64,000 nucleotides of DNA from Anderseniella sp. (GTDB lineage Bacteria; Pseudomonadota; Alphaproteobacteria; Rhizobiales; Aestuariivirgaceae): the NCBI GenBank assembly GCA_028289645.1, contig JANQOK010000008.1:310001-374000 (forward strand), given 5' to 3'. Below the pieces are notes generated by a model. That model did not search any database. It worked only from the letters and a program-made list of their open reading frames with translations, and was not told where the DNA came from. This document shows, piece by piece, positions 1 through 64,000 of the stretch. The translations under genes were made by a program, and so were the position numbers. Every line of letters starts with the position of its first letter. The first letter of the stretch is position 1.

Positions 1-1258
1 CCGCAGCTACACCAACGAAAAGGTGCGTGAAAACTATTCCAAAAGGTTTTCCATCCGCTATCCCAACGAGGAACGCCCGGCGGCGCGTCCGCACCAGACG
101 ACGCCACTATATGACACCATGATGAGCCAGGGTGCCGTGATGGGCGACAATTGGGGGCTGGAAGTGCCGTTATGGTTCGCGCCCGACGGCGTAGAGCCGA
201 TCGATATCTTTTCGTTCCGGCGCTCCAATGACTTTGCCCATGTGAAAGCTGAAGTACTGGGCACCAGGGAACGCGTCGGCGTCACCGAGATTGCCAACTT
301 CGCCAAATACGAGATCACCGGCCCGGGCGCCGAAAGCTACCTGTCGCGACTGATGACCAACAAGATGCCGCGCACCGGACGCATTTGCCTGACCCCGATG
401 CTGAACCGGCAGGGCAAGCTGATCGGTGACTTCACTATCGCCAAGGCGGCCGATGACCGGTTCATGATGTGGGGCTCGGCCCCGGCACAGGTCTACCACA
501 TGCGCTGGTTTGAACAGCACTTGCCTGACGACGGCTCGGTGCGGGTTGAGCGCATCGATCTTGGCCTCGTTGGATTGTCCATTGCGGGCCCCAAATCGCG
601 CGACGTGCTGGCGGCCCTGACCGATGAGGACGTGTCCAACGCAGGCTTCCGGTTCATGGACTATCGCGAGATCGACGTGGCCAGTGTTCCGGCCAGGGTC
701 AACCGCATCAGTTACACCGGCGACCTGGGTTATGAAATCTGGGTCCGCCCGGAATACGAGCGCCGGCTCTACACGGCCATCATGCGCGCAGGTGAGGTCC
801 ACGGCATTGTCAATTTCGGCATGCGCGCGCTGCTGACCATGCGGCTGGAGAAGAACTTTCCGACCTGGTACCGCGAGCTGCGGCCGATCTACGGGCCTTA
901 TGAAGCCGGCATGGACCGCTTCGTTGACCTGACCAAGAACGATTTCATCGGCCGTGGCCAGGCGCAGGCCGAGAGTGACGGGGCCGGCAAGCTTGCCCGC
1001 GTCACCTTTGTCGTCGATGCAGACGACGCCGATGTCATCGGCGATGAACCCGTCTCGCACAATGGCGAGGTGGTCGGCTGGGTCACATCCGGCGGTTACG
1101 GCCATTTCGTCGATGCGTCGCTGGCGCAAGGCTACATCCCGAAGCATCTGGTTTCGGAAACATCCGGGTTCGAGATCGAAATCATCGGCGACATGCGCCC
1201 TGCCCGGCTCCAGCATGAACCGCTATTCGATCCAGCCGGCAAACGGATGAGGAGCTGA
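1..1258 (+). CDS. FAD-dependent dimethylglycine/sarcosine dehydrogenase-like protein, C-terminal GcvT (aminomethyltransferase) part; 5' end lies outside the window
   Basis: The frame is open from the window edge (RSYTNEKVRENYSKRFSIRYPNEERPAARP...), typical of the oxidoreductase-GcvT linker. It continues with GcvT-like motifs (GPGAESYLSRLMTNKMP, SYTGDLGYEIWV, GMRALLTMRLEKNFPTWYRE). Confidence 0.85.
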   Translation, partial: RSYTNEKVRENYSKRFSIRYPNEERPAARPHQTTPLYDTMMSQGAVMGDNWGLEVPLWFAPDGVEPIDIFSFRRSNDFAHVKAEVLGTRERVGVTEIANFAKYEITGPGAESYLSRLMTNKMPRTGRICLTPMLNRQGKLIGDFTIAKAADDRFMMWGSAPAQVYHMRWFEQHLPDDGSVRVERIDLGLVGLSIAGPKSRDVLAALTDEDVSNAGFRFMDYREIDVASVPARVNRISYTGDLGYEIWVRPEYERRLYTAIMRAGEVHGIVNFGMRALLTMRLEKNFPTWYRELRPIYGPYEAGMDRFVDLTKNDFIGRGQAQAESDGAGKLARVTFVVDADDADVIGDEPVSHNGEVVGWVTSGGYGHFVDASLAQGYIPKHLVSETSGFEIEIIGDMRPARLQHEPLFDPAGKRMRS

Positions 1259-1263
1259 CATGA

Positions 1264-1306
1264 GCACGATCCGAAAAGTGGGAACCGGTTTTCGGTCAAG
1301 TTGTGC
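1264..1306. repeat. Imperfect palindrome of the dispersed Rhizobiales-type 'GATCCGAAAAGTGGGAACCGGTTTTCGG' class
   Basis: gcacgatccgaaaagtgggaaccggttttcggtcaagttgtgc: outer gcac/gtgc arms and ccgaaaa/ttttcgg inner arms, in the gap between two CDSs. Confidence 0.75.
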
Positions 1307-1321
1307 GAACAGGAAATGTCC

Positions 1322-2428
1322 ATGAAAATAGCCAAGCTGGAAACCTTCGCCAACGAATATGTCGGGTTTGTCCGGGCCACCGCCGATACAGGCGATGTCG
1401 GCTGGGGTCAGGTATCCACCTACCACTCGGACATCACCGCGCAGGTTTTTCATCGCCAGGTGGCGCCATACGCGCTTGGAGAACCGGCTTACGATTTTGA
1501 CGACCTGCTCGATCGCATCACCGAGCGTGAACACAAATTTCCCGGCTCCTACCTGCGCCGCGCCATGGCCGGACTGGACACAGCGCTGTGGGATCTTCGC
1601 GGTCGGGCAGAAGGAAAACCGGTCGCCGAGTTGCTTGGCGGAACGCCGGGACCATTGCGGGCCTATGCCTCTTCGATGAAGCGGGACATCACGCCTGAAG
1701 ACGAAGCCGCCCGTTTCCTGAGACTGCGCGATGAGTTCGGATTTGACGCTTTCAAGTTTCGCGTCGGTGCCGAGTGCGGCCGGGATGTGGATGAATGGCC
1801 CGGACGCACCGAGGCCATTGTGCCTGTTGTCTGCAAGGCATTGGGAGATGGCGCCGCCAAGCTGGTGGACGGCAATTCCGGGTTTTCGCCGCAGCGTGCC
1901 ATCGAGGTAGGCAAGTTGCTGGAGGCTGAAGGTGTGTCACATTTTGAAGAGCCATGCCCCTATTGGGAACCCGAACAGACCAAACAGGTGACCGATGCGC
2001 TGGGGATTGATGTCACCGGCGGCGAACAGGACTGCGACCTGTCATGGTGGCGGCACACAATCGGCATGCGGGCCGTCGATGTGGTGCAGCCGGACGTGAT
2101 GTACATGGGCGGCATGGTGCGCACCCTGCGCGTGGCGCAGATGGCTGCCGAGGCGAACCTGCCATGCACGCCGCATTGTGCCAACCTGTCGCTGGTGACG
2201 CTGTGCACAATGCACCTGCTACGCGCCATTCCCAATGCGGGAAAGTACCTGGAGTTCTCCATCGAGGGTGAGGACTACTATCCGTGGCAGGACGGCCTGT
2301 TCGTCGAAGATCCCTACACCATCACCAACGGCAAGGCGATGGTAACCGACGCGCCGGGATGGGGCGTTGAAGTCAACCCGGCCTGGCTCGACAGGGCCAC
2401 ATATCAGGTAAGCGAGTTTTCAGCATGA
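1322..2428 (+). CDS. Mandelate racemase/muconate lactonizing enzyme (enolase superfamily) protein
   Basis: MKIAKLETF... with [28 protein letters not shown] and TPHCANLSL motifs. ATG at 1322 preferred over the track start (1301), which lies inside the palindrome. Confidence 0.85.
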
Positions 2429-2446
2429 GATCAGGAGGAGGCAGCC

Positions 2447-3700
2447 ATGCTTGATGCTGTGTTCAGTGACGATCGCAAAAAGTCCTATTTCAACCCGGAA
2501 GGCAAGGACAAGCCGATGCGCTCTCCGGTGCCGCACTCGGTGCTGGTCAAGGCGCGCGACTACCGGCGGCAGCGCATGCTGGATCAGGTGATCAAACATG
2601 ATTGCGCGGCCATCCTGATGTACGACCCGCTCAACATTCGCTACACGTTCGACCTGTCCAACATGCAGCTGTGGGGCACACACAATCCGTTTCACTACGC
2701 CATGCTGTTTGCCGACAGCCACTCGATCAATTTCGAATACCATAGTTCGGAACATCTGGCTGATGGCCTTGCGACCGTGCGCGACATCCGGCCGGCAAAG
2801 AGCTGGTTCTACTTTTCCGCTGGCAACCGCCTGAACGAAAGGGTCAATGCCTGGGCTGACGAGATTGTCGAAGAACTGAAAGCCCACGGCGGCGGCAATA
2901 TGCGGCTGGCAGTCGACAAGCTGGAACCGATGGGCACATTCGCCCTTGCCGAACGTGGCGTGACCATCGTCGAAGGCCAGGAACTGACCGAGCTGGCCCG
3001 CGAGATCAAGTCGGCTGAAGAACTGGAGCTGATGAAGTGGACGATCCGCGTCTGTGAAGCCGGCATGGCGCGCATATGGGAGCACTCAGTGCCGGGCAAG
3101 ACCGAACAGGAAATCTGGGCCGAGCTTCATTATGAGAACATCCGATCCGGCGGCGAGTGGATCGAGACCCGCCTGCTCACCATCGGCGAGCGGACCAATC
3201 CGTGGTTTTCCGAGGCGTCGGATTTCGTCGCCAGTGAAGGCGACATTATCGCCTTTGATACGGACCTGATCGGACCGTACGGCTACTGCGCCGACATTTC
3301 ACGCACCTGGACCATCGGACACACAAAGTTCGACGCCAAACAGCATGAACTGTACTCGGCCGCCCTGGAGCAGATCGAGCACAACTGCTCGATCCTCAAG
3401 GCCGGCATGACTTCGCGGGAGTTCAATGAGAAGTCATGGCAGATTCCGGAGAAATATCAGCCGTGCCGGTATTCCGTGGCCCTGCACGGTGTCGGCCTGT
3501 GCGACGAGTACCCGTCGCTGCCGCTGCATCCGGACTTTGACCGGGCCTATGACTTCACCTTCGAGGAAAACAGCGTGGTCTGCGTTGAAAGCCTGATCGG
3601 CGAGAAAGGCGGCAAGGAGTGCGTCAAGCTGGAGACGCAGGTCGTGGTCACGCCGGATGGCGTCAAGGCGCTGGACACCTTTCCCTGGGAAGACGTCTGA
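2447..3700 (+). CDS. dddP: M24-family DMSP lyase DddP-like protein
   Basis: DPLNIRYTFDLSNMQLWGTHNPF, HGGGNMRLAVDK, GGEWIETRLLTIGERTNPWF, FDTDLIGPYGYCADISRTW, LHGVGLCDEYP and CVESLIGEKGGKECVKLETQ resemble remembered DddP sequences. AGGAGG Shine-Dalgarno upstream. Confidence 0.75.
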   Translation: MLDAVFSDDRKKSYFNPEGKDKPMRSPVPHSVLVKARDYRRQRMLDQVIKHDCAAILMYDPLNIRYTFDLSNMQLWGTHNPFHYAMLFADSHSINFEYHSSEHLADGLATVRDIRPAKSWFYFSAGNRLNERVNAWADEIVEELKAHGGGNMRLAVDKLEPMGTFALAERGVTIVEGQELTELAREIKSAEELELMKWTIRVCEAGMARIWEHSVPGKTEQEIWAELHYENIRSGGEWIETRLLTIGERTNPWFSEASDFVASEGDIIAFDTDLIGPYGYCADISRTWTIGHTKFDAKQHELYSAALEQIEHNCSILKAGMTSREFNEKSWQIPEKYQPCRYSVALHGVGLCDEYPSLPLHPDFDRAYDFTFEENSVVCVESLIGEKGGKECVKLETQVVVTPDGVKALDTFPWEDV

Positions 3701-3805
3701 TACCGAAGGACGTAGCTATTAGGTGCTTCAAAACAGACACTTGGTAAGACTTGCTTAAGGATTTGAAAACCTTGCATTAACCCGACTCGCAGCATCACCA
3801 GTTGC

Positions 3806-4093
3806 ATGAGTGATGTGATTGATTTTCGACGTAAGTCGCGTGAGCGTGAGTTGTCCCGACGCAAGTTGAGCGAACCACCCGCAGCCATTGTTCTGTTGAC
3901 CGAGGCCGGCAAGATTGCCGCCTGGGCCAACGGTCTGGATGAACGACTTGAAAACGTCTGGTTCGGCGAGGACCACGAGGTTCAGTGGCAACCGTTCTCC
4001 GTGGCGCAGCAGATGGCCGAGCAATTGCGCCGCCACCCGGCGGCACAGGCCATGGCCCGGGCGGGGTTCCGGATTGAAGCTGTGAGGATCTGA
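3806..4093 (+). CDS. Small hypothetical protein (95 aa)
   Basis: Intergenic ORF with ATG start and no overlapping stronger ORF; no family recognised. Confidence 0.55.
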   Translation: MSDVIDFRRKSRERELSRRKLSEPPAAIVLLTEAGKIAAWANGLDERLENVWFGEDHEVQWQPFSVAQQMAEQLRRHPAAQAMARAGFRIEAVRI

Positions 4094-4132
4094 GAGAGAT
4101 AGGTCTGTTTCGCTCACGCAAGCAGTCATTTT

Positions 4133-4309
4133 TGGTGGTCGAACAGCTTATCCGCCTTCGGCGGGCCGTTCTTCATACTGATCGAACAGCTTTCTTTGCT
4201 GCGCTCAGGCCGTTCTTCATACTGGTCGAACAGCTTTCTTCGCTTCGCTCTGGCCGTTCTTCATACTGGTCGAACAGCTTTCTTCGCTGCGCTCAGGCCG
4301 TTCTCCGAT
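4133..4309. repeat. 44-bp tandem repeats, about 4 copies (first divergent)
   Basis: Unit actggtcgaacagctttcttcgctgcgctcaggccgttcttcat at 4177-4220, 4221-4264 and 4265-4309, with a variant copy ending at 4176. Confidence 0.9.
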
Positions 4310-4332
4310 ATTGAACAGACCTATTCATAAGT

Positions 4333-4417
4333 GTCACTCCAGCGAAGGCTGGAATCCATCCTTCTGCGAGTACCCGACTTTCAGGTAGTATTGGATCCCA
4401 GCCTTCGCTGGGATGAC
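4333..4417. repeat. Inverted pair of 26-nt 'TGGATCCCAGCCTTCGCTGGGATGAC'-type repeats
   Basis: 4333-4358 (gtcactccagcgaaggctggaatcca) against 4392-4417 (tggatcccagccttcgctgggatgac); 23/26 positions complementary, and each arm contains its own hairpin. Confidence 0.85.
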
Positions 4418-4430
4418 AGTTGTGATGAAT

Positions 4431-4525
4431 CCCTCCGAGGCACGCGAGTGCCGAGGCAAGCGCGACAGCGCGCCGCACGAAGTGCGCCCCAGCGGAGCGC
4501 AGCCGAAGGCTGCTTGCGTGAGCGG
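4431..4525 (+). repeat. Structured REP-like module, copy A
   Basis: ccctccga-GGCACgcgaGTGCC-gaggcaa-GCGCgacaGCGC-gccgcacgaagtgcgccccagcggagc-GCAGCCgaaGGCTGC-ttgcgtgagcgg; shares conserved linkers with copy B (5254-5351). Confidence 0.85.
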
Positions 4526-4589
4526 AAAAAACAAACCCCAATTCAAGCACGGAGAACAGCCCGCCGAAGGCGGATAAGCTGTTCGACCA

Positions 4590-4622
4590 AACAAAACACC
4601 GCCGGAAGTATCCGGCGGTGTC
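4590..4622 (-). terminator. Rho-independent terminator for the 4650-4937 gene
   Basis: On the minus strand: gacaccgccggatacttccggcggtgttttgttt, a strong GC stem followed by a T-rich tail. Confidence 0.8.
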
Positions 4623-4649
4623 TTCATTTCAACCTGAGGCTGGCGTCAA

Positions 4650-4937
4650 TCAGAAGCCGCGGCGGTACATGCAGCGCTCCCAGCGCCAGGTGTGCCAGCC
4701 GAAGCGGCGGGCGCAGCGCCGTGCTGCACGGCGGTAGTGGCGGCCGCCACGATAACCGTGGCCATAATCGCCGTAATAACCACCATGGGCGTGGGCAGAT
4801 GCGATACCCAGGGCCGCGGCGCCGAGGCCGAAGCCGAGGAAGATCTTTTCCTTCTTGGACAGGGCCTGTGCAGGTGAAGCCGATGCGGCAGCAATGGTCA
4901 GTGCGGCAATAGCGGCAATGGCGGTTTTCTTGAACAT
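4650..4937 (-). CDS. Small secreted/anchored Gly/Tyr/Arg/His-rich protein (95 aa)
   Basis: Signal peptide MFKKTAIAAIAALTIAAASASPAQA, then a glycine-alanine stretch and an HGGYYGDYGHGYRGGRHYRRAARR tail; followed by a terminator. Confidence 0.75.
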   Translation of the reverse strand: MFKKTAIAAIAALTIAAASASPAQALSKKEKIFLGFGLGAAALGIASAHAHGGYYGDYGHGYRGGRHYRRAARRCARRFGWHTWRWERCMYRRGF

Positions 4938-5147
4938 CTCTCGTCTCCTAAAGTCTGGTTCTTCAGTTCTGTTTTGTATCGCGCCCCGGTGCCGGAGCGG
5001 CCGGTCTTCAAATCAACTGTCCCCAATCTAGTAGGACAGCCCTGAACCAAACCTGAGCCAGGCGTTCATATGAGGTTCATGTGGGCAGAGAGGTCTTGGA
5101 AGAGTTATTCAGAGAGGTTTGGTTGTGAGGCACGGAGTGTTTTATTC

Positions 5148-5220
5148 CGCTCACGCAAGCAGCCTGGCGGCTGCGCTCCGCTGGGGCGGGCCTGACCGGC
5201 CCGAGGCCCGTCGGGCCTAG
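5148..5220 (-). repeat. Structured REP-like module, copy C (reverse orientation, divergent 5' half)
   Basis: The reverse complement reads ...GCCCCAGCGGAGC-GCAGCCgccaGGCTGC-TTGCGTGAGCGG, the same 3' half as copies A and B. Confidence 0.8.
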
Positions 5221-5253
5221 TTCCAGAGTTCAGCACAACTGACTTATAGTATT

Positions 5254-5351
5254 CCCTCCGAAGCACAGAACGTGCTGAGGCAAGGCCGACCGGCCGCCGC
5301 ACGAAGTGCGCCCCAGCGGAGCGGTTGGCGCAAGCCAACTCGCGTGAGCGG
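5254..5351 (+). repeat. Structured REP-like module, copy B
   Basis: ccctccga-AGCACagaacGTGCT-gaggcaa-GGCCgaccGGCC-gccgcacgaagtgcgccccagcggagc-gGTTGGCgcaaGCCAACt-cgcgtgagcgg. Confidence 0.85.
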
Positions 5352-5362
5352 TATGAAGCCTC

Positions 5363-5989
5363 CTAGACCAGCAAGGCGCGCTGGTTTACGTCCTTTGTCC
5401 ATATATAGGCACACAGCAGCGGTTGCTGGCCGACATTGGTGGCGTGGGGCACGTAGGGTTCGTGCCAGATGGTCTCGCCCGGTTCGCGCGGTGAGAATTC
5501 CTCGTCACGCACCCGCCAGTCGCTGGCACCCGATAGGATCCAGTATAATTCCGGCGCCGGATGAGCGTGGTTGGGATAGCTCAATCCCGGCCCGAGCAGG
5601 AACAGGCCGAGCAGAAGATCGTCGCCGGCATAAGCGCCGTTCGGTCCAATGATCTCGGCATAGGCGTAATTGTCCATGTAATGGGGCTGGCCCATGGCCT
5701 CATTCGAGTAGTTCGGATTCTGCGCCCAGTGCAGGTCTTCTTCGGCCGCAGCAAGTGCTGCCGCCACATCCGGCGCCACCAGCAGCGTCGATGCAACCAC
5801 GTCGGGCAAGAAACGACACGCGGGCAAGCGGCGGGGCGACGGCGCCGTCAGTGCGGCCGCCGAGATGTCCTGGCCGGCGAGGCGAGACAAGGCCTCCTCC
5901 ACCCCATCCTCGCCGGCATTGTTGGCCTTCAGAGTCGAACTGATTGCGCGGATCAGCCATTGGGCCGTGTCGTGAACATGCGATGTCAT
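5363..5989 (-). CDS. dddQ: Cupin dimethylsulfoniopropionate lyase, DddQ/DddL-like
   Basis: GLFLLGPGLSYPNHAHPAPELYWILSG...ETIWHEPYVPHATN: H-x3-E-x-Y followed by a distal His, as in the DddQ metal site; 208 aa fits the family size. Confidence 0.75.
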   Translation of the reverse strand: MTSHVHDTAQWLIRAISSTLKANNAGEDGVEEALSRLAGQDISAAALTAPSPRRLPACRFLPDVVASTLLVAPDVAAALAAAEEDLHWAQNPNYSNEAMGQPHYMDNYAYAEIIGPNGAYAGDDLLLGLFLLGPGLSYPNHAHPAPELYWILSGASDWRVRDEEFSPREPGETIWHEPYVPHATNVGQQPLLCAYIWTKDVNQRALLV

Positions 5990-6180
5990 GGTCTGCTTTC
6001 CCCCAGGGTCAGAAGCTGATGCTTCTACACTTTCGATAACTTGTACAGGCCCTCATGCGACAGCAAAAACCATCAACAGGCTTAACGCCACCGGGTGTGC
6101 CAACAGCCACTTTTCAGATCGCGGAAACAGGTCCATGCTGACACCCAGCTCTGTTCAGCCAACCGGGACCAGGTGACCTC

Positions 6181-7503
6181 ATGGACGCGATCGACTTCAT
6201 ACACGGCCTGCGCGCGACACACATTCCGGAAACTGCCCGCCGCCATGCGACACGGGCCCTGATTGATACGCTGGGTGTGGCGGCTGCGGCGACCCGAACG
6301 GACAACTCGCGCATCGTGCGCGATTTTGCCAGCACCGCTTTCGGCGCACACGGCAAAGCGGCGCAGCTGATGTTCGACGGCCGTGCCGTCTCCCTGCCGG
6401 GTGCAGGATTTGCCAACTCGGGATCGATCGATTCACTGGACGGTCATGACGGACAAAAGAGCACCAAGGGCCATATGGGGGTCGTGGTCATCCCTGCCCT
6501 GTTTGCTTTTGCGAAAGCTGAGACACCCGTGTCCGGCGTTGAATTCATGACCCGACTGGTCATGGGATATGAGATTGCCACCCGGGCCGGGCTGGCTCTG
6601 CACGCCAGTGTGGCAGATTATCATACGTCCGGGTCATGGAACGCGCTGGCAGCGGCGGCTATTGGCGCACGCGCGCTCAGGCTCGATGATAGTTGGACCC
6701 GGCATGCGCTAGGCATTGCCGAGTACAATGGCCCGCGCTCGCAGATGATGCGCTGCATCGATCATCCGACCATGGTCAAGGACGGGGCCACCTGGGGCGG
6801 CTTCACCGGCATTGCCGCGGCCCAGCTTGCCCACATGAGCCACACCGGCGCACCGGCCATCACCATGGAAGACCCGAACCTGCAATCCTGGTGGAACGAC
6901 CTGGGCGGGCGCTGGTATGTCAGCGACCAGTACGTCAAGCTCTACCCGGTCTGCCGCTGGGCGCAGCCGGCCATCGCGGCGGCCTTGTCATTAAGTGATC
7001 AGTTCGATGTAGCTGATGTTGCCAGCATCCACATTGAGACGTTTCACCAGGCAAAGCGCCTGCCGCTCGCAGAACCGGCCAACACGGAACAGGCGCAGTA
7101 CTCGATCAAGTTTCCGGTGGCTGCCGCCCTGGTACGCGGTCGCATCGGGGTTGAGGAGGTGACCGGACCGGCGCTGACTGACCCGGACATTTTGCGGCTG
7201 GCCAACATGATCGACGTCACTGAGGACGACGAAGCCAACGCGGCCTTCCCGGCGGACCGCCTGGCCCGCGTGCGCATAGCGCTGGCTGACGGACGAACCC
7301 TTGAAAGCGCGATGATGAAGGCGGCCGGCGATCCGGAACATCCGATCAGCGATGCCGAGCTTCACGCCAAATTCACCAGCCTCGCCGCACCGGTGCTGGG
7401 CGAACGGCGGGCCGCACGGCTGTTGGAGACGTGCGAGGAGTTGTGGAAAGCAGAGACAATTACAGACCTTGTTGGGCTAGTGATGCAGCCAGTTGACAAC
7501 TAA
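6181..7503 (+). CDS. MmgE/PrpD family protein (2-methylcitrate dehydratase-like)
   Basis: RALIDTLGVAAAAT, FANSGSIDSLDGHDG and KLYPVCRWAQPAIAAAL are typical of MmgE/PrpD. Confidence 0.85.
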   Translation: MDAIDFIHGLRATHIPETARRHATRALIDTLGVAAAATRTDNSRIVRDFASTAFGAHGKAAQLMFDGRAVSLPGAGFANSGSIDSLDGHDGQKSTKGHMGVVVIPALFAFAKAETPVSGVEFMTRLVMGYEIATRAGLALHASVADYHTSGSWNALAAAAIGARALRLDDSWTRHALGIAEYNGPRSQMMRCIDHPTMVKDGATWGGFTGIAAAQLAHMSHTGAPAITMEDPNLQSWWNDLGGRWYVSDQYVKLYPVCRWAQPAIAAALSLSDQFDVADVASIHIETFHQAKRLPLAEPANTEQAQYSIKFPVAAALVRGRIGVEEVTGPALTDPDILRLANMIDVTEDDEANAAFPADRLARVRIALADGRTLESAMMKAAGDPEHPISDAELHAKFTSLAAPVLGERRAARLLETCEELWKAETITDLVGLVMQPVDN

Positions 7504-9509
7504 GCAATCTCCAGCGCCGCCTTGCGGCCCTCGTAGATAGCCATGTGGGCTTTGCGCGGTGCGTTGCAGTCGCCCACCACGGCGAACGGAGGACAATCGC
7601 CCAGAGCCTGGATGTCGTCGGAAAACTCGGTGTTGGGACTGGCCACGGTGGCCAGCACCAGGGTTTCAAAACGCTGCTCGAAGGTTTCGCCGGTCAACAG
7701 GTCAATGAAGCTGGCAACCGAGCCCTCATTGTCTGGCTTGCCCCATGACTGCAGTGCCGTGTCGGTTAGGGCAACGCCGCCGTGACGGGCGAAACGGGCG
7801 CGGGCCACGCTGTCCGCCCCGGTGCCGGCAAGCTCAGCCGCCAGCACCCCTTTGGAGGTCATGGCGGTGACCTTGTGTCCGGCCTCGGCCAGGAACAGCG
7901 CGGTGCCGATACCGCGCCAGGAATGCAGATCATCCAGCACCAGAACCCGCTCGCCGATCATCGTCGCGTTCTCCATGACGGTGTGGTAGCTGATGACATT
8001 ATCCTCGTCATGGCCGGGCAGCACATCATTCATGGGCAAGGCGCGCTGAAACCCTGAAGTGACAGGCTTGATGCCGGTTGCCGCAATGATGTGATCGGGG
8101 TGCAGGTGGCGGACGGTCAGCGGCGTTGCCGCTTCGCCAAGCTTAATGTCCACACCCAGGCGATCCAGCTCGTGCTCGTACCACTTGATGTGATCCGCAA
8201 TCCTGGAGCGTGTCGGCTGACGGCCGGCAAGATGCCACTGGCCGCCGATCATCGGTCCGCGTTCGATCAGCGTGACCTTGTGCCCGGCCTCGGCAGCCAC
8301 CCGGGCTGCTTCCAGGCCGGCCGGCCCGGCGCCGACCACGAGAACCGACCTGCGGCGTTCGGTCTTGGCTATCTTGTCGCCGCGCCATTCCCATTCACGC
8401 CCCACCGACGGGTTGACCAGGCAAGAAATCCAGTAGTCCTTGTAGCGCCTGGCAATGCACTGCTGATTGCAGTGGATGCACGGGCGGATGCTGGCGCCGT
8501 TGCCGGCCTGCGCCTTATTGGCCAGATGCGGGTCTGCAATCTGGGCCCGCACCATGGAACAGGTGTCGGCCTGGCCTGTCGAAATGACCTGCTCGGCCTT
8601 CTCGGGCGAATGAATGCCGGATTCGGCCTGCACACGGGCATGGCGCATGTGATGTTTGAGATGATCAGCCAGGTGCGCACCCTCGACGCCTTCGTGAACG
8701 TGGGTCGGGATTATCGGCTGGTCACGGAAATAGCTGCCGGTACCGCAGGTCACGTAATCCATCAGACCGCGCTCGTCGTGCCAGGCGGCGATTTCGCTCA
8801 AAGCCTCCAGAGACAGGGCCGGTTCGGCCACCTGATCGACCGACACGGCCATGCCTATGATGAAGTCGGAGCCGCAGGCCTCGCGGATGCGCTTGAAAAT
8901 CTCCGCCGAAAACCGGACCCGGTTTTCCAAGCTGCCACCCCATTTGTCATCACGCCGGTTGGACCAAGGTGTCCAGAACTGATCGACCAGGGAATGATAG
9001 GCGGCAAAAATCTCAACGCCGTCGAACCCGGCCTGCTGAGCGCGGTCTGCAGCGGCCACAAACGACACGATCAGTTCCTCGATCTCGGCCTCGCTGACCG
9101 CATGGCCGCCGTCTGAATCATGCATGGACGGCATGCCGGACGCGGACCAGTTGGCATGGTAGGAATTGGCCCCGTCACCATGCTGGCCGACATGATAAAG
9201 CTGGTGCAGCATGACCGTGTCATAGCTGCTGCAGGCCTCGTTGATCTTGCGCAGCGGCGCAATTATGGCATCGTCATTGGCACGGAAATTGCCGCGGGTC
9301 AGCACACCGGATGCATGCACCGGCACCGGCTCGACCACGATCATGCCGGCGCCGCCCTTGGCGCGTTCAACATAGTAGGCTTTGGTTCGCCGTGACGGCA
9401 GTCCGTTTTCTGCCATGTTGTTGGTATGGGCGCCGAACACAATGCGGTTCTTAAGCCGCTTGTGATTGATGGTTATCGGCGTGAACAAATGCGGATATGG
9501 GTTGCTCAT
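7500..9509 (-). CDS. NADH:flavin oxidoreductase / trimethylamine (or dimethylglycine-type) dehydrogenase-like FMN/4Fe-4S/FAD enzyme
   Basis: OYE-like N-terminus (LFTPITINHKRLKNRIVFGAHTNNMAENG), 4Fe-4S motif CIHCNQQCIARRYKDYWISCLVNP, and a dinucleotide-binding motif VLVVGAGPAGLEAARVAAEAGHKVTLIE. Confidence 0.9.
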   Translation of the reverse strand: MSNPYPHLFTPITINHKRLKNRIVFGAHTNNMAENGLPSRRTKAYYVERAKGGAGMIVVEPVPVHASGVLTRGNFRANDDAIIAPLRKINEACSSYDTVMLHQLYHVGQHGDGANSYHANWSASGMPSMHDSDGGHAVSEAEIEELIVSFVAAADRAQQAGFDGVEIFAAYHSLVDQFWTPWSNRRDDKWGGSLENRVRFSAEIFKRIREACGSDFIIGMAVSVDQVAEPALSLEALSEIAAWHDERGLMDYVTCGTGSYFRDQPIIPTHVHEGVEGAHLADHLKHHMRHARVQAESGIHSPEKAEQVISTGQADTCSMVRAQIADPHLANKAQAGNGASIRPCIHCNQQCIARRYKDYWISCLVNPSVGREWEWRGDKIAKTERRRSVLVVGAGPAGLEAARVAAEAGHKVTLIERGPMIGGQWHLAGRQPTRSRIADHIKWYEHELDRLGVDIKLGEAATPLTVRHLHPDHIIAATGIKPVTSGFQRALPMNDVLPGHDEDNVISYHTVMENATMIGERVLVLDDLHSWRGIGTALFLAEAGHKVTAMTSKGVLAAELAGTGADSVARARFARHGGVALTDTALQSWGKPDNEGSVASFIDLLTGETFEQRFETLVLATVASPNTEFSDDIQALGDCPPFAVVGDCNAPRKAHMAIYEGRKAALEIA

Positions 9510-9642
9510 GGAAAGATCAAATTCAGGTTGCCGTTGAAAAAGAATTCAAGTCGCCGTCAGAAATCAAGTCGCAGGGTGCCGCCCGTCACATTATTGTCAT
9601 GGTTTTTGCACTGATTTGCCAAGTCCTCGTTGCAATTTTTTC

Positions 9643-10566
9643 TCATTTCGGCTCGAAATCAACAATCCATGGCGGTTTTGGCCGGTACAATTCGGCGATC
9701 CAATCGACAAAACTGCGCACTTTCAATGGCTCATAGAGCCTGCTGGCATACATCGCATATACGCCCAGCACACCGCCTGACCATTGAGGCAGCACCCGCA
9801 CGAGCTTGCCCGCCGCGATGTCGCGGCTGACAATAAAGTCCGGCTGCAGAGCCAGTCCACCGCCGGCAATTGCCAATTCCTCTATGGCGTCGCCACTGTT
9901 TGCCAGGACCGCCGGTGAGATGCGCACCTGCTCGACCGTGCCGTTGCCGTCGTTAAGTGACCATACATCGCCTTCATGGCCAAAAGTGTACCCGAGACAA
10001 CGATGATCACTTATCGCGCTTGGCGTATCGGGGCTGCCGTGGCTGGCAATGTATCCGGGGCTGGCGCACAGGATGACCTGGACATCGGCAATGCGCCTGG
10101 CAATCAGGTTGGAGTCCGCCAGCTTGCCGGTGATACGGATGGCAACGTCGAAACCTTCCTCGACCAGATCCACGGTACGGTCGTTCAGCGACATGTCCAC
10201 GGTGACCTTGGGATTGGAGGCAGTGTACCGACCGAGATATGGCGCCACGTGATGGACGCCGAACGACATCGGCGCGGACAAGGCAAGCCTGCCCTGCGGG
10301 GTAAGAGTGTGGAGGCCGGCAATGCGGTCGGCCTCGTCGAGCTGGGCGAGGACATTCCTGGCACGCTCGAGATAGACGGCACCGGTACTGGTCAAGCTGT
10401 GCGAGCGGGTTGTGCGGGTCAGCAGGCGGGCGCCCAGATGAGCCTCGAGATCCGCCAGATGGCGCGATGCCATATTGCGCGACATGCCCAGCGCATCGGC
10501 TGCAGCTGCAAAGCTGCCCTGATCGACAATGGTGACAAACACCTCAATGGCACGCAGGCGATTCAT
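9643..10566 (-). CDS. LysR family transcriptional regulator
   Basis: N-terminal HTH MNRLRAIEVFVTIVDQGSFAAAADALGMSRNMASRHLADLEAHLGARLLTRTTR plus a substrate-binding domain. Confidence 0.95.
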   Translation of the reverse strand: MNRLRAIEVFVTIVDQGSFAAAADALGMSRNMASRHLADLEAHLGARLLTRTTRSHSLTSTGAVYLERARNVLAQLDEADRIAGLHTLTPQGRLALSAPMSFGVHHVAPYLGRYTASNPKVTVDMSLNDRTVDLVEEGFDVAIRITGKLADSNLIARRIADVQVILCASPGYIASHGSPDTPSAISDHRCLGYTFGHEGDVWSLNDGNGTVEQVRISPAVLANSGDAIEELAIAGGGLALQPDFIVSRDIAAGKLVRVLPQWSGGVLGVYAMYASRLYEPLKVRSFVDWIAELYRPKPPWIVDFEPK

Positions 10567-10581
10567 ACTATCTCCTTTTAA

Positions 10582-10596
10582 GAGACAATATATCTC
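10582..10596. promoter_or_regulatory. Candidate LysR operator in the divergent promoter region
   Basis: GAGACAATATATCTC (GAGA-N7-TCTC) in the lysR/doxX intergenic region. Confidence 0.3.
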
Positions 10597-10675
10597 ACAA
10601 TTCGCAGATTATCTCCAGCGGCAAACGCCCTATGTGTCTCTCATCGAAACTTCAACGATTGAAAGGTCCACCACA

Positions 10676-11095
10676 ATGAACAATGAACAACTGACCGCAA
10701 ACGGCACCGCCCTGCTCCGAATTACGCTGGGCATAGCCGCGATAGCGCACGGACTGCTGAAAGTGTTTGTCTTTACCCTGCCCGGCGCAGCCGGGTTCTT
10801 TGAATCCCTCGGGCTGCCCGGTTTTCTCGCCTACGTCACGGTAGTAGTCGAAATCGTCGGCGGCCTCGCGCTCGTCGCCGGTTTCCAAACCCGGCTCGTC
10901 TCACTTGCCATGGTCCCCATCCTGCTCGGCGCCACCTGGGCACATGCCGGCAATGGCTGGGTATTCTCCAATCAGGGCGGCGGCTGGGAGTATCCCCTGT
11001 TCTGGGCAGTAGTTCTGGTGGTGCAGGCGATGCTTGGCAGCGGCGCCTATGCGGTGGATGATATGCAGGCGCGCAAGGCATCCGCCAACGCGTGA
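10676..11095 (+). CDS. DoxX family protein
   Basis: Four-TM protein: LLRITLGIAAIAHGLLKVF...GLPGFLAYVTVVVEIVGGLALVAGF...; ATG at 10676 fits better than the track start. Confidence 0.85.
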   Translation: MNNEQLTANGTALLRITLGIAAIAHGLLKVFVFTLPGAAGFFESLGLPGFLAYVTVVVEIVGGLALVAGFQTRLVSLAMVPILLGATWAHAGNGWVFSNQGGGWEYPLFWAVVLVVQAMLGSGAYAVDDMQARKASANA

Positions 11096-11111
11096 CGCAA
11101 GGAGACCAATA

Positions 11112-11621
11112 ATGTTCAAGAACATAGACCCCGCCCCGCAGAAGCCGGTCGCAACCGGCGCGCGCATCGGCCATGTCCACCTGAAAGTCGCCGATATCGA
11201 GCGTGCCCTAGACTTCTATGTTGGCGTTTTGGGTTTCGGCGTGAAACAGCGCTACGGCGATCAGGCGGCATTCATCGCCGCCGGTGACTACCATCACCAT
11301 ATCGGCCTCAACACCTGGGAGAGCAAGGGCGGTTCGCCGCCGCCCGCCGGCACAACCGGTCTGTTTCACCTGGCCATACTGTACCCGGAGCGGGCCGAGT
11401 TGGCTGATGCGCTGAAGCGGATAACAATTGCCGGCTATGAGCTCGATGGCGCATCCGATCATGGTGTGTCGCAGGCGCTGTATCTGCGCGACCCGGACGG
11501 CAACGGGGTGGAGCTTTACTGGGACCGGCCCGAAACCGACTGGCCGAAAAATGATGACGGCACGCTTGCCATGGTCACAGAACGCCTCGACCTTGACGAC
11601 CTGCTAGCGGAAGCTGCCTGA
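11112..11621 (+). CDS. VOC family (glyoxalase/dioxygenase-like) protein
   Basis: GHVHLKVADIERALDFYVGVLGFGVKQRYG...DPDGNGVELYWDRP; ggag Shine-Dalgarno upstream of ATG 11112. Confidence 0.9.
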   Translation: MFKNIDPAPQKPVATGARIGHVHLKVADIERALDFYVGVLGFGVKQRYGDQAAFIAAGDYHHHIGLNTWESKGGSPPPAGTTGLFHLAILYPERAELADALKRITIAGYELDGASDHGVSQALYLRDPDGNGVELYWDRPETDWPKNDDGTLAMVTERLDLDDLLAEAA

Positions 11622-11627
11622 CGGCCA

Positions 11628-11661
11628 GCGCAACAGGGGTTCGCTTGCCCCCCTGTTGCGC
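11628..11661 (+). terminator. Stem-loop terminator downstream of the VOC gene
   Basis: gcgcaacaggggttcgcttgcccccctgttgcgc followed by cggcactttt. Confidence 0.65.
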
Positions 11662-11689
11662 CGGCACTTTTGATGCGATCAGTTTCATA

Positions 11690-11714
11690 ACTTTTGATTG
11701 ATTCAATCAAAAGT
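11690..11714. promoter_or_regulatory. Perfect 25-nt AT-rich palindrome (12-bp arms, 1-nt centre)
   Basis: acttttgattga-t-tcaatcaaaagt, between two convergent genes. Confidence 0.6.
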
Positions 11715-11727
11715 CATACCGATTTAG

Positions 11728-12471
11728 TCACGACAATCCCGGACCGGTGATTTCCTTGATCAGCTTGCGGTAAATCGCCTCTCGGTAGGCATCGTAATCG
11801 TTGGCTGGCAGCACGAAGTGATACGGCCCGCCAATGATTGATTTCTTGAAGTAATGGTCGAGCGTCGGCCACTCGTTCAGAATGGCCAGCCCGTTGATGG
11901 TAATGCCTCGCGCAACTACATCATCGCGGGCCACTTCAACGATTTCGCCACGGTTGTTGCGGCCATCTGACGATATATCGATGACCCGCCTGAGTGCGGT
12001 GAACGGTGCTGCTGTTGCTGCGGCCGCGGCAAACTGCAGTGCGGCACCGATCGCAGTGCCGCCTTCGGCAAGCTCGCGCTGGATCGCGAACACCTTCTGG
12101 GCGAATGCGTTGGCGGACGCAGGGCCGTCTATCACCGTCCACGGTGTCGACAGAGCCTGGTTTTCCGCGTCAGACCACTGGAACACCGTAACAGCTATGC
12201 GCCCGAGCGGCCCGCTCTCGATAGCACGGTGCACCTCCTTGGTCTGGAAGGCATGACCGATGCCATCCATCTGAAGCCGGAACTCGCGCGCATCCACCGA
12301 ATAGGAACAGTCGACCGCCAGCACAAGTATCAGGTCCACTTCACCCCCGGCCTGGGCGTTGCCGGGAGCGGCAAGATGCAGAGCACCGGCCGTACCGCCG
12401 ACGCCTGCGGCGGCAGAAAGCAACAGCATCCGCCTGCGCGATAGGTGCTGACGAATGCTGTTGCTGCTCAT
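11728..12471 (-). CDS. DUF1194 domain-containing (VWA-like) exported protein
   Basis: Tat-like signal (RRRMLLLSAAAGVGG), then VDLILVLAVDCSYSVDAREFRLQMDGIGHAF...IDISSDGRNNRGEIVEVARDDVVARGITINGLAI. Confidence 0.85.
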   Translation of the reverse strand: MSSNSIRQHLSRRRMLLLSAAAGVGGTAGALHLAAPGNAQAGGEVDLILVLAVDCSYSVDAREFRLQMDGIGHAFQTKEVHRAIESGPLGRIAVTVFQWSDAENQALSTPWTVIDGPASANAFAQKVFAIQRELAEGGTAIGAALQFAAAAATAAPFTALRRVIDISSDGRNNRGEIVEVARDDVVARGITINGLAILNEWPTLDHYFKKSIIGGPYHFVLPANDYDAYREAIYRKLIKEITGPGLS

Positions 12472-12499
12472 AATGATTTTATGTCTCTTGCGTTAGAGT

Positions 12500-13582
12500 T
12501 TATCCGGGCGACAGGCCGCGCAGACGCTCAGACCGGCGGCGCAGGAGTTCCAATGTCGCCAACAAGGCAATCGAGATCAAGACCAGGATGGTTGCCACGG
12601 CCAGGATGGTCGGGGAAATCTGCTCGCGGATGCCGGAGAACATCTGCCTTGGAATGGTGACCTGGTGGACATCAGCCAGGAAGATCACGGCCACCACCTC
12701 GTCCAGCGAGGTGATGAACGCAAACAGCGCACCGGATATCATACCGGGCAAGATCAACGGCATGATAACCTTGCGGAACGTGGTCCAGCCATTGGCGCCA
12801 AGACTTCTCGACGCGCGTATCAGCGACGTGTCGAAGCCGGTCAGTGTCGCAGTCACTGTTATGATCACAAACGGCACCCCGAGTGTCGCATGGGCCAGGA
12901 TGATGCCAAGGTCCTTGTTGATGAGACCATCGGGGAAAAACGGGAATACATCCTTTTTGGCATAGAAAAAGAACATGCCGGTGGCGGTGATCACCAGCGG
13001 TACGATCATCGGTGAAATCAACAGGCTGGTAATCGCTGAGCGGAACGGCATTTCCGGACGCGACAGGCCCAGTGCCGCCAGCGTGCCGAAGAACGTGGCT
13101 ACGATCGTGGACAGAACGGCGAACTTGAACGAGTTCAAGGCAGCGCCCACCCAGGTGGCATTGTTCCACATATCCGACCACCAGCCCTCGGTGCGGTCGG
13201 GATCATTCATGCCGAACAGGAAGATGTCCTTGTACCACCGGGTCGAGTACGCATTGGGATCAAGGGACAACATGCCTTCCGTGAAGGTGAAATAAGGCTC
13301 CACATTGAACGACAGGGGCATGATCACCAGCACCGGCGTAATCAGGAAAATGAAAATGCAGGTGCAGACCAGAAGGAATATGTACTGGCCGAATTTCTCA
13401 AGCCAGGTCGCGTAGGCGGGCAACTCGCTCATGAAGAAAAGCGGCAGCCCGAGGACCAGCGCGAAGCCAATGGTCGCTATCAGCGTGCCCGTGTAGAAAA
13501 AGGCGATGACTACCGCGATGACGTAAGCGACGTAACCGGGAGCGGGTATTCTGTCGAGAATGGTCATGATCGCCTCCCTCAC
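12500..13582 (-). CDS. ABC transporter permease (spermidine/putrescine PotC-like)
   Basis: EAA-loop-like DTSLIRASRSLGANGWTTFRKVIMPLILPGMISGALFAFITSLDEVVVAVIF-type sequence and multiple TM segments. Confidence 0.9.
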   Translation of the reverse strand: MREAIMTILDRIPAPGYVAYVIAVVIAFFYTGTLIATIGFALVLGLPLFFMSELPAYATWLEKFGQYIFLLVCTCIFIFLITPVLVIMPLSFNVEPYFTFTEGMLSLDPNAYSTRWYKDIFLFGMNDPDRTEGWWSDMWNNATWVGAALNSFKFAVLSTIVATFFGTLAALGLSRPEMPFRSAITSLLISPMIVPLVITATGMFFFYAKKDVFPFFPDGLINKDLGIILAHATLGVPFVIITVTATLTGFDTSLIRASRSLGANGWTTFRKVIMPLILPGMISGALFAFITSLDEVVAVIFLADVHQVTIPRQMFSGIREQISPTILAVATILVLISIALLATLELLRRRSERLRGLSPG

Positions 13583-14859
13583 CCGAACTTCAGATTGTCG
13601 ACACCGACAAGCTTGTTGTAGAGCCAGTAGAAGACAAGAACGATGGCCAGCAGGATGGCTCCAAGCGCCGCTCCCAGGCTCCAGTTCAGTGTCTTCTTGA
13701 TATGATCCGCAATCAGGTTTGAGATCAGCAGGCCATCATTGCCGCCCACCAGCGCTGGTGTGATGTAGTAGCCAATGGCCAGAATGAATACCAGCAGCGT
13801 GCCTGCGGCTATGCCCGGTATGGTTTGCGGGAAATACACTTTTATGAACGAGTAGGTGCCGGTCGCTCCCAGCGACCGTGCCGCTCGCATGTAATATGGC
13901 GGGATGGTTTTCATCACCGAGTACAACGGCAGGATCATGAACGGCAGCAGAATGTGCACCATGGCAACGATGGTACCGGTCATGTTGTAGACCATCTGAA
14001 TGCGGCTGCCTTCAGGAATGATCTGGGTGAACACCAGTATGTCGTTCACAATACCCTCAGTCTGCAGCATGGCAATCCAGGCCGTGGTTCGCACCAGCAG
14101 CGAGGTCCAGAACGGCAATAGCACCATGATCATCAGCAGGTTTGATGTCCGAAGCGGCAACGTCGCCAGCAGGTAGGACACCGGATAGGCAATCACCAGG
14201 CATATGGCTGTGATCAGGGCCGACAGCCACAGGGTCTTGAACATGATCGGCACATAGATCCGGTAAAGCGGGTCAGCACGGACGATGTCGTTGTTGGCGT
14301 CGTACTTGAGGTCGAGCGCGGCAAGGTAGAACGAAATCGTATAGTCATGCGACACGCGCTGCAGCGTGCGCCAGATGTGCTGGTTCTCCCAGCGCTTGTC
14401 CAATCCGATAAGGGCTTCCTTATAGGGGCCTTCAGTGATGTTCTTGAGCTTGCGCGCCGACCTGGTGAACAAGCCGCGCGAGCCGGGAATCTCATAGTTG
14501 ATGCGAGTGGCGAGGTTACCAACCGTCTTGCCGATCTCGTTGTTTTCCCGGGCCGCTCGCATGTCCTTGACGAACACCTCAAAAGTGGACTCCGGCGGCA
14601 GGTCCTCACCGTCCCATTCCTGAATCACCTTGGAAAAATTGGGCAGCACATTGCTGCCGACCGGGCTGTACACCGACCGGAACAGCATCTCGCCAATGGG
14701 CAGGACAAAGGCGACGAGCAGGAACAACAGCAGCGGCAACACGAGCACCAAAGCCTGCAAACGCTGACGCCTGGTGGCGCGCGCCAAAGACGTTTTCAGC
14801 GGTACACCATCAGTGGTTGTTATTTCCCCCGGCACGCCAGATGCAGTTACATCGGTCAT
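13579..14859 (-). CDS. ABC transporter permease (PotB-like) with a long loop after TM1
   Basis: PPYYMRAARSLGATGTYSFIKVYFPQTIPGIAAGTLLVFILAIGYYITPALVGG; overlaps the downstream permease by 4 nt. Confidence 0.9.
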   Translation of the reverse strand: MTDVTASGVPGEITTTDGVPLKTSLARATRRQRLQALVLVLPLLLFLLVAFVLPIGEMLFRSVYSPVGSNVLPNFSKVIQEWDGEDLPPESTFEVFVKDMRAARENNEIGKTVGNLATRINYEIPGSRGLFTRSARKLKNITEGPYKEALIGLDKRWENQHIWRTLQRVSHDYTISFYLAALDLKYDANNDIVRADPLYRIYVPIMFKTLWLSALITAICLVIAYPVSYLLATLPLRTSNLLMIMVLLPFWTSLLVRTTAWIAMLQTEGIVNDILVFTQIIPEGSRIQMVYNMTGTIVAMVHILLPFMILPLYSVMKTIPPYYMRAARSLGATGTYSFIKVYFPQTIPGIAAGTLLVFILAIGYYITPALVGGNDGLLISNLIADHIKKTLNWSLGAALGAILLAIVLVFYWLYNKLVGVDNLKFG

Positions 14860-14937
14860 GATATGCCCTTTTCCCCGTCGCTGTCGGCGGACTAAAACAT
14901 CGCAGTCAAATCATCTCATAAAAATAACTCAATAGGA

Positions 14938-14963
14938 CCGGACGGGTAACAGCACCCGTCCGG
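14938..14963. terminator. Intra-operon stem-loop between the solute-binding protein gene and the permease gene
   Basis: ccggacgggtaacagcacccgtccgg, a perfect 10-bp stem. Confidence 0.65.
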
Positions 14964-14981
14964 CCTCAGGCTAAATAAGCC

Positions 14982-16067
14982 TTACTGTGCGAGCCAGGCG
15001 TTGAAGCGTTCGTTGAGCGCGTCCTGGTTGTCTGCCCACCATTCAAAGTCGTTCTGAACGGCGTTGGTCAGGTTCGCAGGCGCCGTCGGCATCTGTGGAC
15101 CCATGTCGATCTTGCCGTCTTCGTACTTGCCGACAAGCGGAGCAGAAGACAGACGGGCCGGACCGTACGCGATGTACTTGGCCTGGTTGGCAAGCTGTTC
15201 AGTCTCGGTGGAGAACTTCAGGAACTGCAGCGCCTTATCCTTGTTTGGAGCACCCTTTGGAATTGCCCAAAGGTCGATGTCCCAAACCTGCCCGTCCCAT
15301 ACGATGACGAAAGGCTTGTTCTCGGCTGCAACAGCGTTGAAGATACGGCCGTTGTAAGCCGTGGTCATCAGCACTTCACCGTCAGCCAGAAGCTGTGGCG
15401 GCTGCGCGCCGGCTTCCCACCATACAACGTCACCCTTGATGGTGGCGAGCTTGGCGAAGGCGCGGTCGATTGCTTCAGGCTTGGCCAGTTCGGCGTAGAC
15501 ATCCTTGGCCGCGATACCGTCGGCAATCAAGGCAAACTCAAGGTTTGGCTTTGGCCCCTTGCGCAGACCACGCTTGCCGGCCCAGGTCTTGGTGTCGAAG
15601 AAGTCAGCCATGGTGGTTGGCTTCTTGTCGCCGATCTTGGTGTCGTCATAGGCGTAGATGGTTGACCAGACGATGTTGGCGACAGCGCACTCATGCAGCG
15701 TACCGGGCAGGAAGTCTTCCTGGGCAGGCTTGCCGTCAGCACCAGCAGGCAGGGTTGAGTGATCGATCTTCTCGAAGATGCCTTCATCGCAGCCGCGAAC
15801 CGCATCGGACAGTTCAACGTCAACAATGTCCCAGGACACGTTGCCGGCTTCAACCTGGGCTTTCACTTCGGCAATGCCGCCGGAGTAATCGACCGAGTTG
15901 ATCTTGATGCCGGTCTTGGCGGTGAAGGGCTCATGATAAGCTTTCACCTGGCTCTTCGTGTAGGCGCCGCCCCACGAAACAGCCGTAATCGAGCCTTCGG
16001 CGCTGGCGGCTGTCGAGACAGCTCCGAGTGCCAGAATCGAAAGGCTTGCTGTTAAAAATTTCTTCAT
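14982..16067 (-). CDS. Extracellular solute-binding protein (PotD/PotF-like)
   Basis: Signal peptide MKKFLTASLSILALGAVSTAASA, then GSITAVSWGGAYTKSQVKAYHEPFTAKTGIKINSVDYSGG. Confidence 0.9.
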   Translation of the reverse strand: MKKFLTASLSILALGAVSTAASAEGSITAVSWGGAYTKSQVKAYHEPFTAKTGIKINSVDYSGGIAEVKAQVEAGNVSWDIVDVELSDAVRGCDEGIFEKIDHSTLPAGADGKPAQEDFLPGTLHECAVANIVWSTIYAYDDTKIGDKKPTTMADFFDTKTWAGKRGLRKGPKPNLEFALIADGIAAKDVYAELAKPEAIDRAFAKLATIKGDVVWWEAGAQPPQLLADGEVLMTTAYNGRIFNAVAAENKPFVIVWDGQVWDIDLWAIPKGAPNKDKALQFLKFSTETEQLANQAKYIAYGPARLSSAPLVGKYEDGKIDMGPQMPTAPANLTNAVQNDFEWWADNQDALNERFNAWLAQ

Positions 16068-16165
16068 TCAGACTTACTCCCTTTGGTAGAACGGAGGCTC
16101 AACAAAACCCCCGGTAAACCGCCCTGCTCTCACTATTGAGGCAGAACAGAATTCTCGAATTCAGA

Positions 16166-17278
16166 TCAGGCTGCCATATCATCCAGCGCACGGCAATCCT
16201 CAGCTTCCCAGCCAACCGTGGTTGTCTGGCCTTCGCTGAGCTCGTGATGGTGAGCATTGTTCGGCACCTTGACGATAAAGTCGGTATGTCCGGCAACAGA
16301 CATGCGCGTGCGAATATGGTCACCCAGGTAAATCAGCTCTTCGACCCTGCCGGTCAGCGTCACCGTGTTCCTGGACTTTTTCGGCTCAATGGACACCCGC
16401 TCCGGGCGAACCGACAACAACGTGCGCTCGCCCTTCGAACCAATGCCGACTGCGAGCGCCTTGACCACATCACCGGAATCCAGCTTCACCGTGGCAAGCT
16501 TGTCCTGGCCGACGCCCTGCACGGTACCGCGCAGCTTGTTGTTCTCGCCGATGAACTGGGCGACGAACGAATTCTCCGGGCGCTCGTAAAGCTCTTCCGG
16601 GCTGGACAATTGCTGAATGACACCGTCTTCAAAAACCGCGACACGATCCGACATGGTGAGCGCTTCGGACTGGTCATGGGTCACGTAAACCACGGTCACG
16701 CCGAGGGACTCGTGAATGTGCTTGATCTCGTACTGCATCTGCTCGCGCAGCTGCTTGTCGAGTGCGCCGAGCGGCTCGTCCATCAACACCAGATCGGGCT
16801 CAAAAACCAGGGCGCGGGCCACTGCCACACGCTGCTGCTGACCGCCTGAAAGCTGCGCCGGGCGGCGACCGCCGAATTCCGGCAGTTCCACCATTTCCAG
16901 CACTTTCTTGACCCGGTCTTCCTGTTCGGACTTCGACATGCCCCTGACGGCCAGTGGGAATGCAAGATTCTCGGCGACCGACATGTGCGGAAACAGGGCA
17001 TAGTTCTGGAACACCATGCCAATGCCACGCTTGTGCGGCGGCACATTGTTGATCGGATTACCGTTGAGATAAATTTCGCCGTGAGTCGCCGGTTCAAAAC
17101 CGGCCAGCATCATCAGCGTTGTTGTCTTGCCGGAGCCCGAAGGGCCCAACATCGTGACAAACTCGCCCGTAGCGATATCTATATTCAGATCTTTTACAAC
17201 CAGCGTCTCACCGTCGTAACTTTTCTGAACGTTTTGAAAGCGAACCATCGGCTCGCCGGATCCACCAGCATTACCCAT
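16166..17278 (-). CDS. ABC transporter ATP-binding protein (PotA-like)
   Basis: Walker A GPSGSGKTT, signature LSGGQQQRVAVARAL, Walker B DLVLMDEPLGALD, C-terminal TOBE-like domain. Confidence 0.95.
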   Translation of the reverse strand: MGNAGGSGEPMVRFQNVQKSYDGETLVVKDLNIDIATGEFVTMLGPSGSGKTTTLMMLAGFEPATHGEIYLNGNPINNVPPHKRGIGMVFQNYALFPHMSVAENLAFPLAVRGMSKSEQEDRVKKVLEMVELPEFGGRRPAQLSGGQQQRVAVARALVFEPDLVLMDEPLGALDKQLREQMQYEIKHIHESLGVTVVYVTHDQSEALTMSDRVAVFEDGVIQQLSSPEELYERPENSFVAQFIGENNKLRGTVQGVGQDKLATVKLDSGDVVKALAVGIGSKGERTLLSVRPERVSIEPKKSRNTVTLTGRVEELIYLGDHIRTRMSVAGHTDFIVKVPNNAHHHELSEGQTTTVGWEAEDCRALDDMAA

Positions 17279-17587
17279 TCAACACCCCGAACAACGTTCC
17301 ACCCTGATGACCGTATATTTCGCGACCCGGTCTCGTTTTTTGGTGAGGCAAACATAAACGCTTGCCTGACAATTTAGCAACAGTGATCATTTTTTCACCA
17401 TAATCAACAGCGGAAACGTCTTTTCCTGTTCAAATCGCGCCATATCGGGCGGATTGGTTAATGCCACGCAACAAGCGTGCCAAACACGCCCCTGTTTTCG
17501 AGGGCGCCATTCCACTGTGCGGCAGGGTTTTTCAAATCGGGCCGTTGCTGCTTGACGAGACCACTGGCTGTCGCCAAATATGACGGC

Positions 17588-18619
17588 ATGAGCAACTCAA
17601 TTGAACTTCCCGCCGAGGCGACATCCGAGATGATCGATCCGTTTGGACGCCATGTGAGCTACCTGCGGGTATCGGTGACCGACCGCTGCGATTTCCGCTG
17701 TGTGTATTGCATGTCGGAAAACATGACCTTCCTGCCCAAGAAAGACATTCTCACACTGGAAGAGCTTGACCGGCTGTGTTCGGTGTTTGTCGAAAAAGGT
17801 GTGAAGAAGCTGCGCCTGACCGGGGGTGAACCGCTGGTGCGGCGCAACATCATGTCGCTGTTCGAAAATCTGTCGCGGCACCTGAAAACCGGCGCACTGG
17901 AAGAGTTGACCCTGACCACCAATGGCTCGCAGCTGGCAAAGTATGCCGAGCAGATGGTCGACTATGGGGTACGACGCATCAATGTGTCGCTGGACACCAT
18001 TGACCCCGGAAAGTTCAGGGGCATCACCCGCTGGGGCGACCTGGACAAGGTGATGGGCGGGATCAGGGCGGCACAGGCTGCCGGCCTGGCCATCAAGATC
18101 AACATGGTGGCGCTCAAGAATTTCAATGAAGACGAAATCGAGCCAATGATGCAGTGGTGTCATGGACAGGGCATGGACCTGACTCTGATTGAAACAATGC
18201 CGCTCGGCGAGATCGAGGAAGACCGCACAGACCAGTACCTGCCATTGTCGGTGGTGCGCGCCAACCTGCTGGACAAGTTCTCGCTTGAAGACATCCCGTA
18301 CAAGACCGGTGGCCCTGCCCGTTATGTCGAGGTCAAGGAAACCGGTGGCAGGCTCGGGTTCATCACACCGATGACACACAATTTCTGCGAGAGCTGTAAC
18401 CGGGTGAGGCTGACCTGCACCGGCACGCTATACATGTGTCTTGGCCAGGACGATGCAGCCGACCTGCGTGATCCGCTGCGCGCGTCCGAAGGCAATGAGC
18501 TGGTAAGCGCCGCCATCGATGAAGCCATTGGCCGTAAGCCGAAAGGCCACGACTTCATCATCGACCGGCGCAGCAAGTCTCCCGCTGTCACCCGACATAT
18601 GAGCGTGACCGGAGGCTAG
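17588..18619 (+). CDS. moaA: GTP 3',8-cyclase MoaA
   Basis: Radical SAM motif [24 protein letters not shown], and C-terminal cluster [25 protein letters not shown] at 17588. Confidence 0.95.
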
Positions 18620-18833
18620 CACCTTCCCGGCTTCAATTGAGCGGTCCTGGGACAGTGCTCCGGATGGCTTGAGCGCCTTGAAAACACGGCAATTAAGCAT
18701 ACTTGTATTCGCTTGCCGTATTTTCGCCCAAAATCGGGCCGGTGCCATTGACTTATCGCGGCCAGAAACCGAAACAGATGCGGGGCGAGTACTCCGAGCC
18801 TGGCGGCCAGGGGAAATTCAGGGAGACGTAACG

Positions 18834-19853
18834 GTGAGAATAAACCGACGTAAGGCAATCACCCTTATTGGAGGGGCCGCCGCAACCGCGGGCCTGGCAA
18901 CGCCAGCCTTGTCTCAGAACAGAAAGATCACCGTCGGTGCGCTGCGCTTCACCAGCCATTCAGGCAGTTTCGTTGCCTTTGAACGGGGATATTTCGCCGA
19001 CGCCGGGCTGGATGTGGAACTGAAGTTCTTTCAGGCCGCGCAACCAATGGCTATCGCGATCGCATCGGGCAGCATCGATTATGCGGTTACCGCAGTTTCG
19101 GGCGGCTTGATTTCCCTGGCGCAAAAGGGTGCGGTCAAGGTTATCGGCGGCGCGCTTTCCGAAGAGCCGGGCATAGACGGTCAGAAAATCCTGGCGTCCG
19201 ACGCCGCGTTTAAGGCGGGTCTCACGTCACCCAAAAAGCTGGACGGCAAAATCTTCGGTATGTCCACGGCGGGATCCAGCTTTCACTATATGGGATCCAA
19301 GATTGCGGCCGCAGAAGGCGTGTCAGCCAAGTTCAAGCCACTGCAAAAAGTCGGCGCTATCATCGGCGCCCTGAAGTCGGGTCAGATTGATGCCTGGTCG
19401 ATTGTGCCGCACATTGCCAAACCGCTCGCCAAATCAGGCGCAGCGCATATAATCGGCAGCGTTTCGGACTACCTGCCCAACTATCAGATTACCACCGTGT
19501 TCACTTCTGCCAGAAATGCCGCGGAACAGAAGGTCATGACGGGCGATTTCCTAACCGGCTTCTCCAGGGGAGTTGCCGATTACAATGCGGCGATGATTGC
19601 CCGCACCGGAGGCCAGGACGGTGTCGATGAAATGGTCAGGCTGATCCACAAGTATGTGTATGCTGACCGCCCGCTCAATAAGGCGGCACCATCAATCATC
19701 AATGGCACCATGCGTCTGAACGAGGGAGCTGTGCTGAACGTGGCCTCGGTCGAGGACCAGCTCAAATGGTTCCAGTCCGAAGCACTGGTCGATGAGGAGG
19801 TCACCATGGATACCCTCGTCGATGCAAGCTATGTGAAGACAATTCGCGCCTAG
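18834..19853 (+). CDS. ABC transporter substrate-binding protein (NMT1/SsuA-like)
   Basis: Signal-like RINRRKAITLIGGAAATAGLATPALS, then KITVGALRFTSHSGSFVAFERGYFADAGLDVELKFF; GTG at 18834 after a GGGAG Shine-Dalgarno. Confidence 0.85.
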   Translation: MRINRRKAITLIGGAAATAGLATPALSQNRKITVGALRFTSHSGSFVAFERGYFADAGLDVELKFFQAAQPMAIAIASGSIDYAVTAVSGGLISLAQKGAVKVIGGALSEEPGIDGQKILASDAAFKAGLTSPKKLDGKIFGMSTAGSSFHYMGSKIAAAEGVSAKFKPLQKVGAIIGALKSGQIDAWSIVPHIAKPLAKSGAAHIIGSVSDYLPNYQITTVFTSARNAAEQKVMTGDFLTGFSRGVADYNAAMIARTGGQDGVDEMVRLIHKYVYADRPLNKAAPSIINGTMRLNEGAVLNVASVEDQLKWFQSEALVDEEVTMDTLVDASYVKTIRA

Positions 19854-19874
19854 ACCACCGTCGGAGCACAGTCC

Positions 19875-20642
19875 ATGGATATTCGTCTTTCGGGGATCAG
19901 TCATTCCTACGGCGACCTCGAAGTCCTGCGCAACATTACCGTGGACATTCCATCGGGCAAGATCGTCTGCATTGTCGGGCCTACCGGTTGCGGCAAGTCG
20001 ACCCTGCTGCGGCTGGTTGGCGGACTTGAGAGTCCCGACAAGGGCAGTGTCCTGCAACTGGGGACGCCGGCCGACGACTGCCTGAACCCGTTGACCTACG
20101 TGTTTCAGGATTTTGCCCTGCTGCCGTGGCGCACGGTTGCCGGCAACATATCCCTGGTGCTCGAAGACCACGGCCTGGCACGCTCTGACATCAAGAAGAC
20201 CATCGCCGACGTGCTGGCCCGCACCAAGCTGACGGATTTTGCTCGCGCCCTGCCCAAGCAGCTCTCAGGCGGCATGAAGCAGCGCGTTGCCATTGCCCGC
20301 GCTCTGGCAGTCAAGCCGGCTGTCATGCTCATGGATGAACCACTGTCGGCTCTCGACAGCCAGACCCGCGAACTTCTGATGGACGACCTCGTCGCACTGT
20401 GGGCCCGGCAGCCGTTTTCGGCCGTCTACGTAACCCACAACCTGGACGAAGCCGTCCGCATGGGGCACTCAATCGTTGTGCTGTCGCGCTGCCCCGGCGA
20501 GATACGCGAAGTCGTGCACCTGGAAAAACCCCTGGAGGACCGCAGCTACGGTGACGGTGACCTGCAGTTCCGGCAGAAATATCTCTGGAACCTGATGCGC
20601 GACGAAGCACTCGCCGCAGATTCGGAATTGATCAATGTTTAG
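19875..20642 (+). CDS. ABC transporter ATP-binding protein (SsuB/TauB-like)
   Basis: Walker A GPTGCGKST, LSGGMKQRVAIARAL, VMLMDEPLSALDSQTRE. Confidence 0.95.
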   Translation: MDIRLSGISHSYGDLEVLRNITVDIPSGKIVCIVGPTGCGKSTLLRLVGGLESPDKGSVLQLGTPADDCLNPLTYVFQDFALLPWRTVAGNISLVLEDHGLARSDIKKTIADVLARTKLTDFARALPKQLSGGMKQRVAIARALAVKPAVMLMDEPLSALDSQTRELLMDDLVALWARQPFSAVYVTHNLDEAVRMGHSIVVLSRCPGEIREVVHLEKPLEDRSYGDGDLQFRQKYLWNLMRDEALAADSELINV

Positions 20643-20909
20643 GGTCAGGACCCATTAATCTTATGCAATTCTGTTTGAACCAAAACATTCGATTGACGGT
20701 GAAACAGCGCAAGGCAAGGCTTTGTGCCTTGTCGAGCATTTTTCGCCTTCAGGCGGGTGTTTTCCCTCAAACCCGAAGGGCGGGGTCTATTTTGCGTCTG
20801 ACTGCGTTGAAAGGGCTTGAAAACCTTCAGGTTTCCTGCGCCCTTTCGCCTTGTCAGACGCAAAACATCCTTCCGCAGAATGGATAAGATTAATGAGTCC
20901 TGCCCCTAA
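20639..20909. mobile_element. MITE-like non-autonomous element with ~34-bp terminal inverted repeats and an internal long hairpin
   Basis: Left TIR ttagggtcaggacccattaatcttatgcaattctg (20639-20673) is complementary with few differences to the right TIR cagaatggataagattaatgagtcctgcccctaa (20876-20909). Internal hairpin ttttgcgtctgac...gtcagacgcaaaa (20790-20865). Confidence 0.75.
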
Positions 20910-21711
20910 TGCTGAAGAAACGGAAATCGCCCGCCAGGTCGCTTTTCGCGGCGGCGGCTTTGCCCCGGTACCCAATCGCTGGATCGGCTTTGCGGTTTTT
21001 GTGGTGTTGATCGGCCTGGCTGAAGTTGGCACGCGATCAGGCTTCATTTCGCCCCTGACGTTGCCCAAACCGTCAGACGTGTTGCTGACTTTCCACGAGC
21101 TCTATGCCTCCGGACTGTTGTGGGCGCACCTGGCCCCTTCCCTGAGCCGGCTCGCGATCGGAGCCGCGCTTGGTGCGACGCTGGGCATCGGCATTGGTGT
21201 GCTGATCGGCCTGTTCTCGTTCATACGCGCCGGCATGGTGCCGCTGATTGCGGCGATATTCCCAATACCGAAAATCGCGCTGCTGCCGCTGTTCGTGATC
21301 TGGTTTGGCATCGATGAGGCCTCGAAGTACGCGTTGATCGCATTCGGCACATTCACACCGACCGTTGTCGCGACCTACGGCGCAGTGGACAATGTGGACC
21401 GCACCCTGATCCGCATGGGGCAGAGTTTCGGGATGAGCTGGAAATCCATCGTGCGCAAGATCATCCTGCCGGGCGCCATGCCGGGCATCCTGTCGGGCCT
21501 GCGCATTTCACTGGCCATCGCCATCATCCTGCTGGTCGCCGCAGAGATGCTGGGGGCGGAACACGGTATCGGCGCCTACATCCTGGAGGCGGGTTCGCTG
21601 TACAACCTTGAACGCCTGTTTGCCGGTGTCGTCATCCTGTCGCTGCTGGGCGTGCTGTTGAGTGCAGTCATCGGGTCGATTGAACGCTATGTGCTGCGCT
21701 GGCGGACCTGA
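20893..21711 (+). CDS. ABC transporter permease (SsuC/TauC-like)
   Basis: SFGMSWKSIVRKIILPGAMPGILSGLRISLAIAIILLVAAEMLGAEHGIG; ATG 20893 is the likely start (the track start lies in the repeat). Confidence 0.85.
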   Translation: MSPAPNAEETEIARQVAFRGGGFAPVPNRWIGFAVFVVLIGLAEVGTRSGFISPLTLPKPSDVLLTFHELYASGLLWAHLAPSLSRLAIGAALGATLGIGIGVLIGLFSFIRAGMVPLIAAIFPIPKIALLPLFVIWFGIDEASKYALIAFGTFTPTVVATYGAVDNVDRTLIRMGQSFGMSWKSIVRKIILPGAMPGILSGLRISLAIAIILLVAAEMLGAEHGIGAYILEAGSLYNLERLFAGVVILSLLGVLLSAVIGSIERYVLRWRT

Positions 21712-21726
21712 CCTGAGCGAATTTCG

Positions 21727-22113
21727 TCAACACTTGCCTAGGACGATACTGGCTCGCCAAAAAAAGACAAGGGTGCAATCTTCGTCAATCACATGAAACT
21801 CCCGCTGACCGTAGTCCTGGTTGAATGGCGCTCTGACACGACCGGACGGAAGCTTCTCCAGGCCTGGGGCAAGGCTGGTGTACAGCGCATCCAGATCGCG
21901 GACATCGATGTAAAACGACTGTTGCCGCTCCGGACTGGACAGATCGATGGACGTGTCCACCTCCACCAGCCGTACCGCAACGTCGTCGCGGCGCAAAAAG
22001 GCATAATTGTCGGCCTGGAAACCGACCTGAAAGCCGAGTAAGTCCCGGTAAAAGGCAATCTGCCGGCCAAGCTGTGAACACGGCACGAATGGGGTAATCT
22101 GATGCATACGCAT
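21727..22113 (-). CDS. VOC family protein (bleomycin-resistance/glyoxalase-like)
   Basis: MHQITPFVPCSQLGRQIAFYRDLLGFQVGFQADNYAFLRRDDVAVRLVE. Confidence 0.8.
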   Translation of the reverse strand: MRMHQITPFVPCSQLGRQIAFYRDLLGFQVGFQADNYAFLRRDDVAVRLVEVDTSIDLSSPERQQSFYIDVRDLDALYTSLAPGLEKLPSGRVRAPFNQDYGQREFHVIDEDCTLVFFWRASIVLGKC

Positions 22114-22116
22114 GAG

Positions 22117-22869
22117 CTAGCGGCCCCCCGTCACATCCAGCAGCAGGCCGTTGACATAGGATGCCGCCGGCGACAGCAGCCAAACGATCGCTTCCGCCAC
22201 CTCTTCCGCTGAGCCTCCCCTGCCCATCGGCACCTGGGCCTGCAGGCGCTCCACCCTGTCCGGCTGGCCGGAAGAGGCATGGATGTCAGTGTGGATCAGC
22301 CCGGGACGCACGGCGTTCACCCGGATGCCGTCTGCAGCAACTTCCTTCGATAGGCCCAGCGTCATGGCGTCAATGGCCCCCTTGGACGCGGCATAATCAA
22401 TGAACTCATTGGGAGAACCGATGCGTGCCGCCGCGGACGACACGTTCACGATCACACCGCCGCTGCCCCCATGGGTGGTGCTCATGCGGCGCACCGCCTC
22501 ACGCGCGCACAGGAAACTGCCGGTGACATTGACCCTCAGGGTCTCGTTGATGCGGTCGGCACCAAAATCCGCAAGCCTGGCCTTTTCAAACAAAATGCCG
22601 GCATTGTTGACCAACCCGGCGAGTGGCGGCAATTCCTTGTCAATGCGATTGAACATGTCGGTGACATCTGCCTCGCATCCCACATCTGCCTTGATCGGAA
22701 TGGCCTGTCGACCCAGAGCAATCACCTCGGCGGCCAGTTTGTCAGCCGCGTCGGCAGAACGGGCATAATTGATTGCCACGTCATAGCCGTCACGGGCCAG
22801 CAGCCTTACACATGCTGCACCGATACCGCGGCTGCCGCCGGTAACCAGAACCGAACCTTTAATCGTCAT
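22117..22869 (-). CDS. SDR family oxidoreductase
   Basis: [29 protein letters not shown], and [32 protein letters not shown]. Confidence 0.95.
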
Positions 22870-22992
22870 TCCACTGCGCCTTTTCTCGTCTTAACCGTTC
22901 TCAGGGCTAACAGGAAAACTCCGCAAACACGACAAGAATTAGCCGTAATCGAGGCGTTTAAGGTGCGCCGACTTGGAACTCAGGGACACAAT

Positions 22993-23349
22993 ATGAGAAA
23001 ATATCTGTTTGCAGCAGGCGTTCTGAGCGCCTGTGCGGCCTTGCTGATTGCCGCGGCACCCGCCTATGCGGCGCAGACCGGCAAGGCGTCGTGGTACGAG
23101 ATGGGAACCAAAACCGCCAGCGGCGAACGCTTTCAGCCCGATGGGCTGACTGCAGCCCACCGCACACTGCCGTTCGGCACCAAGGTGCGCGTCAAGAACC
23201 TGCGCAATGGCAAGTCGGTGGTCGTGCGCATCAATGATCGCGGGCCGTTCATCAAATCCCGCATTATCGACGTGTCAAAGGGAGCTGCCCGGAAAATCGG
23301 CCTGGTTCGTGCCGGTGTGACAAGAGTGTCGATCAAGGTCGTCAACTAG
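22993..23349 (+). CDS. rlpA: Septal ring lytic transglycosylase RlpA family protein
   Basis: [59 protein letters not shown]; signal peptide; ATG 22993. Confidence 0.9.
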
Positions 23350-23412
23350 GGTCTACACCCCTGCCGCAATAAGCACTGGCAGTCGCTGCCAACTCGCCCT
23401 AAGTTGCGCGGC

Positions 23413-24462
23413 ATGACAAAACAAATCGCGACCCTTGAAGACGTTCCGGCGTTTGCGCCCGATCCGGCTTTGCCACTTGCGCTGCTGGCGGCGTGCCCGG
23501 CCTACGCGGCGACCCCGCTTGTCACGAAAACCGGCCCGACCGGGCGAACCATGCTGGTCAAGGACGAGACCCAGCGCATGAACCTTGGAGCCTTCAAGGC
23601 GCTGGGCGGGGTCTATGCGGTGGCGCGCATGATTGCCGACGCCTGGCAGGCCGCCGGCAATGATCCACTGAAACCCGACGAGTATGTCTCGGATGCGGTC
23701 AAGGCTTTTGCGTCCGACATGGCGTTCGTGTGTGCGACTGCCGGCAATCACGGCATGGCTGTGGCCGCAGGCGCGCGCATCTTCGGCGCAACAGCGCGCA
23801 TCTTCCTGGCTCGCGAGGTGCCGGCGGGGTTTGAAACCCGGCTGAAGGAAACCCAGAATGCGCAGGTGGTGCGCGCCGGTGACGATTACGCGCAAAGCCT
23901 GGACGCCGCCAAAGCGGATGCAGATCAGACCGGCGCCATCCTGCTGGCGGATGGCTGCTGGCCGGGGTACAGCGAGAGACCGCTGATGATCATGGAAGGC
24001 TACACGGTGATCGCCGAAGAACTGCGCGAGGAGTTCGAGCGAAGCGGCGACTGGCCCACACACGTGTTCCTACAGGCGGGCGTCGGCGGCATCGCCGGCG
24101 CGGTCACCCACATGATCCGGGAAAACTGGACAGTGCAGCCGGAGATCATCATAGTTGAACCCAACGAAGCGCCCTGCCTCACTGAGAGCCACGCGGCCGG
24201 TTACCCGGTTCAGGTAAAGGGCGGCGTATCCAACATGGGCAGGCTCGACTGCAAGGAACCGTCACTCATCGCCTTTGGCATTTTCGAGCGCACCGGAGTT
24301 CATTTCATGACCGTTACCGACGCAGAAGCCCAGGACGCTGCCAACAGGCTGACCAGCCAGGGCATCGCGACGACGCCGTCAGGTGCGGCCGGCTTTGCCG
24401 CCCTCAAGGCCTATGGCGAAGCCGAACGGCCGCTGATCATCGTGACGGAAGGAGCTGTCTGA
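23413..24462 (+). CDS. Diaminopropionate ammonia-lyase (PLP-dependent)
   Basis: VKDETQRMNLGAFKALGG, CATAGNHGMAVAAGARIFG, LQAGVGGIAGAV. Confidence 0.85.
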   Translation: MTKQIATLEDVPAFAPDPALPLALLAACPAYAATPLVTKTGPTGRTMLVKDETQRMNLGAFKALGGVYAVARMIADAWQAAGNDPLKPDEYVSDAVKAFASDMAFVCATAGNHGMAVAAGARIFGATARIFLAREVPAGFETRLKETQNAQVVRAGDDYAQSLDAAKADADQTGAILLADGCWPGYSERPLMIMEGYTVIAEELREEFERSGDWPTHVFLQAGVGGIAGAVTHMIRENWTVQPEIIIVEPNEAPCLTESHAAGYPVQVKGGVSNMGRLDCKEPSLIAFGIFERTGVHFMTVTDAEAQDAANRLTSQGIATTPSGAAGFAALKAYGEAERPLIIVTEGAV

Positions 24463-25215
24463 ATGGATGCAAGCGCGCTGAAAGGCAAGAAGGTGCTGAT
24501 CACCGGCGCGGCGCGCGGCCTGGGAGCCGCTTTTGCGACGGTGCTGGCAGACGCAGGCGCGCACGTGATCATGACGGGACGGCTGACCGAAATGCTCGAA
24601 GGGACAGCAGAAGCCATCAGGTTGCGTTGCGGCAGCAAGCCGGACACCCACCTGCTCGACCTGTCCGACAACGGCGCCATCATCGAATTCGGCGAGGCCA
24701 TTGCAAAGACGCACGGCAAGCTGGATATTCTGATCAACAATGGGGCGCAGTGGCTGGAAGGTCCGATGGACCAGTACGACGCCTACTCTGTCGTCAGCAC
24801 TATCAACTCTGCAGCTACCGGCACGTTTTTGCTGGCCCGGCAATTGCTGCCATGCCTGATAGCCAGCGGTGCCGGCGATATCGTCAATATTGTTTCAACC
24901 GCCGGTATCGCCAACGGGCCGCTGCAATCGGCTGCAGTTCCGTTCAAAATGGGAAAGCAGGCTCAGGCCGGCATGTCGGACGGATTGCGGGAAGAGCTCA
25001 ACGGCAAGCCGGTGCGGGTGCATGCGCTGTACCCTCCGAATCTGGAAACCATCTCAGCACTCAATGATGATGACTGGAATGCCGAGCGCGGCGATACGGC
25101 GATGGTAACTTCGCGTGATGTGGTCGAGGCCGCGCTGTACGCCCTCACCCGCCCGCGTCACCTTACCATGGCGTCCATCGTGCTCGACGCAGACGAAGGC
25201 GGGATGTTCGGGTAG
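24463..25215 (+). CDS. SDR family oxidoreductase
   Basis: KKVLITGAARGLGAAFATVLADAGAHVIMTGR, with NNGAQW in the usual NNAG region. Confidence 0.9.
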   Translation: MDASALKGKKVLITGAARGLGAAFATVLADAGAHVIMTGRLTEMLEGTAEAIRLRCGSKPDTHLLDLSDNGAIIEFGEAIAKTHGKLDILINNGAQWLEGPMDQYDAYSVVSTINSAATGTFLLARQLLPCLIASGAGDIVNIVSTAGIANGPLQSAAVPFKMGKQAQAGMSDGLREELNGKPVRVHALYPPNLETISALNDDDWNAERGDTAMVTSRDVVEAALYALTRPRHLTMASIVLDADEGGMFG

Positions 25216-25222
25216 ACGAGTG

Positions 25223-26134
25223 TCACTCCTCGCCCCCACGCCGCGGCTTGATCAGCGCCAAACCCGCCATGATCAACACCAGCGCCAGCACGATTGACAG
25301 GGAGATTTGCTCATTCAGCAGCACCACGCCCCACATCACCGCCGCCGGCGTTACGATGTAGGAGACCTGGCTGGCAAACACCACGCCGCCATGGGCGAGC
25401 ATGTACAGCAGGCCGGAATAAGCACCGAGATGAGCTGCGGCCATCAGCAGGATAGACAGCTCAGCCGTGCTGGCGTCGAACGGCAGCAGGTATGGCGCAT
25501 CGGCGAGCCACAAAGTGACCAGCAGCATGCCGGTGCCGGCAACGGTCATGCCCCAAAGCGCGGCCACGGCATCGAGCCCGGCCGGACGCTTCAGGCTGAT
25601 ATAGACATTTTCCACCGCATAGCTGGTGGCAGCTGCCAGCGATACCAGCGTCCAGAACATCTGGCCCGGCAGTGGCACCTCAACACCGGGCAGGAACATG
25701 ACCAGCATGGCCGCCAGGCCGAGCAGGATGCCGGTGAAGCGGCGGGCATTGGCCTTCTCCATGGCCAGCATGATCGACAGCAACAGGGTGATCATCGGGA
25801 TCAGCGCAAACACGATGGCCCTGATCCCGGCCGGCAGATGAATGGCGGCATAGAATGACAGGGCATGCGGAAACGCGGTGCCGAGGAAACCGGTCACCAG
25901 GTAAAACCGCAGGTGGGCTGCATCCAGAGGCGGCCGCAGCCGGCGCACCAGCAACACGGCACTGAGCATCAGCGCGCCGGCGAAGGCCGACCACAAGGCC
26001 ACCGTCAACGGATCGATACCGGACGCAGTGGCCAGGGTGGCGAGAGAGATCGTCAGCCCCCAGCCAAGCCCGGTGAACAGCAGAACAATGACCAGCAGGA
26101 CTGATCCGGGAGACCGTACTGTTGCCAATGACAT
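25223..26134 (-). CDS. DMT/EamA family transporter
   Basis: About 10 TM segments with two EamA-like halves. Confidence 0.85.
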   Translation of the reverse strand: MSLATVRSPGSVLLVIVLLFTGLGWGLTISLATLATASGIDPLTVALWSAFAGALMLSAVLLVRRLRPPLDAAHLRFYLVTGFLGTAFPHALSFYAAIHLPAGIRAIVFALIPMITLLLSIMLAMEKANARRFTGILLGLAAMLVMFLPGVEVPLPGQMFWTLVSLAAATSYAVENVYISLKRPAGLDAVAALWGMTVAGTGMLLVTLWLADAPYLLPFDASTAELSILLMAAAHLGAYSGLLYMLAHGGVVFASQVSYIVTPAAVMWGVVLLNEQISLSIVLALVLIMAGLALIKPRRGGEE

Positions 26135-26251
26135 GAACGGGATGTTTCCTGAGTGAGAATTTGCGTGATCAAAGCACCGGCTGACCGGATCGGCAAACTT
26201 ATTTGTATCCGGTAGCGCAGTTTGTGTTCCCGGTCGGCTCGGGAGGGCTGG

Positions 26252-27274
26252 CTACTTGTAGGCAATTGCCGCGCTGGAAGGCCCCTGCAGCGGCATAATT
26301 TCAAACTTCGTGAAACCTGCCTCGCGGCACCATGAGATGAATTCGGCGCCGGCGAAATCGAAAGCGTCACCGAACTCGATCAGCATGTTCAATGACAGGA
26401 ACATCCCGAACGTGTTCTCACGGCGGGCATCGTCGATCAGGGCTTCAATCGCTATGAAAGCGCCGCCGGGAGACAAGGCGTCATAGGCCTTCTTGACCAG
26501 CAGCTTCTTCTTTTCAAGGTTCCAGTCGTGCAGGATCATGCCCATGGTGATCAGGTCCGCACCCGGCAGCGGGTCGGTGAAAAAATCACCCGCAACGGCC
26601 TGAATCCGGTCGCCAAGACCAGCAGCCTCGATCTTGCGATTTGCAATACCGGTCACCTCAGGCAGGTCAAAGCTCGTGCAACTCATGTTCCGGTGACGAG
26701 ACACCACAACCCGCGACAGCAGGGCATCCGCGCCGCCAATATCGGTCAGCGTCCGATAGCGCTCGAACGGGAAGGTCTCGGCCAGGGTTTCAAAATTTCC
26801 GATGGAGGCGCCGTTCATGGCCTCCATGAACGCTTCCAGACGGGCAGGTTTGGCATACAGCGTCTCGAAGAAGCCCTTGCCGCTGTGCTTGATTTCGTTC
26901 TGCGCCTCCCCGGTGCGCAGCGCCTCGGTAAGGTCGGCCCAGAACCGGTAATTGCGGTTTTCCCACAGTTCCAGGATGCCGCCGATATAGCCGGGCTGGT
27001 TGCGGTCCAGGAACATGGCTGTCGATGGTGTGTTGCGATAGGTCGCCGCCGGGCCATCACCATCACGTTCAAGCAGATCCACCGAGACCAGCAGGTCGAG
27101 GAAGTCCATGGCCGGACGCTGTTGCAGATTATATTCGCTAACGATCTCATCGAGCGTCATCGGCGATTGCGCCAAGCGGGTGTAGAGGCCGAGGCCAACC
27201 GCGCTCAACAGTGCCTTCGAAAGCCCAAACCCAGCCGCAACCCGCATAATGTGGTCTGGGCCTGCAGCTGTCAC
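26252..27274 (-). CDS. Class I SAM-dependent (O-)methyltransferase
   Basis: O-methyltransferase type dimerisation N-terminus, LTDIGGADALLS, GDFFTDPLPGADLITMGMILHDWNLEKKKLLVKKAYDALSPGG. Confidence 0.85.
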   Translation of the reverse strand: MTAAGPDHIMRVAAGFGLSKALLSAVGLGLYTRLAQSPMTLDEIVSEYNLQQRPAMDFLDLLVSVDLLERDGDGPAATYRNTPSTAMFLDRNQPGYIGGILELWENRNYRFWADLTEALRTGEAQNEIKHSGKGFFETLYAKPARLEAFMEAMNGASIGNFETLAETFPFERYRTLTDIGGADALLSRVVVSRHRNMSCTSFDLPEVTGIANRKIEAAGLGDRIQAVAGDFFTDPLPGADLITMGMILHDWNLEKKKLLVKKAYDALSPGGAFIAIEALIDDARRENTFGMFLSLNMLIEFGDAFDFAGAEFISWCREAGFTKFEIMPLQGPSSAAIAYK

Positions 27275-27315
27275 AACAACTCTCCTTCACGCAACACTGC
27301 TCTGAAGCTAAAGGC

Positions 27316-27401
27316 TGGTGCGGACGGCGGGACTTGAACCCGCACAGCCTTTCGGCCGAGGGATTTTAAGTCCCTTGCGTCTACCATTTCGCCACGTCCG
27401 C
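27316..27401 (-). tRNA. tRNA-Leu (anticodon TAA), CCA encoded
   Basis: On the minus strand: gcggacgtggcgaaatggtagacgcaagggacttaaaatccctcggccgaaaggctgtgcgggttcaagtcccgccgtccgcacca; long variable arm and paired acceptor stem. Confidence 0.97.
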
Positions 27402-27417
27402 GTACTTTTCGCCGCAT

Positions 27418-28974
27418 CTATAACAGGGAAATGCGCTCCTCGACCAGCCTTTGTGCGCCTGCATAATCGGCTTTTCCCGAGCCCAGAACGGGAATCGCAT
27501 CGACCACCATAATCGCCTTGGGCACCCACAGTTCCGGCACGCCTTCCTGCTTGGCATATTTCAGCATTTCCGGGCGCGCGGCATTTTCCTGGTCAGTGAT
27601 CAGCACGATGCGCTCGCCCTTGCGGCCGTCGTTGATAGTCACGGCGATGTGGCTGTGCTCCGGCCACAGGCCGGAGGCCAGGGCCTCAATGGCCCCCAGC
27701 GACACCATCTCTCCGCCAAGCTTGGCAAAGCGCTTGGCGCGACCCTTGATGGTGACGAAGCGGTCGTCGGTAATGGTAACGATATCACCGGTGTCATGCC
27801 AGCCATCCTGTGGCGGCACCAGCTTGCCGTCGCCACCGGGCAACAAATATCCCAGCATGACATTGGCACCACGCACCACCAGCCGGCCGCCTTCATGGAT
27901 ACCTTTCACCGGTTCGAGACGATGCTCAATGCCCGGCAGAAGCTGACCGACACTGCCCGGCCTGTTGGTTTCGGGCGTGTTGAGCGCCACCACCGGCGCG
28001 CACTCGGTTGCGCCATAACCCTCGACGATTTCGGTGCCGTGTTTCTCCCAAAGCGCACGGGTCTCGTCCTTGACCCGCTCCGCACCGGCCACAATCATCT
28101 TGACGGATTTCAGGTCCTGCGAGGCGGCCGCGCGGGCATAGCCAGCAATGAAGGTGTCGGTGCCGAACAGCAGATCGGCCTTGATCTCGCCAACCAGCTT
28201 GGGGATCTCGCGATAGTGCAACGGGCTGGGATACTGCACTGCGCGAATGCCCTCAATCAGCGGCAGCAGCAACCCACCGGTCATGCCGACCGAATGGAAC
28301 ACCGGCAACGGATTGAAGAAGGTCTTGAACCTGGACAGATCAATGTGTTCGGCGACCTGGGCAATATTGGACAGGATGTTGCTGTGGCTCAGCACGACGC
28401 CCTTCGGTTCGCCCTCGGATCCGGACGTAAACAGGATGATGGCCGCATCGTTCGGTTGGGCGCCGCTGCGCGCAGCAACCGAGGCGGCGCGCAGCTTGTC
28501 GAACACGCCGCGCAGCTTGGCCAGCGGCGACAGGGATTTGCGCACGTCTTCAAGATAGACGACGCGCGCCTTTTCGCTGAGCGCCTCCACGACAGGCTCA
28601 AGATTGGCCTTGTTCACAAACAACCTGGAGGTAATGACCAGCTTGATGTCGGCAGTTGCACATGCTGACAGGATGTTTTTCTGGCCGGCCGAGAAGTTCA
28701 GCATGGCCGCGGTGCGTCCGTGCCACATCAGGGCGAACAGAGTGACCGCGGTTGCGTTGACATTGGGCAGCAGCAGGCCGACCGTCTCTCCCGGTTCGGT
28801 CTGGCGGGCAAACACCCGGCCCAGCACCTGGGCGCCCAGTATCAGCCGGTCATAGGAGATGGGCTGACGGGTCTGGTCTTCCACAATAGCCATGGACTTG
28901 CCATGCTTTGCGGCAGCCCTCAGCAATGCTTGCGGCAGTGTCAGATCAACAGGCCCTTGATATTTTGCAGTCAC
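27418..28974 (-). CDS. AMP-dependent acyl-CoA synthetase
   Basis: AIILFTSGSEGEPKGVVLSHSN, EGYGATECAPVVALNTP, GWHDTGDI, and GKADYAGAQ near the end. GTG 28974 avoids overlap with the upstream gene. Confidence 0.9.
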   Translation of the reverse strand: MTAKYQGPVDLTLPQALLRAAAKHGKSMAIVEDQTRQPISYDRLILGAQVLGRVFARQTEPGETVGLLLPNVNATAVTLFALMWHGRTAAMLNFSAGQKNILSACATADIKLVITSRLFVNKANLEPVVEALSEKARVVYLEDVRKSLSPLAKLRGVFDKLRAASVAARSGAQPNDAAIILFTSGSEGEPKGVVLSHSNILSNIAQVAEHIDLSRFKTFFNPLPVFHSVGMTGGLLLPLIEGIRAVQYPSPLHYREIPKLVGEIKADLLFGTDTFIAGYARAAASQDLKSVKMIVAGAERVKDETRALWEKHGTEIVEGYGATECAPVVALNTPETNRPGSVGQLLPGIEHRLEPVKGIHEGGRLVVRGANVMLGYLLPGGDGKLVPPQDGWHDTGDIVTITDDRFVTIKGRAKRFAKLGGEMVSLGAIEALASGLWPEHSHIAVTINDGRKGERIVLITDQENAARPEMLKYAKQEGVPELWVPKAIMVVDAIPVLGSGKADYAGAQRLVEERISLL

Positions 28975-29002
28975 AGATTTCGATCTTCCCGGTTTACAAG
29001 CA

Positions 29003-29572
29003 TTACACCTTGGCACCGTCACGGATCGGCGGTGCAAACTGAAGTGTCATGTCCCACGGCAGGTAAATCCAGGTATCCTGGCTGACTTCGGTGACAAACG
29101 TATCAACAAGCGGTCGTCCGGACGGCTTGGCATATATGGTTGCAAAGTGGGCGTCGGGCAACAGGTCGCGCACCGCCTTGGCTGTCTTGCCGGTGTCGAC
29201 TAGGTCATCAACGATCAGCACTCCTTTGCCACCATCCGCCGACAACTCCTGTTTGACCTCCTTGAGGACCTGCAAATCGCCCTGCGAGCCATAATCGTAA
29301 GACGCGACACAAATTGTGTCGATGACCCGAAGGCCCAGTTCACGGGCGACAATCGCCGCCGGCACCAGGCCACCCCGGGTGATGGCGACGACGGAATGAA
29401 ACGGGCCATACTCGGCCAGCCGCCAGGTCAGCGCCCGGGCATCGCGGTGAAACTGCTCCCAGGAAACCGGAAACCCCTTGTCGTACCGATGATCCACATT
29501 TCCACCCTCAACCATCTCAGCCACCTCCGCCTTTTCCTGCAGTTTCCTGTCCTGACCTAGCTCTTCGCACAA
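29003..29572 (-). CDS. Xanthine/guanine-type phosphoribosyltransferase (Gpt-like)
   Basis: [63 protein letters not shown]. Confidence 0.9.
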
Positions 29573-29680
29573 GGCAGACCTGCGCGCAACGCTTGACGCA
29601 CCTGCAAAATCCGTATCTGGCGCGTTCCCGGTCGATGGCCTATTGGTGATTGTCGGCAGAGAATTTATCCGAAGGACGTC

Positions 29681-30613
29681 ATGAGCACGTCACCCGCCAG
29701 TTCAAGCGATACCCAGACGGCCGTGCCATCAGCGGTGCGCGGCGGAACGCTGATGTCGGTGGCCATGCTGTGCTTCGTGCTCAATGACACGGTCGCCAAG
29801 ACCCTGTCGGACCAGATCAATGTCGGACAGTTCATCGCCATCCGCGGCTTGTTCGCCAGTGCCATCATCGCCGCGCTGGTAATTTTTCTGGGTCACGTGC
29901 GCGACATTCCAAAAGCGCTGTCTGCACAAGTTCTGGTGCGCACCCTGTTCGATGTGGTGTCCACATTCCTGTTCATCATCGCCCTGTTTCACCTGCCGTT
30001 GCCGAATGTAACAGCCGTGTTGCAGGCGGTGCCACTGGTGGTCACCGTCATGGCCGCGGCCTTCCTGGGCGAAGCCGTCGGCTGGAAAAGGCTGAGCGCC
30101 ATCCTGGTCGGGTTCGCCGGCGTGTTGCTGATCGTCAAACCCGGCAGTGACGGCTTCAACAACTATATCTGGCTGGTACTGGCCTGTGTGTTCACGGTGG
30201 CTATCAGGGACCTTGCCACCCGGAAACTCAATCTCACCGTCCCATCGATCATTGTAGCCTTCACCAATTCGATTTGTGTCATGCTCGGCGGCGTGGCGTG
30301 GGCGACGTTTGAGGGCTTTCATGCGGTCACATCGGCGCAGACCGGGTGGATTGCACTGGGGTCGGTGTTCCTGGTTGGCGGCTACCTGTTCACTGTCATG
30401 TCGCTACGCGGCACTGAAGTCGCCTACACCGCACCATTCCGCTATACGCTGATCATCTACGCGCTGATCCTTGGCTATCTGGTGTTTGGCGACGTACCTG
30501 ACAATTGGTCGATGCTGGGCATCGTGCTGATTGTCGGCTCAGGCCTGTTCACGCTATATCGCGAGCAACGGTTGAAAAAGCGCGTCGGCTTCGGCAAACG
30601 GCCGGTCAGATAA
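29681..30613 (+). CDS. DMT/EamA family transporter
   Basis: Ten-TM EamA-type sequence. Confidence 0.9.
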
Positions 30614-30632
30614 GTCAGATAAGCCAGGCAAC

Positions 30633-31721
30633 ATGACAGTTCGCATCGAATATATCTATCGCTATCCGGTGAAAGGGTTTCGGGCCGAGCGGCTTGACCG
30701 CGGGGTACTTGCCGCCGGCGCCGGGCTGACCTGGGACCGGGCCTTTGCCTTCACGTCCGGCAACCAGCCGCCTCCAGAGAACGATACCGACTGGACCCAG
30801 GCCCGGACCTTCATCCAGATGACGGTTTATCCGCAGTTGGCCGGGTTCAGAGCTGCACTGGACGAGACCAACGACATGCTGACCATAACTTCACCCAATG
30901 ACGACACCGCATCAACCGGGCTAAGCACCGGCGATGACAATGCCGTAAACGCCCTGATGAACAAGCACTTCACACCAGGACCAAAGGGTCCCATCCGGCT
31001 GCACCGGCTGGCCAACGCCCACGGGCACTGGGATTTCACCGACACATCGGTTTCGATCATCAACCTGGCGACGGTGGAATGGCTGGAATGGGTCAGCGGG
31101 CTGACCCTGTCGCACCTGCGCTTTCGCGGCAACCTGTATGTCACCGGACTGGAACCGTTTGAAGAGTTTTCCCTGGCCGGCAGAACCGTTCGGTTCGGAT
31201 CAGTGGTCCTGAAAGTGCTCCGCCCGGCCCTGCGCTGCGCCGCAACGGCGGCCGACCCGTGGAGCGGCGATACCAGCATCGACGTCGTCAACATTCTGCG
31301 CACCTATGCCGGCCATGGATTTTGCGGCATGTACGCCCAGGTGCTCAGCGGCGGCGAGCTATTCGAAGATGACCACCTGCGCCGGGTGGATACAGACCTG
31401 TTCAATCCGTTCGACATCCTGCCTGAACGGACACCTGACCCGGTGTTGTGGCCGCGGCCGGCCCAAGCCCAGCGCACCGGCAATGGCGGCGTGCTTTTCA
31501 AGCCGCTCGATCCGAGCTGGCCGTTCTTGCCGGCAAATGCCGGGGCACGGATCACCCTGCATCCCGGGCTCGACTACACACGCGAACCGGTTAGACTTAG
31601 CCTCACACAGCGTGGCGATCAGGAGGTGATGCCGGTCAGTGACGAGGCGCTCGAAGAACTGGTGGATGGATCCCGGGTCATTCTGTCGGGCCCGGTGGAA
31701 ACCCGCTCGGGCCGCGCTTGA
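30633..31721 (+). CDS. MOSC domain-containing protein
   Basis: YIYRYPVKGFRAERLDRGVLAAGAGLTWDRAFA (MOSC_N), then FRGNLYVTGLEPFEEFSLAGRTVRFG and a C-terminal MOSC region. Confidence 0.85.
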   Translation: MTVRIEYIYRYPVKGFRAERLDRGVLAAGAGLTWDRAFAFTSGNQPPPENDTDWTQARTFIQMTVYPQLAGFRAALDETNDMLTITSPNDDTASTGLSTGDDNAVNALMNKHFTPGPKGPIRLHRLANAHGHWDFTDTSVSIINLATVEWLEWVSGLTLSHLRFRGNLYVTGLEPFEEFSLAGRTVRFGSVVLKVLRPALRCAATAADPWSGDTSIDVVNILRTYAGHGFCGMYAQVLSGGELFEDDHLRRVDTDLFNPFDILPERTPDPVLWPRPAQAQRTGNGGVLFKPLDPSWPFLPANAGARITLHPGLDYTREPVRLSLTQRGDQEVMPVSDEALEELVDGSRVILSGPVETRSGRA

Positions 31722-31746
31722 ATGGAACTGCCGCATAGCCAGAGCG

Positions 31747-32451
31747 TTGGCTGCGCTAATGTCGTGCCTGCTTATCGCGAATGTACCGGCATCAGCGCAG
31801 CCCGTGGCAATAGAACTGGTGCTGGCAGTGGACACGTCAGCCAGCGTCGACGACACGGAATATGCATTGCAGATGCGCGGCATCGCCTCGGCCCTTGAAA
31901 GCAGTGAGATCATCGAGGCCATCGGCCAGCATAAGAACGGTGTGGCGATTGCACTGTTGCAATGGAGCGGCGGGCCGCTCGGCAAAATCGCGGTTGACTG
32001 GACAGTGGTATCATCGGAAGCGTCGGTTCGGGCGCTTGCTGCCAGAATCGCGGGGGCGCCGCGCGCCAATACCGGCAATTTCACCGCCATCAGCACTGCC
32101 ATAAATCGCGCCATGGAAATGCTGGAAACCAATGCGCAGGTCGGTGAGTTCCGCCGTATCGACATTTCCGGCGACGGTCGCAACAATTCCGGAGACCACC
32201 CTTCCCTGGCGCGCAGCGTGGCGGTCTCAAAGGGCATCACCATCAACGGGCTGGCAATCCTTGACGGGGATCCGGGCCTTGCTGCCTATTATCGTGTCAA
32301 TGTGACCGGGGGACCGGGCTCGTTCGTCATCAGCGCCGATGATTTTGCGGATTTCGCCAAGGCCATGAAACGAAAACTGGGCCGCGAGCTGAGCCTGCAA
32401 TTGTCTTCCGTGCCTGCCCCCAGACCAAGGAAACGCCATGCTGCCAGATGA
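31747..32451 (+). CDS. DUF1194 domain-containing (VWA-like) exported protein
   Basis: AIELVLAVDTSASVDDTEYALQMRGIASAL...IDISGDGRNNSGDHPSLARSVAVSKGITINGLAILDG; start uncertain (TTG 31747 or ATG 31759; track start 31639). Confidence 0.85.
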   Translation: MAALMSCLLIANVPASAQPVAIELVLAVDTSASVDDTEYALQMRGIASALESSEIIEAIGQHKNGVAIALLQWSGGPLGKIAVDWTVVSSEASVRALAARIAGAPRANTGNFTAISTAINRAMEMLETNAQVGEFRRIDISGDGRNNSGDHPSLARSVAVSKGITINGLAILDGDPGLAAYYRVNVTGGPGSFVISADDFADFAKAMKRKLGRELSLQLSSVPAPRPRKRHAAR

Positions 32452-33457
32452 ATGCCTCACACTTGCCGATGTGCGCGATCTCGCACATCAGGCACTGCAC
32501 GGCTCTGGCGCGCGCGGGCTTCAGCTTGAGCAGACGACGCTTGCCATTGTGGAGGCCGAGGCCGACGGCATCCGCACGGTCGGCCTCGGATACCTTCCAA
32601 GTTATTGCGAGCATCTGAGATGCAACAAGATTGTCGGCACCGCGCAAACCTCACATGAGCAGGTTGCCGGATCTGCCATCGCCAGTGATGCGGACCAGGG
32701 GTTTTCGTTTGCCGCCTTTCACGAAGCCATGCATGACTTTCACGACCTTGCCCGCGCTCAAGGCATTGCCGCGCTTGCCATCCGGCGGTCGTCATCCGCC
32801 GGTATCCTGGGATGGTTCGTTGAGCGCACGGCAAATGCGGGACTGGTCGGCATCGGCTTTGCCAATTCATCAACGCTGATGGCACCGTTCGGCGGCAGCA
32901 CAGCCTTTTTCGGCACCAATCCCCTGGCCTTTGCGGTGCCGCGTGGCGGCGACCGCCCTGCCCTGATCGGTGACATGGCCACGTCGCAGGTGGCGTATGT
33001 GACGGTGAGAGAGCATGCCGCCGAGGGCAAGTCCATTCCGCTTGGCTGGGGTCTGGACAAAACCGGCAAGCCGACCACAGACCCCAATGAAGTACTTGAT
33101 GGCGGCGCCATGGCGCCGGCAGGAGGCTACAAGGGATCGTTGCTGGCACTGCTGGTCGACGTGCTGGCGGGCGGGCTGGCCGGGCCCAATTTCTCCTTTC
33201 AGGCATCCCTGTTCGGCAACAACGAAGGCGGGCCATGCGATGTGGGCCAGATGTTCATTGCACTTTCGCCCGCAACCTTCAGCGGCGACCGGCCGGGCCG
33301 ATTTGCGGACCGCCTGGAGGTCATGCTGTCGGCGCTGAGTGAGGATGAGGGCGTACGGCTGCCCGGCAACAGCCGCCATGCGCATAGAGAAAAAGCAGCC
33401 AAACACGGCGTCGTCGTGCCGGGGGACCTGCTGGTCCGGCTGCGCGCTTACATCTGA
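32438..33457 (+). CDS. Ldh2/malate-L-lactate dehydrogenase family oxidoreductase
   Basis: GFANSSTLMAPFGGSTAFFGTNPLAFAVPRGGDRPALIGDMATSQVAYV, GYKGSLLALLVDVLAGGLAG. Confidence 0.9.
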   Translation: MLPDECLTLADVRDLAHQALHGSGARGLQLEQTTLAIVEAEADGIRTVGLGYLPSYCEHLRCNKIVGTAQTSHEQVAGSAIASDADQGFSFAAFHEAMHDFHDLARAQGIAALAIRRSSSAGILGWFVERTANAGLVGIGFANSSTLMAPFGGSTAFFGTNPLAFAVPRGGDRPALIGDMATSQVAYVTVREHAAEGKSIPLGWGLDKTGKPTTDPNEVLDGGAMAPAGGYKGSLLALLVDVLAGGLAGPNFSFQASLFGNNEGGPCDVGQMFIALSPATFSGDRPGRFADRLEVMLSALSEDEGVRLPGNSRHAHREKAAKHGVVVPGDLLVRLRAYI

Positions 33458-34887
33458 AGCAGGCCGGCAAGTGTCGCGCACGCTGAATCCAGCTCGGTTT
33501 CATCAAAACCGGAATAACCCATAAGCAGGCCCTGAAGACCGGCAGATGCTGCGCTGTACGATGATAGCGCCGGCAGCACCAACCCGGCCTCAGTTGCCCT
33601 TTGTGACACCTCGGTGTCGCTCATTCGGGCAGAAAGTGCGGCAGACAGCGTGGCGGTCAGATGCATGCCGCCCGCTTCGGCCTGCACCTCCAGCAACCCG
33701 GAAAGGTGACGCGACACACTTTCGACCAAGGCCTGCTGGCGCGCACTGTAAACCCGCCGCATGCGCCGGATATGGGTAGCAAACCGGCCTGAAACCATGA
33801 ACTGCGCCAGGGCCGGTTGCGCAACAGCCGACGCCAACGGACCCCGCTCCCTGAGCACCTGTTCAAATGACGCCACCAGCGGCTCAGGCACCACGAGATA
33901 GCCCAACCGCAATTGCGGCGTGAACACTTTCGAGAACGAGCCCATGTAGAGCACCCGCTCGTTGTCGGCCAGGCCGATCAGGGTGGGAAGCGGCGTGCCG
34001 CGGTAGCGGTATTCGCTGTCGAAATCATCCTCCAGAATCAGGGCCTGATGCCTGTCGCTCCACGCCAGCAGGTCGAGCCGCCGTGCCAGCGGCATGGTCA
34101 CGCCGGTAGGGTAGTGCCGCGAAGGTGTGACGATCGCCAGGCGAGCCTCGGACATGGCCGCGGGATCCAACCCGTCGACATCAACGGCAACCGGGACCAC
34201 GCCAACCCCCTGCTGCAACAGTTCGCTGGCAAACAGCGGATAGCCGGGGTCTTCAAGGATCACGTCATGACCAGCCAGCCCAAGTGCCCGGATGAGCAGC
34301 TGTGTCGCATCACCGCCACCTGCGGTGACAAACACCTGCGTGGGCTGGCAGCGCAGCCCGCGCCATTCGTGAAGGTGGTGCGCAATGGCTTCGCGCAACG
34401 CCGGATGCCCCGATGGATCAATTCCCGATGCGGTGCGGGTATCCGCATTTCTCCAGGCCTGTTCCAGCAGCTTGGCCCACTCCTGGTGCGGGAACAGGCG
34501 TGCATCGTGAGCAGCCGGCTGAAACGGCAGCGGCGCCGAGCGCCCTTTATCGATCGGACGGATTTCAAACGGCTCGTCATAGCCGGTTATCTTCAACGAC
34601 GTATCCGGCAGATGCGGCGCCACAAACAGTCCCTTGCCATGACGGCCCTCGGCAAAGCCTTCTGCAACGAGTTGGTCCATGGACGTTGTCACGGTGATGC
34701 GCGATACGCCGAGATCGCCGGCGAAGGCGCGGCTGCCCGGCAACCGCCCGCCCGGCGCGATGCGGCCCGACAGGATCATGTCGCGCAACTGACTGGTCAA
34801 TTGCACGTGCAGAGGCGCCGCGCCGGCCCGGTCCAGTGAAATCGCGGCAATGGCGGCATCAGTAGTGGACATATTGAACTTGCTCAT
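33448..34887 (-). CDS. MocR-like GntR/aminotransferase-fold PLP-dependent regulator (PdxR type)
   Basis: GntR wHTH (PLHVQLTSQLRDMILSGRIAPGGRLPGSRAFAGDLGVSRITV) fused to a class I aminotransferase domain (VTPSRHYPTGVTMPLARR, EDDFDSEYRYRG, YMGSFSKVFTPQLRLGY). Confidence 0.95.
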   Translation of the reverse strand: MSKFNMSTTDAAIAAISLDRAGAAPLHVQLTSQLRDMILSGRIAPGGRLPGSRAFAGDLGVSRITVTTSMDQLVAEGFAEGRHGKGLFVAPHLPDTSLKITGYDEPFEIRPIDKGRSAPLPFQPAAHDARLFPHQEWAKLLEQAWRNADTRTASGIDPSGHPALREAIAHHLHEWRGLRCQPTQVFVTAGGGDATQLLIRALGLAGHDVILEDPGYPLFASELLQQGVGVVPVAVDVDGLDPAAMSEARLAIVTPSRHYPTGVTMPLARRLDLLAWSDRHQALILEDDFDSEYRYRGTPLPTLIGLADNERVLYMGSFSKVFTPQLRLGYLVVPEPLVASFEQVLRERGPLASAVAQPALAQFMVSGRFATHIRRMRRVYSARQQALVESVSRHLSGLLEVQAEAGGMHLTATLSAALSARMSDTEVSQRATEAGLVLPALSSYSAASAGLQGLLMGYSGFDETELDSACATLAGLLQM

Positions 34888-34959
34888 ATTGGCTCTTTCT
34901 TCAAGTCCATTATTACGCTGATCTGCCGCGATGTCGATACATCAGGCGAGGTAAGAGCA

Positions 34960-35616
34960 ATGGCCCGAAAAACAGATGCGCCGAGTGAACGCACCCGGCT
35001 CAGACGGGTGCATGACCGCGGACACTTTGATGCCGCATCGATTCACGCAGTACTGGACGCCATGCCCCTGTGCCATGTCGGCTACCAGCTTGACGGTGCG
35101 CCGGTCGTCACGCCGACCATGCAGTGGCGCGAAGGCGACCATGTCTACTGGCATGGTTCTTCCGCTAGCCGCTTCCTGCGCGCCGCAAAGGCCACCCAGG
35201 TGTGTCTGACCGTGACACTGTGGGACGGCATGGTCATGGCGCGCTCCGGGTTTCATCACTCCGCCAACTACCGCTCGTGCATGGTGTTCGGTGAGGCTGA
35301 AATCGTCGACGATCCAGATGACAAGGAGGCCCGGTTGAAGGGCATGTTCGATGTCTGGTTCCCTGAGCGTTGGGACGTCCTGCGCCCCATCAACGACCAG
35401 GAACTGAAAGCGACAACGGTACTGCGGCTGCCGCTCGATGAAGCGTCCGTCAAGATCCGCACTGGACCCCCGGTGGATGATGAGGAAGACTATGAACTGC
35501 CGATCTGGGCCGGCGTTGTGCCACTGACGATAACAACCGGAACACCGGTCGATGATCCGCGCAATCAAAACGGCCTGGTTGCCCCGGACCACGCGGTGAA
35601 TTTCAGCGCCGGCTAG
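34960..35616 (+). CDS. Pyridoxamine 5'-phosphate oxidase-family (flavin split-barrel) protein
   Basis: HVGYQLDGAPVVTPTMQWREGDHVYWHGSSASRFLRAAKATQVCLTVTLWDGMVMARSGFHHSANYRSCMVFG. Confidence 0.9.
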   Translation: MARKTDAPSERTRLRRVHDRGHFDAASIHAVLDAMPLCHVGYQLDGAPVVTPTMQWREGDHVYWHGSSASRFLRAAKATQVCLTVTLWDGMVMARSGFHHSANYRSCMVFGEAEIVDDPDDKEARLKGMFDVWFPERWDVLRPINDQELKATTVLRLPLDEASVKIRTGPPVDDEEDYELPIWAGVVPLTITTGTPVDDPRNQNGLVAPDHAVNFSAG

Positions 35617-35630
35617 AGCGAGACGCGAAC

Positions 35631-36077
35631 ATGCTTACTGAAGAGATGCAATCCCTGATCCGAACCCACACCGCCGGCTTCGTTGCAACAGTGCGGGCCG
35701 ACGGATCGGCGGCGGTCTCACCCAAGGCAACCTTTGTTGTTGTCGATGATCGCACCATCGCGTGCGGCAACATCCGTTCGCCCGGCACGGTAGGAAACCT
35801 GCGCCGCAACGCGGCCTGCGAGATCTGCTTTCTCGATCCGCTGACGCGAAAGGCGGTGCGGGTCGCAGGCAATGGAACCGTAATTTCCAAGGCGGTTGCA
35901 TCAAACGAACTCACCAGTGTGTTCGAACAGTACTGGGGTGACTTCGTGCAGCACATGACGGGTTTCATGGTGTTTGACCTGACATCAGCCGAACTGATCC
36001 TGTCGCCGGCCTATGATCTGGGCGCGACCGAACAGGAACTGGCGACCGCCAACAAAGCAAAGATGGCGGCGCTGTAG
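35631..36077 (+). CDS. Pyridoxamine 5'-phosphate oxidase-family protein
   Basis: TAGFVATVRADGSAAVSPKATFVVVDDRTIACGNIRSPGTVGNLRRNAACEICFLDP. Confidence 0.9.
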   Translation: MLTEEMQSLIRTHTAGFVATVRADGSAAVSPKATFVVVDDRTIACGNIRSPGTVGNLRRNAACEICFLDPLTRKAVRVAGNGTVISKAVASNELTSVFEQYWGDFVQHMTGFMVFDLTSAELILSPAYDLGATEQELATANKAKMAAL

Positions 36078-36095
36078 AGAGGCCAGGAGACCAAC

Positions 36096-36758
36096 ATGAC
36101 GGAAGTTGTGTACGCACGTGATACGTCGCGGGAAACCAGACAGTCTGTTTTGCTCGACGCAGCGCGCGCCATCCAGCTGGCGGCGTTGGTTACCTCAACA
36201 CCCGACGGCATGCTGAAAGTGTCGCATCTGCCCTTGCTGGCCAGCACGGACAAGGACGGAGACATCAGGCTGTGCGGCCACTTTGCGCGCGCCAACGACC
36301 ATTGGAAGGTCATCGAGCGCGGCAACACCACCTCGATGGCGATTTTCCAGGGACCTCACACCTATCTGTCGCCGTCCCACTATGCCAGCAAGCAGGAAAC
36401 CGGCAAGGTCGTGCCGACCTGGGCCTACGTCATCGTGCACGCACATGGCACTGCGAGCACAACCCATGAAGCCGAGGCGCTGCTGGCCCACGTCAATGAC
36501 CTGACCGACCGCAACGAGGCCGACCGGCCGACACCGTGGAAAGTATCAGATGCACCGGATGACTACGTAGCCAGAATGCTGCGCGGTATTGTCGGTGTTG
36601 AACTGCGCGTCAGCCAGCTCGAAGGCGTGTGGAAGATGAACCAGCACAGGTCCGATGCCGATAAAGCCAGCACGGTTTCCGGGCTTTCCGGCTCCGACAA
36701 GTCCCGTGATCGCCAGCTCGCCCGGGTGATGAGCGAAACGGTTTCAGGCCCGCTCTAG
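36096..36758 (+). CDS. FMN-binding negative transcriptional regulator (PaiB family)
   Basis: HLPLLASTDKDGDIRLCGHFARANDHWKVI...IFQGPHTYLSPSHYASKQETGKVVPTWAYVIVHAHG...VGVELRVSQLEGVWKMNQHRSDAD. Confidence 0.9.
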   Translation: MTEVVYARDTSRETRQSVLLDAARAIQLAALVTSTPDGMLKVSHLPLLASTDKDGDIRLCGHFARANDHWKVIERGNTTSMAIFQGPHTYLSPSHYASKQETGKVVPTWAYVIVHAHGTASTTHEAEALLAHVNDLTDRNEADRPTPWKVSDAPDDYVARMLRGIVGVELRVSQLEGVWKMNQHRSDADKASTVSGLSGSDKSRDRQLARVMSETVSGPL

Positions 36759-37165
36759 CGGCTCTTCCGGATCAATTCTACCATGAAGGCAGTTGACCAG
36801 CCGAACATCAAAAATCCGTTGGCCCCGATCAGTGCCGACAGCAGGCGCCACTCAGTCGGCAGGGTAATGTCACCGAAGCCGAGGGTGGTGAAGCACACAA
36901 GTGCAAAATAGACCGCCGGCTCAAGCCCGGGCACGGCGCCGGTGGCAAGCAGCACCAGGGCCCACAGCCAGACCTCGACCGTCATGGTGAACAGCACGAC
37001 CAGCATGGCCACGGTAATGAAGGCCGTGCCTGAAAAACGCCGAAACCGAGTCCGTGTCCAGGTCAGGAACGGTTCGTGCTTGCGGGTCAACAGGGCAAAC
37101 ATCTCGGCCTGGATGGCGACAGTTGCAACAATAACGATTGAGCCAATGACAAGCTGTTTGAACAT
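36755..37165 (-). CDS. Two-TM potassium channel family protein
   Basis: PAVYFALVCFTTLGFGDITLPTEWRLLSALIGANGFLMFGWSTAFMVE (TLGFGD selectivity-filter-like motif). Confidence 0.85.
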   Translation of the reverse strand: MFKQLVIGSIVIVATVAIQAEMFALLTRKHEPFLTWTRTRFRRFSGTAFITVAMLVVLFTMTVEVWLWALVLLATGAVPGLEPAVYFALVCFTTLGFGDITLPTEWRLLSALIGANGFLMFGWSTAFMVELIRKSR

Positions 37166-37179
37166 ATTGGCGCCGGCCC

Positions 37180-38568
37180 TTATTTGGCCAGTTCATCAAT
37201 CACCCGTATCCAACTCCTGATGCCCTTGTGAAAGCTTTGCAGGTTGTATTTTTCGTTGGGCGAATGCAGCGCGTCGTCAGGCAGACCAAACCCGACCAGC
37301 AGGCTCTGCATGCCGAGAATGTCCTCAAACGAGCGCACCACCGGGATTGACCCTCCACATCCCATCAACACGGCGGGCCTGCCCCATTCATCTGCCAGCG
37401 CCTTGGCGGCCTTTTTCAGATGCGGATTGTCTTCCGGAATTTCGATTGCCGGAGAGCCCTCTGCATCACTGTCATAACGGACCGAACATCCGTCCGGCAA
37501 CCGGTCTTCAATGAACTTGCGAAACACCTTGATGACGTGCTTCGGGTCCTGTTGGCCGACAAGGCGCATCGACACCTTGGCGGTGGCTTCAGACGGGATC
37601 ACAGTCTTGGTCCCGGCCGATGTGTAGCCGCCGAAGATGCCGTTCACCTCCAGGGTCGGGCGTGACCAGATCATTTCAAGCACGCTGCGGCCCTTCTCGC
37701 CGGCAGGGCCTTTCAGACCGATATCGCCGAGGAACTCGTCCTCGTCAAAGTTGAGCCCTTGCCATTGTGCCGCTGTTTCCGGCGGCAATTCAGGCACGCC
37801 ATCGTAGAAGCCCGGAATGGTAATACCGCCGTCGTCATCACGCATGTCGGACAGAATCTTCGTCAGCACATGGATGGCGTTGAATGCGGCCCCACCATAA
37901 AAGCCTGAATGCAGGTCAATGCGCGGGCCGATGACTGTGACCTCGTCATGTGCCAGGCCGCGCAACCGGGTCGAGATGGCAGGAGTGTCCGGGTCCCACA
38001 TATTGGTGTCGCAAACCAGCGCCACTTCCCGGGTCAACTCACCGGCGTTTTCGGTCAGAAACGGGTCCAGACTCGGACTCCCGCTTTCTTCCTCGCCCTC
38101 GCACAAAACCGTCATCGAGACAGGTAATCCACCTGTCGTCTTGATCCAGGCGCGGCTGGCCTCTATGAAGGTCATCAGTTGGCCCTTGTCGTCGTTGGCG
38201 CCGCGGGCATATATGCGCTCTACTCCATCATCTCCCGCCACGCGCTCCGGCTCGAATGGTGGGGTTTTCCATTTGTCGAGCGGTTCGGCAGGCTGGACAT
38301 CATAGTGACCGTAGAACAAGACATGCGGGCTTCCCGCAGGACCATCGTAATGTCCGACCACCATCGGATGTCCGGGCGTGTCGCGAAGGCTTGCTGCAAA
38401 CCCCATGCCGGTCAGTTCGTCTGTCACCCACTGTCCGGCCCTGCGGCACTCATCCTTGTATTGCGGATCAGTCGAGATGGATGGGATGCGCAGCAGATCA
38501 AACCACCTGTCGAGACTGGCCTCGAGCTGGTCGTCAGCGTGGTCAAGAATTGCATCAAGCTTTGTCAT
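37180..38568 (-). CDS. M20 family dipeptidase
   Basis: VLFYGHYDVQPAEPLDKWKTPPFEP, YARGANDDKGQ, CEGEEESGSPSLDPFL. Confidence 0.95.
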   Translation of the reverse strand: MTKLDAILDHADDQLEASLDRWFDLLRIPSISTDPQYKDECRRAGQWVTDELTGMGFAASLRDTPGHPMVVGHYDGPAGSPHVLFYGHYDVQPAEPLDKWKTPPFEPERVAGDDGVERIYARGANDDKGQLMTFIEASRAWIKTTGGLPVSMTVLCEGEEESGSPSLDPFLTENAGELTREVALVCDTNMWDPDTPAISTRLRGLAHDEVTVIGPRIDLHSGFYGGAAFNAIHVLTKILSDMRDDDGGITIPGFYDGVPELPPETAAQWQGLNFDEDEFLGDIGLKGPAGEKGRSVLEMIWSRPTLEVNGIFGGYTSAGTKTVIPSEATAKVSMRLVGQQDPKHVIKVFRKFIEDRLPDGCSVRYDSDAEGSPAIEIPEDNPHLKKAAKALADEWGRPAVLMGCGGSIPVVRSFEDILGMQSLLVGFGLPDDALHSPNEKYNLQSFHKGIRSWIRVIDELAK

Positions 38569-38654
38569 CGGGCGGCTTTCCGTTCCTGGCGAATAACTGA
38601 ATTCAACGGCTCAGACCCTCTCACAGGCACACAGAGCATCGCAAGGGGGATTGC

Positions 38655-40199
38655 ATGAGCGACACCGGTTTTCAGCTGGCCCGCGACAGCCTTCAGGCGG
38701 ATTACGGTGAACACCGCCTGCACCGGATGCAGCGGCACGGGTATCAGCGCTGGGTTCACCTGCGCAGCCAGATCAACCTGTACTACTTCTGGGAGAAACG
38801 CTGGTTCTTCATCGCGCTGCTGCTGTCATTTGCCTTCCTGCAAACCGGGCCATACGATGGTTTGACCCGTGAAGGCCAGATCGTGCTGACCATGTCGCTG
38901 TTCGCGACGATCCTGTTCATTACCGAGCCGGTGCCACTGCCGACCGTGGCATTGTTGATTGTCATCGGACAAGTGGTGCTATTGGGACTTGAATCGACAA
39001 GTGTCGCGAAGTCCCTGATGACGGACTCCGTCCTGTTTATCATGGGCTCTTTGATGCTGGCCGTGGCGCTGGTGAAGCAGAAGCTCGACCGGCGCATCGC
39101 GTGGCTGATTGTGCGCCTGACGGGCACCAGCACACTGGCCATATGTTTCGGTATATCGGTAGTGTCGGGAATCCTGGCCTCATTCGTGGGGGAGCACACT
39201 GTTGCGGCGATGATGCTGCCAGTGGGAATTACGCTGATCACCCTGACTTCGCAGGATCGGGAGAAGGTGCGCAACCTGGCCGCGTGCCTGCTGTTTTCGA
39301 TCTCATACGGCTGTTCCATCGCAGGTATCGGCACGCCTTCCGGCGGTGCGCGTAACGCCATCATGATCGGCTATTGGCAAGAGTTTTTCTATAATCCAGC
39401 CGATCCATCCACGGCGGCCTTCCTGATCGACTATGCCAAGTGGATGGCCTACGCCTATCCGATGTTCCTGATCCAGCTGCCGCTGGTGACGCTCATACTC
39501 TTCACGGCGTTCAAGCCGGAGTATCGCGACTTGTCCCGCGCCTGCGCCAAGCTGCGAGCGCAGGTCCTGCTGTCTGGCCCGCTTAAGGGGTCTGACTGGG
39601 TTTCGATCGCAATTTTCGCGCTGTGTATCTTTGGCTGGGTTACCCAGTCCCAGACGTTGGGCATGGGTATCGTTGCCGTCACCGCCGCTGCTGCCTTCCT
39701 GGTGGCCGGGCTGGTGCGCTGGGAAGATGTGAACTCGGGCGTGAACTGGGGCGTGGTACTGCTCTATGCCGCGGCCATCTCACTCGGCGTGCAGATGAAA
39801 GACACCGGCGCCGCTCTGTGGGTAGCAGAGCGTTTTCTGGCACTGCTCAGCCCGATTGGAGCCGACCAGGGCATTGGCCTGTGGGCGGCAGTGTCGGTGC
39901 TGACAACTTTCGTCACCAATACCATGTCGAACGGAGCTGCCGTCGCGGTGCTTGGTCCGATCGTTCTGAAAGTTGCTGTAGCCGCGCAGGAGAGCCCAAT
40001 CATTCTTGGCTTCATCACCGCCGTGTCATCTGCATTTGCCTATCTCACCGTGGTCGGCACACCGGCATGCACCATTGTCTATGCCTCCGGTTACCTCAAG
40101 ACGACAGACTTCCTGAAGGTCGGCTGGCGCATGGCAGTGGTGTCTATCGTGGTGATGCTGGCAGTAGCCTATGTTTACTGGCCGCTGGTTGGGGTTTAA
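38655..40199 (+). CDS. SLC13/DASS family anion (dicarboxylate/sulfate) transporter
   Basis: About 11-12 TM segments; ISYGCSIAGIGTPSGGARNAIMIGY and FAYLTVVGTPACTIVYASGYL, DASS-like. Confidence 0.85.
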   Translation: MSDTGFQLARDSLQADYGEHRLHRMQRHGYQRWVHLRSQINLYYFWEKRWFFIALLLSFAFLQTGPYDGLTREGQIVLTMSLFATILFITEPVPLPTVALLIVIGQVVLLGLESTSVAKSLMTDSVLFIMGSLMLAVALVKQKLDRRIAWLIVRLTGTSTLAICFGISVVSGILASFVGEHTVAAMMLPVGITLITLTSQDREKVRNLAACLLFSISYGCSIAGIGTPSGGARNAIMIGYWQEFFYNPADPSTAAFLIDYAKWMAYAYPMFLIQLPLVTLILFTAFKPEYRDLSRACAKLRAQVLLSGPLKGSDWVSIAIFALCIFGWVTQSQTLGMGIVAVTAAAAFLVAGLVRWEDVNSGVNWGVVLLYAAAISLGVQMKDTGAALWVAERFLALLSPIGADQGIGLWAAVSVLTTFVTNTMSNGAAVAVLGPIVLKVAVAAQESPIILGFITAVSSAFAYLTVVGTPACTIVYASGYLKTTDFLKVGWRMAVVSIVVMLAVAYVYWPLVGV

Positions 40200-40208
40200 G
40201 ACAGGCAC

Positions 40209-41219
40209 ATGTCGATACTTGGCTTGAAATCTTTTTCTGACCGTCAGGAACGGGCGCTGCGCAAGACGCTCGCCAATGTCTATGCCCAGCGCCGGTCGCG
40301 GTTCCGCATTCTGGCCTGCATAGACGAAACCGATGAATCGTTCTGCACGGTCCGAATGGCGGCGCGGCTGGCCAAGACAGACGACTGCGACATCATCGTG
40401 TTGTATGTACGCTCCATCGACCAGGGCCTGTGGTCAGGCGGCCTGCAGGTTCGAGTTGCTCGGCAGAACATGCTGGACTCCGGCCTGGAACTGCCCGGCA
40501 TCACCCGGTTGCGCATGGCCTTGGACATCCTGCGCGAAGAAGGCATCCCTGCCGAGGACTGGACTCGCAAAACCGGACACCAAGACGCCTGGGGAGACCC
40601 GCTGGGAGACAACAAGGTCGAGTTCATTTCCGAAGAAGGCCGTACGGTGGTCCTGAAACTGAAGACCGCGCCTGATCCGGCAGCCGGTATCCTCGACCAA
40701 TACGAACTTGGCCCATACAATCTGATGATCATGGGTGAGCCGTCACGCTGGCGCGGCGAGTTCCATTCGCTGTTTGACGCTGGCATCGTGCAGCAGGTCA
40801 CGGTACATGCGCCATCGTCGGTCCTGATCGTTCGCAAGCCACTCGACAAGACCGGGTTTTTCATCTGCACGGACGGCTCATCCCGCTCCATGCAGGCAGT
40901 GCGCCGCGCGGCCGTGCTGGCCCATACAGCCGGCGAGCCGATCACGCTGTTTTCCGCCAGCGCCCAGGAATCCGGTCTGCCGGCTGCCGAAGAAAACGTC
41001 AAGAACGCCCGTGCCCTGCTCAAGGCGATGGGGATCAAGGTCAAGGATGTCATCACCGCCGTGGGCCCGGCGGCGCAGAAGATCACCGAACTTGGGTCCG
41101 ACCACGCCATCATAGTGGTGAGCGACGAGGGCCGGTCCCGGCTGCAGCGAGCCATCCGGGGCTCGACCGCAGTAGACGTGGTGCGCACCGCGCAGACCTC
41201 GGTGCTGGACGTCCGCTAA
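40209..41219 (+). CDS. Universal stress protein family protein (probable two-domain)
   Basis: FRILACIDETDESFCTVRMAARLAKTDDCDIIVLYV and a C-terminal half FFICTDGSSRSMQAVRRAAVLAHTAGEPITLFSA. Confidence 0.8.
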   Translation: MSILGLKSFSDRQERALRKTLANVYAQRRSRFRILACIDETDESFCTVRMAARLAKTDDCDIIVLYVRSIDQGLWSGGLQVRVARQNMLDSGLELPGITRLRMALDILREEGIPAEDWTRKTGHQDAWGDPLGDNKVEFISEEGRTVVLKLKTAPDPAAGILDQYELGPYNLMIMGEPSRWRGEFHSLFDAGIVQQVTVHAPSSVLIVRKPLDKTGFFICTDGSSRSMQAVRRAAVLAHTAGEPITLFSASAQESGLPAAEENVKNARALLKAMGIKVKDVITAVGPAAQKITELGSDHAIIVVSDEGRSRLQRAIRGSTAVDVVRTAQTSVLDVR

Positions 41220-41282
41220 CGGCACTGAACGACCGCTTGCAACTCCACTTGCTCAAGATTTGTAACCATCTATACTGGTTAC

Positions 41283-41843
41283 ATGGTTCGCCAAGTTGAA
41301 TTCATTGCAGGCTCGCTTTGCCTCAACCTCGTCGACACGATTGCAGATCGCAACGGCAAGGCACTGGAATTGCTCAACACCCCGGAAGACCTTCGCAACT
41401 GGATCGGGCAAGCCGGACTGCCGGACAACGTGCCGGTGGATGCAGCGGGCCTTGCCGATGTGCGACTGTTGCGCGGCGCGGTTTTCAACGCTGTTTCCAG
41501 TGTGCTCGACGGCGGGCAAGTGTCAGCACCGGATGCCGACCTGCTCAATACACTGGCACGAGTGGCTGATTTCCGACCGCAATTCGTTGATGGCACGGTT
41601 CGCCATATCAGTGCGCACCCGTTCGCATCAGCACTCTCCAGCATAGCCGCAGATGCGCTGAACCTGCTGCCGCCTGCCGGGCCTGATCGCCTGCGGCGCT
41701 GCCCCGAATGCGGCATGCTGTTTCTGGACAAGTCGCGTCCCGGCAACCGGATCTGGTGCTCATCGGCGACCGGTTGCGGCAACCGGGCCAAGGTGCGGCG
41801 CCATCGTGCAAAAAAGACGGAGACAGCCCGACATGAGCGATAA
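41283..41843 (+). CDS. ABATE/CGNR zinc-finger domain protein
   Basis: C-terminal RRCPECGMLFLDKSRPGNRIWCSSATGCGNRAKVRRHRAKK; N-terminal FIAGSLCLNLVDTIADRNG. Confidence 0.9.
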   Translation: MVRQVEFIAGSLCLNLVDTIADRNGKALELLNTPEDLRNWIGQAGLPDNVPVDAAGLADVRLLRGAVFNAVSSVLDGGQVSAPDADLLNTLARVADFRPQFVDGTVRHISAHPFASALSSIAADALNLLPPAGPDRLRRCPECGMLFLDKSRPGNRIWCSSATGCGNRAKVRRHRAKKTETARHER

Positions 41844-42732
41844 ACGCGTATGCTTTGATTTCGAGATCGAGTTTTCAAATGGCGGCGGCATCCAGGGCCA
41901 GGATTTCCGTCTCGACATTGATGGCAACGACATTTCAGACCGTGAGCTGGCGGCCTACATCATCAAGGACCTGCAATTGCTGATGGTCGGCTCAACCCGG
42001 ATACTGAACAAGAAGATCATTTCCGAGCCCCACAAACGCAGCGGCACGTCAGGCTTACAGGGCACGGAACCCGGCACGCTGATTGACCTGAGCCACACCA
42101 TCGTCGACGGCATGATCACTTACAAGGGCCTGCCCGCTCCGCTCATATGTGATCATCTTTCACGCCTGCAATCGCGCGACCACTATGCTGAAGGCACCGA
42201 GTTCCAAATCGGCAAGATCGAGATGGCGTCAAACACAGGTACCTACCTTGATACTCCGTATCATCGGTTTGCCGATGGTGACGACCTTGAAAAAGTCGGC
42301 CTGGAGCGCATGTCAGGGCTTGCCGGGGTTCTGTTGCAACTGCGCGGCCATCAGGCCCGCGCCATTGACTGGATGAGCTTTGCCGCGGTCGACTTAGCCG
42401 GCAAGGCGGTCTTGATCGAAACCGGGTGGAGCGACAACTGGGGAACCGACAGCTACTTTGAAGGACACCCGTTCCTTACCGAAGACGCCGCCATTTACCT
42501 CCGCGACAAAGGCGCAGCACTGGTCGGCATCGACTCCTTGAATATCGACGATACATCCGGCGGAGACCGTCCGGTTCACACGACCTTGCTGGGTGCGGGC
42601 ATTCCGATAGTCGAGCATATGACTAACCTTTCAGCACTGCCGGCATCCGGTTTCCGGTTTTGGGCAACACCGCCGAAGGTGCGCGGCATGGGCACCTTTC
42701 CGGTCCGGGCGCACGCCCGCATAGATGCATAA
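41833..42732 (+). CDS. Cyclase family protein (kynurenine formamidase-like) with an N-terminal ~75-aa extension
   Basis: IDLSHTIVDGMITYKGLPAPLICDHLSR, NTGTYLDTPYHRFADGDDL, GIDSLNIDD; ATG 41833 overlaps the upstream gene. Confidence 0.9.
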   Translation: MSDKRVCFDFEIEFSNGGGIQGQDFRLDIDGNDISDRELAAYIIKDLQLLMVGSTRILNKKIISEPHKRSGTSGLQGTEPGTLIDLSHTIVDGMITYKGLPAPLICDHLSRLQSRDHYAEGTEFQIGKIEMASNTGTYLDTPYHRFADGDDLEKVGLERMSGLAGVLLQLRGHQARAIDWMSFAAVDLAGKAVLIETGWSDNWGTDSYFEGHPFLTEDAAIYLRDKGAALVGIDSLNIDDTSGGDRPVHTTLLGAGIPIVEHMTNLSALPASGFRFWATPPKVRGMGTFPVRAHARIDA

Positions 42733-42771
42733 CTCTCACGGTCTATGGCGGGGCCCAGGTGGGGTGAAACA

Positions 42772-42802
42772 ACAAAGGGCCGCACTCCCGTGCAGCCCTT
42801 GT
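42772..42802. terminator. Bidirectional terminator-like stem-loop
   Basis: acaaagggccgcactcccgtgcagcccttgt followed by ggtctttct, between convergent genes. Confidence 0.7.
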
Positions 42803-42829
42803 GGTCTTTCTTGCTGTGCAAAGACTGCG

Positions 42830-43960
42830 TCAGGCAGTAGCCTTCATGGCATCAAGGTATTCCTCGACGTGTTCGACGTTCTCGAACCGCATCCAGCCTT
42901 CATCGGTTTCAGCTTCAACGGTCCCGTCAGACAACAGGCGCGCCGGACGTTCCCGTATGACGCGCTCTTCAACCACGAACAACTCTTCTTCCTGCGGAAG
43001 CGCGTCAGGTGCGCTCTCGGCCTCCTGTTCAGCCGGCTCTGTTGCCGTTGTTTCCTGCTGCTCCTCAGGCTCAGCTGCAGCTGCTTCTTCCTTCTCTGCT
43101 TCGGCGTCCGGCGGATCCATTGTGATAGTGCCGGTTTTGGCCGTATCCGGCTCGGTTGCGTCGGTACGGTCGCTATCTGCATCGGCGGACGGTGAGTCTG
43201 CGAAGGTGCTGCTGTCCGCATCGGCATCTTTCTGAACGTCAGGAGTCTCGGGCGCTGCGTCCATTTCAGCTTCTGCTTCTTCCTCAGCAGCAGGCGACGG
43301 TTTCAACTCAGGCCGCGCAACAAATGCGGGTGGCGAAGTGGTGTCCGGCGCCTTACTGGTGTCTGCGGGTTTGGCGAAGAAGGACGAGAGGTCGTCACGC
43401 GCCTTATCGGCTGTGTCCTCGGCGACCTCCTCAATCTTGTCAACAGCAGCCTCGGCAACTTCTTTTGCCTTGTCTGTTGCCTGCTCAGCGGCGTCTGCAG
43501 CAGTCCCGGTCACCGAACTGAAAATCGAACCGGCCGAATCCGCGGTGGACCCGGCACTGTCTTTAACCCCATCCAGAACATCGTCCACCATCTGCGTGGC
43601 GGCATCTGGCTTGTCTTTCACCGTGTCGCCAAGTGCAGTAGCACCTGCTGCAACCCCTGTGGCCGCGCCTGCCGCCGCGGCTGATGCCGGTGCCATGAAG
43701 TCAGGCAAATCTGACCCTGCCGGCGCAGCCGGTGCGTAGTCATCAGCATCGGTTTCGTCCGGCTCGCGCCGGGTCATCGCCGACAAGTTGCCGGCCACGA
43801 CGGCCAGACCAAGCAATACACAACCGCCAGTAAACAGGGTCGCTGCCACGTCAAGATTCAGACCAACAGTTACGGTGCCGGGCGAAAAAATGTTGATCAG
43901 GCCAACCGCCCAGCCTGCCGCGATCAGCACAATTGCCAAAAATATCAATAGTGTTTTCAT
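42830..43960 (-). CDS. Membrane-anchored low-complexity Ala/Asp/Glu-rich hypothetical protein
   Basis: Two N-terminal TM helices (MKTLLIFLAIVLIAAGWAVGLINIF; LFTGGCVLLGLAVVAGNL), then a long acidic/Ala/Pro-rich region and a short ordered C-terminal segment. Confidence 0.75.
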   Translation of the reverse strand: MKTLLIFLAIVLIAAGWAVGLINIFSPGTVTVGLNLDVAATLFTGGCVLLGLAVVAGNLSAMTRREPDETDADDYAPAAPAGSDLPDFMAPASAAAAGAATGVAAGATALGDTVKDKPDAATQMVDDVLDGVKDSAGSTADSAGSIFSSVTGTAADAAEQATDKAKEVAEAAVDKIEEVAEDTADKARDDLSSFFAKPADTSKAPDTTSPPAFVARPELKPSPAAEEEAEAEMDAAPETPDVQKDADADSSTFADSPSADADSDRTDATEPDTAKTGTITMDPPDAEAEKEEAAAAEPEEQQETTATEPAEQEAESAPDALPQEEELFVVEERVIRERPARLLSDGTVEAETDEGWMRFENVEHVEEYLDAMKATA

Positions 43961-44146
43961 GCCTCTTACCCCTCTCCCACAGCGTCAACGCATGCTGGAA
44001 GCTTTAAGTACGCGTGCTCTGCAATATGACGCTAGCCGATAATATACCTGCAAGCGAGACACAACAGGCATTTCACGCCCTGTTTTCCCGGTGACTTTGG
44101 CCAAGCCCCATAACCAGCTCAAGCCCACTCTGGTGTTGATTGACCG

Positions 44147-44842
44147 TCACGATTTCAGTTTAACGTCGTTTTGCGGCACTGCAATGGCCGTTTCATCAAC
44201 CTGCGGTTGTGACGCGTCATCGGCGTCCGCTGGCTCAGCGCCGGCGTCGACGGCATCAGGTTGTTCCGCGCCATCCTGCGATGGGGCTTCCCCGCCTGCA
44301 AACTCGGGTAGGTCGTCTTCTCCGGCGCCCTGATCGTCGTCGTCTTCCCCAACAGCTGCGGAGAGTTTCTCCGCCACCTCTTCCAGCGCCGCATAGCCCC
44401 GGCCCGGCAGATAACTTGAGACAACCTTGCCGGCCTGCATGGCAGCATCGGTATAGTCGAGATCATAGTCATTGAGGCCGTCGAGCACTGCCAGCGCCGG
44501 GTTGGTCGTCCACAGTTTGCGCAAGGCGCGCTGGCGCAAAGGAGCCGGCACCCATGATTTCATGAAAATGGTGAAGTCGTGGTCATAGGTCAGCGTGTCG
44601 ATATCTATGGCTTCCAGCTCCTCGATCCAGCGCTGGCGGGTTTCGTCATCGGGCGGCACATCGCGGGCTGTTTCATCTGTTGCCGGCGGCTGGCCTTCAG
44701 ATGCCGGTGACAGGCTGGCACCTTCGCCGGGTTGCGGCGCAAGCGCGGCTTCACGCTGTTCTGCATCACGCGCTTCTGTTTCGCGAACTTCAGCCTTGCG
44801 CTTTGCCCAGCGTGACAGGAAACCTTCTTCGCGCGAGCTCAA
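44147..44842 (-). CDS. DUF3306 domain-containing protein
   Basis: FLSRWAKRKAEVRETE...DHDFTIFMKSWVPAPLRQRALRKLWTTNPALAVLDGLNDYDLDYTDA. Confidence 0.85.
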   Translation of the reverse strand: MSSREEGFLSRWAKRKAEVRETEARDAEQREAALAPQPGEGASLSPASEGQPPATDETARDVPPDDETRQRWIEELEAIDIDTLTYDHDFTIFMKSWVPAPLRQRALRKLWTTNPALAVLDGLNDYDLDYTDAAMQAGKVVSSYLPGRGYAALEEVAEKLSAAVGEDDDDQGAGEDDLPEFAGGEAPSQDGAEQPDAVDAGAEPADADDASQPQVDETAIAVPQNDVKLKS

Positions 44843-45450
44843 TGCAATTCTCCTTCCGGCTTGCCGGACGCCAGCATGCGGCGGCGCAGCTCGACAAGGC
44901 TTTCCTGGCCAAACTTGTATTCCTCGGTATCAAGTTTGTCGCGCCGGCGCTTCTTGAAGGTGCTGTCCTTGTAATGCAGCGCCACAAATGCCTCCAGCCA
45001 CTCGCGCACATCCGTCGGCATGACCAGCTTGCCGATCAGCGCGTCGTCACCAGACATGTACTCTTCAGCCTCGTAGGAACTCATGGTGACGAGATGGGTC
45101 TTCCAGATCAGGCCATCGGCCACCGGGTCATCCAGTTCGTGGGCAACGGTGTAGACGGACGGCTGCGGTGAGGTCAGGTTGTAGACATACGCGTCCAGGT
45201 CTGTCCTGTGCAGATCGAGCCGTGACGGCTCGCCAAGCCAGCGCGTTACAGCATCACTGCGCTCCAGCAGCCGTGGCGGAGAGCTGATGTCAGTGTCAGC
45301 CACCGGCATCATGCCGCAAACGATCCACTCCCAGTCCAGCCATGGGTGTGTGGACGCTGAGCGTTCATAGACGAGCGACAGATGAATACTGTTACCTTCG
45401 GACAACGCGATCTCCCACATGGCGGATTTTTGTACTGCATAGCACAACAC
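44839..45450 (-). CDS. DUF3305 domain-containing protein
   Basis: HPWLDWEWIVCGMMP, HRTDLDAYVYNLTSPQPSVYTVAHELDD, VTMSSYEAEEYMSGDDALIGKLVMPTDVREWLEAFV; 4-nt overlap with the DUF3306 gene. Confidence 0.85.
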   Translation of the reverse strand: MLCYAVQKSAMWEIALSEGNSIHLSLVYERSASTHPWLDWEWIVCGMMPVADTDISSPPRLLERSDAVTRWLGEPSRLDLHRTDLDAYVYNLTSPQPSVYTVAHELDDPVADGLIWKTHLVTMSSYEAEEYMSGDDALIGKLVMPTDVREWLEAFVALHYKDSTFKKRRRDKLDTEEYKFGQESLVELRRRMLASGKPEGELH

Positions 45451-45469
45451 AGATAGGCTACATCACATC

Positions 45470-45505
45470 ATACCACATTGCGAAACGGGCGTGATCTTGT
45501 GGTAT
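45470..45505. promoter_or_regulatory. Inverted half-sites ATACCACA-N20-TGTGGTAT in a divergent promoter
   Basis: 45470-45477 and 45498-45505 are perfect reverse complements between the DUF3305 gene (-) and the 4Fe-4S gene (+). Confidence 0.5.
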
Positions 45506-45537
45506 TTGTGACTTACCGCCCACTCTAAGGCCAGACC

Positions 45538-47598
45538 ATGAAACTGAACGGCTATGAAACCCTGATCTGCAACTGCGAGCGCACCATGTCGCTCGACGGC
45601 AAGAAGATTTGCAAGGCTGCCGGCGGCGGCGAAGAGCCTGACGTTTTCAACACGCTATGCCGGGCCGAGGTCAGCAGGTTTGCCGACACACTGTCCGAAA
45701 ACGCCAAGGTGCTGGTGGCCTGCACCCAGGAAGCCCCGCTGTTCGGCGAGCTTGCCGGAGAACAGGCGTTTGAAGGCGAGTTACGGTTCGTAAACATCCG
45801 CGAGCGCGCCGGCTGGACCTCGGACAAATCGGCCAATTCCGCCAAAATCGCTGCCCTTCTTGCAGACGCCGCCCATGCCAGCGAACCGGCCGGATCGATC
45901 AGTGTCACATCCAGCGGGCAGTGTCTGGTCTATGGCGCCGGCCAGCAGGCGCTTGATGCAGCCCGCAAACTCAACCAGCGCATCCCCACAACACTGTTGC
46001 TGAGCGATGCCGGCGATGTGGTGCCACCCGTCAGTGCCGATGTTGCCCTGTTCAAGGGCAAGATCGTCAAAGCGGCAGGACATCTCGGGGCCTTCGAAAT
46101 TGTGGTGGATGAATATGCGCCATTAATGCCGTCGGCCCGGCAGTCGGCAGAGTTTGTCATGGCGCGCGATGGTGCTTCATCGACCTGCGCCCTGATCCTC
46201 GACTTGTCAGACGGTCCTTCCCTATTTACCGGCGGGCACCTGCGCGAAGGCTACAAGAAAGTCGATGCAGGTGATCCGGCACGGGTGATGGAAGCGATGT
46301 TTGAGCTGGCGGACATGGCCGGCGAATTCGAAAAACCGCTGTATGTGCACTATGACTCGAGCATTTGCGCGCACTCGCGCAGTTTGAAAACCGGTTGCAC
46401 CCGCTGCCTTGACGTATGTCCTGCGGGCGCCATCACCTCGGCCGGTGACATGGTGGAGTTTGACCCGGTGATCTGCGGCGGGTGCGGTTCATGTACAGCC
46501 GTATGCCCGACCGGTGCGGCCGCCTATGCCATGCCGCAAAGGGCAGACCTGGTCGGTCGTATCGGCACACTGGTCTCGACTTACCTCAGCGCCGGCGGCA
46601 AGGCACCGGAAATACTGGTGCATGACAACGGATATGGCCTGGAACTGATCAGCATGAGTGCCCGCTTCGGCCGCGGCGTGCCGGCGCGCGTATTACCGCT
46701 GGGGGTTAACGAGATTACCCAGATCGGCCATGACGGGCTGCTCGCCATGATGGCAGCGGGAGTTTCGCGCATTCACTTGATTGCCAACCCTGCCAAGCAG
46801 GAAGAGCTGGCTGGCACTGAGGCGCAGATCGAATTAACCCGTGCCCTGGCACAGGGCCTGGGATATGAGTGTTCCATCAGCCTGATCTGCGAGGCAGACC
46901 CGGACGCGCTGGAAGCGAGCGTCTGGGCCGATAAGCCCGCACCCGCCCTGAAGGCCCATGCGATATCAGGCGTCGGCTCAAAACGGGATGTCACCCGCAC
47001 CATGCTGGGCCTGCTGCACGGCAATGCTCCGGCGCCACAGGACATCATTGCCCTGCCCGAGGCAGCGCCTTACGGACAGATCATCGTCAACACCGAAACC
47101 TGCACGTTGTGCCAGGCCTGTGTCGGGGCCTGTCCGGTCAACGCCATTGCCGACAGCCCGGACAAACCGCAACTGAGCTTCACCGAAGCAGCCTGTGTGC
47201 AGTGCGGCCTGTGCAGGACGACGTGTCCCGAAGGTGCGATCAGCTTGGAGCCGCGCTACAACTTTGCCGCCTCAGCCTTGTCACCGGTCATCCTGAACGA
47301 GGAAGAACCGTTCGCCTGCATTTCCTGCGGCAAGGAATTCGGCACCAAGAGCACGATCGAGAAAATCTCCGCGCAACTGGCCGGTCAGCATTCAATGTTT
47401 GCCGATTCAGAAGCATCGAAGCTGATCCAGATGTGCGACAACTGCCGCATCGAGCACCAGGCCAACTCCGGCAACGATCCGTTTGCCGCCGGTACCCGCC
47501 CGGCCATGCGCAGAACCGAAGACTATATCGAGGCGGAAAGAAAGACCGCTGCCGGCGGGGCGCTGAGCGCCGATGACTTCCTGATGGATGATGAATGA
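45538..47598 (+). CDS. Multi-cluster 4Fe-4S ferredoxin-type protein associated with formate dehydrogenase
   Basis: CTRCLDVCPAGAI, CGGCGSCTAVCPTGA, CTLCQACVGACPVNAI, CVQCGLCRTTCPEGAI. Confidence 0.9.
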   Translation: MKLNGYETLICNCERTMSLDGKKICKAAGGGEEPDVFNTLCRAEVSRFADTLSENAKVLVACTQEAPLFGELAGEQAFEGELRFVNIRERAGWTSDKSANSAKIAALLADAAHASEPAGSISVTSSGQCLVYGAGQQALDAARKLNQRIPTTLLLSDAGDVVPPVSADVALFKGKIVKAAGHLGAFEIVVDEYAPLMPSARQSAEFVMARDGASSTCALILDLSDGPSLFTGGHLREGYKKVDAGDPARVMEAMFELADMAGEFEKPLYVHYDSSICAHSRSLKTGCTRCLDVCPAGAITSAGDMVEFDPVICGGCGSCTAVCPTGAAAYAMPQRADLVGRIGTLVSTYLSAGGKAPEILVHDNGYGLELISMSARFGRGVPARVLPLGVNEITQIGHDGLLAMMAAGVSRIHLIANPAKQEELAGTEAQIELTRALAQGLGYECSISLICEADPDALEASVWADKPAPALKAHAISGVGSKRDVTRTMLGLLHGNAPAPQDIIALPEAAPYGQIIVNTETCTLCQACVGACPVNAIADSPDKPQLSFTEAACVQCGLCRTTCPEGAISLEPRYNFAASALSPVILNEEEPFACISCGKEFGTKSTIEKISAQLAGQHSMFADSEASKLIQMCDNCRIEHQANSGNDPFAAGTRPAMRRTEDYIEAERKTAAGGALSADDFLMDDE

Positions 47599-47616
47599 GG
47601 CCAGGCTGCCCAACCC

Positions 47617-48852
47617 GTGGAAACATTTGATCACATTGTCATCGGCGGCGGTGTCCTGGGCCTGTCCATCGCCTATCACCTGGTCCGAGACAGTCAGGAC
47701 AGCGTCCTCGTGCTCGAACGCAATGAGCTGGCCAGTGCGGCATCCAGCAAGGCGGCCGGCCTGATATTGCAGGCCACGGCAAAGCCGCTCAACACAGCGT
47801 TGGCCAAGTTGACTCTCGATACCATTGCGGCACTCGAGACCGAGCTGGATGAGACTATTGGTTTCCACGCAGTCGGGAGTCTTCGAATCGCATCCTCGCC
47901 CGTGCGTTCGACGGAATTGCAGGCCATGGAGCGCGACGCTGCGGAGCACGGCATTCCAAGTTACCGATTGAGCCCTGAAGACCTGTGCCGAAAAGCGCCA
48001 TGGCTGGATTCTTCGACGGCTTGTCACACCACGTTTTTCCCATCCGACGGTTATGTCGACCCGTATTCTTTCAGCACCGCTTACGGGCGAGCGGCACGCA
48101 AGCTTGGTGTGCAGATCCGGCCTCGTACGGCGGTGACCGGCCTGATCATCCACTCCGATCGTGTCGAGGGTGTTTGCACGGCCTCCGGAGACGTTTTCGG
48201 CGGCACTGTCATAGATGCAGCCGGGGCCTGGGCATCGCTGATTTCTGCGCACGCCGGGTATCTGCTCCAGATGACGCCGACCCGCAGCCACTACTGGATC
48301 ACCGCTACGGATCCGTCTTATGGTGGCGACTTTCCGATAACCCTGCTGCCCGATGCCCAGGCCTATATGCGCCCTGAGACGGGCGCCATGCTCATCGGCG
48401 TCCAGGAGGCAACTTCCGTCACTTTCGACGCGCGGGAACTGCCGGACGACATCAGCACCTTCTCTGCCACAGGCGGAGAGGAGCATTGGGAGGTAATCGC
48501 TGAGGCCATGCAGGACATTTCAGTGTATTTCCCGGCGGTCGCAAAGGCAAAATTTGCGCATTATGTCAGCGGCCTTTCCGGTTACACGCCGGACGGCCTC
48601 GTTCTTCTCGGCGCAGTTCCGGGACCTTCCGGCTTTTTCACCGCGGCCGGCTGCTGCGGAAACGGAATTGCGCTGTCCGCCGGCATCGGCTCGGCCATTT
48701 CGGCACTGGTGCGCGGTGAAGAACCCGGTTTCGATGTAGCCGCTTTTGCCCCGGACCGATTCGGCTCGGTAGACCCGTTCTCGGCGGAGTTCAGAGAACG
48801 CTGCGCCGCCGCGCGAGCCTCGAAGTCGCAGTCTGCTCACCAGAGCATGTAG
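47617..48852 (+). CDS. FAD-dependent amino-acid oxidase (DadA/sarcosine oxidase-like)
   Basis: HIVIGGGVLGLSIAYHLVRDSQDSVLVLERNELASAASSKAAGLI; DAO family. Confidence 0.9.
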   Translation: METFDHIVIGGGVLGLSIAYHLVRDSQDSVLVLERNELASAASSKAAGLILQATAKPLNTALAKLTLDTIAALETELDETIGFHAVGSLRIASSPVRSTELQAMERDAAEHGIPSYRLSPEDLCRKAPWLDSSTACHTTFFPSDGYVDPYSFSTAYGRAARKLGVQIRPRTAVTGLIIHSDRVEGVCTASGDVFGGTVIDAAGAWASLISAHAGYLLQMTPTRSHYWITATDPSYGGDFPITLLPDAQAYMRPETGAMLIGVQEATSVTFDARELPDDISTFSATGGEEHWEVIAEAMQDISVYFPAVAKAKFAHYVSGLSGYTPDGLVLLGAVPGPSGFFTAAGCCGNGIALSAGIGSAISALVRGEEPGFDVAAFAPDRFGSVDPFSAEFRERCAAARASKSQSAHQSM

Positions 48853-48880
48853 ACAACATTCAAATCGGAGAAATCGTACT

Positions 48881-49579
48881 GTGAAGAAGATCGGGATGAT
48901 CGGTGGTTTGAGTTGGGTTTCGACTGCAGAGTATTACAAGCGCGTCAATGAAATCGCGCAAGCTGAGGCCGGCGGCGTGACGTCGGCCCGCATTGTTCTG
49001 GAAAGCGTCAATCGACAGGAATACGTGGATGCTGTTATCCACAGGCAGGACGAAGCCGCCGCCTGTGCCCAGATCAGACGGTCGGCCGTGGCTTTGCACT
49101 CAGCCGGAGCTGATTTCATCGTCATCACCTGCAACGATGTGCATCGCTTTGTTCCCGACATTCAGGCTGAGCTTGAAATTCCGTTTCTGCACATCGCCCA
49201 GGTGACCGCCGAGGCCATCAAGGCCCAGGGTTTAAAGCGGGTTGCCATTCTGGGCGTTCGCAAAACGATGGAAGGTGATTTCTACACCGAAATCCTTGCA
49301 CGAAACGGCATCGAGGCAGTCATCCCGAACGAAGACGAGAAACGGTTCATTCACGACAGCATCTATCAGGAGCTGGTTGAGAACCGTTTCCTTGATGAAA
49401 CACGCGAGGCATACAAGCGGATCATTACTTCACTCGGTGACCGCGGCGCCGACAGTGTTGCGCTGGCCTGCACCGAGATCCCGCTTCTCCTGTCACCCGA
49501 GCAATCACCTCTTCCGGCATTCTCCACAACCGAACTTCACTGCCGTGCGGCGGTCGCAAAGGCTTTAGCCGCTGCCTGA
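48881..49579 (+). CDS. Aspartate/glutamate racemase family protein
   Basis: KKIGMIGGLSWVSTAEYYKRVNE; catalytic-type ITCNDVH and ALACTEIPLLL. Confidence 0.9.
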   Translation: MKKIGMIGGLSWVSTAEYYKRVNEIAQAEAGGVTSARIVLESVNRQEYVDAVIHRQDEAAACAQIRRSAVALHSAGADFIVITCNDVHRFVPDIQAELEIPFLHIAQVTAEAIKAQGLKRVAILGVRKTMEGDFYTEILARNGIEAVIPNEDEKRFIHDSIYQELVENRFLDETREAYKRIITSLGDRGADSVALACTEIPLLLSPEQSPLPAFSTTELHCRAAVAKALAAA

Positions 49580-49601
49580 GAGACCGGTCCGCCTGCTTGC
49601 T

Positions 49602-50636
49602 TCACACAAGCGTCTGGAAGATGACACCTGAGATGATAGCACCTGAAACCCCGAGGCCGAGGTAGGCGGCGAATACCTTCTTCTTGACGAGCGACCAGAC
49701 CGCGGCCATGGCCGGAACCGAGCTGACCGCGCCGGCGACCATGAACGACATGGCCGCGCCTGCACTCATACCCTGCTCCATCAGTCCGGACAGCAATGGC
49801 GGCGCAATATAGGAATTCAGATAGGCCGGCATGCCAACCACGGCAGCGATGGCGATCGGCACCACTCCATCGCCACCGACCAGGCCGGCGATCAGGGAGG
49901 CCGGGATGTAGGTGACCAGCAAAGCCTCCAGCACATAAGCGAGAGCCAACCATTTGATCAGGAACAGTGCGTTGTTGAGAAATTCGGTTGTGAAAACCTG
50001 CCGGCGCCCAGCTTCGCGCCAGAACTGCCATACCGGCCTGCCATCGAACGGGTTCGGGCCACAGCCACAGCCGGTGGCTATCTGTTCGCGCAGCGGGGCG
50101 CCGAACCAACCGCCCTTCAGCAGCAGTTTTATGGCAAACCCGCCGAACAATCCCAGGCCTATGGCTGACACCGCCTTGCCGATGGCGAACGGCCAACCCA
50201 GCGCGGCGGCGGTGATCAGCAGTGTTGGCGGATCAATCAGCGGAGAAGACAGCCAGAACGCCATGACCGCCGACAGCGGCGCGCCCAGTGCAAGCAGGCC
50301 GGCGATAAACGGTATAACCTCGCACGAGCAGAACGGTGCCAGTCCACCAAACAGGGCAGCCAGTATGATCATGCGGTTTTCCCGCCCCTTGAACGCATTG
50401 GCGATGACGGCTTCCGCACCAGCTGCCTTCAGTGCGGCAATCAGGAATACCGCAAACGCGATGTACGGCAGGGTTCCCACGAATGCCTTTGCCGCAAAGC
50501 TGACAACCGGGATCAGGTTGGGAAAATCCAGCAGAGCAACCACGACGGGCGCGAGGATGGTTATGGTCCATGGCGTGGCCAGACGGGACTTTATCTCATC
50601 TGCCAGCGGCAGTTGCTCACGGGATACATCACTCAT
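49602..50636 (-). CDS. Permease (DUF318/SO_0444-type putative metal efflux transporter)
   Basis: Multi-TM; GGLAPFCSCEVIPFIAGLLALGAPLSAVMAFWLSSPLIDPPTLL and GMPAYLNSYIAPPLLSGLMEQGMSAGAAMSFMVAG; ATG 50636 preferred. Confidence 0.85.
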   Translation of the reverse strand: MSDVSREQLPLADEIKSRLATPWTITILAPVVVALLDFPNLIPVVSFAAKAFVGTLPYIAFAVFLIAALKAAGAEAVIANAFKGRENRMIILAALFGGLAPFCSCEVIPFIAGLLALGAPLSAVMAFWLSSPLIDPPTLLITAAALGWPFAIGKAVSAIGLGLFGGFAIKLLLKGGWFGAPLREQIATGCGCGPNPFDGRPVWQFWREAGRRQVFTTEFLNNALFLIKWLALAYVLEALLVTYIPASLIAGLVGGDGVVPIAIAAVVGMPAYLNSYIAPPLLSGLMEQGMSAGAAMSFMVAGAVSSVPAMAAVWSLVKKKVFAAYLGLGVSGAIISGVIFQTLV

Positions 50637-50932
50637 GATCCGGCCTCCTCGTCCTTGCAGCATTCTTCCAGAATGAAGGCCGCCAGCGCCTGCAGGTGCC
50701 GGTAATTCGCCTGGTTGACAATGGTGCGCCCCTGCCGGTTCTGCATGATCAGATCTGCCGATGTCAGAAACTTCAGGTGATGGGCGAGGGTTGAGCCGGG
50801 AATGCCAGTGCGCTGCTGGATGTCGCCAACCAGCAAGCCCTTGTCCCCTGCCCTGACCAGAGTTTGCAGAACTTCCAACCGGGATTCCGACCCCATGGCG
50901 GAAAATCCTTGTGCGGCGGTGACTAGTTCCAT
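50633..50932 (-). CDS. ArsR/SmtB family transcriptional regulator
   Basis: SRLEVLQTLVRAGDKGLLVGDIQQRTGIPGSTLAHHLKFLTSADLIMQNRQGRTIVNQANY; 4-nt overlap with the permease gene. Confidence 0.95.
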   Translation of the reverse strand: MELVTAAQGFSAMGSESRLEVLQTLVRAGDKGLLVGDIQQRTGIPGSTLAHHLKFLTSADLIMQNRQGRTIVNQANYRHLQALAAFILEECCKDEEAGS

Positions 50933-51127
50933 GTCCTAACACTCCATATTTCTATATAACTAGAATTATAGAAATAAATACCAACTGTCAAGCAGATGCT
51001 GTCGTCACCCATGGACCTCGATACGGCGGTGATTGTCAGGAGAGATGTGCTGATCCCGTAAATCGGGTCGCCCCGGAATTCGAACGTTCCTATCAGAGCC
51101 GCATTCGAAATCCATGGAGAGCAGATC

Positions 51128-51880
51128 ATGCAACTCAACGACAAGACCATCATCGTAACCGGCGCCAGCAGCGGTATTGGCGAAACCGCCGCCGTACTGT
51201 TTGCATCCGAAGGCGCCAACCTGGTTCTCGGTGCCCGCCGCGAGGCTTTGCTCGGCCAGTTGGCAACAAAGATCAATGACAGCGGCGGCAGCGCCGTGTT
51301 TCTGGCTGGAGATGTCCGCGAGGAATCGTTTGCAGCCGACCTGGTCGAATTGGCGACAGCAGAATTCAGCGGCCTTGACGGCGCTTTCAACAATGTCGGC
51401 ATGGTGGGAGAGACTGTGGCCGTTCCCGATATGGAAACCGCCAACTGGAACGATGTTATCGCCACCAACCTGACCAGTGCGTTCTTTGCGGCGAAACACC
51501 AGATACCGGCCCTGAAACGAAGCGGGCGCGGATCCATCGTGTTCACGTCGTCCTTTGTCGGATACGCCAATGCCGGCATGCCCGGAATGGGGGCTTATGC
51601 GGCATCGAAGGCGGGCCTGATCGGACTGGCAAAATCCCTGTCGGCCGAACATGGCGCCGACGGCATTCGGGTCAACACGCTGCTGCCAGGCGGCACCAGA
51701 ACCGCCATGGCCGGCGACGATCGCGAAATCCACGATTATATCGCTGGGCTACACCCGCTCGGGCGAATGGCAGACCCAACAGAAATTGCCGAAGCAGCGT
51801 TGTTCCTGCTGTCCAACCGGGCCTCATTCGTGACCGGCAGCGCCATGACGGTAGATGGCGGAATTTCAATCAGGCTCTAG
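51128..51880 (+). CDS. SDR family oxidoreductase
   Basis: KTIIVTGASSGIGETAAVLFASEGANLVLGAR...YAASKAGLIGLAKSLSAEHGADGIRVNTLLPGG. Confidence 0.95.
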   Translation: MQLNDKTIIVTGASSGIGETAAVLFASEGANLVLGARREALLGQLATKINDSGGSAVFLAGDVREESFAADLVELATAEFSGLDGAFNNVGMVGETVAVPDMETANWNDVIATNLTSAFFAAKHQIPALKRSGRGSIVFTSSFVGYANAGMPGMGAYAASKAGLIGLAKSLSAEHGADGIRVNTLLPGGTRTAMAGDDREIHDYIAGLHPLGRMADPTEIAEAALFLLSNRASFVTGSAMTVDGGISIRL

Positions 51881-52203
51881 TTTTCCGGCGGAAACATGCC
51901 GGCGCAGGTCTGCAAGGCGTTGGCCAGGAAATCGTCGTGCTTGGCCTGGTCGATCACGCCCTTGCTTAGCATGTCGGCAATGTCGGCGCTGCGCTTGGTG
52001 CGGCATTCTTCGAATTTCGGATTGACCGCCGGGGCATTGGCCGTGCCGGCGCTAATCACGCCGGCAGCGGCGACCGGACGTCCCGCCGTATCGGTGTTGT
52101 TCTGCTTGTGCCACGTCAGCGCCAGGCCGGACAGGGCCAGTACACAGATCAGGCCCGCTAGGAACCTGGCACCGTTCCTGTCCAGAAAGTGACGACTATC
52201 CAT
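51877..52203 (-). CDS. Hypothetical single-TM protein (108 aa)
   Basis: TM segment FLAGLICVLALSGLALTW; C-terminal ECRTKRSADIADMLSKGVIDQAKHDDFLANALQTCAGMF. Confidence 0.7.
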   Translation of the reverse strand: MDSRHFLDRNGARFLAGLICVLALSGLALTWHKQNNTDTAGRPVAAAGVISAGTANAPAVNPKFEECRTKRSADIADMLSKGVIDQAKHDDFLANALQTCAGMFPPEN

Positions 52204-52290
52204 TGTGCAATTCCTCCCCGCGTCTGCCCCGTTTGTTTGGCCCGTGAAAATCTGTCCCTGCTTTGGCGAGGCTCCAATTACTGTATTGTC

Positions 52291-53310
52291 TCAACTGCCG
52301 CGCTGCAATGGCAGGTTGATCAGCAGGTTCTGCGGCTTCATGTTCAATTTGCCGGCCGGTGACTTCGCCAGGCCAAGCCAGACCGGCTTGCCGCGGGCAC
52401 GCTCAATGACCGACTGTTGGTCGAGAATGTCCATGCGGAACAGGCCGATAATGCTGACCTGTTCCTCAAGCGACAGCTCGGCACCTTCGTAAAGTTTGTT
52501 CATCAGCTGAGTTGCCTGGGCGTCCATTCCGATGTGCCAGGTCCACTTGTCATCATCTATGCGCTGCACCGGCTGAACCCGGACGCTGACGCCGGTGAAG
52601 TGGTTGATCCAGTGTTCGATAACCCGGGCAAACGCGTCGTTGGCCGGCTGGGTGAAGCGAAAGTCGATCACCGTGTCGAATCGTTCAGCGCGGGTCCAGT
52701 ACATCTGCTTGTTGTCTTCGTCGAGCACATCCAGCTCGACTTCCTTAAGCGGTGTCGCCGCTTCCATGACAAGCTGGCCGAGGCCGCCCATGCCGCCGGT
52801 TTCGGCGAACATGTCGACAACTTCCTCATCAGCCAGCATCAGCTGACCGTCATCCGCAGACACATTCTGCGAACGGAAAAACAGCTCGGCCGCCCGCCAG
52901 CGCATCGGATCAGTCTGCCCATGCAGGATGCTGGCCAGAATGGCGTGCACGATCTGCTCGACGAACAACGGCGGCACATTGCCCGCTTCGCCGCGCACAA
53001 TTGCAAGGTACGCCTTTTCCAGTGTCTTCGACGCTACCAGAAGGTCGCGAAAGGCCAGGAACACCTTATAGTTCTGGCCGGCGTCGGCATCTTCGAATTC
53101 GGCCAGATTCTGCTGTGTCAGTTCAAGGTAAGGATTGTCGACCAGACGGGCATGTGCAACACGCTCCGCCTCGCAACTCTCCTCGATAGGGGCCAGTTCG
53201 GGGCGGGCAAAGTACGCCCTGAGATAGTCTGCCGTCACTTCCAACCCGCCGCGGCCCGGCAAACGGTTGAGCAGATAGGCCCCGGATGAATGCCATGCAC
53301 GTTCATTCAT
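52291..53310 (-). CDS. Conserved uncharacterised protein (DUF6352-like), formate dehydrogenase-linked
   Basis: Full-length 339-aa ORF overlapping the next gene by 8 nt (same transcription unit); family recalled from context, not searched. Confidence 0.75.
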   Translation of the reverse strand: MNERAWHSSGAYLLNRLPGRGGLEVTADYLRAYFARPELAPIEESCEAERVAHARLVDNPYLELTQQNLAEFEDADAGQNYKVFLAFRDLLVASKTLEKAYLAIVRGEAGNVPPLFVEQIVHAILASILHGQTDPMRWRAAELFFRSQNVSADDGQLMLADEEVVDMFAETGGMGGLGQLVMEAATPLKEVELDVLDEDNKQMYWTRAERFDTVIDFRFTQPANDAFARVIEHWINHFTGVSVRVQPVQRIDDDKWTWHIGMDAQATQLMNKLYEGAELSLEEQVSIIGLFRMDILDQQSVIERARGKPVWLGLAKSPAGKLNMKPQNLLINLPLQRGS

Positions 53311-53788
53311 CGGCTACATCCCAGATGCGGGTGTGCGGGCGCTCCTGCCCGGGTGGTGTGATTTCACGGTACTCCTCATGGATCGCCCCGTCTTCGGTAA
53401 GCGTGCGATGCACGGTGAGCAAGGTATTGAGCGGTTTGCCGACGGCGAGCTCGCATGAAAAATCCAGCTCTTCACGCGCAGCATGGCGCGCCGTGTCCAG
53501 ATCCGGCGCCTCGTAATCATCCACGAACAGCCGGGCCAGCGCATCGACCGCATCCTTCACTTCATCTTCACCAGCTTCGCCGACGGATACGAACGTCGCC
53601 CGACCCAGGCTGGGCAGCGCCAGGAACCCGTTGGCAAAGGCCTGCCGGGTCTTGCCCCTGATGTCTTCCATGCTGATACCGGTAAAGGCAAATGCACCTG
53701 ACAGGGCAATCTCGTCAGGCCCTGCCGGTGTGACGAACACATTGTCATCTGAACTGTCGAATCTGATGGTGCGCAAGATCTTGGTCAT
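53303..53788 (-). CDS. Conserved uncharacterised protein (DUF6505-like)
   Basis: 161-aa ORF coupled by 4-8 nt overlaps to both neighbours. Confidence 0.75.
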   Translation of the reverse strand: MTKILRTIRFDSSDDNVFVTPAGPDEIALSGAFAFTGISMEDIRGKTRQAFANGFLALPSLGRATFVSVGEAGEDEVKDAVDALARLFVDDYEAPDLDTARHAAREELDFSCELAVGKPLNTLLTVHRTLTEDGAIHEEYREITPPGQERPHTRIWDVADE

Positions 53789-54528
53789 GGCGCCCGATGC
53801 TCCACGACGGTTTCAACAAGCGCCAGCGCCTGCACCGGCCTGCCGGCGGGCGTGAACAGCAGGTTGCCCTCTTCGTCCATGCCGGTCACCCGGCCGCTCA
53901 CCGTGGCACCTGCATGGGAGACCGTCACGTCCTCGTTCGATCCCGTCGCCCGGCCGAGCCAGTTTTCGTGGACGCTCTTGAAACCTTCGTTCATCCAGCC
54001 GTCGATCCAGGTCAGGAAGTGCCGTGAAACGGACTCAAGCAGCATGGTACGGGTCACTTCGCCGGCACCTTCTTCATGCAAGGTGGTGCGGTCCGGCACT
54101 TCACCGGGATTGTCAACGGACAGGTCGAGCGTAATGGCCACGTCGAGGCCAAGCACCATCCATGCCGGCACCTGGTCGGCGCCCAGGTCCGCCGGCACGT
54201 CCAGCGTGATTCCGCCGGCCGAGGCTCCGTTGACAAGAATGTCGCCCGGCCAGCGATAATGAACACCGATCTCCGGCGGCGAGATGGCGCCGAATGCATC
54301 GCCGAATGCCACCGCCATAACATGACGCACCTGTGCTGCACGCGACAGCGGCACATCCGGTTCCAGCACGATGGCCATGTTGAGGCGGTCTTCCGACTGC
54401 GACCAGTACAGGTCACCGGCGCCTGCCTGGCCCGCGATAACGGCGGCCACGGCAACGCTTGCCGTGTCCGTGCCCGGTGCAACGGCGACGCCGCTCAGCA
54501 ATGGCGGAAAGGCCGGCTCTTCGTTCAT
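53785..54528 (-). CDS. Biotin/lipoate-protein ligase-like protein (degenerate)
   Basis: BPL-like segment IGVHYRWPGDILVNGASAGGITLDVP and a C-terminal domain HAGATVSGRVTGMDEEGNLLFTPAGRPVQAL. Confidence 0.75.
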   Translation of the reverse strand: MNEEPAFPPLLSGVAVAPGTDTASVAVAAVIAGQAGAGDLYWSQSEDRLNMAIVLEPDVPLSRAAQVRHVMAVAFGDAFGAISPPEIGVHYRWPGDILVNGASAGGITLDVPADLGADQVPAWMVLGLDVAITLDLSVDNPGEVPDRTTLHEEGAGEVTRTMLLESVSRHFLTWIDGWMNEGFKSVHENWLGRATGSNEDVTVSHAGATVSGRVTGMDEEGNLLFTPAGRPVQALALVETVVEHRAP

Positions 54529-54533
54529 GACAG

Positions 54534-54725
54534 TCAGCCGAGATCAATCTCGCCGGTCACCGTATGGTCCAGCCCGATGTCGGCGCAGTCAATTGTCGCC
54601 GTTACCTTGACGCTGCCGGACGACTTGCCGGATGCGCGAATCGCCTCTTCGATTTTCTGTTGCGATGTCACGCCGACCTGCTTGAGGAACTTGCGCATCG
54701 ACATGTTGAACTTGTCGTCATCCAT
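54534..54725 (-). CDS. Small conserved protein (63 aa; DUF6494-like)
   Basis: MDDDKFNMSMRKFLKQVGVTSQQKIEEAIRASGKSSGSVKVTATIDCADIGLDHTVTGEIDLG; ATG 54725 inside the longer track ORF. Confidence 0.75.
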   Translation of the reverse strand: MDDDKFNMSMRKFLKQVGVTSQQKIEEAIRASGKSSGSVKVTATIDCADIGLDHTVTGEIDLG

Positions 54726-54816
54726 TTTCGGTACTTCCCTGTTGTTGAGGCTGGGTCCGGTAGGAACGCTGGCCTGGGCATGATCGCCGGTTGCAATGAC
54801 CAGCAACTATTGCGGT

Positions 54817-54939
54817 CTATTGGCGTACATTGTCAGTGGCGTACACATTGCTTGCCGAAAGCTCCAGCGAGGCAAGCCCGAAGTGTGCCCCAACGCCGAT
54901 AGCAGCCATGGCTGCACATGCCAGTACAAATGCTTTCAT
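54817..54939 (-). CDS. Very small exported/membrane protein (40 aa)
   Basis: MKAFVLACAAMAAIGVGAHFGLASLELSASNVYATDNVRQ; ATG 54939 with a purine-rich upstream sequence; lies between cluster genes. Confidence 0.55.
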   Translation of the reverse strand: MKAFVLACAAMAAIGVGAHFGLASLELSASNVYATDNVRQ

Positions 54940-55039
54940 TGTAATGCCCTTCCTGTTTCCCCTGTCGCCCCGGCGGACCGCGGCTTGCGCCATCTTCCCA
55001 TTGATATAGGTATGGCATGCACCCGTGTGCAAACTGTTT

Positions 55040-56449
55040 TCACTCCGTTGCCTGCCCCGGCAAGCTTTTGGTCTTTTCCTTCAACCACGCAATCATTGCA
55101 TCACGTTCCTCGGCGTTGGACATTTTCTGCAACGGCATCTTGGTCCCGGGCACAAGATGCTGCGGACCCTTTTCAAACAGCTTGCCGATCGTCTCGGCAT
55201 TCCAGACGATGTCAGAGTCCAGCAGGGCCTTCGAATAGGGATATCCCGGCAAGGTGCCTGCCTCGCGGCCGAAAACACCGTAGAGGGTCGGCCCGGCGCG
55301 GTTGGCATCGTCCGGTGACAAGGTGTGGCAGACGGAGCATTTGCGGGCAAACTGGCGTTCCCCGACGCTCAGGCCCTCGTCGGCCTGGAAACGGCGCGGA
55401 AACTTGCCGCGGGCCGGCTCGAAATCACGGCCCGGGCGAAACTGCCAGTAGTGCACGGTGTCATCGAGCCCGCCCAGGTAAAGCGTGTCGCCGTCACCTG
55501 CAAACGTCAGCGCCCAGATCGGGCCGTACGGATTGTCGAGCAGTTTCACCGGTGTCCAGTCATTCATGTCATGCACGGAGACGATACCGTCGCCGCCGCC
55601 AAAGGCCAGGACCTTGTGTTCCGCCGACATGGCAACCGACAGGATGGGACGGTCGCGCTGCGCCAGTTGATGGGCGATCTCACCGCTTTCGATGTCAAGC
55701 ACAGCAGCGGTGCCGTTGAGGGCGCCAAAAGCGAGCTCCCTGCCCCCGGGCAATGCGGCCAGCACATTGATGCCCCAGCCATTGCGATAGACCACCCGTT
55801 GTTCGGAGCCGTCGCTGACCTTCCACTTGCGGATGGCGGCGTCCGTGCCGGTGGAATAGATGAACTGTCCGTCCGTCGAGAACACGGCCGCGTTGACCGT
55901 GTTGCGGTGGCCCTTGAGCACGTGCAGCAAGCGTCTTTCGGCCAGCGACCAGATCCGCAGCGTGCGGTCCCACGAGGCGGAGACTACGAGCTTGCCATCC
56001 GGTGACACGGCGAGATCCACCACTTTTAGATCATGGCCTTCGAACACATGCTCAACTGCGCCCGTTTTCAAATCCAGCAGGCGCACCATACCGTCATCAC
56101 TGCCGGTAACCGCATGCCGGCCATCTGGCAGCACCGCAACCGCGTTCACAGCCCCATCATGATCGGAGAAACGCTTGCGAAGGGCCGGGTTGGCCGCATC
56201 GGCAACATCCCAGTACATCATGGAATAGTCGAAACTGCCGGACACGATGCCGACGCCGTCGGGCGAGGTTGCCACCGACTTCACCGGCCCGCCGTGGCCT
56301 TTGAGATCGCCCTGCCCCGGCATGATCTCAGCCTGGACAGGCATGACAAGTGTCACAACCATCGTGATCACCACGAACTCGGCAAGCCGGATGAAACGGG
56401 CCTTCAGCAGGCCCCATGAAAGACTTCCGGGTACGCGATCACCAGTCAA
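55040..56449 (-). CDS. WD40-repeat protein fused to a C-terminal class I cytochrome c domain
   Basis: Repeated GH..V..VA.SPDG...VSGS.D...W units, then CSVCHTL (CxxCH) with GPTLYGVFGREAGTLPGYPYS and PGTKMPLQKM. Confidence 0.92.
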   Translation of the reverse strand: MTGDRVPGSLSWGLLKARFIRLAEFVVITMVVTLVMPVQAEIMPGQGDLKGHGGPVKSVATSPDGVGIVSGSFDYSMMYWDVADAANPALRKRFSDHDGAVNAVAVLPDGRHAVTGSDDGMVRLLDLKTGAVEHVFEGHDLKVVDLAVSPDGKLVVSASWDRTLRIWSLAERRLLHVLKGHRNTVNAAVFSTDGQFIYSTGTDAAIRKWKVSDGSEQRVVYRNGWGINVLAALPGGRELAFGALNGTAAVLDIESGEIAHQLAQRDRPILSVAMSAEHKVLAFGGGDGIVSVHDMNDWTPVKLLDNPYGPIWALTFAGDGDTLYLGGLDDTVHYWQFRPGRDFEPARGKFPRRFQADEGLSVGERQFARKCSVCHTLSPDDANRAGPTLYGVFGREAGTLPGYPYSKALLDSDIVWNAETIGKLFEKGPQHLVPGTKMPLQKMSNAEERDAMIAWLKEKTKSLPGQATE

Positions 56450-56467
56450 GTTTCCGACCCCGGCACA

Positions 56468-57574
56468 CTATTCCGCCGGCTGACTGGCCGAGCCTGCAGA
56501 AGGCGCTGACTTGGCATTCTGCTCCACCTCTTCCACCCACAGGCTGTGATGTTCGCGCGCCCAGTTGGTGTCCACCTCGCCGGAGCCCATGGCGTCAAAC
56601 GCCCCTTCCATACCGACAGAACCGATATAGATGTGCCCCAGTATTATGACGATGAACAAGACGCCGACAATACCGTGCCAGATCTGGTTGAGCTGCTGTT
56701 CCTGGAGCGGGGTCACGCTGGTCGGCAGATCGAAGCCGATGGCGTTCAGTGCAGCAAAGGTTTTTGCCATGAATGCCGTTTCAAACGGGAACATCAAGGC
56801 AATGCCGGACAGGGACACGGAGATGGTCAAAATCACCACGCTCCAGAACAGTATCTTCTGACCCGCATTGAATTTTTTCGCCGGCGGATGTGACCCCTTG
56901 GTGAACAGGCCGCCGCCCTTAAGGAGCCAGACCAGGTCATGGCGGTTGGGGAAATTGTGAACCACCCACAGTATGAAGGCCAGGGCAACGCCGAGCATGA
57001 AGGCGAACGAGAGATAGTTGTGCAGGTATTTGCCCCACAAGGTGATGGCGGCAAACGCCTCCTTGCCGATAACCGGCATCAGGGCATAGCGGCCAAACAG
57101 CATGTTCAAGCCGGACACGGCAAGTATCAGGAACGAACCGGCCATCAACCAGTGGGCAAAGCGCTCAAGTCCGTTGAAGCGTTCCATGGTCACGCCTGAG
57201 CGGCCGTGGTCGATCTTGATGCGCCCGCGCAGCACGAAGTACAGTGACAGCAGGAACAGGATGCCGAACAGCCCGTAAGCCGAATACAGTTTCAGCGGCC
57301 CGTTGCGAAACGCCCGATAGGCGGTATCGCCTTCCGACTGGATCAGGACAGCGGCATTCTTATCGGGAATCGAGACATTGCCGGTAGCCCCCTTGCGGAT
57401 CTGGCTCCAGAAACCTGTGTTCAAGTCATTGCTTTGGGCCTCGGTCGCCACATCCGGACCGGTCGTCTGGGCAACCGCAGGGGTGGCGTAGCTGCCGATA
57501 GCCAGCATTGTCACCGCTATCAGAGCCATGCATACGGTACGTATGGATTTCGCAATATCGGTACTGGATTTCAT
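56468..57574 (-). CDS. Formate dehydrogenase gamma subunit (cytochrome b)
   Basis: MERFNGLERFAHWLMAGSFLILAVSGLNMLFGRYALMPVIGKEAFAAITLWGKYLHNYLSFAFMLGVALAFILWV; FdoI/FdnI type. Confidence 0.9.
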   Translation of the reverse strand: MKSSTDIAKSIRTVCMALIAVTMLAIGSYATPAVAQTTGPDVATEAQSNDLNTGFWSQIRKGATGNVSIPDKNAAVLIQSEGDTAYRAFRNGPLKLYSAYGLFGILFLLSLYFVLRGRIKIDHGRSGVTMERFNGLERFAHWLMAGSFLILAVSGLNMLFGRYALMPVIGKEAFAAITLWGKYLHNYLSFAFMLGVALAFILWVVHNFPNRHDLVWLLKGGGLFTKGSHPPAKKFNAGQKILFWSVVILTISVSLSGIALMFPFETAFMAKTFAALNAIGFDLPTSVTPLQEQQLNQIWHGIVGVLFIVIILGHIYIGSVGMEGAFDAMGSGEVDTNWAREHHSLWVEEVEQNAKSAPSAGSASQPAE

Positions 57575-57648
57575 GATGCTGGTCCCCTTGGTTTGTCCGA
57601 ATAATACAAGAATTTGCCTGCCGCGTAATCAGCAGCTGTTATACGGGA

Positions 57649-57876
57649 TCATATGCTGCCACCACGCTGGATTTTCATGCGCTGGCGCAGCTGCTGGTTG
57701 GTCTCATCACTCAATGGTTCATCTGCCTTGCCGCTGTAAACGCCCTTTTCCTTCAGAAACGGGTTTTCGTTCTCGTGCTCCTGGCAACCTGCAAGCAAAC
57801 CGAGAAGCATCGCCAATACCAAGAACCGGACAGTTCGGATAGTCATCAACAAAGTCACCCCTTTCAGGCGCAGCAT
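57649..57876 (-). CDS. Small putative lipoprotein (75 aa)
   Basis: Lipobox-like LAMLLGLLAGCQEHENENPF. Confidence 0.6.
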   Translation of the reverse strand: MLRLKGVTLLMTIRTVRFLVLAMLLGLLAGCQEHENENPFLKEKGVYSGKADEPLSDETNQQLRQRMKIQRGGSI

Positions 57877-57943
57877 GGCTTAACAGGTGCCGGTACAGGT
57901 TCAACATGTACAGCCCGGCAATACAGCGGTCATCTGGAAGAAA

Positions 57944-57963
57944 GGCGGCGATTTCTCGCCGCC
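57944..57963 (-). terminator. Stem-loop terminator downstream of the FDH beta subunit gene
   Basis: On the minus strand: ggcggcgagaaatcgccgcc followed by tttcttcc. Confidence 0.75.
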
Positions 57964-58045
57964 TCGTCCGGACATCTTCATGTCCATATCGTCGATGTAT
58001 CGGCCAGGAACCGCAAAGCAGTTCCTGGCAGTCTGATGTCGGTCT

Positions 58046-58639
58046 TTACGATCCGGAACCGGGATAGGCCTTACCCCATCCCCATGCACCCGAGCCGAAG
58101 CCACGGCCCACGACACGCTCACGGTAGATGTTGGCAACTTGGTCGCCATCACCGGCAAGCAATGCCTTGGTCGCGCACATTTCTGCGCACAAGGGCAATT
58201 TGCCCTCGGCCAGACGGTTGCGGCCATACTTCTTGAACTCCGTGTCGGAGTTGGCTTCTTCGGGACCACCGGCGCAGAAGGTACATTTGTCCATCTTGCC
58301 ACGTGAACCGAAGTTGCCGACCTGCGGGAACTGCGGCGCGCCAAACGGACACGCGTAGAAACAGTAACCACAGCCGATGCAGAGATCTTTGTTGTGCAGA
58401 ACCACGCCCTCGGCTGACTGATAGAAACAGTCGACCGGGCACACGGCCATGCACGGTGCATCCGAACAATGCATGCAAGCTACCGAGATCGAGCGTTCAC
58501 CGGGCTTGCCGTCATTGATGGTGACGACGCGGCGGCGGTTCACACCCCACGGAACTTCATGTTCGTTCTTACACGCGGTGACACAGGCGTTGCACTCAAT
58601 GCAACGTTCAGCATCACACAGGAACTTCATGCGAGCCAT
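58046..58639 (-). CDS. fdh3B: Formate dehydrogenase beta subunit (4Fe-4S; FDH3-type)
   Basis: CDAERCIECNACVTACKNEHEVPWGVNRRRVV...CMHCSDAPCMAVCPVDCF...CIGCGYCFYACPFGAPQFP...DKCTFCAGG. Confidence 0.9.
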   Translation of the reverse strand: MARMKFLCDAERCIECNACVTACKNEHEVPWGVNRRRVVTINDGKPGERSISVACMHCSDAPCMAVCPVDCFYQSAEGVVLHNKDLCIGCGYCFYACPFGAPQFPQVGNFGSRGKMDKCTFCAGGPEEANSDTEFKKYGRNRLAEGKLPLCAEMCATKALLAGDGDQVANIYRERVVGRGFGSGAWGWGKAYPGSGS

Positions 58640-58651
58640 TCTGTATCCTCC

Positions 58652-61600
58652 TTATGCTTTTTCAATTTTGCAGAGAGTGGTCTTGGACTCCTGCATCTGG
58701 GTGACCGAGTCGTAGCCATAGGTCTGCGCCGTGTTGGTCGCTTCGCCCAGGACATACGGATCAGCACCTGCAGGATAATTTGCCCGCAGGTCTTCACCCT
58801 GCATGTGGCCGCCGAAGTGGAACGGCATGAAGGCAACGCCTCTGCCAACCCTTTCGGTCACCATGGCCATTACCTTGACCTTGCCCTTTTCAGGACCCTC
58901 TACCCAGACCGTGTCTCCGTTCCTGATATCAAGATCGTTGGCATCGACCGGATTGATTTCGACGAACATGTCCTGCTGCAGTTCAGCAAGCCACGGGTTC
59001 GAACGGGTCTCGTCACCGCCACCTTCGTATTCCACAAGGCGTCCCGATGTCAGAATGATCGGATACTCTTTCGAGAAATCGTTCTTCTGAATCGATTCAT
59101 ACAATGTGGGAAGACGATGCATATGGCGATCCTTGAAGGTCGCATACTTCGGCAGAAGATCGCGCCGCGGCGTGTACAGCGGTTCGCGGTGCAACGGCAC
59201 CGGATCCGGGAATGTCCACACAACAGTACGGGCCTTGGCGTTTCCGAACGGTGCACAACCATGCTTGATTGCAACCCGCTGGATACCGCCTGACAGGTCA
59301 ACCTTCCAGTTGATCTTGTCGAGCTTGGCCTGATCGTCGGTACCGGCAACCTTCTTGATGGCAGCAAGTTCGTCCGCCGTCAGGTCACCATCCCAGCCGA
59401 GCTTGCGCAGCATGCCGTAGGTGAATTCCGGATAACCATCCTTGATTTCGGAATCCACGGAGTACGCGCCTTCGGCCAGCATGTTGGCACCACCCCACTC
59501 GTCCGGTGCCTTGACACCGAAACGGGCGCGGAAGGTCAAACCGCCTTCAGCCACTGGCTTGGAGTTGTCGTACAGGTTCGGCGTGCCGGGATGCTTCATC
59601 TCCGGTGTGCCCCATGACGGCCATGGCAGACCATAATAGTCGCCGTCCGCCGGGCCACCGCGGGCCTGCAGCGTCGTTCTGTCGAACGTGTGCTGGTTGG
59701 CCATGTGCATCTTGAGACGCTCCGGCGACTGTCCGGTATAGCCGATCGTCCACATGCCGCGATTGATTTCGCGCAGCGTGTCTTCGATGCTCGGCTCCTT
59801 GACCGTCAGCTTGCCGATCTTGGTCTCTTCCACCTTGATATTGCGGAAGAAGCGGTCGGCAAAGCCGAACTTCTCGGCAAACATCTGGATGATGACGTGA
59901 TCCGGCATGGACTCAAACAGCGGGTCCATGACCTTTTCACGCCACTGCAGCGACCGGTTCGACGCGGTAACAGACCCATAGGTCTCGAACTGCGTTGTCG
60001 CGGGCAGCAGATAGACGCCATCCTTGCGGTTGTGCATGACAGCCGACATGGTCGGGAACGGATCAACGACGACCAGAAGATCGAGTTTCTCCATCGCCTT
60101 CTGCATGTCAGGCAGACGGGTCTGCGAGTTGGGCGCATGGCCCCAGAACACCATGGCACGGACATTGTCCGGCTGATCGATGTTCTCCTTGGCTTCAAGG
60201 ACACCGTCGATCCAGCGCGAGACGGGAATACCCTTCTCGTTCATCATCGCCTTGTCCTTGCCGTCCTTGTCCTTGCGGGTGGCAAAGCGGCCCTTCAGCC
60301 AGTCCAGGTCTTCTTCCCAGACACGTGACCAGTGAGCCCATGCACCTTTTGACAGGCCATAATAACCCGGCAGCGTGTCCATCAGGACGCCAAGGTCGGT
60401 TGCACCCTGCACATTGTCATGGCCGCGGAAGATATTGGCACCGCCGCCTGACACGCCCATGTTGCCAAGCGCAAGCTGCAGCACACAGTAGGCACGCGTG
60501 TTGTTGTTGCCGTTGGTGTGCTGGGTACCGCCCATGCACCACACGATGGTGCCCGGCTTGTTCTGGGCCATGGTGCGGGCAACGCGCTTCAGTTGCGAGC
60601 CGGGAACACCGGTGACCTTTTCAACTTCCTCAGGGGTCCACTTGGCGACTTCTTCCTTGATGTACTCCATGCCCCAGACGCGGCGGGAGATGAAGTCCTT
60701 GTCTTCCCAGCCGTTTTCGAAGATGTGGTACAGGACACCCCAGATCAGCGCCACGTCGGTGCCGGACCTGAACCGGACATATTCCGTGGCATGAGCAGCG
60801 GTGCGGGTGAAGCGCGGATCACAGACAATGAATGCCGCGTTGTTTTCTTCCTTGGCCTTGAGCATGTGCAGCAGGGACACAGGATGCGCCTCCGCCGGGT
60901 TGCCGCCGATCAGGAAGATGGCACGCGAATTGTGCATGTCATTGTACGAGTTCGTCATCGCACCATAGCCCCAGGTGTTGGCAACACCGGCAACCGTGGT
61001 TGAGTGACAGATACGCGCCTGGTGGTCACCATTGTTGGTGCCCCAGTAGGCGTAGAACTTGCGGAACAGGTAGGCCTGCTCGTTGTTATGCTTGGCAGAG
61101 CCCAGCCAGTATACGGAATCGGGACCGGATTTCTCACGAATATCCAGCATCTTGTCACCGATTTCGTTGATGGCTTCTTCCCATGACACCTGCTGCCATT
61201 TGCCATCCACCAACTTGGTCGGATACTTCAGGCGGCGCTCGCCATGGGCATGCTCGCGAACCGCAGCGCCCTTGGCACAGTGGGCACCCAGGTTGAACGG
61301 GCTGTCGAAGCCAGGCTCCTGGCCAACCCAAACGCCGTTGGCGGTTTCCGCCAGCACGGTGCAACCAACCGAGCAGTGCGTGCACACTGACTTCTTGATT
61401 TCAACCGCACCGGAAACCGATGCTGCTTCTGCCTTGCGCACCATTCCCGACGATAGTGTCGATGCTGCCGCGAGACCGCCTACCGCGAGTCCCGAACGGC
61501 GCAAGAATGTCCGCCTGTCAATCGCTCCACCGGTCAAATCGGTGAGGGCCGATGACAGTCGAGGGCCGAACGCCACCTCTCCCGTCTTCTTCCTGAGCAT
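58652..61600 (-). CDS. Formate dehydrogenase alpha subunit (molybdopterin; Tat-exported; Cys form)
   Basis: Tat motif DRRTFLRRSGLAVGG, CTHCSVGCTVLAE 4Fe-4S motif, ARICHSTTVAGVANTWGYGAMTNSYND active-site region, FDH-N/O-like C-terminus. Confidence 0.95.
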   Translation of the reverse strand: MLRKKTGEVAFGPRLSSALTDLTGGAIDRRTFLRRSGLAVGGLAAASTLSSGMVRKAEAASVSGAVEIKKSVCTHCSVGCTVLAETANGVWVGQEPGFDSPFNLGAHCAKGAAVREHAHGERRLKYPTKLVDGKWQQVSWEEAINEIGDKMLDIREKSGPDSVYWLGSAKHNNEQAYLFRKFYAYWGTNNGDHQARICHSTTVAGVANTWGYGAMTNSYNDMHNSRAIFLIGGNPAEAHPVSLLHMLKAKEENNAAFIVCDPRFTRTAAHATEYVRFRSGTDVALIWGVLYHIFENGWEDKDFISRRVWGMEYIKEEVAKWTPEEVEKVTGVPGSQLKRVARTMAQNKPGTIVWCMGGTQHTNGNNNTRAYCVLQLALGNMGVSGGGANIFRGHDNVQGATDLGVLMDTLPGYYGLSKGAWAHWSRVWEEDLDWLKGRFATRKDKDGKDKAMMNEKGIPVSRWIDGVLEAKENIDQPDNVRAMVFWGHAPNSQTRLPDMQKAMEKLDLLVVVDPFPTMSAVMHNRKDGVYLLPATTQFETYGSVTASNRSLQWREKVMDPLFESMPDHVIIQMFAEKFGFADRFFRNIKVEETKIGKLTVKEPSIEDTLREINRGMWTIGYTGQSPERLKMHMANQHTFDRTTLQARGGPADGDYYGLPWPSWGTPEMKHPGTPNLYDNSKPVAEGGLTFRARFGVKAPDEWGGANMLAEGAYSVDSEIKDGYPEFTYGMLRKLGWDGDLTADELAAIKKVAGTDDQAKLDKINWKVDLSGGIQRVAIKHGCAPFGNAKARTVVWTFPDPVPLHREPLYTPRRDLLPKYATFKDRHMHRLPTLYESIQKNDFSKEYPIILTSGRLVEYEGGGDETRSNPWLAELQQDMFVEINPVDANDLDIRNGDTVWVEGPEKGKVKVMAMVTERVGRGVAFMPFHFGGHMQGEDLRANYPAGADPYVLGEATNTAQTYGYDSVTQMQESKTTLCKIEKA

Positions 61601-61679
61601 GATTTTCCTCCAAATGCGACGCCTTCATTGACGTCTGAATAAAGTCCCTTAGTTCCGCAAATTCAGTTCCGATGAGAAC

Positions 61680-61874
61680 CTAGAATGCGGCAAGCTTGTA
61701 ATAGGTCTTGACGTGATCAGTTTCCTGATAGCCAGCATTGCCTTCAGCAGGCGCTGCAGCTTCTGCGGCAACCGACCCGGCAGCAACGGCTGCAGTTCCG
61801 GTCACGGCGGACACACCAGCAAGCTTCAGGAAATCGCGCCGGCCTGCGGCCGCCTTGTCACTTCCTTTTGCCAT
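61680..61874 (-). CDS. Small twin-arginine signal protein linked to formate dehydrogenase
   Basis: AAGRRDFLKLAGVSAVTGTAAVAAG Tat signal; 64 aa; YQETDHVKTYYKLAAF C-terminus. Confidence 0.85.
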   Translation of the reverse strand: MAKGSDKAAAGRRDFLKLAGVSAVTGTAAVAAGSVAAEAAAPAEGNAGYQETDHVKTYYKLAAF

Positions 61875-61952
61875 TTTCCGCTCCTTCAGTTTTGGACGGT
61901 CACCCGTCCGCCAATTTGGGCTGCACCAGGCCGCCCGGTTACATAAAAGGCA

Positions 61953-62555
61953 TCAGACCATCAAGAAAGCCTGATCCTCTACGTCCATGAACGCCGCGCC
62001 CAACTGCCCTATGCAGGCGTAAAACACCGATGAGCGCGCGCCTTCAAGATCGTTGAAAAAGTGTTTGGCCCATGATGCAATATGGGCCTGGAAAAATTTC
62101 TTCTGGTCATCGAGATCCAGCGCATCGCCGAAGTCGCCCATGATCAGACCGGACATCATTTCACACAACGCGGCGATGTGATCTTCAGGCTCAGCAACAT
62201 CATCACGGCGCTCGATGCCGAGACGGTTCATGTCGTTGCGCAGCCGGGCCAGCGGCTTTTCATGCAGGAAACCAGTAAGATAGTAAGAGCCATACGGCAC
62301 CAGTTCGCCACGCCCCACTCCGATAAACAGGTCGTGGTACTCGCGGGACACCTTTTCAGGACTGGATTTGGCAGCAACCCGCGTAATGGCGGCAACCGCC
62401 TGGCCAATGGGCGTCTCGTCGCCATGCATGTCGGCAAACATGTCGAGGTCGTGCTGGGACGGAGCCGCACGCAAAGTTGTTGCCAGCAATCTATACAGAT
62501 TTGCCCGCAACACGTCTTCTTCGCAAATTGACAGCGCTAACTTAGCCTCACCCAT
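61953..62555 (-). CDS. TorD/DmsD family molecular chaperone
   Basis: EEDVLRANLYRLLATTLRAAPSQ...YHDLFIGVGRGELVPYGSYYLTGFLHEKPLARLRNDMNRLGI. Confidence 0.92.
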   Translation of the reverse strand: MGEAKLALSICEEDVLRANLYRLLATTLRAAPSQHDLDMFADMHGDETPIGQAVAAITRVAAKSSPEKVSREYHDLFIGVGRGELVPYGSYYLTGFLHEKPLARLRNDMNRLGIERRDDVAEPEDHIAALCEMMSGLIMGDFGDALDLDDQKKFFQAHIASWAKHFFNDLEGARSSVFYACIGQLGAAFMDVEDQAFLMV

Positions 62556-62707
62556 ACTCTAATTGTGGCGGCCGCACCCTTCAGACGGAGCGCGCTATTC
62601 GCCTTCCTCTCCTAGCTGGCCTATAGAATGACGCAGCCTATGCGAGTAAGGCAAGCACATTCGGGGCCAACCGGGCAGGCTTTCACAATCTGGTAATGTG
62701 GAGTATT

Positions 62708-63880
62708 TTACTCAACAATTATGCGCGGCGCGGCCCGCTTTTGGCCTGCTGCATCGCCCAGAACCGAGGTCCAGATTGCCTGTGCAATGTCACGATACAG
62801 CCCGGCATGAAGGGAATCGGGAGCAGAAACCACGATCGGCTGGCCAGAATCAGAGCGTGAGCGCAAATCCTTGTCGAGCGGCACCTCGCCGAGAAACGGC
62901 AAGCCGAGCTTTTCCGCTTCTTCACGGGCGCCGCCGTGACCAAAGATCTCATGACGCTCGCCGCAATTCGTGCAGGTGAAATAGCTCATGTTCTCGACAA
63001 TGCCGAGCACCGGCACATTTACACGGCGGAACATGTTCAACCCCTTGCGCGCATCGATCAGGGCAAGATCCTGCGGCGTCGACACGATAACGGCGCCTGA
63101 CAGCGGCGTCTGCTGGGCCAGGGTCAGCTGCGCGTCACCGGTTCCCGGCGGCATGTCGACGATCAGGACATCGAGGTCACCCCAGGCAACTTCTCGCAGC
63201 ATCTGCTGCAGGGCCGACATGACCATTGGACCCCGCCAGATCATCGGCGTGTCTTCTTCCACCAGAAAGCCCATCGACATGGCCTTCAGGCCAAATCCCT
63301 CAAGCGGCTTCAAGGTGCGTGAACCCGGTGATTCCGGCTCGGGCCGGCCGGTGATGCCCAGCAGGCGCGGGACCGACGGGCCATAGATGTCGGCATCCAG
63401 TATGCCGACTTTCAAACCGTTTGCCTGCAGCCCGAGCGCCAGGTTGACCGAGGTTGTCGACTTGCCGACGCCGCCTTTGCCGGACGCAACCGCGACGATA
63501 TGCTTTACGCCGGGCACTCCGGCCATGGTCTGCGCAGCCTGGGCCTTGGGGCCGGGCTGCTGCATCGGTGGCGGAGGTGCCATGTTGGCACCAGCAGGCG
63601 GCGGGGTCTGGCCAGGCGTCGGGCGCGAACCGGGCTTGACCTCCGCGGTGAGCGCCGCCATGACCTTTTCAACGCCGTCGACCTTGCCCACAGCCTTCTC
63701 CGCAGCCTGGCGCAGCGGCTCCAGTTCGGCGGCGCGCGATGCCTCGACGGTGATGGCGAACATGACGTTGTCGCCGCTGATAACCACGTCGGAAACCAGG
63801 CCGAGCGACACCAGGTCACCGTCCAGGTCCGGCCCGCGCACCTTCGACAGGGCCGCCATGACTTGCTGCTTGTCTACCAT
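62708..63880 (-). CDS. Mrp/NBP35 (ApbC) family Fe-S carrier ATPase
   Basis: HIVAVASGKGGVGKSTTSVNLALGLQANGLKVGILDADIYGPSVPRLLG; ENMSYFTCTNCGERHEIFGHGG. Confidence 0.95.
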   Translation of the reverse strand: MVDKQQVMAALSKVRGPDLDGDLVSLGLVSDVVISGDNVMFAITVEASRAAELEPLRQAAEKAVGKVDGVEKVMAALTAEVKPGSRPTPGQTPPPAGANMAPPPPMQQPGPKAQAAQTMAGVPGVKHIVAVASGKGGVGKSTTSVNLALGLQANGLKVGILDADIYGPSVPRLLGITGRPEPESPGSRTLKPLEGFGLKAMSMGFLVEEDTPMIWRGPMVMSALQQMLREVAWGDLDVLIVDMPPGTGDAQLTLAQQTPLSGAVIVSTPQDLALIDARKGLNMFRRVNVPVLGIVENMSYFTCTNCGERHEIFGHGGAREEAEKLGLPFLGEVPLDKDLRSRSDSGQPIVVSAPDSLHAGLYRDIAQAIWTSVLGDAAGQKRAAPRIIVE

Positions 63881-64000
63881 CTGAAATTCCCCGAACTCAA
63901 TTCGCCGGCAATGCGGCGCTGTGTTTATATCTGTTTGTCTGTGGAGTTATTCAACCCGTTGAAAAACCGAAGTTAACAACCGCAACAGCTTGCATCAGCG

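What the first reader, a model, noticed from the sequence alone, without database searches (positions are those of the whole stretch)
4431..5351. REP-like modules with compensatory base changes in three hairpins: a structured element
Seen: copy A (4431-4525) and copy B (5254-5351) share exact linkers (CCCTCCGA; GAGGCAA; a 27-nt GCCGCACGAAGTGCGCCCCAGCGGAGC; GCGTGAGCGG). The hairpins between linkers differ in a pairing-preserving way: GGCAC/GTGCC vs AGCAC/GTGCT; GCGC/GCGC vs GGCC/GGCC; GCAGCC/GGCTGC vs GTTGGC/GCCAAC. A third copy (C, 5148-5220, opposite strand) shares the 3' half with loop GCCA instead of GAA. Established: REP/BIME elements are palindromic repeats often mobilised by REP-associated Y1 transposases. 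Inference: structure rather than sequence is conserved, suggesting DNA-hairpin recognition (RAYT-like) or an RNA role. It may be missed elsewhere because it yields spurious ORFs such as 4331..4912.
Basis: partly seen in the sequence, partly recalled or inferred. Interest (0 to 1): 0.75.

Follow-up and report, generated by a model that had tools for sequence, protein, structure and literature searches.

The report
Structured mobile-type repeats beside gene ends
The two repeats are members of a roughly 100-base family of multi-hairpin DNA repeats, scattered tens of times through this marine bacterium's genome and found patchily across Alphaproteobacteria, which keep their folded shape while their letters change and usually sit tail-first just behind genes or tRNAs; what moves them is unknown.

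Summary
Copies A and B differ in a pairing-preserving way, and they are not alone: the genome (Anderseniella-like, Alphaproteobacteria) holds about 34 full copies, about 15 C-type copies and several 5'-truncated ones, and all five genus relatives carry the element (44-68 copies in four, 5 in one). Covariation is strong (61 double-change cells against 20±3 shuffled within the genome; 158 against 51±6 across genera). A covariance model also finds it in 21 of 386 other alphaproteobacterial genomes; Rfam has no match. The element is polar: four hairpins, then GTGAGCG, then about 7 A-rich bases. Its tail lies within 60 nt of a gene's 3' end 73 times against 8 times for a 5' end, including about eight independent tRNA 3' ends. 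Empty orthologous sites and in-frame insertions in uvrB show gain and loss. Best reading: a non-autonomous, hairpin-recognised mobile repeat that works like REP/BIME or Rickettsia palindromic elements, mobiliser unknown. An RNA role remains open; G·U bias is weak and single-copy folding energies are unexceptional.

The parts
4431..4524 (+). copy A, full A-type element: H1, H2 (GACN loop), H3 (GAA loop), CCCNNGCGGAGC linker, H4, GCGTGAGCG
   Evidence: CM R1 109.6 bits at C8:314431-314524; alignment A1
4525..4531 (+). A-rich 3' end of copy A (GAAAAAA); consensus RAATAAA across copies
   Evidence: position-specific composition after the tail
4111..4125 (-). 5'-truncated copy: only the tail CTGCTTGCGTGAGCG, forming the left end of composite 1
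   Evidence: pattern match C8:314111-314125; inverted repeat 4103-4125 / 4510-4532; truncated class listed
4164..4304 (.). different repeat module inside composite 1 (three ~44-nt units, GTCGAACAGCTT...GGCCGTTCT)
   Evidence: direct repeat family D1
4325..4425 (.). head-to-head pair of CGTC-type REPs (TGTC..AGCGAAGGCTGGRATCCA) inside composite 1
   Evidence: inverted repeat I2; CGTC REP description PMC3733652
5148..5245 (-). copy C, C-type element (different 5' half, same H4 and tail), head-to-head with copy B
   Evidence: CM R1 51.9 bits; 12 further C-type copies
5254..5350 (+). copy B, full A-type element with the GTTGGC/GCCAAC form of H4; tail 12 nt from the 3' end of the DMSP-lyase-like gene (minus strand, 5363-5989)
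   Evidence: CM R1 103 bits; context; Pfam PF16867
4650..4937 (-). small gene (95 aa, no Pfam match) between the two composites; multi-copy in the genus and often flanked by the elements

Best explanation
A, B and C belong to a polar, multi-hairpin interspersed repeat of about 100 nt that behaves as a non-autonomous mobile element. SHOWN: tens of copies; strong covariation in all four stems with conserved linkers, H2 loop and tail; a fixed 3' end (GTGAGCG plus an A-rich heptamer) shared by A-type, C-type and truncated copies; head-to-head and tandem arrays; presence/absence at orthologous sites and an in-frame insertion in uvrB; tail next to gene and tRNA 3' ends. INFERRED: a trans-acting factor recognises the hairpins and tail in single-stranded DNA or RNA and inserts or recombines the element next to T-rich sequence at gene 3' ends, where insertions are tolerated; stems then drift by compensated changes because unfoldable copies no longer spread. 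The factor is not a recognisable resident RAYT and remains unknown.
For: Own genome: 36 blastn matches, 57 CM matches. Covariation: within genome 96.8% of cells paired, 61 double-change cells vs 19.8±3.0 shuffled, slid structures at most 39% paired; across genera 158 vs 50.9±5.7, slid at most 20, 19 of 22 pairs doubly changed. Genus: 68, 50, 47, 44 and 5 copies. Class: 21 of 386 other genomes. Tail within 60 nt of a 3' end 73, 5' end 8, binomial p 1.3e-9 against intergenic null points. tRNA 3' ends next to the tail. A-rich 3' terminus at positions +3 to +9, background after that. Empty site: 12-nt spacer in G003 where G000 has a composite; G002 has a 127-nt spacer at the window locus. uvrB: full element in G000, G001, G015, G027; deleted form in G003, G004; absent in G002, G006, G019; between the G000 and G001 uvrB copies H1 differs by compensated changes.
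Against: No mobiliser identified; no clean target-site duplication could be read at 70-88% flank identity; no ongoing transposition shown. Orthologous-site copies (86.1% identical) are only slightly closer than random between-genome pairs (83.7%), which fits turnover but also saturation or gene conversion. Folding z-scores of single copies are modest (-0.7 to -1.6). The A3 and A4 alignments were fitted to the model. Gene calls come from my own codon-based caller.
Confidence: 0.6

Rival explanations
1. A cis-acting RNA module at transcript 3' ends (mRNA/tRNA 3' processing, exonuclease block or non-intrinsic termination), maintained by selection on structure and only secondarily dispersed.
For: Strict position just after stop codons and tRNA 3' ends; covariation; more G-T than A-C stem mismatches, 42:18 in the genus, 71:40 overall.
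Against: Read out of the adjacent gene, the transcribed strand is the complement of the strand with the G-T excess; no U-run after a hairpin in either direction at A, B or C; no excess of terminator-like hairpins abutting the tail; copies absent at orthologous sites; found in frame inside uvrB; no Rfam family.
Confidence: 0.15
2. A RAYT (TnpA-REP) mobilised REP: single-stranded hairpins cut and pasted by a Y1 HUH transposase.
For: Hairpins, head-to-head pairs, T-rich sequence bordering the tail end and 3' gene ends resemble REPs/BIMEs.
Against: No PF01797 in G000-G005 (controls ring); Y1 genes of G043 and G046 have no element nearby; no GTAG/CGTC foot; about 95 nt with four stems.
Confidence: 0.08
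3. An RNA-mediated, SINE-like retroposon: structured RNA with A-rich 3' end inserted by target-primed reverse transcription at T-rich sites.
For: 3' end nearly always intact while 5' ends differ or are truncated (head motif at 33 places, nearly all with tails; tails also on C-type and truncated copies); A-rich 3' terminus; serial tail fragments next to a tRNA in L206 and beside full copies.
Against: No PF00078 reverse transcriptase in element-rich G000 and G004; head-only tandem copies exist in L190; no target-site duplication shown.
Confidence: 0.08
4. Mutational maintenance: hairpin-templated (quasipalindrome) correction, slippage and gene conversion keep the palindromes perfect and homogeneous without recognition by any factor.
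For: Such correction yields paired changes (general knowledge); tandem arrays of ~98-102 nt; weak orthology signal.
Against: Does not explain conserved unpaired linkers, the fixed H2 loop, tail polarity, tRNA adjacency or class-wide dispersal.
Confidence: 0.09

Closest known systems
REP elements of the GTAG and CGTC superfamilies and BIMEs (PMC3733652, PMC2817692)
   Same: Dispersed palindromic extragenic repeats, head-to-head dimers, heterogeneous stems; CGTC REPs are also mainly alphaproteobacterial, have no dedicated transposase and occur inside composite 1
   Different: REPs are 20-40 bp with one hairpin and a GTAG or CGTC foot; here about 95-105 nt, four stems, conserved linkers, A-rich 3' terminus, no such tag and no RAYT
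Rickettsia palindromic elements (RPE)
   Same: Alphaproteobacterial palindromic elements that can sit in frame in protein genes (general knowledge); the uvrB copies behave that way
   Different: Here mostly extragenic and tail-polar; sequence relationship to RPEs not tested
MITEs
   Same: Composites have outward inverted ends (CGCTCACGCNNGCNG) and no gene for their own movement
   Different: Single elements without terminal inverted repeats exist in many genomes; no target-site duplication or parent IS found
Br-REP1/Br-REP2 of Bradyrhizobium (PMC5082802)
   Same: Stem-loop repeats in 3'UTRs of an alphaproteobacterium, Br-REP1 between convergent genes with three stem-loops
   Different: Published consensus sequences do not share this element's core by eye

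Membership tests
REP (GTAG/CGTC) | 20-40 bp single stem-loop with an unpaired GTAG or CGTC tag at one end | tested here: not met
   ~95 nt, four stems, ends CCTCCGA... and GTGAGCG
REP mobilised by RAYT | Y1 TnpA-REP gene in the genome, flanked by the repeats | tested here: not met
BIME | repeats in alternating orientation combined with other modules in mosaics between genes | tested here: met
   head-to-head A/C pairs with CGTC-REPs and a 44-nt module between
Rickettsia palindromic element | in-frame insertion in protein-coding genes | tested here: met
   uvrB in G000, G001, G015, G027 with empty sites in G002, G006, G019; one further in-frame case L198
Rickettsia palindromic element | sequence homology with RPE families | not tested
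   no RPE sequences searched
MITE | terminal inverted repeats with target-site duplication | tested here: inconclusive
   outward inverted ends in composites; duplication unreadable at 70-88% flank identity
known Rfam RNA family | covariance-model match at gathering score | tested here: not met
intrinsic terminator | hairpin followed at once by a T-run | tested here: not met
   no terminator-like site at A, B or C in either direction; no enrichment abutting tails
retroposon (SINE-like) | reverse transcriptase available in the genome | tested here: not met
   none in G000 or G004 by PF00078; one each in G001, G003, G005

The most novel reading that the evidence does not exclude
A bacterial SINE-like retroposon: a structured ~95-nt RNA with an A-rich 3' end, copied by reverse transcription at T-rich sites behind genes and tRNAs using a reverse transcriptase supplied in trans.
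Probability: 0.07. Interest if true: 0.92.

Novelty: new variant of a known kind. Interest (0 to 1): 0.58.

Why it matters
It shows a class-wide, structure-conserved repeat family absent from Rfam and not found in the searched literature, with a polarity towards gene and tRNA 3' ends that the papers read here do not describe for ordinary REPs. Like CGTC REPs it seems to lack a dedicated transposase, so it makes the question of how such repeats spread testable: the element ends, empty sites and target context are now defined, and the covariance models allow genome-wide annotation and avoid spurious ORF calls.

Tried and rejected
RAYT/IS200 link: no Y1 genes in the genus, none near elements elsewhere. 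Reverse transcriptase: none in G000/G004. Known RNA families: none; weak Rfam hits (mir-205, isrJ) are far below gathering scores. Terminator targeting: 9 vs 7.7 expected, 24 vs 16, 10 vs 9.8. Plasmid and phage carriage: no match with one query each. Folding energy: not exceptional. Strand test by G-T versus A-C mismatches: bias real but small, and the aligner may favour it. Orthology of single copies: barely above random. Literature searches for an alphaproteobacterial multi-hairpin repeat near tRNAs or in frame in genes gave nothing matching. The class search scored only ten first-look candidates per genome, so copy counts there are lower bounds.

Full report
OBSERVATION. Copies A (4431-4525), B (5254-5351) and C (minus strand, 5148-5220) are in the sequence as described, with the named linkers and stems. 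The shared 24-mer occurs twice in the window with 0.00 expected by chance. The proposed + ORF 4331-4912 is spurious; a 95-aa minus-strand gene without a Pfam match lies at 4650-4937.

COPY NUMBER AND HOST. The window lies in G000, contig C8 (4.80 Mb, 98.7% complete). Copy B finds 36 places. A covariance model R1 built from 29 own copies finds 57 places at E<=1: 34 at 73-114 bits (full A-type, including copies A and B), about 15 at 36-52 bits (mostly C-type) and weaker ones. A C-type query finds the C-type set. The outward end CGCTCACGCNNGCNG occurs 26+22 times against 0+1 for the reversed control pattern. Contig lengths tie genus members G003, G004 and G005 to MAGs CALHUA, JAHEFB and JABDRA; CALHUA and JABDRA are labelled Anderseniella (Hyphomicrobiales, Parvibaculaceae). 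The genus relatives hold 68, 50, 47, 44 and 5 copies.

STRUCTURE. On 29 own copies the proposed stems pair in 96.8% of cells; 61 cells carry a change on both sides against 19.8±3.0 in shuffles, and sliding the partners by 1-3 columns drops pairing to 22-39%. RNAalifold on its own finds the same stems and adds GGC/GYC outside H2 and a small helix in the linker. Across genera (alignment A3, fitted to R1) 19 of 22 pairs show double changes, with 158 such cells against 50.9±5.7, and at most 20 when slid. H2 appears as GGCC, GCGC, GGGC, GCCC, GCAC and GCGT with its complement, while its GACY loop stays. At one orthologous site, uvrB, H1 is CCGGAC-AAA-GTCCGG in G000 and CCAGGC-GAA-GCCTGG in G001, so compensated change also occurs in place. 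Single copies do not fold exceptionally well (z -0.7 to -1.6), so the case rests on covariation.

DISTRIBUTION. Model R2 (built from A3) finds the element in 21 of 386 other alphaproteobacterial genomes at E<=1e-4, in at least 14 genera, although only ten candidates per genome were scored. The hits show the shared core CAAG-stem-CGACYG-stem, a variable third hairpin, GCCC-NN-CGGAG, a fourth hairpin and GTGAG. The remaining 365 genomes, many large, give none, which serves as a negative control. No Rfam family matches.

POLARITY AND SITES. Position-wise composition shows GTGAGCG followed by about seven A-rich positions (RAATAAA in the genus, generally A-rich in other genera), then background. 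Using my codon-based gene caller and ARAGORN, the tail lies within 60 nt of a gene 3' end 16, 34 and 23 times (own, genus, class) and of a 5' end 2, 4 and 2 times; the head side has 8 and 4 in all. Against random intergenic points of the same loci the combined p is 1.3e-9. At class level ten loci, about eight independent sites, have the tail facing a tRNA 3' end, mostly 6-9 nt away across a T-rich spacer. At copy B the tail is 12 nt from the 3' end of a DMSP-lyase-like gene.

GAIN AND LOSS. A composite separates two co-oriented genes in G000 where G003 has a 12-nt spacer. At the window locus G004 has three tandem minus-strand copies and neither the small gene nor composite C/B, and G002 has a 127-nt spacer without elements. 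uvrB carries the whole element in frame in G000, G001, G015 and G027, a deletion-reduced form in G003 and G004 (ends at a CCGGC repeat), and none in G002, G006 and G019, so presence varies within three genera. A DinG-type helicase in L198 has another in-frame copy (identity of that protein judged from its sequence, not scanned; the same holds for uvrB, recognised by its motifs). Orthologous-site copies are 86.1% identical against 83.7% for random between-genome pairs: fast turnover, conversion or saturation.

MODULES AND 3' ANCHORING. The head motif occurs at 33 places in G000, almost all with a tail; tails also occur on C-type copies and on copies truncated at varying points inside H4 and joined to another repeat. 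Composites mix these with CGTC-type REPs, known to lack a dedicated transposase (PMC3733652), and with a 44-nt repeat. Tandem arrays with ~98-102-nt period occur in G001 and G004.

MECHANISM. The data fit a non-autonomous mobile repeat recognised through hairpins and a fixed tail, kept near gene 3' ends by target preference, by tolerance, or both. The recognising factor is inferred. RAYT is not supported. Reverse transcription is a live but weak alternative because G000 and G004 lack a PF00078 domain. A 3'-end RNA role cannot be excluded; terminator tests were negative and the G·T over A·C excess (42:18 in the genus) is weak evidence for single-strand constraint.

MEMBERSHIP AND NOVELTY. It works like REP/BIME and like RPEs but fails the REP definition (length, tag, RAYT) and was not tested for RPE homology. 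No paper in the searched library describes it. I file it as a new variant of the known kind 'palindromic interspersed repeat'.

Noticed in passing
window 4650-4937 (-): Small 95-aa secreted-looking gene, multi-copy in the genus (second own copy near C10:20.2k) and repeatedly flanked by the elements; the stretch from copy A through the gene to C/B recurs as one unit in G005:C392:5101-5987.
   Followed up: partly
window 4325-4425: Head-to-head pair of CGTC-type REPs inside composite 1.
   Followed up: partly
window 4164-4304: Three direct ~44-nt repeat units (GTCGAACAGCTT...GGCCGTTCT), a further repeat family that joins truncated tails elsewhere in the genome.
   Followed up: no
G000:C5:467263-467358 (L226 11264-11359, L252): The element lies in frame near the N-terminus of uvrB in this genome; reduced or absent in relatives.
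   Followed up: yes
L198 1501-1594: In-frame element copy inside a helicase-like open frame of 836 codons.
   Followed up: partly
L190 6769-6922: In NORP116 (labelled Rhodospirillaceae) two tandem copies hold only H1-H3 and end in TTCTTA, without H4 and tail.
   Followed up: no
L206, next to tRNA-Thr: Two extra 16-nt tail fragments (GCCGTGAGGGAATAAT) stand in series between the full element and the tRNA 3' end.
   Followed up: no
L159 1046-1170 (G002): Where G000 has a composite, G002 has a CGTC-like REP pair between the same convergent genes.
   Followed up: no
window 5363-5989 (-): Gene with a DMSP lyase domain (PF16867).
   Followed up: no
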